Of a stretch of DNA of 39,545 bases, positions 1-39,545 are shown piece by piece. Under the pieces are notes generated by a model. That model saw only the letters and a program-made list of their open reading frames with translations, had not been told where the DNA came from and made no database searches. Position 1 is the first letter of the stretch; each line of letters begins with the position of its first letter. The position numbers were made by a program, and so were the translations under genes. The stretch is from positions 1 to 39,545 of IMG/VR virus record IMGVR_UViG_3300020566_000009; one strand, given 5' to 3'. This stretch comes from a virus.

Positions 1-602
1 CAGCTCTCGGGCTAATGTCCGTAGCCGAAGGCAGGCCTTACCACATTGGTGAACACTCACGCACTGAACTAACAGATGTCTACTCCAGAACCCTTGGATA
101 TTGGCCGCTTTATCTTTTTGATGGCTTCGGTAGTTTTGATCCCGATGTTATTTATAACCGTGTGGAGTATCTTGCCCAAGGTCTTGACGTAAAGATCGTC
201 TTTCTTGATCACCTCAGCATTTTGTTGAGTGGTCTTGATGGGGATGAACGTCGTGTCATTGACCAGACAATGACCAAGCTTCGTTCTCTTGTGGAACGGA
301 CAGGCATCTCATTGTTCCTTGTCTCTCACCTGCGTCGTCCTAGTGGTGACCAGAGTCACGAGGAAGGAGCACGTGTGAGCCTTGGTTCGTTACGAGGATC
401 ACACAGCATCGCACAACTTAGTGATGCCGTTATTGCACTTGAACGGAATCAACAAACCAACTCCGCGACAACTGTACGAGTACTCAAAAATCGCTACAGC
501 GGAGAAGTTGGCCCTTGTTGTGACCTTATTTATGACCTTAACACTTGCCATTTTATCGAGCATGAAGCTGAACCAGAGTTCGAGCCAAACACGGACTTCT
601 AA
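1..602 (+). CDS. T7 gp4-like primase/helicase, C-terminal part (5' end outside window)
   Basis: This is the RecA/DnaB-type helicase domain of a replicative primase-helicase, which unwinds DNA ahead of the phage polymerase. The frame is open from base 3, so the gene begins upstream of the window. Visible motifs are a Walker B strand (KIVFLDHLSILL), a sensor-like SHLRRP segment, the gp4-type RGSHSIAQLSDAVIALERNQ block, and KNRYSGEVG near the end. These match the order in T7 gp4. The Walker A region, primase domain and zinc motif are not in the window. The acidic C-terminal tail (EHEAEPEFEPNTDF) resembles the gp4 tail that contacts the polymerase in T7; that role here is inference. The next small ORF begins inside its 3' end. 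Confidence 0.93.
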   Translation, partial: ALGLMSVAEGRPYHIGEHSRTELTDVYSRTLGYWPLYLFDGFGSFDPDVIYNRVEYLAQGLDVKIVFLDHLSILLSGLDGDERRVIDQTMTKLRSLVERTGISLFLVSHLRRPSGDQSHEEGARVSLGSLRGSHSIAQLSDAVIALERNQQTNSATTVRVLKNRYSGEVGPCCDLIYDLNTCHFIEHEAEPEFEPNTDF

Positions 603-735
603 CTACGAATCACTGCTCAAGCGCCCCAACCCGCCGTCACCAGAAATGGTGCAACGAGCACAACCCTACCGGGCAGACACACTTCAGGAACTGGAAGCTG
701 TGATCAGGATCCCCACAAAAGCAATCGATGTCTGA
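562..735 (+). CDS. Small protein of unknown function (57 aa)
   Basis: A 57-residue ORF starting at ATG 562 inside the helicase 3' end and ending at 735, where it overlaps the next small ORF by 8 bases. It has a Ser/Gln-rich start and then a charged C-terminal half (EMVQRAQPYRADTLQELEAV). No domain is recognised. The same frame stays open upstream with a hydrophobic stretch, so a longer form starting near 532 is possible but would lie wholly inside the helicase gene. Support comes from the tight overlapping chain helicase, this ORF, the 728 ORF and exonuclease. It could still be a chance frame. Confidence 0.5.
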   Translation: MKLNQSSSQTRTSNYESLLKRPNPPSPEMVQRAQPYRADTLQELEAVIRIPTKAIDV

Positions 736-892
736 CACCATCATCATTTGCACTACAGAGGAAATGCTCGCCATGCATGAGCGTGGTGAGATCAGCGATC
801 AAGGAGGAGTGATCACTCTATCGATTCTCTTTGAATTTCTGTGTGATTACTACGGGGTAGATCCTCACTGGCAACCCAATGATGTCTACTGA
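728..892 (+). CDS. Small acidic protein of unknown function (54 aa)
   Basis: ATG 728 to TGA 892 gives 54 residues beginning MSDTIIICTTEEMLAMHERG and ending PHWQPNDVY. The stop overlaps the ATG of the following exonuclease gene (TGATG, 890-894), a typical translational-coupling arrangement. The sequence is acidic with a hydrophobic middle (VITLSILFEFLCDYYGV). No family is recognised. An AAGGAGGAG-like run inside the gene (about 801-809) is not placed to serve the next start. Its position between helicase and polymerase suggests an accessory replication role, but nothing in the sequence proves this. Confidence 0.6.
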   Translation: MSDTIIICTTEEMLAMHERGEISDQGGVITLSILFEFLCDYYGVDPHWQPNDVY

Positions 893-1458
893 TGAACCTC
901 CTCTTTGATATCGAAACTGACGGCCTGTACGACAATCTTACCACCATCCATTGTGTTGCTATCAAAGACATTGGTAACAATGAGGTTTATGTCTTTAACG
1001 ATGAAGGCACTCAGGAACCTATCGCTCGTGCCATCACGATGCTTGAAGGTGCTGAGACAATCATCGGGCAGAACGTAATTAATTACGACATCCCCGTCAT
1101 CCAGAAGTTCTACCCATGGTTCACACCACCACGGACCATTGACACTCTTATTCTTAGTCGTTTGTATCATCCTGATCTGCTTAAGATTGATAACGCTAGG
1201 AACTGGAAACACATGCCGCTCCAACTCTACGGACGACATTCCTTAGAGGCATACGGCTACAGATTGGGTGAGTACAAGGGTGGCTTTGCTAAGCAGACTG
1301 ACTGGAAGAACTGGTCTCAAGACATGGAGGATTATTGCGTACAGGACTTACAAGTCACACACAAACTATGGAATCACTTCCAGAAAAAGATCCAACAACA
1401 AGCAAAGGAGGATCAGGAGTTGAAGTCCCGGAATGGGTCACGCTTGAGCACCAAGTAG
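892..1458 (+). CDS. 3'-5' exonuclease domain of a T7-like DNA polymerase, separate ORF
   Basis: This encodes the proofreading domain that in T7 gp5 is the N-terminal part of one polymerase chain. DnaQ-type motifs are present in order: ExoI FDIETDGL (Asp6, Glu8), ExoII in GQNVINYDIP, and ExoIII YCVQDLQVTH. The ORF is 188 aa and stops at 1458, while the polymerase domain continues in the -1 frame from within this gene. The last residues (about KSRNGSRLSTK) look like out-of-frame translation of what would be linker. A run AAAAAG at 1384-1389 and a strong AAAGGAGG at 1404-1411 lie in the overlap. Either two subunits are made, or a -1 frameshift gives a fused enzyme, or one base was lost in this genome or its assembly. 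Confidence 0.9.
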   Translation: MNLLFDIETDGLYDNLTTIHCVAIKDIGNNEVYVFNDEGTQEPIARAITMLEGAETIIGQNVINYDIPVIQKFYPWFTPPRTIDTLILSRLYHPDLLKIDNARNWKHMPLQLYGRHSLEAYGYRLGEYKGGFAKQTDWKNWSQDMEDYCVQDLQVTHKLWNHFQKKIQQQAKEDQELKSRNGSRLSTK

Positions 1459-2702
1459 CAGAGATCCTCACCAAACAACAGTTGCATGGCTGGTACTTCG
1501 ACGAACGATCCGCTCATGAGCTGGAATGCGAACTTCGATCTGCACTTGATTCGCTGCAAGAATCTCTTAGACAGCGGCATCCTTTCGTTGAGGGAGGCGA
1601 GTTTACTCCTCGTCGTCCTAACTCGACCAGAGGATATTTCACAGATGGCACATTTACGCGCATCAAGGATCTTAACCCAACCAGTCGAGATCACATTGCG
1701 TGGGTCTTAAGTACAGCGTGTGATGAAAACGAGGTTCCTATTTATGGATGGAAACCAAACCAGTTCACAGACAAAGGTAAGGCGACCATTGATGAAGTCG
1801 TATTAAATGACATTGGGACACCAATCGCTCTTGACTTCCTTCAATGCCTTGAATTGAGTAAGCAACTTGGCATGTTGTCAGACGGCAACAACGCCTGGCT
1901 AAAGCTTGTCAGAAAGGGCCGAATCCACCACCACTGCTCCGTTGCAACTAACACTCACCGATGTGCCCATAGGAACCCAAATCTGGCCCAAGTCCCATCT
2001 GATGAACGATTCAGACGACTATTCACTGCAACTCCAGGACTATGCATGGTTGGGGCCGATCTTAGCGGCATCGAGTTGCGGATGTTCGCGCATTACCTTA
2101 GTAGGTATGACGGTGGTCGCTATGGTGAGATCTTGCTTAATGGCGACATCCACCAAGTTAATGCCGACAAGATTGGCGTTTCCAGGCGCATTATTAAGAC
2201 AATTTCCTATGCATTTTTATATGGTGCTGGGAACGAAAAACTTGGACTTTCCTATGACCCTCAGCTTCCAGCCGATAAGGCAAAGAAGAAAGGGGCAGAG
2301 ATACGGCAAGCGTATCTTGATGCAATTGAAGGTCTTAGCGATCTTGTTGAGGCCGTCAAGAAAAAGGTTCAATCAGCTAAGTACGTCACTTCAGTTGATG
2401 GACGGCGTATCGCTGTTGATGGACCCCATAAAGCTCTGAACTATCTCCTGCAGTCAGGAGCTGGCGTCATTGCAAAGCGATGGATGGTCATCGCTAACGA
2501 CCAAATTAAACAACTAAATATTGAAGCTGATCAACTGGCATTTGTTCATGATGAGCTTCAGTTTGAATGTAACCCCGCTCATGCGGACACACTAATGTTT
2601 AATCTTGAACTCGCTGCAGCTCAAGCTGGAGAATATTACGGCCTGCGAATTCCAATCGCAGCAGAAGCCGGAACCGGAAGTACGTGGGCTGACACACATT
2701 GA
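1368..2702 (+). CDS. T7-like family A DNA polymerase, polymerase domain
   Basis: Family A polymerase fingers, palm and thumb. Motif A is VGADLSGIELRMFAHYL, motif B is RRIIKTISYAFLYGAG with its Lys and Tyr, and motif C is AFVHDELQFE with the catalytic HDE. Conserved homology seems to begin at WVTLEHQVAEIL (about 1434), a point normally inside a fused exo-pol chain. ATG 1368 is the first ATG in this frame; the frame opens at TTG 1335. Neither start has a clear ribosome site, whereas AAAGGAGG at 1404-1411 has no in-frame ATG, GTG or TTG just after it. How the chain is initiated is therefore unclear. The 3' end overlaps the next ORF. T7 polymerase uses host thioredoxin; whether this one does cannot be read from the sequence. 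Confidence 0.92.
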   Translation: MESLPEKDPTTSKGGSGVEVPEWVTLEHQVAEILTKQQLHGWYFDERSAHELECELRSALDSLQESLRQRHPFVEGGEFTPRRPNSTRGYFTDGTFTRIKDLNPTSRDHIAWVLSTACDENEVPIYGWKPNQFTDKGKATIDEVVLNDIGTPIALDFLQCLELSKQLGMLSDGNNAWLKLVRKGRIHHHCSVATNTHRCAHRNPNLAQVPSDERFRRLFTATPGLCMVGADLSGIELRMFAHYLSRYDGGRYGEILLNGDIHQVNADKIGVSRRIIKTISYAFLYGAGNEKLGLSYDPQLPADKAKKKGAEIRQAYLDAIEGLSDLVEAVKKKVQSAKYVTSVDGRRIAVDGPHKALNYLLQSGAGVIAKRWMVIANDQIKQLNIEADQLAFVHDELQFECNPAHADTLMFNLELAAAQAGEYYGLRIPIAAEAGTGSTWADTH

Positions 2703-3069
2703 TTTCAGCTCCAATCGAGCCGGTGACATTGCAGAGGTGTATGCCACTGCAGCGTTGATGGCTAAAGGTGCAACCGTGTTTCGCAATACTGGGTGCGATG
2801 GAAAGACGGACCTTTGTTTTAAGTATAGAGATGTAGTTTACGAGATAGACGTGAAGATAGCGCACTACGTTGTTGACAACAGAGGGTATACCTACTGGAA
2901 AAGCGGTTCGGTATACAAAGTAATGCTGCCTGTCTATCCACTAATAGTCGTACCTGCAACAGGTACAGATTTGTCTGGTTGGTATTGCAAGTGGAAACAG
3001 ATTCTAGGAGGCGATAAAAGCGCAAGGACAAACTACTGCCCACCAGGTCTTGAAAACTTCTGGAATTAA
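2605..3069 (+). CDS. PD-(D/E)XK-like endonuclease (start uncertain)
   Basis: The core reads SSNRAGDIAEVYATAALMAKG, then GCDGKTDLCF and YEIDVKIA. It fits a PD-(D/E)XK nuclease: a GxxxE helix, an Asp in the GKTD turn and an (E/D)xK strand, as in small phage and homing nucleases or Holliday-junction cleaving enzymes. It may replace T7 endonuclease I, whose gene is absent here, but that is inference. The listed start is TTG 2605, which gives a 98-base overlap with the polymerase. The conserved part begins close to 2698, where the polymerase stop overlaps an in-frame ATT (ATTGA). No ATG, GTG or TTG lies between 2605 and the conserved core, so a rare ATT or CTG start (2689) is possible. Confidence 0.6.
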   Translation: MNSLQLKLENITACEFQSQQKPEPEVRGLTHIDFSSNRAGDIAEVYATAALMAKGATVFRNTGCDGKTDLCFKYRDVVYEIDVKIAHYVVDNRGYTYWKSGSVYKVMLPVYPLIVVPATGTDLSGWYCKWKQILGGDKSARTNYCPPGLENFWN

Positions 3070-3072
3070 CTT

Positions 3073-3213
3073 ATGCCCACAACCAAATCCAAAACAAATC
3101 TAGCCAAGAAACAATTTGAGTCACGTGCCAAGTTCAAGCACACCCGTCAAGGCAACGGCACCCGCTCCTTACCCAAAGGCACCAGGAAACTACGTCGAGG
3201 CCAAGGCAAATGA
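3073..3213 (+). CDS. Small highly basic protein (46 aa)
   Basis: ATG 3073 to TGA 3211-3213 encodes 46 residues beginning MPTTKSKTNLAKKQFESRAK and ending in an Arg/Lys/Gly-rich tail. About one third of the residues are Lys or Arg, which suggests nucleic-acid binding (inference). The stop overlaps the ATG of the next gene (ATGA at 3210-3213). No domain is recognised. Confidence 0.65.
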   Translation: MPTTKSKTNLAKKQFESRAKFKHTRQGNGTRSLPKGTRKLRRGQGK

Positions 3214-3416
3214 CCAATGAGATTTCAACATGGATCACAGTAACCCTTGATTGCAAGAACGGTGACCTGCCTCACTACCCATCAGTGAACAAGTACACCT
3301 TTAAATTTGATGCTACTGACATGACTATCCAAGGCCATGTCGAACAGTTCCGAATAATCTTGCGTGCAAGCGGCTTTGCTGAAAAGACAATCAGGGAGGC
3401 ATTGGGAGAGTTTTGA
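3210..3416 (+). CDS. Hypothetical protein (68 aa)
   Basis: A 68-residue ORF with ATG 3210 overlapping the previous stop and its own stop overlapping the TTG start of the exonuclease gene. It has alternating hydrophobic/polar segments (TWITVTLDC, YTFKFDATDM) suggesting a small beta-rich fold, then an amphipathic helix (GHVEQFRIILRASGFAEKTI). No family is recognised. Its place between a nuclease and the gp6-type exonuclease suggests a DNA-metabolism accessory role. Confidence 0.7.
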   Translation: MTNEISTWITVTLDCKNGDLPHYPSVNKYTFKFDATDMTIQGHVEQFRIILRASGFAEKTIREALGEF

Positions 3417-4207
3417 CTTTATTGATTGACGCTGACTTCATTGCATACAGGGCGTGTGCTGCCTGTGAAGATGAGATCGACTACGACGACGACCTAATTG
3501 TTGTCACAAGTCGCTTCTCTGATGTACTGGAACTATTCCAGAAAGAGCTGATGTCCATTGCTGAATGCATGGGTCAGTTCGATGACTTCATCCTGTTCTT
3601 CAGTAGCTCAAAGAATTTCAGGAAAAAAATTTACCCGGATTACAAGGGTCATCGAAATAGGAAGAAGCCCTGTGGCTACAAGCGTCTGCTCAACTGGTGT
3701 GGTGACAACTACATCACCATGGTCGTTGACAATCTTGAGGCTGACGATGCTCTTGGTATCTACGCAACAGATCCAATTGAATCAGAGAACGAACTGATTA
3801 TCTGCTCACCCGATAAGGACATGAGGCAGATACCAGGACTGCTGTTTGATCTCAAGAATCCTGTGATTGAAATCACCAAGGAAGAGGGAGATCGATGGCA
3901 TCTGATTCAAACGATGAGCGGTGACCAGACAGATGGTTATGCAGGTGCTCCTGGGATTGGTATCAAACGTGCTGATGCCCTCCTCGATAAACATGGCTGT
4001 TGTTGGAAAACAGTTGTTCAAGCCTTTGAAGAACGAGGGATGACTGAAGATGATGCTCTTCTTAATGCACGTCTCGCGCGGATTCTCCAGTACACCGACT
4101 ACAACTTCGACACCAATGAGCCAATCCTTTGGACCCCCACCCCCAGTGATGGAGATGACGGTGGAGCAGCAGTTCAAGATGAGACGCCTGAACGATTTGC
4201 TGCCTGA
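3413..4207 (+). CDS. T7 gp6-like 5'-3' exonuclease
   Basis: A FEN-like 5' nuclease that in T7 removes RNA primers and helps degrade host DNA. Metal-binding motifs are MTLLIDADFIAYRA at the N-terminus, NLEADDALGI, CSPDKDMRQ, and a TDGYAGAPGIGIKRAD helix-hairpin-helix element. At 264 aa the length is close to the family's. The start is TTG 3413, overlapping the previous stop (TTGA) and preceded by GGGAGAG at spacing suitable for a ribosome site. The C-terminal about 25 residues (after NEPILW) are acidic and low in complexity, and the nblA-like gene starts within them in another frame. Confidence 0.9.
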   Translation: MTLLIDADFIAYRACAACEDEIDYDDDLIVVTSRFSDVLELFQKELMSIAECMGQFDDFILFFSSSKNFRKKIYPDYKGHRNRKKPCGYKRLLNWCGDNYITMVVDNLEADDALGIYATDPIESENELIICSPDKDMRQIPGLLFDLKNPVIEITKEEGDRWHLIQTMSGDQTDGYAGAPGIGIKRADALLDKHGCCWKTVVQAFEERGMTEDDALLNARLARILQYTDYNFDTNEPILWTPTPSDGDDGGAAVQDETPERFAA

Positions 4208-4367
4208 ATCAAGAAAGGAGGACATCATCACTGTCCTTCTTGCATTGCAACATCAGAACTTTTGCCTCACTAACACTGTATCCAATCTTGTAAAGCAATG
4301 GCCGATAGCCCAGAGCACTATGGATCAAGTTGGAAAGTCGGAGACTTCATCCGAGAACAACAATTAA
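4149..4367 (+). CDS. nblA: NblA-like phycobilisome degradation protein
   Basis: NblA is a small alpha-helical adaptor that binds phycobiliproteins and directs them to Clp protease. The sequence MTVEQQFKMRRLNDLLPESR followed by KEDIITVLLALQHQ and TNTVSNLVKQW follows the NblA pattern: an EQxFKxR first helix, a long second helix, then a conserved Lys-x-Trp near the end. NblA proteins are about 55-65 aa; this ORF is 72 aa from ATG 4149, with an extra about 20-residue Ser/Asn-rich tail that runs into the next gene. ATG 4155 or 4116 could also be the start. It overlaps the exonuclease gene by 59 bases and the DUF3310 gene by 70. NblA is known in some freshwater cyanophages; recognition here is by eye only. 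Confidence 0.72.
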   Translation: MEMTVEQQFKMRRLNDLLPESRKEDIITVLLALQHQNFCLTNTVSNLVKQWPIAQSTMDQVGKSETSSENNN

Positions 4368-4579
4368 GTTTCCATCTTGGTAATGCAATCAAATATATCT
4401 GCCGTTGTGGAAAGAAGCCAACAGCAGACCCCATTGACGACCTCACTAAAGCAATCCACTACCTTGAAAACGAACGTGAGTTTCTACGAAACAGCAGCAC
4501 ACGAATTCAGGAGCAAGTTCGAGCTGCCCATCGGGCTGACAATTTCTTCTTTGAATCTGCAGCAGACTTTGATCGATGA
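4298..4579 (+). CDS. DUF3310 family protein
   Basis: The first 55 residues carry the DUF3310 signature: SPEHYGSSWKVGDFIREQQ, then LSFHLGNAIKYICRCGKK and DLTKAIHYLENE. Such proteins (often labelled SaV-like or nucleotide kinase-like) are common in phages; their activity is not established. The helix LSFHLGNAIKYI with a Lys/Arg-rich turn suggests a helical all-alpha fold. Start ATG 4298 lies inside the nblA 3' end, and the 3' 104 bases overlap the MazG-like gene. The C-terminal 35 residues (RNSSTRIQEQ onward) may be only what the overlap allows. Confidence 0.85.
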   Translation: MADSPEHYGSSWKVGDFIREQQLSFHLGNAIKYICRCGKKPTADPIDDLTKAIHYLENEREFLRNSSTRIQEQVRAAHRADNFFFESAADFDR

Positions 4580-4856
4580 GGAGCACCTTGAACTTGCCCA
4601 TGCGTACCTCGATCTGAAGAAAGACATCACCAACAAGCGGGCCAGAGAGCACATGCTGAAGGAGCTTGCTGACGTGGTTGTCACCTGTCATCAGATGGCT
4701 GCAGCATTTGGGTGGGATTTGCAGACTGCATTCAACCGAGTGCATGCAAGCAACATGAGCAAGCTTGGGGAAGACGGCAAGCCCATACGTCGTGAGGATG
4801 GAAAGATTCTCAAAGGGCCTAACTACTACGAACCTTCACTGATTGATCTTGTCTGA
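4476..4856 (+). CDS. MazG-like nucleoside triphosphate pyrophosphohydrolase
   Basis: An all-alpha NTP pyrophosphohydrolase of the MazG/dUTPase-like superfamily, which cleaves (d)NTPs to the monophosphate and pyrophosphate. Metal-site motifs are LIDEEHLELAHA (EExxE type) and HMLKELADVVVT (ExxD type), followed by a GWDLQTAFNRVHASNMSKL segment and the GKILKGPNYYEP ending typical of phage members. The frame extends upstream, but GTG 4476 (FYETAAHEFRSKFELP) gives the usual N-terminus for this family. The gene overlaps DUF3310 before it and nrdA after it. Location beside RNR fits nucleotide-pool control. Confidence 0.85.
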   Translation: MSFYETAAHEFRSKFELPIGLTISSLNLQQTLIDEEHLELAHAYLDLKKDITNKRAREHMLKELADVVVTCHQMAAAFGWDLQTAFNRVHASNMSKLGEDGKPIRREDGKILKGPNYYEPSLIDLV

Positions 4857-6246
4857 TACTACTGTGGAAAAAGAACTCATCGCACGTACTGGCCGTGTAC
4901 AAAGTTGGATTGATGATCCGACATCCAGGCTCCCTGTGAGCTGCACCGTCTTCGTTGTTGAAGACACAATGGAGGGGCCAAATGGAATCGAAGCTTCGTG
5001 GCGATTCGTTAGTCATGCTCTACGCTATGGAGCGGGCGTTGCGGTACACCTCTCCAAGATTCGTAGCAAAGGATCTGAGAATGGCAAGGGTCTTGTGGCA
5101 TCTGGCCCTGTGTCCTTTGCAAAGATCTATTCCACCCTCAATGAAATCCTGAGGCGTGGTGGTGTCTACAAAAATGGAGCAGTTGTATGTCATCTTGATC
5201 TCAACCATCCTGATGTGCTTGAGTTCATTACTGCTAGCCGTAGTGAGCTGCCTTGGGTTAAGCGTTGCGTCAACATCAACCACCACTGGTGGAATGTTGC
5301 CACGCCAGAAGTCAAGGAAGCTCTGATTCTTGCCATCAGACGTGGTGATGTCTGGCTCAACAAAACTAAAGTCGATAAGCATGGACAACGTATCTACGGA
5401 AATGTTTGCCTGGAGGTGTACCTGCCAACACGGGGCACCTGTCTACTGCAACATGTCAACCTTGGGGCATGCCAATTTGATGACATTCGATCTGCGTTTT
5501 CACGTGGAATGTCCGAACTGTGTCACCTCCACGCAAAGACAGGTGTTGGAGACAGCGGTGAATACCTCACTCCTGAGGTTGATCGCCAAGTCGGTCTCGG
5601 AATGCTTGGACTTTCCAACCTGCTCCGTCAACAAGGGGTGACATACAAGGAGTTTGGTGAGGCGTTGGATCACATCGTCAACAACCGTCCTCATGAACAC
5701 ACTCCTGCTTCAGTACTAGCTCATGAGATCCATGCTGGTATCCGTGAGGCGGCTGCAATCGCTAAGGCTAACAACATGGTCCGTGCCTTTGCCATTGCCC
5801 CTACTGCCTCGTGCAGCTACCGCTATAAGGATCTTGATGGGTACACCACAACCCCTGAGATTGCTCCTCCCATTGCTCGTCAAGTGGACCGTGATAGCGG
5901 CACCTTTGGTGTCCAGAGCTTTGACTACGGTCCTGTTGAGATCGCGTCTGAAGTTGGCTGGGATGATTATTTCAAAGTAGCAAACGGTATTGTCCGGTTG
6001 CTTAATATGACGGGACTTCTTCATGGATACTCGTTCAATAGCTGGTCAGATGTGATCACCTATGACGAAGCATTCATTGAGGAGTGGCTGCAATCACCGC
6101 AGACCTCCCTTTACTATTCGCTTCAGGTAATGGGAGACACTCAAGACAAGTCCAGTGCATACGCTGCGCTCGATGAGTCTGAAGTTGACGATTACTTGGA
6201 GCAACTACTAAATGACCCTGCCCCTGATTGCAACTGCGGAGAGTAA
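4849..6246 (+). CDS. nrdA: Class I ribonucleotide reductase, catalytic (alpha) subunit, compact form
   Basis: Reduces ribonucleotides to deoxyribonucleotides. Class I features can be read along the chain: PVSCTVFVVED supplies the first redox Cys, GAGVAVHLSKIRSKGS the N-terminal barrel loop, and GNVCLEV the active-site Asn-x-Cys-x-Glu finger loop. VNLGAC supplies the second redox Cys, APTASCSYRYK the substrate loop, SLYYSLQ the tandem Tyr of the radical pathway, and DCNCGE the C-terminal Cys pair. The chain is about 465 aa against about 750 in E. coli NrdA. It lacks the N-terminal ATP cone and helical region, so allosteric activity control is probably missing. Start is TTG 4849 or 4843, overlapping the mazG stop. 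It ends in TAATG with nrdB. Short cyanopodovirus enzymes of this kind were once called class II; the tandem Tyr and nrdB argue for class I. Confidence 0.92.
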   Translation: MSDTTVEKELIARTGRVQSWIDDPTSRLPVSCTVFVVEDTMEGPNGIEASWRFVSHALRYGAGVAVHLSKIRSKGSENGKGLVASGPVSFAKIYSTLNEILRRGGVYKNGAVVCHLDLNHPDVLEFITASRSELPWVKRCVNINHHWWNVATPEVKEALILAIRRGDVWLNKTKVDKHGQRIYGNVCLEVYLPTRGTCLLQHVNLGACQFDDIRSAFSRGMSELCHLHAKTGVGDSGEYLTPEVDRQVGLGMLGLSNLLRQQGVTYKEFGEALDHIVNNRPHEHTPASVLAHEIHAGIREAAAIAKANNMVRAFAIAPTASCSYRYKDLDGYTTTPEIAPPIARQVDRDSGTFGVQSFDYGPVEIASEVGWDDYFKVANGIVRLLNMTGLLHGYSFNSWSDVITYDEAFIEEWLQSPQTSLYYSLQVMGDTQDKSSAYAALDESEVDDYLEQLLNDPAPDCNCGE

Positions 6247-6959
6247 TGAACCCCTATCAGAAACTATTTAGCCGTAAACGTAAGTGGACCCCAGTGCAAA
6301 CCACTGCTGGTCAGCTTGCTGAGGGCTCGGAAGAAACCATCTTTCGGGCTCTCGCCCTACGCCATATGGAACTTCCTGTTGGCGACTTTATTGATGATGC
6401 ATTGAAGAATGAAGTTCCAGAGCTATCGCGGGACTTACTGCGATCCAACATCAAAGACGAAGTTAACCACGACTTGGCTCTCGGTTACATCGCCCAAGCT
6501 ATCGGCACTGACCCAGTTGCTGAAGCAGAAGCAATGCGACTCCGCGATGCTTGGACGGCGCATCCTGATCATACGGTCCTCAAAGCAATGGTGGCCGAGC
6601 GTGCAATTTTCTTCGTTCTACTCCCCTTCTTCCGCTTTAATGGTGACGCTGGCTTACGAACAGTATCCGCCGACATAAGTAGGGATGAGCAAGTACATGT
6701 GGCAACGAATAGCTTGGTATGTCGTGAGCTTGGTCTCACTGTATCTCCTTCTCTTGATCGCCTCAGGAAGGCAACCATTGCCTGGGTGATGCAACCACTC
6801 AAGAAGTCTGAGAACAAGTACCTTGATAAGCAGTTCTGGCTTGATCAAAGCGACAGCTTGATGTACGCCGGAAAAGCAGAAGGACTTATTGAAACACAAC
6901 GTGCTCGGATGCCTGCATTCTTTGAGCATGCGAATCCAAATCTACCCCAATATGCTTAG
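6246..6959 (+). CDS. nrdB: Ribonucleotide reductase, small (beta) subunit, ferritin-like, lacking the radical Tyr
   Basis: A 237-aa ferritin-like subunit that should generate or hold the oxidant used by NrdA. Six candidate metal ligands are in the right order: Glu42 (HMELP), Glu72 and His75 (DEVNH), Glu118 (VAERAIFF), Glu148 and His151 (DEQVH). In E. coli-type proteins the radical Tyr sits seven residues after the second Glu; here that position is Leu79, and the nearest Tyr is at 81. The protein is much shorter than E. coli NrdB (about 375 aa). Start ATG 6246 overlaps the nrdA stop. Tyr-less class I beta subunits exist (Ic and others), and similar ones have been reported for marine cyanopodoviruses. 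Confidence 0.88.
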   Translation: MNPYQKLFSRKRKWTPVQTTAGQLAEGSEETIFRALALRHMELPVGDFIDDALKNEVPELSRDLLRSNIKDEVNHDLALGYIAQAIGTDPVAEAEAMRLRDAWTAHPDHTVLKAMVAERAIFFVLLPFFRFNGDAGLRTVSADISRDEQVHVATNSLVCRELGLTVSPSLDRLRKATIAWVMQPLKKSENKYLDKQFWLDQSDSLMYAGKAEGLIETQRARMPAFFEHANPNLPQYA

Positions 6960-6987
6960 GCATTAACAATTCCATTGCTTAGGAATC

Positions 6988-7821
6988 ATGGCAAAACAAA
7001 AGCAACGTGCTCCTCAAAAGAGTACTAAAACAAGTGCAGCTGCAGCACCTGCTCGTAGCACAGCTCCAAAGAATGTGCGTACTGCTACTGCAAGTCGTAC
7101 TCCCAACAAAGCATCCACTCGTGCTGCCAACCGAGTTGCTCAAGCAGCTAACTCTTGGCAATCCAATGACATTCTGAAGTATGCCAGCGGTCGTGATCGA
7201 AATGCTGACTACAACAATCTGCTGACCAGTCAGAACAAGATGGGTGCCTTTGATGGTGCTGCATGGGGGCGTGCACAAACTGCTGGTTATTCTGATCAAC
7301 AGATACGTGATGCACTTGAGGGCTTCCGTGGTTCCAAAGACTATGGAAACAGCAGTCTGATGATTGGTGTCCGTCCGATGGCAGTGTTGGATAACTGGCA
7401 GAACGATAACCCTGAGTCATATCGTGCATACACGCAGGGACCTAATGCACAGTTCTCCACACCTGGACGTGTCATGTTCAACCCTGCTGGAGAGAGTAAC
7501 ATTGGCTTAGGTCGTGGAGGTCTGCAAGATCGTGGTGTTACTTGGTACTCAACTCAAGGCAACCAAGATAATGACTTATCGAACAGTCCCTACACGCCGG
7601 ACGTTGCACGTAACATCTTGGAGAATGGGTACTACGCACAAACTCCCCAAGGTGTGGATCGCATCATGCAGGGAGAATCAGCTGTACCTACACGTTGGAC
7701 AAACAATGGACAAGACCCAACTAAGAAGCTTGGTTCTCAAGGGTATGATCAATTCACATCTCCGTGGATGAGTGCATTCAATACCAACATGGGTTACAAA
7801 GGATCCTGGCTTAACGTCTGA
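6988..7821 (+). CDS. Hypothetical protein, probably virion-associated (277 aa)
   Basis: Unrecognised. The first about 60 residues are basic and low in complexity (Lys, Arg, Ala, Thr, Ser), beginning MAKQKQRAPQKSTKTSAAAA. The rest is Gly/Asn/Tyr/Trp-rich with no Cys and is likely folded (GFRGSKDYGNSSLMIGVRPM). It is the first gene after RNR and starts the head-gene cluster, so a structural or assembly role is plausible. A 28-base gap precedes it, holding a small inverted repeat (ATTCC/GGAAT around 6969-6985) and two GCTTAGG copies. It overlaps the next ORF by one base. Confidence 0.8.
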   Translation: MAKQKQRAPQKSTKTSAAAAPARSTAPKNVRTATASRTPNKASTRAANRVAQAANSWQSNDILKYASGRDRNADYNNLLTSQNKMGAFDGAAWGRAQTAGYSDQQIRDALEGFRGSKDYGNSSLMIGVRPMAVLDNWQNDNPESYRAYTQGPNAQFSTPGRVMFNPAGESNIGLGRGGLQDRGVTWYSTQGNQDNDLSNSPYTPDVARNILENGYYAQTPQGVDRIMQGESAVPTRWTNNGQDPTKKLGSQGYDQFTSPWMSAFNTNMGYKGSWLNV

Positions 7822-8006
7822 TGATCATTGAAACCAAAGAGCTTGGGTTGAATCTTGGGTTGACAACTGAGAAGTTGTTGGAGGAGTTGGAGGAAAACTT
7901 TCCTGAGTTTCTCCCTCACCCCATTGATCCAATCAATATGGTGATGTACAAAAGTGGCCAACGCTCAGTAATTGAGTGGATTAAAACACGTATTGAAGAT
8001 GGCTAA
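7821..8006 (+). CDS. Hypothetical acidic protein (61 aa)
   Basis: A 61-aa ORF starting at ATG 7821, overlapping the preceding stop (TGATGA). It has Leu/Glu-rich helices (TTEKLLEELEENFPEFLPH) and a second helix (SGQRSVIEWIKTRIEDG). No family is recognised. The stop overlaps the start of the next gene by 8 bases. Placement between two virion-like genes suggests a head-assembly accessory. Confidence 0.75.
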   Translation: MIIETKELGLNLGLTTEKLLEELEENFPEFLPHPIDPINMVMYKSGQRSVIEWIKTRIEDG

Positions 8007-8697
8007 AAAGAAACAAGAACAACGTCAGCAAGAACAACGGCAACAAGTAACACAACTGATTGGCCAAGCAGCGCAGAACGGTAATCTTGGTCGTAAAGAG
8101 TTTGAGCGCATCATCGATGCCGGTGGCAATGCTAACCGCGTTTTAGAACGTGCAGTTGCTAACAAAGGCCTGACGATTAACTCTGGTGTTGTCAATCAGT
8201 ACAACAAAGGCGCATACTTTTCGCCAAACGATTATTATAAGTATAGCGCTTTTAATCAGCCTGTCAACCCGATCATCAATCAGATCAAATCTGCAGGGAA
8301 GCTTGACCCTAAGAGCACTCTCTTTATTGGCAGCAAAGGTTCAACCGCTACTGTCCTCCCCAGAGGATATGGTGGTCCAACTGCGAAACCCACCGCACAA
8401 GCACCTGTTGATACTGGTTTAGATACCACTGATACTGGCACCGGTGATTACAGCGGTGAAACTGGTGGTGACTTTGGTGGTGACTACGGTGGGGATATGG
8501 GAGGAGACGTGGGTACTCCTGCTGCTGATACCACTTCTCAACTTGATGGTAATGGTCTCCCTGGTGGTGGTGCTGGTATTGACAGTGCTGCCGGCCTCAA
8601 ATCTAAAAAGTCAAGTCGTCGTCAACTGGGTCTCTCTACAAAGGGAACGAAACAGTTGAACCGAAGCATGATGATCTCTAATCTTAACTTCGCATAA
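7999..8697 (+). CDS. Hypothetical structural protein with Gly-Asp repeat (232 aa)
   Basis: Start ATG 7999 (MAKKKQEQRQQEQRQQVTQL) gives a strongly basic/Gln coiled-coil-like N-terminus with two EQRQQ units. A folded middle follows (NPIINQIKSAGKLDPKSTLF). A flexible acidic segment rich in Thr, Gly and Asp then spans about residues 135-180, with repeats of the type GGDFGGDYGGDMGGD. The end is basic (KSKKSSRRQLGL). The stop overlaps the portal start (TAATG). It resembles flexible virion or linker proteins, but no function can be assigned. Confidence 0.78.
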   Translation: MAKKKQEQRQQEQRQQVTQLIGQAAQNGNLGRKEFERIIDAGGNANRVLERAVANKGLTINSGVVNQYNKGAYFSPNDYYKYSAFNQPVNPIINQIKSAGKLDPKSTLFIGSKGSTATVLPRGYGGPTAKPTAQAPVDTGLDTTDTGTGDYSGETGGDFGGDYGGDMGGDVGTPAADTTSQLDGNGLPGGGAGIDSAAGLKSKKSSRRQLGLSTKGTKQLNRSMMISNLNFA

Positions 8698-10310
8698 TGT
8701 CAGCCAAAACACGGTATGACTATTTAGCAAGTGATCGTTCCCAATTTCTAAACGTAGCAAGACAAGCAGCAGACCTGACACTGCCTTACCTCAATCGAGG
8801 TGAAGAGGAGTTTGTGAAAGGTGCACGTCATCTCCCTACACCGTGGCAAAGCGTTGGTGCAAAGGGGGTGGTCACTCTGGCATCTAAGTTGATGCTGGCT
8901 CTACTGCCTCCTCAAACCAGCTTCTTTAAGCTGCAAGTAGATGACACTGCACTTGGCACTGATTTCCCACCAGAAGTCAGGTCTGAGCTTGACCTGTCCT
9001 TTGCCAAGATTGAACGTACTATTCTTGAATCAATTGCTGCTTCTAGTGATCGTGTCGTTGTACACCAAGCACTGAAGCATTTGGTTGTTGCAGGTAATGC
9101 GTTGATCTTTATGGGTAAGGATCAGCTCAAGCTGTATCCGCTTAATCGCTATGTTGTAGAAAGAGATGGCAACGGCAATGTGCTTGAAATAGTCACCAAA
9201 GAACGCATCTCCAAGAAGCTTCTGATGAAAGTTCTTCCTCAAGCAATGCCTAATAGCGTTGCAGGTACTGAGGCTGAACGTAATGATGAAGCAGACATCT
9301 ACACCCATATCCGCCGTGACAACAATAGGTTTGTCTGGCATCAGGAATACGAAGACAAGATCATTCCTGGTTCAATGGGTAAGGCTCCGATTGAAGCTAA
9401 CCCCTGGCTTGTCCTTCGCTTCAACACAGTTGATGGGGAGGTGTACGGACGGGGAAGAGTCGAAGAGTTTATCGGTGATCTCCGTTCCCTTGAAGCACTC
9501 TCTCAGGCCCTCGTAGAAGGCTCTGCAGCAGCCGCTAAAGTTGTCTTCGTAGTGTCACCCTCAAGCACCACTAAACCGGCCACCCTGGCGGCTGCAGGTA
9601 ACGGTGCTATCGTTCAAGGGCGACCCGATGATATTGGCGTCATTCAAGTCGGCAAAACTGCTGACTTTAGAACCGCCTATGAAATGATGCAATCACTGGA
9701 ACGGCGTCTTAGTGAAGCCTTCCTGATTCTTTCTGTTCGTCAATCTGAACGCACTACTGCTGAAGAAGTGCGGATGACTCAGATGGAACTAGAGCAACAG
9801 CTTGGTGGTCTCTTCTCTTTGCTGACTACTGAGTTCTTGGTTCCTTACCTGAACCGTAAACTTAATGTATTCCAGAAGACTGGTCAAATTCCTCGTCTTC
9901 CAAAGGATATTGTAAAGCCAACGATTGTTGCTGGTGTCAATGCATTGGGGCGTGGTCAGGATCGTGAAAGCCTTGCTGCTTTCATGACGACCATTGCTCA
10001 GACAATGGGGCCTGAGGCAATTGCTAAATACATCAACAGTATTGAGGTAGTCAAGCGTCTTGCTGCTGCACAAGGTATTGATGTTCTTAACCTTGTGAAA
10101 ACAGAACAGCAGATGCAAGGCGAGATGCAACGCAACATGGCGATGCAGAAGGATATGGCAATTACTCAGCAGATTGGTCAGCTGGCTAAAACACCAATCC
10201 TTGACCCAAGTAAAAACCCTCAAGCAATGGAGATGATTAATGGACAAAGCAGTACCCAGTCGCCCGACGCGATCCAAGAACAAGCCAGTGCCGCCTCCGC
10301 TGTCATCTGA
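8697..10310 (+). CDS. Portal protein (head-tail connector, T7 gp8-like)
   Basis: The dodecameric portal forms the DNA entry channel at one capsid vertex. The 537-aa length matches T7 gp8 (536 aa). Typical gp8-family segments are visible: TRYDYLASDRSQFLNVARQA at the N-terminus, HLPTPWQSVGAKGVVTLASK, LMLALLPPQTSFFKL, the YGRGRVEEFIGDLRSLEALS region, and SERTTAEEVRMTQMELEQQL. The C-terminus is Gln/Met-rich and helical. Start ATG 8697 overlaps the previous stop. A small ORF in another frame begins within the last 71 bases. Confidence 0.95.
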   Translation: MSAKTRYDYLASDRSQFLNVARQAADLTLPYLNRGEEEFVKGARHLPTPWQSVGAKGVVTLASKLMLALLPPQTSFFKLQVDDTALGTDFPPEVRSELDLSFAKIERTILESIAASSDRVVVHQALKHLVVAGNALIFMGKDQLKLYPLNRYVVERDGNGNVLEIVTKERISKKLLMKVLPQAMPNSVAGTEAERNDEADIYTHIRRDNNRFVWHQEYEDKIIPGSMGKAPIEANPWLVLRFNTVDGEVYGRGRVEEFIGDLRSLEALSQALVEGSAAAAKVVFVVSPSSTTKPATLAAAGNGAIVQGRPDDIGVIQVGKTADFRTAYEMMQSLERRLSEAFLILSVRQSERTTAEEVRMTQMELEQQLGGLFSLLTTEFLVPYLNRKLNVFQKTGQIPRLPKDIVKPTIVAGVNALGRGQDRESLAAFMTTIAQTMGPEAIAKYINSIEVVKRLAAAQGIDVLNLVKTEQQMQGEMQRNMAMQKDMAITQQIGQLAKTPILDPSKNPQAMEMINGQSSTQSPDAIQEQASAASAVI

Positions 10311-10458
10311 AGACAAAGCGTTCTTCGATGATTCTGGCAACAAATATGCACCCAGAACCAAGATTGGTAAGCCGACCATTGGCGTGCCTAACCGTATTGA
10401 ACGTGTTGGTTTGGGAAACCTTAAAGTAATCACCACTAATGGCTACACTGACAGTTGA
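10240..10458 (+). CDS. Small protein bridging portal and scaffold genes (72 aa)
   Basis: ATG 10240 lies inside the portal 3' end, and the stop at 10458 lies 20 bases into the scaffold gene. Only about 130 bases are free of overlap, and no other gene fills them. The sequence is Pro/Arg/Lys-rich at the start (MDKAVPSRPTRSKNKPVPPP) and then NRIERVGLGNLKVITTNGY. No domain is recognised. T7 has small genes in this neighbourhood, so a conserved connector accessory is possible. Confidence 0.6.
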   Translation: MDKAVPSRPTRSKNKPVPPPLSSEDKAFFDDSGNKYAPRTKIGKPTIGVPNRIERVGLGNLKVITTNGYTDS

Positions 10459-11209
10459 TACCACTGAGTATCAAGAAGGAGATTTTTCCCAAGATGAGCT
10501 CGATTCGCTTCGTGTAGGCGAGGCTCTGCATCAAGAGGAGCAGCAGCTGCTTGCTGGTAAGTTCCGCGATGCAGAAGATCTGGAACAGGCATACATTGAA
10601 CTGCAGCGTAAGCTTGGTAATCCAGAAGACCGTGAACCTCAACAAGAGGTCGAGCTGCAGGAAGAAGAACCTGATGAGCAACAAGAACCAGTTGATCTGA
10701 ATTTCCTTGAACGCTTGTGGCTTGAATCACAAGATGACTATAGCGAGGAAACTCTTGAAGCTCTGCAGAACATGGATCCTGCAGACCTGGCACAGATGTA
10801 TCTCGAATACCGTGCTCAGGCTGAGGAAGCATCTCAAGTAGCTCCCCTCTCTGAGGATGATGTTGGTCAACTCAAGGCTGTTGTTGGTGGTGATGAAAAC
10901 TACACAGCAATGATGAGCTGGGCTTCCGAAGCTCTCAGTGATCAAGAGATCAGCATGTATGACACTGTCATGGAACGTGGTGATCCTCTTGCATGCTTCT
11001 TTGCCGTGCAGGCTCTGAAGTCAAGGTTCTTGGATGCTAACGGTTATGACGGTCAACTACTTCAAGGAACTGCTCCTAGCAGTAGCCAAGATGTATTCCG
11101 TAGTCAAGCCGAACTTGTTCGCGCGATGAGTGATCCTCGCTACGACAATGACCCTGCATATCGCATGGATATTGCCGACAAACTGGAACGTTCAAACATC
11201 CAGTTCTGA
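10439..11209 (+). CDS. Capsid assembly scaffold protein (T7 gp9-like)
   Basis: Position between portal and capsid, the very acidic composition (many Glu, Asp, Gln), 256-aa length and predicted helix-rich content all fit the gp9-type scaffold that shapes the prohead and leaves before DNA packaging. A Gln/Glu-rich stretch (about residues 60-85, EPQQEVELQEEEPDEQQEPV) is followed by helices (EALQNMDPADLAQMYLEYRA). The C-terminus contains SDPRYDNDPAYRMDIADKLE, a motif commonly seen in phage scaffold C-termini that contact capsid. Start ATG 10439. Confidence 0.85.
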   Translation: MATLTVDTTEYQEGDFSQDELDSLRVGEALHQEEQQLLAGKFRDAEDLEQAYIELQRKLGNPEDREPQQEVELQEEEPDEQQEPVDLNFLERLWLESQDDYSEETLEALQNMDPADLAQMYLEYRAQAEEASQVAPLSEDDVGQLKAVVGGDENYTAMMSWASEALSDQEISMYDTVMERGDPLACFFAVQALKSRFLDANGYDGQLLQGTAPSSSQDVFRSQAELVRAMSDPRYDNDPAYRMDIADKLERSNIQF

Positions 11210-11258
11210 TTAAGTAGTTGGAAGAGTAAGCAATATAAAAGTCCTTTGCAACGAACTC

Positions 11259-11564
11259 ATGCTTACTCTGACACTAACACTTGCTTCTCTTGCATCGTGG
11301 TATGGTCATCCATGTCACGGCAATCGCACCGCCTCTGGTGAGATCTTTAATATGCATTCCATGACTGCAGCACATCGTACTCTTCCATTTGGAACAAAGG
11401 TACGTGTCTGCAATACCTCAAATAAACGGTGCGTCAATGTCCGTATCAATGATCGTGGACCTTTTGTTCATAATCGTGATATTGACCTTAGTCGTGCTGC
11501 TGCTGAGGTGATTGGTTTGAGAAGTGCGGGTGTGGGTCAAGTCACTATTCACCGAATTAATTGA
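11259..11564 (+). CDS. RlpA-like double-psi beta-barrel protein
   Basis: RlpA-type domains are septal-ring lytic transglycosylases or related wall-binding barrels. The 101-aa protein contains nearly the whole domain: [20 protein letters not shown], then [27 protein letters not shown] (the NDRGPF motif with the catalytic-type Asp), and [14 protein letters not shown]. The Leu/Thr-rich N-terminus ([12 protein letters not shown]) could be a short signal peptide. It lies in the capsid operon rather than the lysis cassette, so it may be packaged or act on the wall from outside; this is inference. The 49-base gap before it holds an AT-rich AATATAAAAG stretch. Confidence 0.85.
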
Positions 11565-11565
11565 C

Positions 11566-11739
11566 ATGGCAAAAGCAAATCCCTTTGATCCGAAGGTATC
11601 TTCGGTGACTGTGCAGTATGTAACCCCTACTGCAAACAGCCAGGCATTCATTAGTGCCTACGGCGAAGCCAACCAAACCCTGACTGAACTGAGCCCGAAA
11701 GGTGTCAAGGTTCAAGCCGGTGGTGCTGCCTGGACCTGA
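11566..11739 (+). CDS. Small protein of unknown function (57 aa)
   Basis: ATG 11566 follows the RlpA-like stop by one base. The protein starts MAKANPFDPKVSSVTVQYVT and ends VKVQAGGAAWT. It has alternating hydrophobic residues suggesting beta strands and no charged C-terminus. The reading frame extends upstream into the rlpA-like gene, but ATG 11566 is the natural start. It is likely a minor virion or decoration protein by position only. Confidence 0.7.
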   Translation: MAKANPFDPKVSSVTVQYVTPTANSQAFISAYGEANQTLTELSPKGVKVQAGGAAWT

Positions 11740-11741
11740 TC

Positions 11742-11789
11742 ATGAAAGGTAAAGGCGGTAAGGGTGGCGGCGGCAAGAAAGGCTGCTGA
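11742..11789 (+). CDS. Tiny Lys/Gly peptide (15 aa)
   Basis: ATG 11742 to TGA 11787-11789 reads MKGKGGKGGGGKKGC, two bases after the preceding stop and coupled to the next gene by a TGATG overlap. The composition is only Lys and Gly apart from Met and a terminal Cys. It may be a real micropeptide or only a coupling leader for the 11789 gene. Too short to judge without comparative data. Confidence 0.4.
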   Translation: MKGKGGKGGGGKKGC

Positions 11790-11932
11790 TGAAACCCGGT
11801 CTATACGCCAACATCCACGCCAAACGTCTTCGCATCAAGAATGGTTCTGGTGAGAAGATGAGAAAGATTGGATCGAGTGGTGCGCCCACTGCGGCACAAT
11901 TTAAGAAAGCAGCAAAGACTGCTAAGAAATAG
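11789..11932 (+). CDS. Small basic protein (47 aa)
   Basis: ATG 11789 overlaps the stop of the Lys/Gly peptide. The 47-residue product begins MKPGLYANIHAKRLRIKNGS and ends in QFKKAAKTAKK. It is Lys/Arg/Ala-rich with no acidic patches. By composition it could bind nucleic acid. Small basic ORFs of this kind sit before the capsid gene in several cyanophages as far as I recall. It is the last gene before the structured leader. Confidence 0.65.
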   Translation: MKPGLYANIHAKRLRIKNGSGEKMRKIGSSGAPTAAQFKKAAKTAKK

Positions 11933-11985
11933 TTCCCGCTAACTCGGGCTGAAATCCACAGTAATGTGGTCACATGTGTGATAGA

Positions 11986-12030
11986 GGCCAGCCCTCTGTT
12001 ACGTCCTTATGAGGCGTATTACGGCTGGTC
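11986..12030 (+). other. Long two-part hairpin before the tRNA-like element
   Basis: GGCCAGCC (11986-11993) pairs with GGCTGGTC (12023-12030) with one G-U pair. Inside it, TACG(T)CCT (12000-12007) pairs with AGGCGTA (12012-12018) across a TATG loop with one bulged T. There is no T-run after it, so it is not a typical intrinsic terminator. Confidence 0.6.
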
Positions 12031-12035
12031 CATCT

Positions 12036-12106
12036 GCTTCCATAGTCTAGTGGTCAGGACATAGGCGACATGCCGAATAGTTCGGGTTCGATTCCCGATG
12101 GAAGAA
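12036..12106 (+). tRNA. tRNA-like element with shortened anticodon loop (degenerate tRNA or mimic)
   Basis: The fold has an acceptor stem GCTTCCA/TGGAAGA with a mismatch at the first pair, and a D-arm GTCT-AGTGGTCA-GGAC. The anticodon-like stem TAGGC/GCCGA has one A-G mismatch and a GACAT loop of only 5 bases. The variable loop is ATAGT, and the T-arm TCGGG-TTCGATT-CCCGA is perfect. D and T arms match tRNA consensus closely (tRNA-Glu/Asp/Gln-like D arm). The 5-base loop has no usable anticodon with U33, and no CCA is encoded. No amino acid can be assigned. It is either a decayed tRNA gene or a tRNA-shaped RNA, perhaps an RNase P/Z processing signal between transcripts. Confidence 0.5.
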
Positions 12107-12202
12107 TTGACTATTGGCCTCCTACGGGAGACAACCTTTAGTCATGACAGTCGGAGAGACGACAACAAAACAACCTTTAATGAACACATGTTTATTCATG
12201 TG

Positions 12203-12220
12203 ATTCTCTAAGCGCTTAGA
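12203..12220. repeat. Perfect 18-bp palindrome upstream of the capsid start
   Basis: TCTCTAAGCGCTTAGAGA is a perfect inverted repeat 33 bases before the capsid GTG, immediately after another hairpin (CACATG/CATGTG, 12184-12201). It could be an mRNA-stabilising stem or a protein binding site. Confidence 0.6.
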
Positions 12221-12252
12221 GAGAACGAACACAAACTTCTCTCTTTACTATT

Positions 12253-13272
12253 GTGGCTAACACTCTTGTTACTCCTGTAGGTCGCGTAAATAATGCGTCG
12301 GCCACTCCTCTTGCTCTTGGTACTGCTTACGATACCAAGTATGCAACTTATCTGAAACTGTTCTCTGGCGAGATGTTCAAGGCGTATGAAAGCGCCACTA
12401 TCGCCAAAGGCACTGTGCAGAGCCGTACCCTGAAGAATGGTAAGGCTATGCAGTTCATCTTCACCGGTCGCATGGAGGCTTCGTACCACGAGCCCGGCAC
12501 CCCGATCCTGGGTTCTGGTGATCCCCCGGTGGCTGAGAAGACCATCGTTTGTGACGATCTGCTGATCAGCTCGGCATTCGTCTACGACCTGGATGAGACT
12601 CTCGCCCACTACAGCCTGCGTTCGGAGATCGCCGCTAAGATCGGCCACGCTCTGGCTGAGGCTTACGACAAGAAGATCTTCCGTCAGATCGCAAAGTCTG
12701 CTCGTGAAGCTCACCCGATTACTGCTGCTCCTGGCCCTGAGCCCGGCGGTAGCGTGATTCAACTGGGTGTGCAGAAAGAGTACGACGCTCAAGCTCTGGT
12801 GGATGCCTTCTTTGAAGCTGCTTCCATCATGGATGAGAAGAACCTGCCTAAGCAGGGTCGTATGGCTGTGCTCTCTCCTCGCCAGTACTACGCACTGGTG
12901 AGCCAGGTTGACAGCAACATCCTGAACCGTGACTTCGGCAACAACTCCGGTAGCCTGCAGTCCGGCGAAGGTCTCTATGAGATCGCTGGTATTCCCATCA
13001 AGCGCTCCAACAACCTACCCTTCCTGGCTGGTACTGTTGCTGCTGTGACCGGTGAGAATAACGATTACTCCGGTAACTTCAGCACCCACTGTGGTTTGAT
13101 CTACCACAAAGATGCCGCTGGTGTGGTTGAGGCCATTGGTCCTCAAGTACAAACCACTGGATCTGATGTTCGCACCATGTATCAAGGTGACATCATCGTG
13201 GGTCGTCTTGCCATGGGCTGTGGCACTCTGAATCCCGCTGCTGCTATTGAACTGCAGTCGGCTCGTTCCTGA
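12253..13272 (+). CDS. Major capsid protein (T7 gp10-like)
   Basis: The HK97-fold shell protein, 339 aa (T7 gp10A 345 aa). Typical segments are KYATYLKLFSGEMFKAYESA, the TGRMEASYHEPGTPILG region, KTIVCDDLLISSAFVYDLDE, YDKKIFRQIAKSA, GRMAVLSPRQYYAL, and a C-terminal IIVGRLAMGCGTLNPAAAIE. It is codon-biased compared with neighbours (more GC-ending codons), as expected for the most abundant protein. The start is GTG 12253 with no clear Shine-Dalgarno; the structured 320-base leader precedes it. It is followed by two small proteins and a terminator, so the unit is transcribed strongly and stopped. Confidence 0.95.
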   Translation: MANTLVTPVGRVNNASATPLALGTAYDTKYATYLKLFSGEMFKAYESATIAKGTVQSRTLKNGKAMQFIFTGRMEASYHEPGTPILGSGDPPVAEKTIVCDDLLISSAFVYDLDETLAHYSLRSEIAAKIGHALAEAYDKKIFRQIAKSAREAHPITAAPGPEPGGSVIQLGVQKEYDAQALVDAFFEAASIMDEKNLPKQGRMAVLSPRQYYALVSQVDSNILNRDFGNNSGSLQSGEGLYEIAGIPIKRSNNLPFLAGTVAAVTGENNDYSGNFSTHCGLIYHKDAAGVVEAIGPQVQTTGSDVRTMYQGDIIVGRLAMGCGTLNPAAAIELQSARS

Positions 13273-13286
13273 TAAGGAGAACGACA

Positions 13287-13616
13287 ATGGGATTCGCACC
13301 TGTTGACGGTGTAGGCGTCACCACAAGTGAAACTGCCTACATGCGTCCTCCTATTGAGCCTGGGCGCGAAGGTGGCACTGTTGCCAGCGTGACTCGTCTC
13401 ACTGCTGGCACTGGTCAAACTGCTGGCACTAAAGCCACTACTAATGACAACATCAACGGTAGTGGTTGTACTCTGACCACTACTGTCGCCTCTGGCGCTG
13501 TAACTGGACAGACCGTTGCTGCTGGTGGTGATGGTTATCGTGTTGGTGACGTGTTGAGCGTTGCTGGTACGACTAGTGCAACGTTCCGCGTTGATACTGT
13601 TAACTATACCAACTGA
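13287..13616 (+). CDS. Small Gly/Thr-rich protein following capsid (109 aa)
   Basis: Preceded by AAGGAGA 8 bases before ATG 13287, the clearest ribosome site in this region. The protein is rich in Gly, Thr, Val and Ala with almost no charged residues after position 30, and repeats of the type AGTGQTAGTKAT. The C-terminal half (VAAGGDGYRVGDVLSV) looks like a beta-structured domain. Position directly after the capsid gene suggests a decoration or head-fibre protein. No family is recognised with confidence. Confidence 0.78.
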   Translation: MGFAPVDGVGVTTSETAYMRPPIEPGREGGTVASVTRLTAGTGQTAGTKATTNDNINGSGCTLTTTVASGAVTGQTVAAGGDGYRVGDVLSVAGTTSATFRVDTVNYTN

Positions 13617-13627
13617 GGTAAAACATC

Positions 13628-13807
13628 ATGGCTGCTTCTGTAGCTGCTGGCAACAACGGTGCTTGCACCACTGATGCCGTTCGTATTTCTGTAGCCAAGA
13701 CTCGTTTTGGTTATGGCTCTGCTGTCGCTGACTCTGCTGTGGCTTCGACCACTAAGGGTCTGCGTACTGCATATCCTGGCGTTGAGTGCAACATCGCTAA
13801 CGTCTGA
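13628..13807 (+). CDS. Small virion-like protein (59 aa)
   Basis: ATG 13628 lies 11 bases after the previous stop, preceded by GAGGTAAA. The 59 residues begin MAASVAAGNNGACTTDAVRI and end GVECNIANV. It is Ala/Val/Thr-rich with codon use like the capsid gene, suggesting high expression. It ends just before the terminator. A capsid cement or decoration role is possible but unproven. Confidence 0.72.
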   Translation: MAASVAAGNNGACTTDAVRISVAKTRFGYGSAVADSAVASTTKGLRTAYPGVECNIANV

Positions 13808-13814
13808 TTAATCC

Positions 13815-13842
13815 GGGGATCCTTCGGGGTCCCCCCTTTTTT
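13815..13842 (+). terminator. Intrinsic terminator after the capsid operon
   Basis: GGGGATCC (13815-13822), a TTCG loop, then GGGTCCCC (13827-13834) forms an 8-bp stem with one T-G pair, followed by CC and six T (13837-13842). It lies 8 bases after the last head gene, at the place where T7 has its major terminator. Confidence 0.92.
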
Positions 13843-13867
13843 ATCCAAAGCTAATAACGCTATCGTT

Positions 13868-14476
13868 ATGCCGTTTCCAACCACTAACGCTCAGACCGAG
13901 CTTCAAGCTGTTAATGAAATTCTGGCGTCAGTTGGTCAGGCGCCTGTAACCACTCTTACTCAAACCAACCCGGACGTTGCGATTGCATACGACACCCTTC
14001 TACAGGTGTCACGGGAGGTGCAGGCGGAGGGATGGACATTTAACCGTGAATACGATTATCCCATCACTCCTGATACGAACAAGAACATTGTCATTCCCAA
14101 CAATATGATCCAAATGGATCTGACTCCTGAGTACAGGGACAAAGATGCTGTACGACGGAGTGGGAAGCTATATGACCGGACTAATCACACGTACCAGTGG
14201 GATGAGCCTGTTCGATGTGATGTGGTGTGGTTGTTTGATTGGGTAGACCTTCCTACACCAATCAAGGACTACATCGTGGCAAGAGCTGCTGTGTTGGTGT
14301 CTTCAAGGATTGTTGGTGACAACACCCAATACCAGATGCTCCAACAACGTGAAGCCTATACACGGGCTATGGCTCTTGAGTATGAATGCAATCAAGGTGA
14401 CTACACCTTCTTTGGTCATCCTCGTGGAGCCAATTACTACAACAGCTATGAACCCTTCAAGGCATTGTATCGCTGA
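13868..14476 (+). CDS. Tail tubular protein A (T7 gp11-like)
   Basis: A 202-aa adaptor ring protein between portal and tail nozzle. Family features are TELQAVNEILASVGQAPV at the N-terminus, SREVQAEGWTFNREYDYPIT, DVVWLFDWVDLPTPIKDYIV, and ARAAVLVSSRIVGD. T7 gp11 is 196 aa. The start at ATG 13868 follows the terminator by 25 bases, so a promoter must lie close upstream or transcription reads through. Its stop overlaps the next start (TGATGG). Confidence 0.93.
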   Translation: MPFPTTNAQTELQAVNEILASVGQAPVTTLTQTNPDVAIAYDTLLQVSREVQAEGWTFNREYDYPITPDTNKNIVIPNNMIQMDLTPEYRDKDAVRRSGKLYDRTNHTYQWDEPVRCDVVWLFDWVDLPTPIKDYIVARAAVLVSSRIVGDNTQYQMLQQREAYTRAMALEYECNQGDYTFFGHPRGANYYNSYEPFKALYR

Positions 14477-16911
14477 TGGCAAGTGTAACCCAACGGATAC
14501 CCAACTTCCTTGGTGGTGTATCCAAGCAACCTGATGACAAAAAATTTCCAGGTCAACTGAGAGAATGCCTCAATGCTTACCCAGACCCTACGTTTGGTTT
14601 AGCAAAGCGTCCTGGCTTTAAGCACCTACAGACTTTATCCTCAACACCCAACGCATTTGCCAACGCCAAGTGGTTCTATATCCGTCGTGATAACAGTGAG
14701 ACCTATATCGGTAACATCAACGGATCAACCATTAACGTCTGGAATGCTGCAACAGGTGTAGCTGCAACTGTTACTTATGAGAACAGCGCAGCTAACTACC
14801 TGACAGGTACAAAGGATAACTACGACATCCTCACTGTTCAAGACACAACTCTCGTCGTTAACAACACAGTTACTGTCACAACTCAGGCAGCGACTACTGT
14901 TTATCCAAAGCGTAAGGCAACTATTCGTGTTTACAACGCTGCATATGGAGCTGAATATAAAGTCACGATCAATAGCTCTACTTACAGCTTTACGACAAAG
15001 AACGCTGAGCCTACTACCAATAGCGACACAACAACCAACAAGGTTCTCAACATTGATACTATTCTCTCAACACTTCAGAGCGGTATCAATGGTCTTAGTA
15101 TATCTGGGCTTACTGTTACCAAACTCAAGGGTACGCTTGAATTAAGCTGTACCGCTGATTTTACCATCGATGCATCAGGTGGTGTTGGTGGTGATGATAT
15201 CAAGGCGTATCAGGATAGTGTTAATAACATTGGTGAACTGCCTGGCGAGACGATGAACGGCAGAATTGTAACCGTCAACAATACTGTTGGTCGAGAGGAT
15301 ACTTACTATGCTGAATTCAAAGCAGATAACGGTGTCTCTGGTAAGGGCTATTGGGAAGAGACGATCAAGCCTGGCATATCAATTGGCCTTAACCCCTCTA
15401 CAATGCCCCATGAGCTGCTCAATACAGCACTCAATACCTTCGTATTCAGACCGCTTCAGAAGGACGTTAGCAACGCTGCTAGGTCGTTCTGGGAGCCCCG
15501 GTTGGTTGGTGATGATGAAACCAATGAGCACCCAAGTTTTGTAGGTCAGAAGATCCAGAAAGCATTCTTCCATAACAATCGACTTGGCTTCTTGACTGAA
15601 GACAATGTGTCGATGAGTCAGGCTGGTGAATACTTCAACTTCTATCACGTCACTGCTCTTTCCAGTGTTCCAAACGATCCGATTGATATCAGCTGCTCAA
15701 GCATTCGACCTGCTGTTCTGAAGTCAGTAGTACCAACAGCACAAGGTCTGGTGTTGTTCACCGAAAGCCAACAGTTCATGCTGTATGCAGACCAAGGGGT
15801 GCTGACTCCTGGTACAACAACAATCCGTGCCATCTCTAACTACGAGATTGATCCATTGATCCATCCAGTGGACGTTGGCACCAACATCATGTTTGTCAGC
15901 AAGATTCCTGGTTACATGCGTGTCTTTGCAATGCAAACACGAGGTCAGCAGGAAAGTCCTGATGTGATTGATATTGGTCGGATTATCTCTGAATGGATTC
16001 CAAGCACGATTGACAACCTGATTGCCAGTTCGCAGAACAGCTTCATCGCTATGTCTGGTAGGACTACACCATTTGTGTACTTCTATCGTACTTATGGCTC
16101 AGCTGAGAAGATGCTGATGCAGTCATGGTTTAAGTGGCAACTACCTGGTAATGTTCAATTCTGCACTGTTGATGCTGATAACTTCTGGGCTGTCACTTAC
16201 CAGTCCGGCCAGTACTCACTGATTAGAAACAACCTTAACCAGACTCCTGACAGTCAGATCCTTGTAACCAATCAGGGTAACCCTGTTCAAATCTGCATTG
16301 ATATGTACAGGAACCCATCCTCAGTCGTCTACGACTCTGGCACACAGACCACAAAGTGCTACCTACCGTACAGCGATGTTACGGCGCTTACCCCTGTACT
16401 AATCGTTGCAGGTACTGTCCAGAACAACTCTGTTGTGGAGTCCGGCTTTACCGTGACACCAACACGAGGGACAGATGGGACAGGTACATACTTTGCTGTG
16501 CAAGGGAAGAACCTGACCAGTCAGGCTGCTCAGATCTATATCGGATATAAATACAACTTTGATGTTGAGCTTCCACAGATCTACTACCAGGTTTCTGAAG
16601 GTACGTCTGATTACACAGCGACACTGACTGTTGGTCGCCTGAAGTTCTCCGTTGGTTTGTCCAGCAACATTGGCTTCAAACTTAAGAGGAAAGGGGCTGC
16701 TGAATGGTACGACATTCAATCCGTTCAGGATGCTGATTATTATCTTGCTAACGACGTTCCTCTGACCGAATCTAATATCTTCACTCTTCCTATACATCAA
16801 CGTAATGACAACTTCAACATACGTGTATTCAGTGATTCCCCATTCCCTGTCGCACTTACGTCGATGATGTGGGAAGGCAATTATTCACCTCGCTATTATC
16901 GGAGGCGTTAA
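14476..16911 (+). CDS. Tail tubular protein B (T7 gp12-like nozzle)
   Basis: An 811-aa nozzle protein (T7 gp12 794 aa). It begins with the family signature VTQRIPNFLGGVSKQPDDKK followed by CLNAYPDPTFGLAKRPGFKH. Central blocks include FFHNNRLGFLTEDNVSMSQA, a PNDPIDISCSSIRP segment and TESQQFMLYADQGVLTPGT. The C-terminus ends with SMMWEGNYSPRYYRRR, also typical. The gene overlaps gp11-like by one base. Confidence 0.94.
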   Translation: MASVTQRIPNFLGGVSKQPDDKKFPGQLRECLNAYPDPTFGLAKRPGFKHLQTLSSTPNAFANAKWFYIRRDNSETYIGNINGSTINVWNAATGVAATVTYENSAANYLTGTKDNYDILTVQDTTLVVNNTVTVTTQAATTVYPKRKATIRVYNAAYGAEYKVTINSSTYSFTTKNAEPTTNSDTTTNKVLNIDTILSTLQSGINGLSISGLTVTKLKGTLELSCTADFTIDASGGVGGDDIKAYQDSVNNIGELPGETMNGRIVTVNNTVGREDTYYAEFKADNGVSGKGYWEETIKPGISIGLNPSTMPHELLNTALNTFVFRPLQKDVSNAARSFWEPRLVGDDETNEHPSFVGQKIQKAFFHNNRLGFLTEDNVSMSQAGEYFNFYHVTALSSVPNDPIDISCSSIRPAVLKSVVPTAQGLVLFTESQQFMLYADQGVLTPGTTTIRAISNYEIDPLIHPVDVGTNIMFVSKIPGYMRVFAMQTRGQQESPDVIDIGRIISEWIPSTIDNLIASSQNSFIAMSGRTTPFVYFYRTYGSAEKMLMQSWFKWQLPGNVQFCTVDADNFWAVTYQSGQYSLIRNNLNQTPDSQILVTNQGNPVQICIDMYRNPSSVVYDSGTQTTKCYLPYSDVTALTPVLIVAGTVQNNSVVESGFTVTPTRGTDGTGTYFAVQGKNLTSQAAQIYIGYKYNFDVELPQIYYQVSEGTSDYTATLTVGRLKFSVGLSSNIGFKLKRKGAAEWYDIQSVQDADYYLANDVPLTESNIFTLPIHQRNDNFNIRVFSDSPFPVALTSMMWEGNYSPRYYRRR

Positions 16912-16914
16912 GGG

Positions 16915-17790
16915 ATGGCCTTTGGATGGGACGATGCAATCTTTGGGGCTCTGAGTATTGGTAGTTCTATTTTAGGAGCTTCTAGTCAGCAGTCTCAAAT
17001 TGATGCTTACAACGAACAGGTAGCTAAGCAATATAAATACGATATGCAGACCTGGAGGTTTGGCAACCGTCAGGGTAGACGTGCCGCCAATTGGGCCAGA
17101 CAAGATGCTCGGATGCAGTTCGATAATCTTGTCAATACCTATAAGTGGCAAGATGAAGCTGATCTGAGGTCCTGGGACTATCAGAATAAAATGCTGACGT
17201 TTGATCATCGAAATCAACTACGTCAGTTTGATCAGTCTGAGAAGAACTATAAGAAACAGCTTCACTTCAATAATGTTGCAGCTGCTCAGGCTTATGAGGC
17301 AGAGCGGAATGTCCGTTTAGAAATTGGTATTGGACAAGCGTTTGACCGTCAAGACATGATGGTTGATCAGCTTATGGATGCTGGTGCATCACAGGTCACA
17401 GCTCAACCTGGTCGAAGCGCTGGCAAGATTCAAGCAGCAAGTCTTGCGACTTACGGACGAAACATGGCGAAGATGGACGAAAGTCTGCGTAGCGCAGATC
17501 GTCAGTTTGCCATGAATTCCCGAAAGATTGACATTGAAAAACTTGGTGCTGATCTTGCTGCAGAAGCGGCTCGCATGCTGAAGCCTGAGATGCCTCCGCA
17601 AATGCCTAAGCCTAAGGCTCGTCCGCTGCCCAAACTACATCTACCCCTCAAGTATAAGAAGCCACCCAAGCCTATCAAAGGTGCTATGCAAAGCAGTGCT
17701 GGTGTTTGGACATCTGCTGCTTCTAGTGCTCTTAGTGGTTTGGCTAGCATGAACTGGAGCGGTATTGCTAAGAGTAAAACTACTGGCTAA
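16915..17790 (+). CDS. Internal virion protein (T7 gp14-like position)
   Basis: A 291-aa protein with a hydrophobic N-terminal helix (IFGALSIGSSILGASSQQ) followed by long Gln/Arg/Asp-rich helices (about residues 25-215) and a Pro/Lys-rich segment (PEMPPQMPKPKARPLPKLHL). Size, order and the N-terminal membrane-like helix fit gp14, which is ejected at infection and forms a channel in the outer membrane. Sequence identity to T7 is not obvious, so the call rests on synteny and architecture. ATG 16915 comes four bases after the previous stop. Confidence 0.75.
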   Translation: MAFGWDDAIFGALSIGSSILGASSQQSQIDAYNEQVAKQYKYDMQTWRFGNRQGRRAANWARQDARMQFDNLVNTYKWQDEADLRSWDYQNKMLTFDHRNQLRQFDQSEKNYKKQLHFNNVAAAQAYEAERNVRLEIGIGQAFDRQDMMVDQLMDAGASQVTAQPGRSAGKIQAASLATYGRNMAKMDESLRSADRQFAMNSRKIDIEKLGADLAAEAARMLKPEMPPQMPKPKARPLPKLHLPLKYKKPPKPIKGAMQSSAGVWTSAASSALSGLASMNWSGIAKSKTTG

Positions 17791-17796
17791 AAGAAA

Positions 17797-20778
17797 ATGA
17801 AAGAGGTACAGTATCAAGGGTACGCCCGATCTATGCCTTTTGATCCGATTCGGGTCTCCAATGCAAATGTAGAACAGATTGCACGCCAAGGCGCGCAGAC
17901 TCTGAAGTACATGGATATGGCGGCCAAGCAGGATCTTGAGAATCGTCGTGCTCAAACTGAAGCGCTTTCTAAGAATGCAGAGTTTGAGCGTCAACAACTA
18001 GGTCGTAGAGAGGATTTACGTGCTGCTAACAAGCGTGACTTCCAAGCCTCACGTACACGTAACTTTGAAGTTCAAAAGCAACAACTTGAAGCACAGGCAC
18101 TCAGTGAGCGTAACTTTTATTCTTCATTGAGTGATTTCAGCGCAAAAGCTGCCAAGCTTGCTGGCGACATGAAGGAGCAGAAGCTTGAGCGTGAATGGGA
18201 TGAGGAATACACCAACACCTACCTGCATGGCATTCCAACTGACCAGGCAATGCAACAACTTGAAGGTGAGCATCAGCTCCAGATTCAAGGTGAGTATTAC
18301 CAAACCAAGTTGGACATCCGTGAAGCTGCTGGTGGTGATCCTTATGCTATTGCTCAACTTCGGAATTTAGATCCTAATCGTCAACATGCTCGTGATGCAG
18401 CTACTGCTCGTATGGCGGCAGCATCTTGGGGTGATTGGATCAACAGTCAATTCAGTACTAACACCAGCTTCACACTTAGTCTTCCTGGTGAAGATGGTAA
18501 GCCGGTCGAAATAACGCCGTCACAGGCCTCTACAAGCCCCCAGAAGGCCGCCTTCCTAACTGCTCTGCTACCTGAGTATCTGAAGCAGAATGGGCTTCAT
18601 GGTAAGTCTTCTAGGTTCCTTGCAAGTGCCTTGATGGATATGCGTCGCACTTCTGATGGAATCCTTGCAGAGACCAGGAAGTACGAAGCAAAACAAGCTA
18701 ACGATGAGATGGTCTCTAAAGCACGTGATGCTGCTTATGACCTCTCTGAAGATCCATTCAAGGCCATGCAGTACTACAGGACGCTTGTCCGTAGTAAAGA
18801 TGCTAACGGTAACACGCTTGGCTTTGCTGAAGCACGTCAGGTCTGGCTAAAGGATATCTACACTGCAACTGATGGTTCTGGTGCATTCAAATTCAGTGAA
18901 GCTGATATTGAACGCATCCTTGCACAACCTTTTGATGGCCCAGACCGTACACCAATCGGTGATCGCTATAGCGCTGAGATTGCAACGCTCAAGCAGCAAC
19001 GAGCTAAGCAGCTGAATGATCTCTACTCTGAGCAGAAGCAGACCGAGCAACGTCAATTCGGTGAGTGGAATGACCAGACTCGTGAGTGGTTGAACACCAA
19101 GTGGAGTGGAGACGCCACTGAACTTGATGCCTTGATTGAAAAGGCTCAAAAGGATGGCAATGAAGCTGGTGTCAAACTGCTTCAGATGTATTCACAAGAT
19201 CTCAGTAACACAGGTAGGAACGACAAGTTCCACGAGCAACTGTTTGCTGAGAAGGAGCTGATGGGTGTCCTGACTGTTGAAGAAGTCCTTCGTTCAGATA
19301 CCTCAACTCAATTTAAACTTAACTGGAAGCAGCGTGCTCAAAAAGCCGAGCAAAATGCTGTACCAAAAGAAGTCCGTGAAGGTGCTCAAGACGCTGTCAA
19401 AGCAGCCCTTGCACGAAAACTCGGTGAGTTTGACACCTCCCGAATTAAGCACGAAAGCTACGGACGTGCTGTTGACGGTGCCATGCGTGATTACATGCGT
19501 GATTACCGCGACTTCATGCTGAAGCCTGGAGCTACTGCAGGTCAGGCTGATGAGTATGCACTCAGTCGATTCAAGGCAAGGCTTGATCAGAAGGATGGTA
19601 GCTATTCAGTTGGCCGTATTGAGAATGGTGCATACAAGGGTAACTTCTTTACCAAGTATACCCTTAAACCTCAAAGCCAAATCACCTTCCCGCTAACCCA
19701 CGCACGGGAACAAATCAAAGCAGATAACAACCCTGCCTGGAGCCTTGAGAATCGGCCTCTCCTCGACAAAGCTGTTCTCCAAAAGATCAGTGATAGAGCC
19801 AAGACCGGTCAGCAGATCTCTCTTCCTGACTCTGCTCGCTACCTGGCCAACATGACCAATGTGTCACCATTGGATGTGGTGAATGCTCAAATGAAGCATT
19901 TTGGGATTGAGCAGATTCCTGTGCAAGCTATGCAACGTGGTATTGGATCACTGGATCCTGAATACCAGCGTCTGGTGTCGTATCAACCTAATATGACACG
20001 CATTGCAATTGCTGGGCTTGGCAGTGGAAACCTCCCTGCTGTTCCTGCTAAGCGTATTCAAGGTAAGGTTAATTCTCCATCAGATATCCTCTCGACTTTC
20101 CTTGCTGCTGGCGGTAACCCTAAGGAAGCCGCCCTAATGACTGCCATTGCTATGGCTGAATCGAGTGGTCGACAGGACGCTGCTCGTAGTGATACCGATG
20201 TGCATGGTTGGTTCCAAGTGAGGTATCCCGTTCATGTTGACAAGCTACGTGCTTTAGGTATTACTTCTCGCGGTCAGCTTCTTGACCCCATGAATAATAC
20301 CAAGGCTGCTCTGGCTATCCGTAAGTCACAAGGTCTAGGTGCGTGGGAAGCTTACACAAATGGTCGTTACAAGCAATTCCTCCCACAAGCTGAAGCTGCT
20401 ATGCGTAGTTTTGGTCAATCACAATGGCGTCAAGGTCCTACGATGAACTTTAATGTCGTCCAGTATCTTACTGGTGACCGGGCTTATAAGCACCCTAAAA
20501 ATAATCCTCAGTTCTACTATGCAGCTGACCATGGTGGTAGTAACTACCATGAACATGTTGGCTTCCGTTCACGTCAGGATAGGGATAGAGCAATTTCTGT
20601 TCTTAAAAAGCATGGTGTCAAGATCGGATCAATGAATGATGGTGTCCATGCAGAAGGCAGTCTTCATTACCAAGACCGAGCTGTGGACCTTCCGATGCCA
20701 TTCAATATTGCTCCTGGTAGCCGTGAAGAGCAAGCTTATTCCCGCCGTGTACGTCAAATCTTAGGTATCCCCGGATGA
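17797..20778 (+). CDS. Internal core protein with lytic transglycosylase and M15-like C-terminal domains
   Basis: A 993-aa protein at the T7 gp15 place. Residues about 1-760 are long Gln/Glu/Lys-rich helices typical of internal core proteins. Near residue 780, MTAIAMAESSGRQDAARSDT, then VHGWFQVRYPVHV and LAIRKSQGLGAWEAYTNGRY, match a soluble lytic transglycosylase with its catalytic Glu in AMAESSG. The last about 110 residues (FYYAADHGGSNYHEHVGF, then GVHAEGSLHYQDRAVDLPMP) have an HxxxxxxD-type pattern like M15 D-Ala-D-Ala peptidases. It probably opens peptidoglycan for DNA entry. In T7 the transglycosylase belongs to gp16, so the domain has moved to the neighbouring gene here. Confidence 0.83.
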   Translation: MKEVQYQGYARSMPFDPIRVSNANVEQIARQGAQTLKYMDMAAKQDLENRRAQTEALSKNAEFERQQLGRREDLRAANKRDFQASRTRNFEVQKQQLEAQALSERNFYSSLSDFSAKAAKLAGDMKEQKLEREWDEEYTNTYLHGIPTDQAMQQLEGEHQLQIQGEYYQTKLDIREAAGGDPYAIAQLRNLDPNRQHARDAATARMAAASWGDWINSQFSTNTSFTLSLPGEDGKPVEITPSQASTSPQKAAFLTALLPEYLKQNGLHGKSSRFLASALMDMRRTSDGILAETRKYEAKQANDEMVSKARDAAYDLSEDPFKAMQYYRTLVRSKDANGNTLGFAEARQVWLKDIYTATDGSGAFKFSEADIERILAQPFDGPDRTPIGDRYSAEIATLKQQRAKQLNDLYSEQKQTEQRQFGEWNDQTREWLNTKWSGDATELDALIEKAQKDGNEAGVKLLQMYSQDLSNTGRNDKFHEQLFAEKELMGVLTVEEVLRSDTSTQFKLNWKQRAQKAEQNAVPKEVREGAQDAVKAALARKLGEFDTSRIKHESYGRAVDGAMRDYMRDYRDFMLKPGATAGQADEYALSRFKARLDQKDGSYSVGRIENGAYKGNFFTKYTLKPQSQITFPLTHAREQIKADNNPAWSLENRPLLDKAVLQKISDRAKTGQQISLPDSARYLANMTNVSPLDVVNAQMKHFGIEQIPVQAMQRGIGSLDPEYQRLVSYQPNMTRIAIAGLGSGNLPAVPAKRIQGKVNSPSDILSTFLAAGGNPKEAALMTAIAMAESSGRQDAARSDTDVHGWFQVRYPVHVDKLRALGITSRGQLLDPMNNTKAALAIRKSQGLGAWEAYTNGRYKQFLPQAEAAMRSFGQSQWRQGPTMNFNVVQYLTGDRAYKHPKNNPQFYYAADHGGSNYHEHVGFRSRQDRDRAISVLKKHGVKIGSMNDGVHAEGSLHYQDRAVDLPMPFNIAPGSREEQAYSRRVRQILGIPG

Positions 20779-23700
20779 CAGACAACTTTAATCTCTCTGG
20801 TGCTCAAATCATCGAAGACCCCGATGAAGAGCGCTATATCCACGATGTAAACACTGAGGCTATCATCGCTGGGCAAGAGGAATCACTAAAAAAAGTACAA
20901 GCCCAATCGCAACCTCAAACACCTGCAGGCTCTTCTGCACCTGAACAACCCAGCTCCCCACAACCACAGACTAGTAATGGTGGTGAGCAGCAAGGGCCTC
21001 GTGACTTTGCCCCTCTAAAGGCAGCAGCTGACTTCTCTAAGTCCATCACTGATGTTGCTGTAAAAGCGCCGATGCTCGGTGTAGGTGACTTTGTCTCTGA
21101 CCTTGCTGGACTGCTCCCTCTTACCAAAGGTATTGATGAGTGGTGGGATAAGACAGCTACTCGTTCTGAGAGCCAGCTGGAGAATGCTGTTCGTGACGCC
21201 TCTTCTGTCATCATCCCTACTCTTGTCGGCACAAAGCTGGCTATTAAGGGTGGAAACCTTGCTTCCTCAACTGCCAATCTTTCCAAGCGTACTCAACTGA
21301 TCGGCAAGCTTGCAGCTGGTGTTGGTGTTGATGCTGGTGTTACCGCAATTGCCAGCACATCTGAGCGTGACGACAACGTCGCTGGGGCTTTAAACAAATG
21401 GCTTGGTTGGGACATTCCATGGGCTACCCGAGATGGTGATAGCCCTGATGTGATCCGAGCTAAGAACGTGATGGAAGCTGCTGGTCTTTCCGGTGCTACC
21501 TCAGTTCTCGAAGCTTTCTTTGCTCTCCGTAAAGGTTCCACAAAGGTCCGCCCGAAAGATCCCCTTGCTGAGGAGGTTGTCACCGCACGTCAAACCTCCC
21601 AAGCTTTGGATGAGGACCCTGTGGTTGCAGCAGTAACCAACCGCGATCTCCTTCGTGAGGACGGTATTACAGAAGAAGCTATCCGCCGTCTTGAAGCTGA
21701 TCCCCAGGGGATGTATGACCCATTCGTCAACAATATCTTTGAGGGCCAGAAGCGTGCACTCAACAATGTTGACGTAGATCCATTTCAAGCCAAGATTGAC
21801 CACGCATTGATCCAGAAGAATATCGGCACAACCAATGGACGTGCTACTTCTGTTGTCACTGATAACTTCATGGATGGCTTGATGAATGCCACCCGTGGAA
21901 CTGATAGGGCCAATCTTGTTGAGGATGTATGGCTTCGTGCTGCACCTTCTGCTGATGTACGTAAAGAGGTTATCCGTGATGGTCGCAAGGAGATCATCGA
22001 CATCTCTGCAAAGGACATCAACAAGTCCATTGACAACCTGTTCAATGCTTCGACTGATTCTGGTGTAACCATTCAACAGTTCACTGACATCGTCAAAGAG
22101 ATGCGGCGTGATGTCTTTAATTCACAAAGTGTTCTTGACGAAGCAGGGTGGATCACCACAAGCCGTGCCTTCAAGCAAGCATTTGACACGGTTTATAACC
22201 CTAACAACCTTCGAGCATCTGCGATGATCACGCAGAATGCTGCTGATAACGTTGCAGATACCATCACTGCAGCTCGTCTTATCGATGATGTCGCTGACAC
22301 CTCACGTCAACAAGAGCTGATCATCAAGAAGCTTGAGGTCATGGCAGGTGAAATGTCCGTACGTAGTTGGACTCTTGGTAGTGGCCTTGACTTCCTCAAG
22401 TTCAAGCGTGGTAAGAAATCGCCTGAAGAGATCGCTGCTTGGATGCAAACACGTAACCAAGCATTCGATGAGGTGCTTGCTGCTAAGGCAGAGAAGGGTC
22501 GTGAATTCGTTGAAACATACAGCCGAATTGCAAAGGAAAGGCCTGAATTCCTGAAGCCGTTCTACGAGATCTACGATTACACCAACGGTAAAGTTGACGA
22601 TCTCCAAAAGCTTCACCGTTACATGCAACACCGCATTGGTGTGATTGGTAAGGCTTTCGTTGACGGTGCTCCTGAAGTACCTAGCGCTATTGTGCAGGGT
22701 GCACAGGCTACCCGCTATAACTTTATGCTCCTTGGCCGCGCACCATCACGGGCTGCGGTTGGTAATATCATTGGTCTTGTAACCAAACCAGTGTCCATCC
22801 TTGCTGGCTCTAAATTTATCGGAGAGGGCGGTGACCAAGTATTTAGGCGTGCGTTATACGGTTTCGGTGGCGTCGCTGAAAACCTAAATCGTGCTCGTAA
22901 GCACATGGCTGAAGAGTGGCGAAAAATTAATGCAGATCCTGAGTTCGCAGCCAATCGTGGACGTGCAGATGAAGTCTCTTCTATCTACGATGACTTCACA
23001 GCTGTTGAAGACTACGTACAAACTAAGTGGGCAAACTCAGGGAATCCTGGTGACTTAGGTCGTGTAGCTGCTTGGAACCTGGCAAAGGTTTTCCACGCCT
23101 TCAACAAGAATAACGTTGTCCGTGCAGGTACAAATGCACTTCATTCGCTTGATGGCTTCGTCAACTCCATGATGGCCAGCATGGGTGCACGGTTCAATGC
23201 GTACGACGAGGTATTTTCACAAACAAAAGGTGTCTTCAACGAAGAACTATTCCAAGCTAAACAACGTGAACTGTATAGTCAAGCCTTCGATCCATCTGGG
23301 CTGATTAAGGATGAAGCTATTCGCCATGCTGCCAAAGAGCTGACACTTCAACTCGACTACAAGATGGTCGATAGCTTGGAGAACATTATGAAGAATGTTC
23401 CTGCTGCTAAGGGACTGTTCATGTTCCCGAAGACAGGACTTAACGGTGTTGAGTTTGCGTGGTCATTCAACCCACTTAGCTCTATGGGGCTTGCTGTCGG
23501 ACGTGTCCGCCGTACATTCGCAGCTAGGACTCCAGATGAAATCTCAGCTGTCCTAAGGGAGCATGGCCATAACCCAACCTCCAATGACGCCGAGATCCTT
23601 TTTAAAACCGTTAAGTCAGAGTATTTAGGCCGTCAACTCATGGGATCAACCATTGTGATGGCTGCAGGTATGTACGCACTTGCAGGTAACCTCACCGGCA

Positions 23701-24719
23701 ATGGTCCTCAGGATGGTGCAGAACGTGCTCGCATGACAAAGATGGGCTTTAAGCCTAACTCTTTCCGTGACCCTGTTACTGGTGAGTGGCGCAGCTATAA
23801 GGGTATTGAACCCTATTCTGATTTGTTGGCTCTTGTTGGTGATGTTGTTTACCAATCTACGCGAGTTGACCAGCCTGTGACCGAAGACTGGTTCAGGAAG
23901 ATCGCTTTTGCCGTTAGCATGAACGTTGCTAATAAAACGTTCCTTAGTGGCTTTGAGCCACTTGTCTCGGCCCTCAGCGGAGATGAAGCAGCCTGGTCAC
24001 GTCTGATTGCTACTCAAGTAGACCAGACCGTCATTCCGTTCAGTGGAGTTCGCAGCATGCTCAGTGCTGCCATCACACCACAGCTCAAGGATGTAGAGAA
24101 CGATATTGGGTCTTATCTTCTCAATCGCAACAAGTTTCTCTTTAAAGGTAATGACTACCTGAAGGATCTTCTTGATGTCTACACAGGTGAACGCATCCGT
24201 GAAGAGGAACCCTTTATTGCGGCCATCAATGTTGCTCTTCCATTCTTCAACACTAACGGTGGTATGGAACCTTGGCGTCAATGGCTGCTGCAGACTGGTT
24301 GGGATGGGCTAAACCTACCTCGTGTTAACCCTGTTACCAAACAGAATCTGACTGCAGAAGAGCGTCACTGGATCAACAACTGGATCGGTAAGAACTACGG
24401 CCTTGCGGACCAGATCGACCAATTACGTCAGCAAGATGAGAAGTGGTGGGACAAGAAGGTAACTGAGTTTGCGAAAAGGCGTGGAAACCTCGACAACTCT
24501 GTCCTTCCAATTAAAGAACTTACCACTTATGACATGCTTGATCGTATCCATAATGATGCCTTTGATAAAGCATGGGCAGCTTATGAGTATGAACAAGCCT
24601 CTACTGGCAACATCCCTGCTTACCGCAAAATGATTAAGGGTCAGCTTAATCAAGGTGATGTTGCAGGTGCGGTGCAATCCGCTCAACAGCTTCAGCAAAT
24701 ACTCGACACAAGAAAGTAA
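20775..24719 (+). CDS. Large internal core protein (T7 gp16-like)
   Basis: 1314 aa, the size of T7 gp16 (1318 aa), directly downstream of the gp15-type gene and overlapping it by four bases (ATGA). The acidic N-terminus is followed by a Pro/Gln/Ser-rich linker (about residues 40-75) and then long helical regions. Hydrophobic segments occur, for example QLMGSTIVMAAGMYALAGNL. No transglycosylase motif is seen at the N-terminus, unlike T7 gp16; that activity sits in the previous gene. The likely role is ejection into the host and forming the trans-envelope DNA channel. Confidence 0.83.
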   Translation: MTDNFNLSGAQIIEDPDEERYIHDVNTEAIIAGQEESLKKVQAQSQPQTPAGSSAPEQPSSPQPQTSNGGEQQGPRDFAPLKAAADFSKSITDVAVKAPMLGVGDFVSDLAGLLPLTKGIDEWWDKTATRSESQLENAVRDASSVIIPTLVGTKLAIKGGNLASSTANLSKRTQLIGKLAAGVGVDAGVTAIASTSERDDNVAGALNKWLGWDIPWATRDGDSPDVIRAKNVMEAAGLSGATSVLEAFFALRKGSTKVRPKDPLAEEVVTARQTSQALDEDPVVAAVTNRDLLREDGITEEAIRRLEADPQGMYDPFVNNIFEGQKRALNNVDVDPFQAKIDHALIQKNIGTTNGRATSVVTDNFMDGLMNATRGTDRANLVEDVWLRAAPSADVRKEVIRDGRKEIIDISAKDINKSIDNLFNASTDSGVTIQQFTDIVKEMRRDVFNSQSVLDEAGWITTSRAFKQAFDTVYNPNNLRASAMITQNAADNVADTITAARLIDDVADTSRQQELIIKKLEVMAGEMSVRSWTLGSGLDFLKFKRGKKSPEEIAAWMQTRNQAFDEVLAAKAEKGREFVETYSRIAKERPEFLKPFYEIYDYTNGKVDDLQKLHRYMQHRIGVIGKAFVDGAPEVPSAIVQGAQATRYNFMLLGRAPSRAAVGNIIGLVTKPVSILAGSKFIGEGGDQVFRRALYGFGGVAENLNRARKHMAEEWRKINADPEFAANRGRADEVSSIYDDFTAVEDYVQTKWANSGNPGDLGRVAAWNLAKVFHAFNKNNVVRAGTNALHSLDGFVNSMMASMGARFNAYDEVFSQTKGVFNEELFQAKQRELYSQAFDPSGLIKDEAIRHAAKELTLQLDYKMVDSLENIMKNVPAAKGLFMFPKTGLNGVEFAWSFNPLSSMGLAVGRVRRTFAARTPDEISAVLREHGHNPTSNDAEILFKTVKSEYLGRQLMGSTIVMAAGMYALAGNLTGNGPQDGAERARMTKMGFKPNSFRDPVTGEWRSYKGIEPYSDLLALVGDVVYQSTRVDQPVTEDWFRKIAFAVSMNVANKTFLSGFEPLVSALSGDEAAWSRLIATQVDQTVIPFSGVRSMLSAAITPQLKDVENDIGSYLLNRNKFLFKGNDYLKDLLDVYTGERIREEEPFIAAINVALPFFNTNGGMEPWRQWLLQTGWDGLNLPRVNPVTKQNLTAEERHWINNWIGKNYGLADQIDQLRQQDEKWWDKKVTEFAKRRGNLDNSVLPIKELTTYDMLDRIHNDAFDKAWAAYEYEQASTGNIPAYRKMIKGQLNQGDVAGAVQSAQQLQQILDTRK

Positions 24720-24725
24720 AGCGTC

Positions 24726-26249
24726 ATGGCTGTCACTCAGAATACATACACAGGGGACGGCACGACCGTCCTTTTTTCTTTTACATTCCCATATCTTGAG
24801 ACTACCGACATCAAGGTTTCCTTGAACGGTACAATAACAACTGCATATACCCTTGCCAACGCTACGACAATCCAATTCAACACAGCTCCTGCTAATGGTG
24901 CTGCGATTCGGATTTATCGTGTAACTGATGATGCGGCTCTTGCTGCTCAGTTCTATCCAGGGTCTGCTATCCGCTCACAGGATCTGAATGATAACTTCAC
25001 TCAGAACCTGTATGTAACTCAGGAGTCGAATAGGGATGCTACGTCTGCTATTGCTACGGCTAACAGCGCAACGACTACAGCTAACACTGCACTAAGCACA
25101 GCTAACGCAGCTACTGCAACGGCTAACACTGCGTCTACTAACGCCTCTGCTGCTGTAGCCACGGCTAACACCGCTAGCACCAACGCAAGTGCTGCTGTGT
25201 CTACGGCTAACACTGCATCGACTAACGCCTCAGCTGCTGTGTCTACGGCAAACGCTGCCACTGCAACAGCTAATAGCGCTGCCGCTGATGCCGCTACTGC
25301 TATTACAACATCTAACGGCGCTGTCACCACAGCCAATGCTGCTACGGCTACGGCTAACACCGCTGCTAGTAATGCTAGCGCTGCTGTGTCTACAGCTAAC
25401 ACTGCGTCTACAACTGCAAGTAATGCGGTAACTACAGCTAACAGTGCTGTTACTACTGCTGGTAATGCTGTCACTACAGCTAACAGTGCAGTCTCTACAG
25501 CTAACACTGCAGCCTCCACGGCTAACACTGCGTTGAGTGCCGCCAATGCCGCATCTTCTGCCGTTGCCAATGCCATCCTCTACGATCTTGTTCCAACTGT
25601 TGCTAACATCCCAGCTTCTCCTGTCAACAATGACGCTGTAGAAGTTGTTAACTCAACTGGTATTCAGAGTTTTACTCCACTTGCCAATATACCTGCTGGA
25701 TTTACAGGAAATAGCGGCTTGAGTGTTCGCCTTGTCTATACAACATCTGGCAGTACTTGGAATTGGATTCAATATTTTCCGAATGATCCTGAGACTCGCT
25801 ATGCCACGCTTTCAGACTCCCGACTAACTGACACCCGTACACCTACAGATGGTAGCGTTACTAACGTCAAAGTAGCCGCAGGTGCTGCTATTGACCCTTC
25901 AAAGATTGCTGGCACAGCTGTAGTAACTAGTGATTCCCGCCTTAGTGATACACGTACACCTATCGATGGCTCCGTCACAACTGCAAAGATCAACGACCTT
26001 GCTGTTACAACTGGCAAGATCGCAGATGCTTCCGTTACTAGTACGAAATTAGCAGACAACGCAGTAACAACTGGCAAGATAGCTAATGCTTCCGTTACTG
26101 GCGCCAAACTAGCAGCCAACGCTGTATCTCCAGACAAGCTTTCTTCCGGCGACGGACAGGCTGGTCAGGTATTAACTACCAATGGTTCTGGAACTCTTTC
26201 CTGGTCTACCCCGGCTGGTTATCGCTGGGCTACTGCACTTAAATTCTAA
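24726..26249 (+). CDS. Tail fibre protein (T7 gp17-type N-terminus, heptad-repeat shaft)
   Basis: The first about 95 residues (QNTYTGDGTTVLFSFTFPYL, YPGSAIRSQDLNDNFTQNLY) are the phage T7 tail-fibre N-terminal domain that docks to the tail. Residues about 104-280 are an Ala/Asn/Thr heptad repeat (units such as TANTAST NASAAVS), a trimeric coiled-coil shaft. The C-terminus has repeated DSRLSDTRTP and TTGKIADASVT elements, then GQVLTTNGSGTLSWSTPAGY, a common fibre ending. There is no separate depolymerase domain. The receptor-binding tip may be here or in the next gene. Confidence 0.9.
   Translation: MAVTQNTYTGDGTTVLFSFTFPYLETTDIKVSLNGTITTAYTLANATTIQFNTAPANGAAIRIYRVTDDAALAAQFYPGSAIRSQDLNDNFTQNLYVTQESNRDATSAIATANSATTTANTALSTANAATATANTASTNASAAVATANTASTNASAAVSTANTASTNASAAVSTANAATATANSAAADAATAITTSNGAVTTANAATATANTAASNASAAVSTANTASTTASNAVTTANSAVTTAGNAVTTANSAVSTANTAASTANTALSAANAASSAVANAILYDLVPTVANIPASPVNNDAVEVVNSTGIQSFTPLANIPAGFTGNSGLSVRLVYTTSGSTWNWIQYFPNDPETRYATLSDSRLTDTRTPTDGSVTNVKVAAGAAIDPSKIAGTAVVTSDSRLSDTRTPIDGSVTTAKINDLAVTTGKIADASVTSTKLADNAVTTGKIANASVTGAKLAANAVSPDKLSSGDGQAGQVLTTNGSGTLSWSTPAGYRWATALKF
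25040..25572 (+). repeat. Heptad-coding degenerate repeats in the fibre shaft
   Basis: About 25 tandem copies of a 21-base unit coding for A-x-x-A-N-T-A-like heptads, with near-exact longer units (NTASTNASAAV block repeated three times, about 25128-25245). Such DNA can expand or contract by recombination and would change fibre length. Confidence 0.8.
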
Positions 26250-26257
26250 TTTCTATC

Positions 26258-27796
26258 ATGCCTGATCAAATTGCTACTCTATACCAGAGTTCTGGTCTTA
26301 CTCAAGCACAACTTACAACTGGCGTAACTCTTGCAACTGCAGGTGCAAACGAGACGGTAACCATTCGCGATATTCAGATTGATAACCCTAACAACAGGGT
26401 GCTTGATCTTAAGATCGGAAATACTACTATCGCAACCAATGGCGGCTCTACGACCTATTCAGGTATTGAATATCTTGGACCCGGACAGTCTCTCACTCTG
26501 AACTATCGAACTGGCACCTATCCTCCCGCTGCAGCGGCTGCTCCTACTGTTTATTGTAATAGATTTGAACTTCTTAACACTAACGGTAGAACTGTTTTCC
26601 ATTATAACGACGCTCAACGGAACGCCAACACTGTAATACCGTGGAGCAATAGTAGTGTATACTTCGGGACTTTCTCTAGAGACAATACTACTCCGCGCAA
26701 TGGCAGCTTTAGTGACGTTGGTAATGCGCATAGACTCTGGGTTCCAGTATCGGCTACTGACCACTATCTGCAATGGCAAGGGGGCTGGTTGAATCGCTAT
26801 CCCGCTGCGGTTAGTGCCAGCACTACTATGACGCAACTATCATATACAGCTACATGGAATGGGCAAACAGGTGCTGCAATTGGCTGTTCTGCATATGATG
26901 GTTCTCGTTTTATCTACGGTATTTCTAGCTCAGCTTATAACAATAATACAGATAATATCTGGGGTCATTACTTAAAGGTCGATACGCAAAACAACGGAAG
27001 TATTCAGCAAATACCATTCCAAGCTGAAAACTACTACGACTTCATAATGACCTATTACGACAATATGCAAAGTTCTGGAGGCGTTAGTAATCATGGTCAG
27101 AAGCATGTTGCCTGGCACTATGCTGAAACCCAAGCTTGCGGCCAGTTCCTTGACGGCTACTATCTTGTCAAACCCAACCAAAACCACTCATTCATACTAA
27201 TCAATACTACAACTAATAGGTTCCGCAATCTTCGATTTGGCAAGAATCATGGTTTCGGCAGTTGGATCGAAGGTACTTGTTATTTCGCAAAAGCTGTCAA
27301 TGGTGATTATATTGTAGGCCATTACACAGGTGATTGGGGTGAACAACGTCCTTCTACGCCTTACTACAACACATTCGATTGGTGGAACATTGGCCCCAAC
27401 CTTGCTGAACCAAAAGTAATCAACAGCGGTACATTCCGTGTTCGCAATGATGACGATTACAACTTTATTCCACATTTTCTTCAGGCGACTAGGGACCCGA
27501 ACAATCCTCAGTTCTACTATGTAATGGCACGAGGTTCCCACCAATCTAATACCAGCGATATTAATACAGCTAAAAACAACAACTACTTTAAGATTGTTGA
27601 CTTCACTTTTGGCTTTCCAATCTTCCGTGATATTAGGGCTGTTAATCCGCAGGGTTTTGGATCAAATTATCAACAACAAAGCGTTGCACCTGGCTACATC
27701 ATCCCCTCCCTAACCAACTACACCTACGCCGCACCTGCTACTCCCGCATTCGGTACTGTTGATATCCGTGTTGCCGGCATTCGTTCCTCTATCTAA
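26258..27796 (+). CDS. Putative receptor-binding or fibre-tip protein (512 aa)
   Basis: Starts 9 bases after the fibre gene. The sequence is Asn/Thr/Tyr/Gly-rich with few Lys/Glu and no recognised domain. An N-terminal beta domain (NETVTIRDIQIDNPNNRVLD) is followed by Trp/Tyr-rich beta segments (QWQGGWLNRYPAAV, HYTGDWGEQRPST). The composition and place are those of phage adhesins. Base and codon use (more AT-rich codons such as AAT, TAT) differ from the flanking fibre and endolysin genes, which may mark horizontal exchange of the host-range module (inference). Confidence 0.7.
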   Translation: MPDQIATLYQSSGLTQAQLTTGVTLATAGANETVTIRDIQIDNPNNRVLDLKIGNTTIATNGGSTTYSGIEYLGPGQSLTLNYRTGTYPPAAAAAPTVYCNRFELLNTNGRTVFHYNDAQRNANTVIPWSNSSVYFGTFSRDNTTPRNGSFSDVGNAHRLWVPVSATDHYLQWQGGWLNRYPAAVSASTTMTQLSYTATWNGQTGAAIGCSAYDGSRFIYGISSSAYNNNTDNIWGHYLKVDTQNNGSIQQIPFQAENYYDFIMTYYDNMQSSGGVSNHGQKHVAWHYAETQACGQFLDGYYLVKPNQNHSFILINTTTNRFRNLRFGKNHGFGSWIEGTCYFAKAVNGDYIVGHYTGDWGEQRPSTPYYNTFDWWNIGPNLAEPKVINSGTFRVRNDDDYNFIPHFLQATRDPNNPQFYYVMARGSHQSNTSDINTAKNNNYFKIVDFTFGFPIFRDIRAVNPQGFGSNYQQQSVAPGYIIPSLTNYTYAAPATPAFGTVDIRVAGIRSSI

Positions 27797-27804
27797 TAAC
27801 TATT

Positions 27805-28032
27805 ATGTTGATCGAAAATCGCCCTTCCCTTTCGTCTGATCAAGTGGAGATCCTTGGTTCTTCCCTGCGTGATGTACTGACACAACTTGGGGAGATGAAA
27901 GAAATTGTTCGCAGTAACCAGTCTGTTGTAGAAGGTCTGCTTGAGCTACAACGGGCACAACTGCAAGCCCAGGTTACCCCTGCGCCTACTCCTGAACCCA
28001 CCTCAGAGCCTACTCCTGAAACTGGAGTCTGA
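27805..28032 (+). CDS. Small helical protein with Pro-rich tail (75 aa)
   Basis: Residues 1-55 form amphipathic helix (SLRDVLTQLGEMKEIVRSNQ), likely a coiled coil; the end is a Pro/Thr/Glu repeat (PTPEPTSEPTPE). It has no signal peptide. It opens the lysis cassette, so it could be a tail or fibre chaperone or a lysis accessory. Not recognised. Confidence 0.7.
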   Translation: MLIENRPSLSSDQVEILGSSLRDVLTQLGEMKEIVRSNQSVVEGLLELQRAQLQAQVTPAPTPEPTSEPTPETGV

Positions 28033-28034
28033 TC

Positions 28035-28241
28035 ATGATCACCATCCTTGGAGTCAAGGTTTCTTATGAGACCTTGGCTTTTTTTATTCTCTTTATCACG
28101 TCCGAGTATCTCGGCATGACTAAGAAGCGTCGCTCTAACAGTGTCACTCAAGCTATCTCCATGGCTGCTACTTACTTCAGTAAGACACGTACTGAGGATG
28201 ACACAGTGCGGCGTATTCGTCGTACCTTTAGAGGCAAGTAG
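28035..28241 (+). CDS. Small one-TM protein, candidate holin
   Basis: 68 aa with one hydrophobic segment (about residues 10-26, YETLAFFILFITSEYLG) and then a strongly basic cytoplasmic-type tail (MTKKRRSNS, RRIRRTFRGK). It starts two bases after the previous stop and ends two bases before the endolysin gene, the usual holin place. A single-TM class II/III-type holin like T7 gp17.5 is a reasonable guess; the topology is inferred only from hydrophobicity and positive charge. Confidence 0.6.
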   Translation: MITILGVKVSYETLAFFILFITSEYLGMTKKRRSNSVTQAISMAATYFSKTRTEDDTVRRIRRTFRGK

Positions 28242-28243
28242 TT

Positions 28244-29221
28244 ATGGTACTGCTGCCTGTTAAACAGTACTACCCCCAAACAGATAGTGCAACAGGTCAC
28301 GGAGATCGGATGTGCTTTAGCTCTACGTGCGCTATGGCCATCAAGTATCTCCGTCCTGATGCGCTGAAAGGTAGTAATGCAGATGATGATTACTTGAGAA
28401 CAGTTCTCAAATACGGTGATACAACCCAATCCACCAGTCAAATCAAAGCCTGTCAGCAGTACGGTGTTTTCGCTTCCTTCTACCAGAAGGGGACCAGACA
28501 GACGCTACTCAACGAACTAAAGGCAGGTTATCCAGTTGCTACTGGCATCCTACATAAAGGTCATGCATCAAACCCTGTTGGTGGTGGTCATTGGATGCTC
28601 CTGATTGGTGATGATGGAGAACACGGTATCTTCCACGATCCATACGGTGAGATGGATAATGTCAATGGTGGTTACGTCACTATTGGCAGTGGTGGTAAGG
28701 ATGTCAAGTATACCTGGCATAACTGGCTGAAGCGTTGGGAAGTAGAAGGTAAAGGCACTGGCTGGTTCATGACCTTCAGGCCGGTGCAGCAGACACGACC
28801 CCTCACCACCTACGACAACACCTGGGCTGGAGTTAAAGCTGCTGCTACTGCTGCAGGCTCCAAGCATCCCTCCGTAGTGGCTGCTCAGTGGGCCTTGGAG
28901 AGCGGCTACGGCAAGCACACCTCCGGTAAGAACAATTACTTCGGCATCAAGGGTACTGAAGGTCAGGGCACACTCAAACGTACCACTGAATTTGTCGGTG
29001 GTATGGAGATCAAAACAGATGCTTGGTTCAAGGACTATCCATCACTCTTTGAATGCGTCCAAGATCTCATCAATAAGTGGTATAGAGATTACAAGACCTA
29101 CAAAGGTGTCAACCGTGCATCCTCCGCTGAAGAGTGTGCTCGTCTTCTTGTAACTGAAAAGTACGCCACTGATCCCGCTTATGCGGACAAACTAATACGT
29201 ATTTTGCGGGAACATGATTGA
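28244..29221 (+). CDS. Bifunctional endolysin: C39-like peptidase plus glucosaminidase
   Basis: 325 aa. The N-terminal domain (about 1-185) resembles C39-type cysteine peptidases: Cys in DRMCFSSTCAMA, His in VGGGHWMLLIGDDGE, and Asp in GIFHDPYGE. A C-terminal domain (about 195-325) is a FlgJ/LytD-type glucosaminidase: SVVAAQWALESGYGKHTSGK, with Glu in the ALESGYG motif, then NNYFGIKG and AYADKLIRIL. It would cut both peptide cross-links and glycan. There is no signal peptide, so it needs a holin. T7 instead uses an amidase (gp3.5) at another place. The 3' end overlaps the next gene by eight bases. Confidence 0.88.
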   Translation: MVLLPVKQYYPQTDSATGHGDRMCFSSTCAMAIKYLRPDALKGSNADDDYLRTVLKYGDTTQSTSQIKACQQYGVFASFYQKGTRQTLLNELKAGYPVATGILHKGHASNPVGGGHWMLLIGDDGEHGIFHDPYGEMDNVNGGYVTIGSGGKDVKYTWHNWLKRWEVEGKGTGWFMTFRPVQQTRPLTTYDNTWAGVKAAATAAGSKHPSVVAAQWALESGYGKHTSGKNNYFGIKGTEGQGTLKRTTEFVGGMEIKTDAWFKDYPSLFECVQDLINKWYRDYKTYKGVNRASSAEECARLLVTEKYATDPAYADKLIRILREHD

Positions 29222-29447
29222 AGCCGCCGTATCTGCTGCTATCGCTGCAATCACAGCTATGGTAGCCCTTACCACACGACTCAATAATAAGATCGTAGAA
29301 GTTGATTCACGAATCGACAAAGTAGAACTCAGGGTTGCCGAGAACTACGTTCAAAAACAAGAGTTATCAACAGCTCTTCAAAAGATGGAGGATCATATGA
29401 TCCGCATTGAGAATAAGCTCGATCAAATAGTATTACGCAATGGCTAA
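29214..29447 (+). CDS. N-terminal TM plus coiled-coil protein, candidate spanin or holin accessory
   Basis: 77 aa. Residues 1-22 are hydrophobic (MIEAAVSAAIAAITAMVALT) and 23-75 a charged coiled coil (NNKIVEVDSRIDKVELRVAE). This is the layout of an inner-membrane i-spanin (Rz-like) or of small phage membrane proteins of unknown role. It overlaps the endolysin stop, which supports a lysis role. No lipoprotein Rz1 partner is seen in another frame here. Confidence 0.7.
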   Translation: MIEAAVSAAIAAITAMVALTTRLNNKIVEVDSRIDKVELRVAENYVQKQELSTALQKMEDHMIRIENKLDQIVLRNG

Positions 29448-29703
29448 GCAAGTAAAGGCTACAGAAGATACCTTTAACGAACTCCATAACCTTGTCACTG
29501 CAGAACTCATCAGCCGTATTAAATCCGGTGAGGCATCTACTGCAGATCTTAAAGCAGCTTGTGATTGGCTTGCAAAGAATGACATTACTGGAGTTGCAAA
29601 GGAAGGTTCCCCTCTTGATCAACTTGTGAACATCCTCCCCAAGGTTGATCCAGAACTAGTACGGAGTCGATTAAATGGCACGAGACTGGAAAAAAGAGTA
29701 TAA
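29440..29703 (+). CDS. Small terminase subunit (T7 gp18-like position)
   Basis: 87 aa. It is helical: FNELHNLVTAELISRIKSGE, then STADLKAACDWLAKNDITGV, a pattern like the small-terminase helices of T7-like cyanophages. The place between the lysis genes and the large terminase agrees with gp18. ATG 29440 overlaps the previous stop. The C-terminus (VRSRLNGTRLEKRV) overlaps the HNH gene by 29 bases. Confidence 0.8.
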   Translation: MAKQVKATEDTFNELHNLVTAELISRIKSGEASTADLKAACDWLAKNDITGVAKEGSPLDQLVNILPKVDPELVRSRLNGTRLEKRV

Positions 29704-29920
29704 GGACCGTGCTGAATATCTAAAGTCATACCGACGTGCTCATCGGAAAGAAGATGCTGCACGAGCACGAGCAAGGCGTTCCATGGGTGATATCCCTAGT
29801 GGTCATGAAGTAGACCACAAGGATAACAACCCAATGAATAACTCCCGAGACAATCTACGGATTGTTCCACGTAAAACTAACCGTGCAAAGGGAGCACGTA
29901 AGACGAACGCTAAACGGTAA
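29675..29920 (+). CDS. Small HNH-type endonuclease (81 aa)
   Basis: A highly basic protein with the HNH segment IPSGHEVDHKDNNPMNNSRD followed by NLRIVPRKTNRAKG, the standard homing-type HNH (His, Asn, Asn). It lacks Cys zinc pairs. Its N-terminus (MARDWKKEYKDRAEYLKSYR) is basic. Overlaps the small terminase 3' end. HNH proteins next to terminase genes can act with the packaging motor to cut concatemers in some phages; it may equally be a free-standing mobile nuclease. Confidence 0.87.
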   Translation: MARDWKKEYKDRAEYLKSYRRAHRKEDAARARARRSMGDIPSGHEVDHKDNNPMNNSRDNLRIVPRKTNRAKGARKTNAKR

Positions 29921-30249
29921 TGACTCCGCTACTTCCCTCGCCTGACCACTATCTCCAAAACCTAATAACCATGACAAGCCCTGAAGCAAAACGGCTCTGG
30001 CGTAAAGCCATCAAAGAGCACTTCAATTGTCAATGTGTTTACTGCGGAGAAACTTATGACGCTAATGAACTCACTCTTGATCATGTTCGACCTAAAGCAT
30101 TTGGAGGTTCCGACCTTACATCCAATCTTGTGCCCAGTTGTAGATCGTGTAATCAAGCAAAGGGAAGTCAAAACTGGCTCCAATGGATGAGAGCCACCTT
30201 CGGTGAAAACCCCAATAAAGAACAGCTTATTCTCTCTTGGATTAATTAA
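29920..30249 (+). CDS. HNH endonuclease with CxxC zinc pairs (109 aa)
   Basis: The motif sequence is CQCVYCGETYDANELTLDHV, then RPKAFGGSDLTSNLVPSC and RSCNQAKGSQNW: two Cys pairs binding zinc and a DH...N...N HNH core. It begins at ATG 29920 overlapping the first HNH stop by one base; the conserved part would also be covered from ATG 29971. It is unrelated in detail to its neighbour, so this is two different HNH proteins in tandem rather than a duplication. Confidence 0.9.
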   Translation: MTPLLPSPDHYLQNLITMTSPEAKRLWRKAIKEHFNCQCVYCGETYDANELTLDHVRPKAFGGSDLTSNLVPSCRSCNQAKGSQNWLQWMRATFGENPNKEQLILSWIN

Positions 30250-30251
30250 TT

Positions 30252-31532
30252 ATGGCAAAACCTACCTCTTCTTCTAATCGTAGTAAGCGTAAGACAACCA
30301 AGCCGGTTACCACGGATAAGGGCCGGAATAACCGGGCAAAGGTTTCTACTGCTAAGCCCACTAGTGACGATACTCGCGTCAAAGGATCTGGTGCTCGTGT
30401 AACCAACGCTAGCCAACGTGTGTCTTCTGGATCTGCGAAGGTCTCTGGGACTTCTAAGCCTGCTCTGCCTGCACGCAGCTCTGCCTCTGATTTGCAACGT
30501 CTTCAAACCGCTTCTCGTACAAAACCAACCCGTCCAGCCCCTCGTACCGCTCCTAAGCCTCAGGCGAAACCAGCACTTCCTCCTGGTCAAAAAGGCGGCG
30601 CCGTTGTTTCCACCGGTACTCGCCGCACTCGTGCTGAAGCTAAGACAGCTAACGCAGCCCAGGGCTCAACAGGACCTAACCGTATCGGTCGCAGTGATGC
30701 CCGCCCTGCTCTTCCTCAAGGGCGTAGTGGTGGTGCTTTAGCTCATACCAGCGGTAATGGAGCCCTAGCACGTACTGCCAGTTCCGCAACTAGTGGAGGA
30801 GGTCGTCTCTTAGGTGGTGCAGGTCGTCTCCTCGGACCTGCTGGTATTGCAGCAGCAATGGCCAGTGAGGTTAAAGCCATGTCCGACCGCAACAAAACCT
30901 TTAGCTGGAATCGCGACAAAGTCAAACCAGACGCTAACGGTCGCGGCAGCCGTGGTGTCAATACTTCTAATGGTCGCAGTGTCCCTACCGGGAGCCAGCA
31001 GTACAACGATTACCGCAACCAACAGATTGCTGCAGAACGCCAGCGTCTAAAAGGTGTTGGTAATCCCCCCGCCGCTAAGCCCAAACCTCCCGCTCCTACC
31101 CAATCTGGGGGTGGTTCTACCCCATCACGGGGTGGTGGTGGCACTTCTCAAGCCTCTCAAGGCCGTTCTAGCACCACTCAACGCTCTCAAACAGCCTCTG
31201 CAGCACCTCAGAGCGGCCCTAAGCGCGTCTCTGCAGCCACTGCCAACCGTGAATCTGGTAACTACGGCACCAGCCGCACCAATAACCCACTTATCGACGC
31301 TGATATGAAGGCCCGTATGCGTCAACGGGAAGACCGTGAGGGTGTTGGTCCCGTCAAAGACGGTGCTCGCTACTCCGCTGACGTGAAAAACAACACTAAA
31401 GGTGTTGGTCCCGTCAAAAATGCTGACACATACTCCTCTGCATTGAAGCAAAAGTCTGGTTCTGAGAAACTTAAAGATGCAATCTCCAAACAACGTGATG
31501 AACAACAACGACGTAAGCGTAATGCCGGTTGA
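30252..31532 (+). CDS. Long disordered basic protein (426 aa)
   Basis: Not recognised. Almost the whole chain is Ser, Thr, Ala, Pro, Gly, Lys and Arg with predicted disorder. One hydrophobic patch sits near residues 175-200 (GGGRLLGGAGRLLGPAGIAA) followed by a helix. Near the C-terminus two imperfect copies of GVGPVKxGxxYSADVK occur. It starts two bases after the HNH stop. It could be a DNA-compacting or ejected virion protein; the amino-acid bias could also produce a long open frame by chance, but GC-third preference and coupling support a real gene. Confidence 0.75.
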   Translation: MAKPTSSSNRSKRKTTKPVTTDKGRNNRAKVSTAKPTSDDTRVKGSGARVTNASQRVSSGSAKVSGTSKPALPARSSASDLQRLQTASRTKPTRPAPRTAPKPQAKPALPPGQKGGAVVSTGTRRTRAEAKTANAAQGSTGPNRIGRSDARPALPQGRSGGALAHTSGNGALARTASSATSGGGRLLGGAGRLLGPAGIAAAMASEVKAMSDRNKTFSWNRDKVKPDANGRGSRGVNTSNGRSVPTGSQQYNDYRNQQIAAERQRLKGVGNPPAAKPKPPAPTQSGGGSTPSRGGGGTSQASQGRSSTTQRSQTASAAPQSGPKRVSAATANRESGNYGTSRTNNPLIDADMKARMRQREDREGVGPVKDGARYSADVKNNTKGVGPVKNADTYSSALKQKSGSEKLKDAISKQRDEQQRRKRNAG

Positions 31533-31638
31533 GGTAGCGCCTCCTGTTGTTGAACTGCCATTTAATCCTGAACTTGTGATGGCACACGCTCTTTATGATC
31601 TGATTGATGAAGATCTGAGCTACCCGTACTGGGATTAA
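31498..31638 (+). CDS. Small acidic protein (46 aa)
   Basis: ATG 31498 starts inside the 3' end of the basic-protein gene and ends at TAA 31636-31638, just before a terminator. The product, MNNNDVSVMPVEVAPPVVEL then FNPELVMAHALYDLIDEDLS, is acidic with a Pro/Val-rich start and a helix. Opposite charge to its neighbour may mean they interact, which is speculation. The 106 bases beyond the previous stop hold nothing else. Confidence 0.65.
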   Translation: MNNNDVSVMPVEVAPPVVELPFNPELVMAHALYDLIDEDLSYPYWD

Positions 31639-31648
31639 TGCACGCACG

Positions 31649-31686
31649 GAGAGGCCTCTGGAAGCCCCTAGAAGGCCTCTCTTTTT
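31649..31686 (+). terminator. Intrinsic terminator before the large terminase gene
   Basis: GAGAGGCC (31649-31656) pairs with GGCCTCTC (31674-31681), loop 17 bases, then five T (31682-31686). A very similar 20-base stretch recurs at 34891-34910. Confidence 0.88.
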
Positions 31687-31687
31687 C

Positions 31688-31696
31688 TATTTAGGT
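31688..31696 (+). promoter_or_regulatory. TATTTAGGT motif between terminator and terminase start
   Basis: TATTTAGGT directly follows the terminator and is followed by ACAAT, giving a TACAAT that could be a -10 box; no good -35 is seen. The same 9-mer recurs at 35068-35076 in another gene-free gap. A promoter is suspected, not shown. Confidence 0.3.
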
Positions 31697-31706
31697 ACAA
31701 TCTACC

Positions 31707-33446
31707 GTGAACGATATCCTTGAGGCTTTACGGGGCGATTTCAAGCTGTTCCTGCAAGCCCTGTGGCAGCAACTCGATCTTCCCTCTCCAACCCGTGCAC
31801 AATACGCCATCGCAGATTATCTGCAATTAGGACCAAAGCGTCTACAGATCCAAGCCTTTCGTGGTGTCGGCAAGAGCTGGATCACAGGTGCTTTTGTGTT
31901 GTGGACACTCTTCAACAACCCAGAAAAGAAGATCATGATTATCTCCGCCTCTAAAGAGCGTGCCGATAACATGTCGATCTTCCTTCAAAAGCTGATCATC
32001 GAAACACCATGGCTCAGTCATCTAAGACCGAAGTCAGATGACGCCCGGTGGTCACGAATTAGCTTTGATGTCAACTGCTCTCCTCACCAAGCACCATCCG
32101 TTAAGTCCGTTGGTATTACGGGTCAGCTAACAGGTAGCCGTGCAGACCTGATGATTCTGGATGACATCGAAGTTCCTGGTAACTCGATGACAGAAATGAT
32201 GCGTGAGAAGTTACTGCAACTGTGTACAGAAGCAGAGTCCATTTTGACACCAAAGAAAGACTCACGCATTATGTACCTCGGTACACCACAGACCACCTTC
32301 ACCATCTACCGCAAGCTGGCTGAACGGAACTACCGTCCCTTTGTGTGGCCTGCCCGTTACCCCCGTAAAGACAAGCTCAGTCAATACGAAAACCTGCTGG
32401 CACCACAGATCGTAGAAGACATCGAGATGGGTGCTGAGGAGTGGTCTCCCACTGATCCAGACCGTTTCCAATCGGATGACCTGCTGGAACGGGAAGCAGC
32501 CATGGGTCGTAGCAACTTCATGTTGCAGTTTATGCTGGATACCACCTTGAGTGATGCTGAGAAGTTCCCACTTAAATTCAGTGATCTCATTGTCACTTCA
32601 GTCAACCCAACCCAAGCACCTGATGCTGTTGTTTGGTGCAGTGATCCTCGTAATATCCTCAAAGATTTGCCTACGGTTGGCCTCCCAGGTGATTACTTCT
32701 ACTCCCCGATGCAACTCCAAGGGGACTGGGGTGACTACACCGAAACGATCTGCTCGGTAGACCCTTCAGGTCGTGGTAGTGACGAAACAGCAGCAACCTA
32801 TATCAGTCAACGAAATGGCTTTCTCTACGTTCACGAAGTACGAGCGTATCGCGACGGTTATAGCGACAATACACTTCTTGACATCCTTCGTGGGTGTAAG
32901 CGGTACAATGTTACTAAACTCCTCATCGAAACCAACTTCGGTGACGGTATCGTCGCAGAACTGTTCAAAAAACATCTCCAACAAACAAAGCAAGCCATAG
33001 ACGTAGAAGAAGTACGAGCAAATGTCCGTAAAGAAGACAGGATTATCGATGCTTTAGAACCCGTCATGAACCAACACCGACTCATCCTGGATCGAGGGGT
33101 GGTTGAGTGGGACTACAACTCCAATAAAGACGCAGCACCAGAAGAACGACTTCTGTACATGCTCTTCTACCAGATGTCTCGCATGTGCCGGGAGAAGGGT
33201 GCCGTCAAACACGATGACCGTCTGGACTCCCTTGCTCAAGGGGTGAAGTACTTCACTGATGCCATGTCCATCAGCGCCTACGAGGCCGTTAAAGCCCGTA
33301 GACAAGAAGACTGGCAGGATCTCCTGGAAACCTTTCTAGATGACCCTCAGAGCGCCACAGATCACCTTGTCATGGGGTTTGATCTTGGACAACGGAGAGC
33401 CGCTCGTGGGGGTGGTAGACGGGGGTCTATTCCCACCTGGGTCTAA
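31707..33446 (+). CDS. Large terminase subunit (T7 gp19-like)
   Basis: The ATPase-nuclease that packages DNA, 579 aa (T7 gp19 586 aa). The Walker A region is IQAFRGVGKSWITGAFVLWT, and Walker B is DLMILDDIEVPGNS. A coupling motif sits near MYLGTPQTTFTIYRKL. The RNase H-like nuclease is at SVDPSGRGSDETAATYIS with LIETNFGDGIVAELFK, and KHDDRLDSLAQGVKYFTD near the end supplies the last acidic residues. Start GTG 31707 with no strong ribosome site. It is separated from the other packaging gene by two HNH proteins and two unknown genes. Confidence 0.96.
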   Translation: MNDILEALRGDFKLFLQALWQQLDLPSPTRAQYAIADYLQLGPKRLQIQAFRGVGKSWITGAFVLWTLFNNPEKKIMIISASKERADNMSIFLQKLIIETPWLSHLRPKSDDARWSRISFDVNCSPHQAPSVKSVGITGQLTGSRADLMILDDIEVPGNSMTEMMREKLLQLCTEAESILTPKKDSRIMYLGTPQTTFTIYRKLAERNYRPFVWPARYPRKDKLSQYENLLAPQIVEDIEMGAEEWSPTDPDRFQSDDLLEREAAMGRSNFMLQFMLDTTLSDAEKFPLKFSDLIVTSVNPTQAPDAVVWCSDPRNILKDLPTVGLPGDYFYSPMQLQGDWGDYTETICSVDPSGRGSDETAATYISQRNGFLYVHEVRAYRDGYSDNTLLDILRGCKRYNVTKLLIETNFGDGIVAELFKKHLQQTKQAIDVEEVRANVRKEDRIIDALEPVMNQHRLILDRGVVEWDYNSNKDAAPEERLLYMLFYQMSRMCREKGAVKHDDRLDSLAQGVKYFTDAMSISAYEAVKARRQEDWQDLLETFLDDPQSATDHLVMGFDLGQRRAARGGGRRGSIPTWV

Positions 33447-33525
33447 AAATAAGACACCAGTCGTAGCAGTCGATCTGGCTGAGGGCGGACTAAAAGGGGG
33501 GAAAGGGGAGTCGTGTCTCACGTAG
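33379..33525 (+). CDS. Small protein overlapping the terminase 3' end (48 aa)
   Basis: In the +1 frame relative to the terminase, starting from TTG 33379 (or TTG 33385), an open frame reads ILDNGEPLVGVVDGGLFPPG then KNKTPVVAVDLAEGGLKGGK and stops at 33525. The last 79 bases lie beyond the terminase stop. It has the look of a real protein (Gly turns, alternating Val). T7 has a small gene 19.5 in this position, but similarity is not established. The frame runs into the hairpin that begins at 33505. Confidence 0.5.
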   Translation: MILDNGEPLVGVVDGGLFPPGSKNKTPVVAVDLAEGGLKGGKGESCLT

Positions 33526-33544
33526 ACGTGATCCCCAACTCCCC
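33505..33544 (+). terminator. Branched hairpin, possible terminator after terminase
   Basis: GGGGAGT (33505-33511) pairs perfectly with ACTCCCC (33538-33544), and an inner TCACG/CGTGA hairpin with a TAGA loop sits between (about 33518-33531). A pyrimidine run follows (CTCCCTTT) rather than a pure T tract, so termination efficiency is uncertain. Confidence 0.5.
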
Positions 33545-33551
33545 TCCCTTT

Positions 33552-33573
33552 GATGTCCCTGGGGATGGACATC
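33552..33573 (+). terminator. GATGTCC/GGACATC hairpin followed by ATTTTCC
   Basis: GATGTCC (33552-33558) pairs with GGACATC (33567-33573), loop of 8 bases, then CATTTTCC. Weak intrinsic terminator or structured element. The same arms recur at 33617-33623 and 33650-33656. Confidence 0.4.
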
Positions 33574-33693
33574 CATTTTCCTAATGACACAAAAACAACT
33601 AAAGACACAATTAGTTGATGTCCTCAGCGAACGAAGTGAGCGGGTGAATGGACATCTCTCATTAACTACTGAAACTGAAACTAAAGGGAGATT

Positions 33694-33746
33694 GAATCCA
33701 TATCATCTGAATGGTCTCTTAATGACCATCTGAATGATATTGATTC
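33694..33746. promoter_or_regulatory. 53-base dyad upstream of thyX
   Basis: Two 23-base arms (33694-33716 and 33724-33746) are inverted repeats with 18 of 23 positions matching, around TCTTAAT. The outer ATATCAT/ATGATAT and inner GGTC/GACC parts are exact, and CATCTGAATG occurs as a direct repeat inside (33704 and 33727). It ends 30 bases before the thyX start, so a regulator site or an RNA stem is likely. Confidence 0.55.
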
Positions 33747-33776
33747 TACTACCTATACAATGAACAACAACTATTA

Positions 33777-34442
33777 ATGCATACTGCTACTCAACGTTCC
33801 ACTACATCTCATTCCGTCTCACTCATCCACATCACACCAGAAGCAGAGAACCTCATCAGTTACATGGCTAGGGTATCTAACCCATCCAATCAACAGAACA
33901 CTGAGACCAGTGCTAAGCTAATTAAATATCTCATTGATCATCAACATTGGTCTCCCTTTGAGATGGTCAATATGTGTGTAGAAATCAATACGACTAGGTC
34001 CATAGCAGCTCAGATCCTTAGGCATCGAAGCTTCAGTTTCCAAGAGTTTAGTCAACGGTATGCTGAGGTAACAGAAGTAGCAGCCCCTCCACAGTTCCGT
34101 AAACAGGATAGTAAGAACCGACAGAATAGCACTGATGATCTAAGCCTAGGGTTGAGATATCAGTACACTGAAGAGACAATCAAGCTGTACAACCAGTGTT
34201 ATGACTTGTATCAGAGAATGCTGAAAGATGGGGTAGCAAAAGAGTGTGCCAGAGAAGTGTTGCCAATGGCTGCCCCTACTCGATTGTATATGAATGGGTC
34301 TATTCGGTCTTGGTTACATTATTGTGATCTGAGGACTGGTCATGGAACACAACGAGAACATGCAATCATTGCTGGTCAGGTTCAGGATCTTCTTCATCAG
34401 TATGTTCCTAATGTGTGTGAGGCGATGTGGGGTAAAGACTAG
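33777..34442 (+). CDS. thyX: Flavin-dependent thymidylate synthase ThyX
   Basis: Makes dTMP from dUMP using methylene-tetrahydrofolate and FAD. The ThyX signature RHRSFSFQEFSQRYAEV (RHRxxSxxxxSxR) is intact, preceded by HWSPFEMVNMCVEIN. REVLPMAAPTRLYMNGSIRS and WLHYCDLRTGHGTQREHAII complete the active site region. 221 aa, normal length. ATG 33777 overlaps the stop of a five-codon mini ORF. With RNR and the MazG-like protein it forms the phage nucleotide supply set, though it sits apart from them. Confidence 0.95.
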   Translation: MHTATQRSTTSHSVSLIHITPEAENLISYMARVSNPSNQQNTETSAKLIKYLIDHQHWSPFEMVNMCVEINTTRSIAAQILRHRSFSFQEFSQRYAEVTEVAAPPQFRKQDSKNRQNSTDDLSLGLRYQYTEETIKLYNQCYDLYQRMLKDGVAKECAREVLPMAAPTRLYMNGSIRSWLHYCDLRTGHGTQREHAIIAGQVQDLLHQYVPNVCEAMWGKD

Positions 34443-34480
34443 TCATCCTTAACCGTAGTAACCATTACCACTAATTTCCC

Positions 34481-34861
34481 ATGACACAACAACACCCCAT
34501 CACCCCACCGTCTGAACTGTTGCAGCTTTGGTTTGAGCAGCACCACGACTACGACAGGGGAATCAATGAACTTCTGATTGAAGCCGCTCAGTACGGCGCC
34601 GACCATGAGCTGGAGGCGTGCTGTATGGAAATTATTGATGGAGAAGGACGTTTCTACATCGACGAAACCAGTGACCGTGTTCGTTTGACCGAAGATCTCT
34701 GGACGACTCGCCGGCCCAAGCCGTCGAGCTTGAGTCCAAGCCCGAAATGGCAAGCTCTAGTAGCATTAGAAAATGGCGAAACAGCGTCGGGAGCATTTTT
34801 AACCTTAAACGAAGTTGCGCTTATCCGCCGCGCACTGGAGCAACTCCCCGATCACAAGTAG
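34481..34861 (+). CDS. Hypothetical protein (126 aa)
   Basis: ATG 34481. The N-terminal part begins PPSELLQLWFEQHHDYDRGI and continues with a helix rich in Ala/Glu/Cys (GADHELEACCMEII), then a linker of Arg/Pro/Ser (TTRRPKPSSLSPSPK), then a short helical end. It resembles the family of cyanobacterial and cyanophage proteins that start TPPPELVQQW, whose function is unknown (recognition from memory). Confidence 0.75.
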   Translation: MTQQHPITPPSELLQLWFEQHHDYDRGINELLIEAAQYGADHELEACCMEIIDGEGRFYIDETSDRVRLTEDLWTTRRPKPSSLSPSPKWQALVALENGETASGAFLTLNEVALIRRALEQLPDHK

Positions 34862-35225
34862 TCACCTTCACTAGAGCTTCATTACAGCTATCTAGAAGCC
34901 TCTAGAAGGCGTGTGTAAGTGTTATTGAGTGTCTTCGTATGTTCAATGCATTTCATACGTCTTCCTGGGGCTTGTAGAGGGGTCTTAGATATTCAACAAA
35001 AATTTCTTAAGCCTTATATATCGGTGTACCTGGACGCAGACCCCCGTATCCCCCTTCTTCCTGGGGTTATTTAGGTGCGGTTAGTTCTACAAACTAGCTG
35101 CAAATGGGGTCAATAGTGGTATGTATGCACTACTTCTGGTGGTATCTAGTGGTATTGCGTGGGTCAGACGCTACATATGGTGTGATTAGGTCTAAAGTTA
35201 TCTGTAGTGTGAAGACTTATTACAG

Positions 35226-35242
35226 CATCCTCCACAAGTGCA
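35226..35242 (+). repeat. Leader motif family, copy 1
   Basis: CATCCTCCACAAGTGCA, identical over 17 bases to 35843-35859. Both copies end 77 bases before an ATG (35320 and 35937). It is related to the shorter copies at 35301, 36097 and 38059 (CTCCA then NN and TGCA). Confidence 0.7.
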
Positions 35243-35300
35243 GGGTCTATCGCTTATGGTTGGCTCAAGCGGCACAGATCGACTTCTGCTCGCTGCTTCC

Positions 35301-35314
35301 CTCCACTTCTGCAA
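35301..35314 (+). repeat. Leader motif family, copy 2
   Basis: CTCCACTTCTGCAA, identical to 36097-36110, ending five bases before ATG 35320. Confidence 0.7.
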
Positions 35315-35319
35315 GCACC

Positions 35320-35490
35320 ATGTTCTACATCTGCCGCATGACCGACTCCTTCCAATGGGAAGGCCTGCGATCCACCACTGATGAAGACTACGCCGATCAA
35401 CTGGCCGAGTTCTTCTCCAATCAATACCCACACTCATATATCGACGTTCTTACCTACGAAGAATTCCAGGCATCTAGGGCTATCAACTAA
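35320..35490 (+). CDS. Small acidic protein (56 aa)
   Basis: ATG 35320 (or 35338) to TAA 35488-35490. The product is acidic and Tyr/Phe-rich: TDSFQWEGLRSTTDEDYADQ then LAEFFSNQYPHSYIDVLTYE. The start at 35320 is preferred because a leader motif CTCCACTTCTGCAA ends five bases before it, as it does nine bases before the gene at 36120. No Shine-Dalgarno is visible. Function unknown. Confidence 0.65.
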   Translation: MFYICRMTDSFQWEGLRSTTDEDYADQLAEFFSNQYPHSYIDVLTYEEFQASRAIN

Positions 35491-35504
35491 TCACACGGAC
35501 GCAC
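35488..35504 (+). repeat. Spacer repeat A1 (stop-plus-leader)
   Basis: TAATCACACGGACGCAC includes the TAA stop of the previous gene and ends nine bases before ATG 35514. It matches 35709-35725 at 16 of 17 positions. Confidence 0.75.
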
Positions 35505-35513
35505 ACTACCACC

Positions 35514-35711
35514 ATGGAAGAAACCATTCTCCTACTCCTTGTCATCATCGCTCAGGCAATTTATGACGTGCTCGACGGCACCGTTCAGCTAATTGATTCA
35601 CTGATCACCATCACAGAAGAACTAACCTTTCAACCCATTACCTGCCAGATGCTCCGCCAGTTCGGAGCACGTGGCAAGACCAAAGATCAACTTATCGCTT
35701 CTCTCGCTTAA
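35514..35711 (+). CDS. Small membrane protein (65 aa)
   Basis: ATG 35514. Residues 4-20 (TILLLLVIIAQAIYDVLDG) are a membrane segment, followed by an amphipathic helix (TVQLIDSLITITEELTFQPI) and a basic end (QFGARGKTKDQLIASLA). Its leader is the TAATCACACGGACGCAC spacer and not a Shine-Dalgarno site. Unknown function; a host-membrane or superinfection role is only a guess. Confidence 0.65.
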   Translation: MEETILLLLVIIAQAIYDVLDGTVQLIDSLITITEELTFQPITCQMLRQFGARGKTKDQLIASLA

Positions 35712-35725
35712 TCACACGAACGCAC
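35709..35725 (+). repeat. Spacer repeat A2 (stop-plus-leader)
   Basis: TAATCACACGAACGCAC, one base different from 35488-35504, again starting with the stop codon of the preceding gene and ending six bases before the next ATG (35732). Confidence 0.75.
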
Positions 35726-35731
35726 CTAATC

Positions 35732-35875
35732 ATGACAACTAGACAACGTGTCTTTCTCGAAACCTTCGTCTTTTGTGGTTTCGCTTGCCTCATCTCCACT
35801 ATCACGATGCTTGGCGCAGTAGGCACTGATCCTTCTGTCCCACATCCTCCACAAGTGCAACAAGTAAGCCGTTGA
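35732..35875 (+). CDS. Tiny membrane protein (47 aa)
   Basis: ATG 35732 to TGA 35873-35875. The start MTTRQRVFLETFVFCGFACL continues as a hydrophobic segment (ISTITMLGAVG), giving one membrane helix with a basic N-terminus, then a Pro-rich tail (PSVPHPPQVQQVSR). The tail DNA contains the 17-base repeat shared with 35226-35242. A signal-anchor or holin-like small protein is possible. Confidence 0.55.
   Translation: MTTRQRVFLETFVFCGFACLISTITMLGAVGTDPSVPHPPQVQQVSR
35843..35859 (+). repeat. Leader motif family, copy 3
   Basis: CATCCTCCACAAGTGCA inside the 3' end of the 35732 gene, identical to 35226-35242. Confidence 0.7.
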
Positions 35876-35940
35876 TCTTATTCCTCCCGCTTCCACCATT
35901 AGTCGCTCTTCTCATCGCCCTACATCTTAAGCAACGATGA
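35872..35940 (+). CDS. Very short hydrophobic peptide (22 aa), tentative
   Basis: A TTG start (35872) overlaps the previous stop as TTGA, and the stop (35938-35940) overlaps the next ATG as ATGA. The peptide is one hydrophobic Leu/Pro/Val segment (LFLPLPPLVALLIAL) ending HLKQR. Double coupling and full hydrophobicity support translation, but a 22-codon frame can arise by chance. Confidence 0.35.
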   Translation: MILFLPLPPLVALLIALHLKQR

Positions 35941-36083
35941 ATCACCCTTACATGTTCCCTGATGAAGCACCCTGGACTGAAGAACACAGAGACAAGATCG
36001 AGACAATCAATCAAGGCCGTGGCTATCCGAATGCTTTTGATGATGAGGAAGAATTCCTCGATGCACTATACGGCGTAGTTTGA
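35937..36083 (+). CDS. Small acidic protein (48 aa)
   Basis: ATG 35937 to TGA 36081-36083: MNHPYMFPDEAPWTEEHRDK, then IETINQGRGYPNAFDDEEEF and LDALYGVV. Strongly acidic, with aromatic residues at the N-terminus and a DDEEEF cluster. Not recognised. Small acidic phage proteins often mimic DNA or inhibit host enzymes, but nothing specific supports that here. Confidence 0.6.
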   Translation: MNHPYMFPDEAPWTEEHRDKIETINQGRGYPNAFDDEEEFLDALYGVV

Positions 36084-36096
36084 TTTACCTAACTCT

Positions 36097-36110
36097 CTCC
36101 ACTTCTGCAA
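36097..36110 (+). repeat. Leader motif family, copy 4
   Basis: CTCCACTTCTGCAA, nine bases before ATG 36120, identical to 35301-35314. Confidence 0.7.
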
Positions 36111-36119
36111 AGACTAATC

Positions 36120-36809
36120 ATGGCACACTGGTATCACCTCACCAAGAAATCAAGCAACGCTAAGACTGGCCCAATAGCAGTCAGCACTACGTCTCGGGAT
36201 AGTTGCCCTGCAACATGCCCACTCAAAGGTAGTGGCTGTTATGCAGAATCAGGCCCGTTACGATTGCACTGGGATAAGGTCTCTGATGGCCCCTGGGCTG
36301 AGAAGCCACGTGGGAATGACATTGAGACCTTTATCCGTGAGCTTAAGTCTCTGCCTGAGGGAACATGCTTCAGGCACAATCAGGCAGGCGATCTGCCGCA
36401 CAGCAACGGATTAATCAATGCCCATGCACTTGAATTAATCACTGATGCATGTTCTGAGCGTAAGCTTGTGGCATGGACGTACACTCACCACAAAATGGAC
36501 AACATGAACAACGTTGTTCTGGTGAAGCGTTCCAACAATCACGGACTTACCGTTAACGCTTCAGCCCATAGCCAAACCCACGCTGTTGAATTGCACAAAC
36601 AAGGTATACCTAGCGTGTGCATCGTTCACAAGAATGAGTCACGTAAGACGTGGGAACATGACGGCGTTAAGTTCCTTGTATGTCCTGCCCAGTGGAGTGA
36701 GAAGAACTGCGCAGAATGCAAACTCTGTAGTGTTGCTGATCGCTCTTGCGTGGTAGCATTCAAGGCACACGGAACACAAGCTCGTAAGGTAGAGCAAACT
36801 ATCGGCTGA
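36120..36809 (+). CDS. Cysteine-rich phage protein of unknown function (229 aa)
   Basis: The protein has a conserved phage look: SSNAKTGPIAVSTTSRDSCP, then ATCPLKGSGCYAESGPLRLH, EGTCFRHNQAGDLPHSNGLI, a middle WTYTHHKMDN, GLTVNASAHSQTHAVEL, and near the end LVCPAQWSEKNCAECKLCSV followed by FKAHGTQA. The Cys sets CxxxCPxxxxGC and CxxCxxC could bind a metal or Fe-S cluster. Similar proteins occur in many phages and are given only a DUF label (DUF7227-like as I recall). ATG 36120 follows leader motif CTCCACTTCTGCAA by nine bases, and a terminator stands about 70 bases after the gene. Confidence 0.8.
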   Translation: MAHWYHLTKKSSNAKTGPIAVSTTSRDSCPATCPLKGSGCYAESGPLRLHWDKVSDGPWAEKPRGNDIETFIRELKSLPEGTCFRHNQAGDLPHSNGLINAHALELITDACSERKLVAWTYTHHKMDNMNNVVLVKRSNNHGLTVNASAHSQTHAVELHKQGIPSVCIVHKNESRKTWEHDGVKFLVCPAQWSEKNCAECKLCSVADRSCVVAFKAHGTQARKVEQTIG

Positions 36810-36877
36810 TATGGTAGACTCCACGTACAACTAAAGACAGCAGCTCACCGGCTCACGCGGTAGCAGCCAGGCTGATG

Positions 36878-36906
36878 GCCCTGGGGGGAAACCCTCGGGG
36901 CTTTTT
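36878..36906 (+). terminator. Intrinsic terminator
   Basis: A GC-rich stem GCCCTGGGG.../CCCTCGGGGC around a GAAA-type loop (36878-36901) followed by TTTTT (36902-36906). It closes the small-gene cluster that ends with the cysteine-rich protein. Confidence 0.85.
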
Positions 36907-36926
36907 GCTGCACCCAAATCCTGGTA

Positions 36927-36938
36927 GTACGGCCGTAC
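36927..36938. promoter_or_regulatory. Perfect 12-bp palindrome, candidate RHH operator
   Basis: GTACGGCCGTAC, a perfect inverted repeat 47 bases before the RHH gene start and just after the terminator. RHH repressors of the CopG type often bind such short palindromes in front of their own gene. Confidence 0.45.
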
Positions 36939-36985
36939 CATGAGGGGGACAACGTTACGACATTTCATGGACGCAGCCTATTGCC

Positions 36986-37156
36986 ATGGCTTACAACGAG
37001 TACAGACGCACTACCACCCAACGGCTCACTGTTGTGTTGTCGGGGGTGGTTTTTCAACGTGTGGAGGAGCAGTCTCAAAAGGAGGGACGCAGCATGAGCA
37101 ACCTTGTGGCCTACCTCGTGGAGCGTGCCCTATGTGACGATCAGCGAACCGGCTGA
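36986..37156 (+). CDS. Ribbon-helix-helix (CopG-like) DNA-binding protein
   Basis: 56 aa from ATG 36986. A basic N-terminus (MAYNEYRRTTT) leads to the RHH beta strand QRLTVVLS, helix A GVVFQRVEEQSQKEGR and helix B SMSNLVAYLVERAL. The turn GRSMSNLVAY is the family's most typical part. Such proteins are dimeric repressors or activators. It is the first gene after the terminator and has a palindrome just upstream, so autoregulation is likely (inference). After its stop, the -1 frame continues open with a protein-like sequence (RLKDAAPVEKHGIIDASEAR) to 37314, so a longer ancestral or frameshifted form is possible. A longer frame from 36940 covering the same DNA looks spurious. Confidence 0.85.
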   Translation: MAYNEYRRTTTQRLTVVLSGVVFQRVEEQSQKEGRSMSNLVAYLVERALCDDQRTG

Positions 37157-37380
37157 AAGACGCTGCACCAGTGGAGAAACACGGCATCATTGATGCATCG
37201 GAGGCGCGAGCCTCTGATCCAATGCCGGAGCAGCCCTCACCACGGCTACATAGGAAGCACCGATCCACCGCTGTTGAGAGTGGATCCTCGCCCAGGGAGA
37301 GTTGTGGCGCGTGAAGTAACACTCCCCCTTTTTTCTTCCACGACAGTAAAAGGCTGTCGTTTACACAAGGACTCAACTCC
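37157..37380 (+). other. Gap with hairpins and a possible out-of-frame extension of the RHH gene
   Basis: No clear gene. Frame 1 is open from 37138 to a stop at 37312-37314. Hairpins are GAGGC-GCGA-GCCTC (37201-37214) and ACGACAG/CTGTCGT (37340-37360), with CCCCCTTTTTTC (about 37324-37335) before the second. Confidence 0.45.
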
Positions 37381-37587
37381 TTGCCTGAACCGTTACAACA
37401 ACGCCTAAGTCGTCAATTCTGCATGCTCAATGCCTGCCTGGTTGACTGCGAAGGTGATCTGGAGTCAATCCAAGAACTAGAACGATGCTTTAAGCTCCCA
37501 GCATATGGCCAAGAAAGATCCATTTCCCAACGAATGGGAGGAGGTGAACAACCTAGACGACGACGACATCGAAACATCAACCATTGA
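37381..37587 (+). CDS. Hypothetical protein (68 aa), uncertain
   Basis: Open from TTG 37381, with the first ATG at 37423. The N-terminal part PEPLQQRLSRQFCMLNACLV, then DCEGDLESIQELERCFKLPA, looks coding (helical, Leu pattern). After about residue 43 it overlaps the 37505 gene, and the reading becomes Arg/Gly-rich, suggesting the functional part ends there. No family is recognised. Confidence 0.5.
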   Translation: MPEPLQQRLSRQFCMLNACLVDCEGDLESIQELERCFKLPAYGQERSISQRMGGGEQPRRRRHRNINH

Positions 37588-37801
37588 GGAGATCTTGGAA
37601 GAAGTCATGGTGTGGCATCTTCCTCAACCTTACTGTGCTGTTGTACGTGTCTATGACCGCAAGCAGAATAAGCTCAAGGAGTATGCGTACAAGCTGGAAT
37701 CTAAAGCTCACAACCGCATACGAGAAAGTGCTTTATCTGATGATGAGGTCACCATCCTGACTAACTCCATTATCGGAACGATTAACTACCTCCCCGAATG
37801 A
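37505..37801 (+). CDS. Hypothetical protein (98 aa)
   Basis: ATG 37505. An acidic start (WEEVNNLDDDDIETSTIEEI) leads to a beta-like middle (QPYCAVVRVYDRKQNKLKEY) and a helix (ESKAHNRIRESALSDDEVTI). No domain recognised. Its stop overlaps the next start (ATGATG at 37798-37803). It stands in the putative control and integration region. Confidence 0.72.
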   Translation: MAKKDPFPNEWEEVNNLDDDDIETSTIEEILEEVMVWHLPQPYCAVVRVYDRKQNKLKEYAYKLESKAHNRIRESALSDDEVTILTNSIIGTINYLPE

Positions 37802-37971
37802 TGCTTCTGACCACTGATCAATGCGAACCGGATGATCTGAATGATCTAACGGTTTACCCTTCGCTCTATGCATATTCTGCATTGTGCAGTCGATACGATG
37901 AGACACCGCTTGACGCCCTGGTACGTCAGTACTATTGTATTAACCCTCTACAAGCTGCTCTGGAAGGTTGA
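37798..37971 (+). CDS. Small protein (57 aa)
   Basis: ATG 37798 (or 37801) overlaps the preceding stop. The product is MMLLTTDQCEPDDLNDLTVY, then PSLYAYSALCSRYDETPLDA and LVRQYYCINPLQAALEG. It is acidic with several Tyr and Cys and predicted helical. Not recognised. A different open frame from 37868 over the same bases has unusual composition and is rejected. Confidence 0.6.
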   Translation: MMLLTTDQCEPDDLNDLTVYPSLYAYSALCSRYDETPLDALVRQYYCINPLQAALEG

Positions 37972-38058
37972 CCCTCGTTTATTTCCCATCCATCGGTTTG
38001 TACTGCGGCTGGCATCAGCGGTTCACAGCGCGAAAGCCGCATTTATTCCGCACAAGTT

Positions 38059-38072
38059 CCTCCATCAGTGCA
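38059..38072 (+). repeat. Leader motif family, copy 5 (divergent)
   Basis: CCTCCATCAGTGCA, 12 of 14 positions equal to the copy 1 core (CCTCCACAAGTGCA), 49 bases before the GTG of the winged-helix gene. Confidence 0.4.
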
Positions 38073-38121
38073 GAGTGGGGGTGTTTTCAGTTAATTTGGG
38101 ATTGGTCTGGCCCCAACGAAA

Positions 38122-38472
38122 GTGGTTCTTAAGCAGGTTGTTGATGAAGAGTTGTTACCTCTTTTAGAGGTGATGGCTGAGTTTCGTGCTCTCAGAACAA
38201 GCCTTCCGGCCCAAGCTGTTGCAGCATTTCTCTATATCGCAATCCATGAACGTGTGCTGCAGTCTGATCTTGAGAAAGATCTTAAGATGAGTTCAGCTAG
38301 TGCAAGTCGCAATACGGACATGCTTTCTGATTGGGATAGGCTAGGAAAACCTGGCGCTAACTTAATCAAAAAGGAGCCAGATCCTTTGATGGGTAATCGT
38401 GTGATCCTGTCATTGACTCAGCGTGGTGAACGCTTCTCCCTCACAATCAAGAGGATTCTCTATGGCACATAG
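38122..38472 (+). CDS. Winged-helix (MarR-like) DNA-binding protein
   Basis: 116 aa from GTG 38122. The core is TSLPAQAVAAFLYIAIHERV, then LQSDLEKDLKMSSASASRNT with its helix-turn-helix, and a basic/hydrophobic wing ending RVILSLTQRGERFSLTIKRI. This is the MarR-type winged-helix layout. It directly precedes the integrase and overlaps it by 11 bases, so it may regulate integration or act as an excisionase-like factor (inference). The start could also be an internal ATG at 38173, but that would trim the first helix. Confidence 0.78.
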   Translation: MVLKQVVDEELLPLLEVMAEFRALRTSLPAQAVAAFLYIAIHERVLQSDLEKDLKMSSASASRNTDMLSDWDRLGKPGANLIKKEPDPLMGNRVILSLTQRGERFSLTIKRILYGT

Positions 38473-39538
38473 TCGCACATTTGGTGAGTGTGCAGAGTAC
38501 ACGTTCAAGACTCGTGACTCATGGGTGCGTGAACGCAAGGCTGTTGATGAGTGGAAACGCATTCAACAACTCCCCAAAGACGAGAGACCGAGTGGTATCT
38601 CAAAGCCTTCGATGTTTCGCACTATTCAAGTCAATCATGTGATTGAAATGCGTGGTGCTAGTTACCCAGTCTCCAGGCTTGATCAAGCTGCTGTTACCCA
38701 GCTTATCTTTGAGCTTGAAGATGAACGTAACTGGACATCAAAGGAGACCTGTAACAAGGTTATTGATACCATCCGAACAATCGTCAATCATTGCAAGCGG
38801 CATCGTTTTATTGACGAGGTTCCGTTTGAAGCGTTGGAGATGTTCAGTGGATCGGAGTCACGGTTGACGTGGTTCACGATGTCACAAATGGAGCAACTGT
38901 ATGAGGCTTCATGTAATGTCTTTGGTTACCCGGCGTTGGGAGAGATCTTCCTGACGCTGGGACTCACTGGCATGCGTCTTGGTGAGTTGCAAAAGCTCAG
39001 AGTGATGGACATCGACATACCTAACCTGCGGATCCACGTAGGTGGGCGTGACGGTTTCGTCACTAAAGCCAAAAACTGGCGTGTCCTCCCCATTCAAGAT
39101 CGGATCCTTCCGTTCATGATCGAAAGGACACGTGATCAGCCCCCAAGAAAGCACATCTTTGCCGATGACTTCGGCTCTGCTGATTCGTTACGACGCTCCT
39201 TCAATAAGATTCGCAACTATGTAGGAATTGACGAGAAACACGTCATTCATTCACTGCGTCACAGCTACGCCACATTTCTTAATGAGTCTGGTGTGCCGCC
39301 GATGACCATCAAAGACTTGATGGGTCACAAGCGGATCGAAACCACACTTCGTTACTGCAAGGTTTCGGATGTGGCCCGCAACCAAGCTCACCAGGCCCTC
39401 AACGCTCAGCTCCAGCGAGCCACCCAGCCCGCACCGGAACCCGCTCAACCGTCCTATGACCAGCTCCTGAATCAGGTTAATGCTTTGCAACAATTGCTGG
39501 CTCAGATGCCACAACTAGCTGCAATGACTCGGATCTAA
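38462..39538 (+). CDS. int: Tyrosine recombinase (integrase)
   Basis: 358 aa from ATG 38462. The N-terminal SAM-like/core-binding domain spans about residues 1-130 (DQAAVTQLIFELEDERNWTS). The catalytic domain has Arg in LGLTGMRLGELQ, Lys in VTKAKNWRVLP, the HxxR box in VIHSLRHSYATFL, His in LMGHKRIETT, and the nucleophile Tyr in TLRYCKVSD. The C-terminal tail is Gln/Pro/Ala-rich. An integrase in a T7-like cyanophage is known from marine examples such as P-SSP7 and suggests a temperate or chromosome-linked stage; no attachment site is seen inside the window. Only seven bases follow the stop. Confidence 0.95.
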   Translation: MAHSRTFGECAEYTFKTRDSWVRERKAVDEWKRIQQLPKDERPSGISKPSMFRTIQVNHVIEMRGASYPVSRLDQAAVTQLIFELEDERNWTSKETCNKVIDTIRTIVNHCKRHRFIDEVPFEALEMFSGSESRLTWFTMSQMEQLYEASCNVFGYPALGEIFLTLGLTGMRLGELQKLRVMDIDIPNLRIHVGGRDGFVTKAKNWRVLPIQDRILPFMIERTRDQPPRKHIFADDFGSADSLRRSFNKIRNYVGIDEKHVIHSLRHSYATFLNESGVPPMTIKDLMGHKRIETTLRYCKVSDVARNQAHQALNAQLQRATQPAPEPAQPSYDQLLNQVNALQQLLAQMPQLAAMTRI

Positions 39539-39545
39539 CCGCTCC

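Follow-up and report, generated by a model that had tools for sequence, protein, structure and literature searches.

T7 messages are split at RNase III sites, which divide a polycistronic phage transcript and leave structured ends. The capsid gene of T7 (gene 10) is preceded by the promoter phi10 and a short, simple leader, which serve high capsid expression. Syn5 RNA polymerase, in comparison, uses just two promoters, and more than 37 kb are transcribed from one of them (PMC3950665). RNase P is able to process RNAs other than tRNA precursors: tRNA-like structures are its processing sites in bacteriophage M3 RNA, in the C4 antisense RNA of P1 and P7 and in a bacterial polycistronic mRNA, and hairpins made of an acceptor stem, a T-stem and a T-loop suffice for the E. 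coli RNase P RNA (PMC11143913). In animals, mascRNA and menRNA are shortened tRNA-like tails of the long transcripts MALAT1 and MEN-beta, and RNase P cuts mascRNA from its parent MALAT1 by a 5' cut (PMC11693755).

Here we describe a position, referred to hereafter as the slot, in the leader of the major capsid protein (MCP) gene of T7-like cyanophages, at which either a tRNA-like element or an unrelated hairpin (hairpin A) is found. The slot occupies the same place in the genome as phi10 and its leader, but the one T7 record inspected has only that promoter with a short leader and neither a tRNA-like nor hairpin A, which agrees with the remark in the first-pass annotation that T7 has no such leader. 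If cut, the slot would work as the RNase III sites of T7 do; those sites, however, are long duplexes, whereas the slot holds either a T-loop on a helix of 11-12 bp or a hairpin whose 15-nt loop is conserved. The M3, C4 and operon substrates of RNase P are single cases, with no fixed slot before a capsid gene and no exchange with a second element. The mascRNA and menRNA tails share with the slot a shortened tRNA-like within a long transcript, but they belong to animal nuclear noncoding RNAs in which the upstream product is the main RNA, while at the slot it would be the downstream mRNA. The Syn5 slot element matches the full mascRNA-menRNA model (RF01684) with an E-value of 0.011 and 23.4 bits and the element of the window (see below) scores 17.4 bits, neither reaching the gathering threshold of 42.5; the likeness of the Syn5 element to mascRNA is a resemblance only, and no homology is claimed. 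A search of the open-access literature found no published report of a tRNA-like or conserved structured leader before a cyanophage MCP gene, and both hairpin A and the slot with two fillings seem to be new to the literature.

The capsid leader of the window

The window, i.e. the whole stretch of DNA analysed, comprises the 39,545 bases of an IMG/VR virus record and represents a T7-like cyanophage, with matches to head-tail adaptor, scaffold, capsid (MCP), tail, terminase, thymidylate synthase and integrase families, and its nearest named relatives by MCP (tblastn) are the Synechococcus phages DSL-LC07, S-SRP01, S-CBP1, S-CBP3 and S-CBP4. The MCP gene (12253..13272, + strand; PHROG major head protein, E 2e-79, and tblastn) starts with GTG at 12253, without a visible Shine-Dalgarno sequence. 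A small basic open reading frame of about 47 amino acids (11789..11932, + strand) lies outside the slot and ends just 5' of the leader; it is conserved beside the leader in several relatives. The non-coding leader studied here extends between the end of this frame at 11932 and the GTG at 12253.

The 320-nt leader (11933-12252) folds with −100.4 kcal/mol, compared to −81.9 ± 5.5 for shuffles (z −3.35; 0 of 100 shuffles as good). Most of this signal comes from positions 12106-12252, which alone give a z of −4.5 (0 of 200 shuffles as good). At least ten inverted repeats were counted, consistent with the at least seven claimed from a first look at the sequence. On the 5' side of the slot are the + strand hairpins CCCG/CGGG (11935-11948) and CCACA/TGTGG (11956-11969), which occur in leaders with hairpin A as well as in leaders with a tRNA-like, followed by the inverted repeat TCAC/GTGA (11970-11981) and by a larger hairpin, hairpin X (11986..12030, + strand), with an outer stem GGCCAGCC/GGCUGGUC and an inner stem UACG/CGUA. 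On the 3' side are TGACTA/TAGTCA and CTCC/GGAG (within 12108-12144), GTCG/CGAC (12150-12163), the hairpin CACATG/CATGTG (12185..12202, + strand) and the hairpin AGAGAGAA/TTCTCTCT (12218..12244, + strand). The last of these adjoins the start codon and is an alternative structure that competes with the palindrome described below.

Hairpin X is present only in some leaders, all of which carry a tRNA-like. In the window and in L008, L023, L029, L030 and L057 its stems covary and enclose a conserved GUCCUKAUGAGGC; in some of these tRNA-like relatives GCCUAAGC/GCUUAGGC and UAUG/CAUA replace the stems of the window. A hammerhead-like CUGAUGAG within hairpin X of L030 was dismissed as chance, given that its GAAA partner is absent and that the window copy has no Rfam match.

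The slot of the window is filled by a tRNA-like element (12037..12105, + strand), which stands exactly where most relatives carry hairpin A. ARAGORN calls it 'tRNA-Cys(aca)' at 12035-12107 and Rfam RF00005 matches 12036-12106 with 41.2 bits (gathering threshold 29), bearing out the tRNA-like fold that had been noticed. Its acceptor stem (12037-12043/12098-12104, CUUCCAU/AUGGAAG) and T-arm (12082-12098, loop UUCGAUU) are perfect and are followed by a discriminator A (12105). The D-arm (12045-12060), which had likewise been called perfect, has four pairs, one of them G-U. The anticodon arm (12064-12074) is degenerate, and consists of a GGC/GCC stem with the 5-nt loop originally claimed; ARAGORN reads the same arm as a mismatched stem with a 7-nt loop, CGACAUG, lacking U33. 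Either way it is not the arm of a functional tRNA, for which a 5-bp anticodon stem, a 7-nt loop with U33 and a usable anticodon are expected. The helix that runs from the T-loop to the end of the element is 11 bp long (the last A-U pair may be assigned to one or the other of the two stems) and, with the T-loop, has the form of an RNase P/Z substrate, a coaxial acceptor/T-stem of about 12 bp closed by a T-loop. The minimum free energy of the element by itself is unexceptional (z −1.4); its significance derives from the tRNA model score and from relatives rather than from folding energy. Within the same family, the anticodon stem of L026 is weaker still and the anticodon arm of L116 has been replaced, with the acceptor, D- and T-arms kept; judging from these two sequences, the anticodon arm is the part that changes.

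One slot with two exclusive fillings

The MCP of the window recruited 80 IMG/VR loci. A 33-nt hairpin, hairpin A, fills the slot in most of them, for example as GAGCAGGG-CACCTCAGAGTCGGA-CCCTGCTC, and the tRNA-like of the window itself recurs in some. For a census, leaders were collected by protein similarity to the MCPs of the window, Syn5 and P-SSP7, together with named phages and by no other criterion, and 158 distinct MCP leaders of at least 260 nt each were kept. With a canonical tRNA-like defined by a T-loop U[U/G]CRANN, a 5-bp T-stem and an adjoining acceptor stem, 74 leaders had hairpin A, 70 had a canonical tRNA-like, none had both and 14 had neither. The elements sit 110-170 nt 5' of the MCP gene, and canonical tRNA-likes were found in 0 of 1580 shuffled leaders. 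The exclusion of one element by the other gives a Fisher p of 4e-31, but the test treats leaders as independent, which they are not, and therefore the count of exchanges on the MCP tree (see below) weighs more. Inspection by eye of the 14 leaders with neither element revealed variant tRNA-likes in nine and variant hairpin A in two; in two more, L356 and L378, which have an intron-like insert in the MCP gene, hairpin A and a tRNA-like, respectively, stand just before the true leader. With variants and intron-displaced slots included, L342 is the sole leader of the 158 without any slot element. The insert recalls a group I intron, is probably present in L355, L357 and L363 too, and moved the apparent MCP start of L356 and L378 away from the leader.

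The elements are also specific to the slot. On both strands of 892 kb of these loci, hairpin A had 78 copies in the slot and one outside it (the intron-displaced slot of L356), and the tRNA-like had 71 copies in the slot and 7 outside it, one of these being the displaced slot of L378. No antisense slot copies of either element were present in this sequence. Gene order suggests that the tRNA-like copies in the slot lie inside a longer transcript with the upstream genes. The MCP leaders of the pelagiphage HTVC019P, of P-SCSP1a and of T7 contain neither element, which indicates that the slot is a feature of a single broad group of cyanophage-like viruses rather than of T7-like phages in general. 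We regard a fixed slot before the MCP gene with two exclusive fillings as almost certainly real. One locus recruited by DNA pattern, L212, has two slots in tandem, hairpin A and then a tRNA-Trp, each with its own copy of a similar downstream element.

Parsimony on the MCP tree counts 26 changes of filling, of which at least 18 are forced by well-supported branches (FastTree), a count that presumes that the leader follows the MCP tree, while whole leaders may arrive by recombination. Exchange is seen directly in close relatives: the flanks of L021 and L004 are almost identical to those of L001, and one element has been exchanged precisely for the other, so that in L021 and L001 ...ATGTGGT is followed by hairpin A or a tRNA-like and then by ATTGGCACTGG... 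L312 carries an almost identical copy of the cassette of the window, there placed ahead of a very different, S-CBP2-type capsid gene and of another downstream leader, which indicates that the cassette moves between distant phages.

The tRNA-likes are mostly too short for decoding. No more than 55 nt are present in 52 of the 70, which leaves no room for an anticodon arm and rules out a decoding tRNA as the shared role; 13 of the 70 are at least 65 nt long. L069 is a short form with just an acceptor stem and a T-arm, and L030 and L057 are similar. The T-loops read U[U/G]CRANN, many with a G at position 55, unlike true tRNAs. The discriminator is A in 44 and U in 19, and CCA never follows. In contrast to its split between the two stems, which may be 4+7, 5+6 or 6+5, the helix between the T-loop and the end of the element is nearly constant in length (42 elements have 11 bp and 18 have 12 bp, together 60 of 68, under a detection rule that admitted 10-14 bp); this would fit a distance that is measured, as in tRNA. 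When relatives were searched for ordinary tRNAs at this position, a few ordinary-looking ones were found among the mostly truncated forms, namely tRNA-Trp (L023, L123 and L212) and tRNA-Gly (L279). Real tRNAs can thus fill the slot, and charging and use of these could be conceived.

Named phages fall on both sides. Syn5, P-SSP7, S-CBP2 and S-CBP3 have slot tRNA-likes that are unannotated in their records, and P-SSP2 is alike. The Syn5 element reads GGTAG-AGCTGGTGCGCA-GCAGG-GTTCGATTC-CCTGC-CTACC and that of P-SSP7 GAGTA-ATCGGTTAAAGCCGAT-CA-GGGAGG-TGCGAGT-CCTCCC-TACTC. Hairpin A is carried by S-CBP1, S-CBP4, S-SRP01, DSL-LC07 and Cyanophage 9515-10a.

Hairpin A is conserved as an RNA structure. 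In 60 chosen distinct sequences, 92.4% of stem cells are paired and 163 cells are changed on both sides, compared to 37.7 ± 10.7 in shuffles. Covariation is 0.81 (0.30 in shuffles), and every slid register is far worse; inclusion needed a stem of at least 5 bp, a requirement that leaves only the outer four pairs free of bias. The 15-nt loop, CACCUCAGWGUMGGA, is nearly invariant in a set recruited partly by loop pattern, and recruits obtained by MCP only show the same loop. No Rfam 15 match at E ≤ 1 was found for hairpin A or for the conserved leader downstream of it (element B, see below) in the window leader and five further loci. A general phage promoter is an unlikely identity for hairpin A, given its single copy per genome in S-CBP1 and S-SRP01 and its covarying stem. 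Borrowing from a host was rejected as well, as only three exact hits were found in 257 Gb of prokaryote genomes, the one in Prochlorococcus being a T7-like phage contig and the other two MAG contigs; on these searches hairpin A appears nearly confined to phages.

A few copies of hairpin A were seen in other settings. In L292 it stands directly 5' of psbA, without element B. L258, L279 and L248 have an extra hairpin A outside the MCP leader, followed by CCCTTGACC..TTACC. In L230, a 56-kb contig (3300033407_000018) unlike this phage group, the core of hairpin A was found with its stem intact (CCGCCTCGG..CCGGGCGG), which represents either chance or a distant use.

The leader downstream of the slot

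Both fillings stop just 5' of AUUGGC, the start of element B. In the window this conserved structured leader (12106..12164, + strand), recognised by covariation, has an outer helix UGACUA/UAGUCA, the hairpin CUCC-UACG-GGAG, with a YNMG tetraloop, and the hairpin GUCG-GAGAGA-CGAC. Across relatives the outer helix GGCU/AGCC, the YNMG-tetraloop hairpin and GUSG-GANAGA-CSAC are found, and the helices covary. Both hairpins are present in 122 of the 158 leaders; in shuffles the GANAGA hairpin occurs in 31 of 790, a clean control, and the YNMG hairpin in 280 of 790, a weak one. In the MCP leaders of P-SCSP1a and HTVC019P (L456 and L457), a YNMG hairpin followed by GAUACC or GACAAU resembles the core of element B. 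As these leaders lack slot elements, element B may predate the slot.

The 18-bp palindrome reported in the first-pass annotation is indeed perfect (TCTCTAAGCGCTTAGAGA, 12205-12222, no strand assigned). A palindrome of at least 10 bp is found within the last 110 nt of 93% of leaders, compared to 11% of shuffles, and it stays symmetrical although its letters differ between leaders (AAGCGCTT, AGGATCCT, AACCGGTT, AAACGTTT and CCGTCTAGACGG). A self-complementary loop would be superfluous in a plain RNA hairpin, so the element may be a palindrome at the DNA level or serve RNA dimerisation.

A Glutamine-II riboswitch (Rfam RF01704) is present in L084, L085, L214, L255 and L317, i.e. in S-CBP1, S-CBP4, P-SSP7 and contigs, and is absent from the window. 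Like the slot elements it is a structured RNA of that intergenic region in S-CBP1, S-CBP4 and P-SSP7, but it lies 5' of the slot, before a small ORF, and is a separate, already known element.

Processing and other readings of the slot

The first-pass annotation had proposed that the tRNA shape may recruit RNase P/Z to separate scaffold and capsid messages. Pairing is conserved in relatives, where compensatory changes keep it, and the comparative pattern makes processing the best reading: position is fixed, only the sense strand is used, the acceptor/T-arm is kept while the anticodon arm is lost, the element is replaceable and the downstream leader is constant. From the observed structure, position, strand, mutual exclusion, repeated exchange and loss of the anticodon arm we infer cleavage, the enzymes that would carry it out and the gain in capsid mRNA. 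That the slot is an RNA-processing or insulation signal, giving the capsid mRNA a protected 5' end of its own, has in our judgement about an even chance of being correct, on the comparison of sequences made here. According to this proposal, the slot would lie in a late transcript between upstream genes (scaffold, and psbA in many relatives) and the capsid gene. Host RNase P would cut on the 5' side of the acceptor stem of the tRNA-like and RNase Z after its discriminator base, freeing a capsid mRNA that starts at about position 12106 with hairpin-rich element B as a shield, and the upstream message would gain a 3' end of its own at the slot. Hairpin A would do the same job, by way of some factor, in most relatives within the clade of the window. 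Since hairpin A is not a recognisable RNase P/Z substrate, one enzyme cannot account for both forms. We advance a more specific version tentatively, as plausible but open to more doubt: an exclusive slot exchanges two unrelated modules, a minihelix that hijacks host RNase P/Z and hairpin A, a new RNA family served by a different nuclease or by itself, and post-transcriptional control would replace the T7-style capsid promoter. The two promoters of Syn5, set against phi10 before the capsid gene of T7, suggest that cutting at the slot would give the capsid mRNA its 5' end. No Syn5-type promoter (ATTGGGCACCCGTAA) turned up in the window, nor in any of the four MCP regions that were searched.

The slot and element B might instead form a cis-regulatory leader that controls capsid translation without cutting, with a host factor, the ribosome or the capsid protein binding the tRNA-like or hairpin A, or with the element acting as a roadblock that stabilises the 5' end. 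The two lie together just 5' of the MCP gene, whose start has no visible Shine-Dalgarno sequence, the loop of hairpin A is invariant as in protein-binding hairpins, and the hairpin at 12218-12244 could serve as a switch. However, this would require a single protein that recognises two unrelated folds, the retained 11-12 bp acceptor/T helix best suits processing enzymes, and hairpin A precedes psbA without element B in L292, so we hold this possible but doubtful. It is unlikely that the slot is a site of termination or pausing for the phage RNA polymerase, which would lessen read-through to the late genes or insulate AMG cassettes of the psbA type from the capsid gene. The position between gene blocks is suitable and hairpin A is stable, with a T-rich stretch 3' of some copies (CCTCCTTTTCTTTG), but the T run is missing in many copies (CCTGGCTCCTATTGG), a terminator has no need for an invariant 15-nt loop or a tRNA T-loop, and the downstream genes must still be transcribed although no conserved promoter was recognised between the slot and the MCP gene.

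The ARAGORN and Rfam tRNA calls in the window and the intact-looking tRNA-Trp and tRNA-Gly of a few relatives would also be expected if the slot held a decaying host-derived tRNA gene, or a phage tRNA that still works, and if this had no part in the leader. We consider this quite improbable, as decay would not spare the acceptor/T-arm yet lose the anticodon arm in dozens of unrelated sequences, nor would it produce one place, one orientation and exclusion with hairpin A. The leader also has perfect DNA palindromes that are conserved in symmetry and not in sequence, as would be expected of stems that act as DNA hairpins or cruciforms, e.g. in replication or packaging, rather than as RNA; tRNA T-loops, YNMG tetraloops and G-U stem pairs are RNA signatures, however, and the elements are confined to the sense strand of the MCP gene, which makes a DNA role very improbable. 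An attP for integration into a host tRNA gene is scarcely credible. The window does have an integrase gene (38423-39538, family match) and P-SSP7 is known to carry an att site that matches a tRNA, both in favour of this reading, but position rules it out: the integrase gene is more than 26 kb from the slot (12.1 kb). The slot sequence moreover differs among phages, often with no full tRNA, and hairpin A occupies the same slot.

T7-like phages that infect marine and freshwater picocyanobacteria are common; they have very few promoters and much capsid protein to make. An obligatory slot with two modules offers a testable answer, post-transcriptional cutting instead of a promoter. Minimal tRNA-likes escape tRNA annotation and are missing from the Syn5 and P-SSP7 records, and hairpin A forms a sharply conserved RNA family that Rfam 15 lacks. 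The exchange of modules is a natural experiment on the substrate needs of RNase P and RNase Z, and the modules may prove useful as short processing signals in cyanobacterial gene design.
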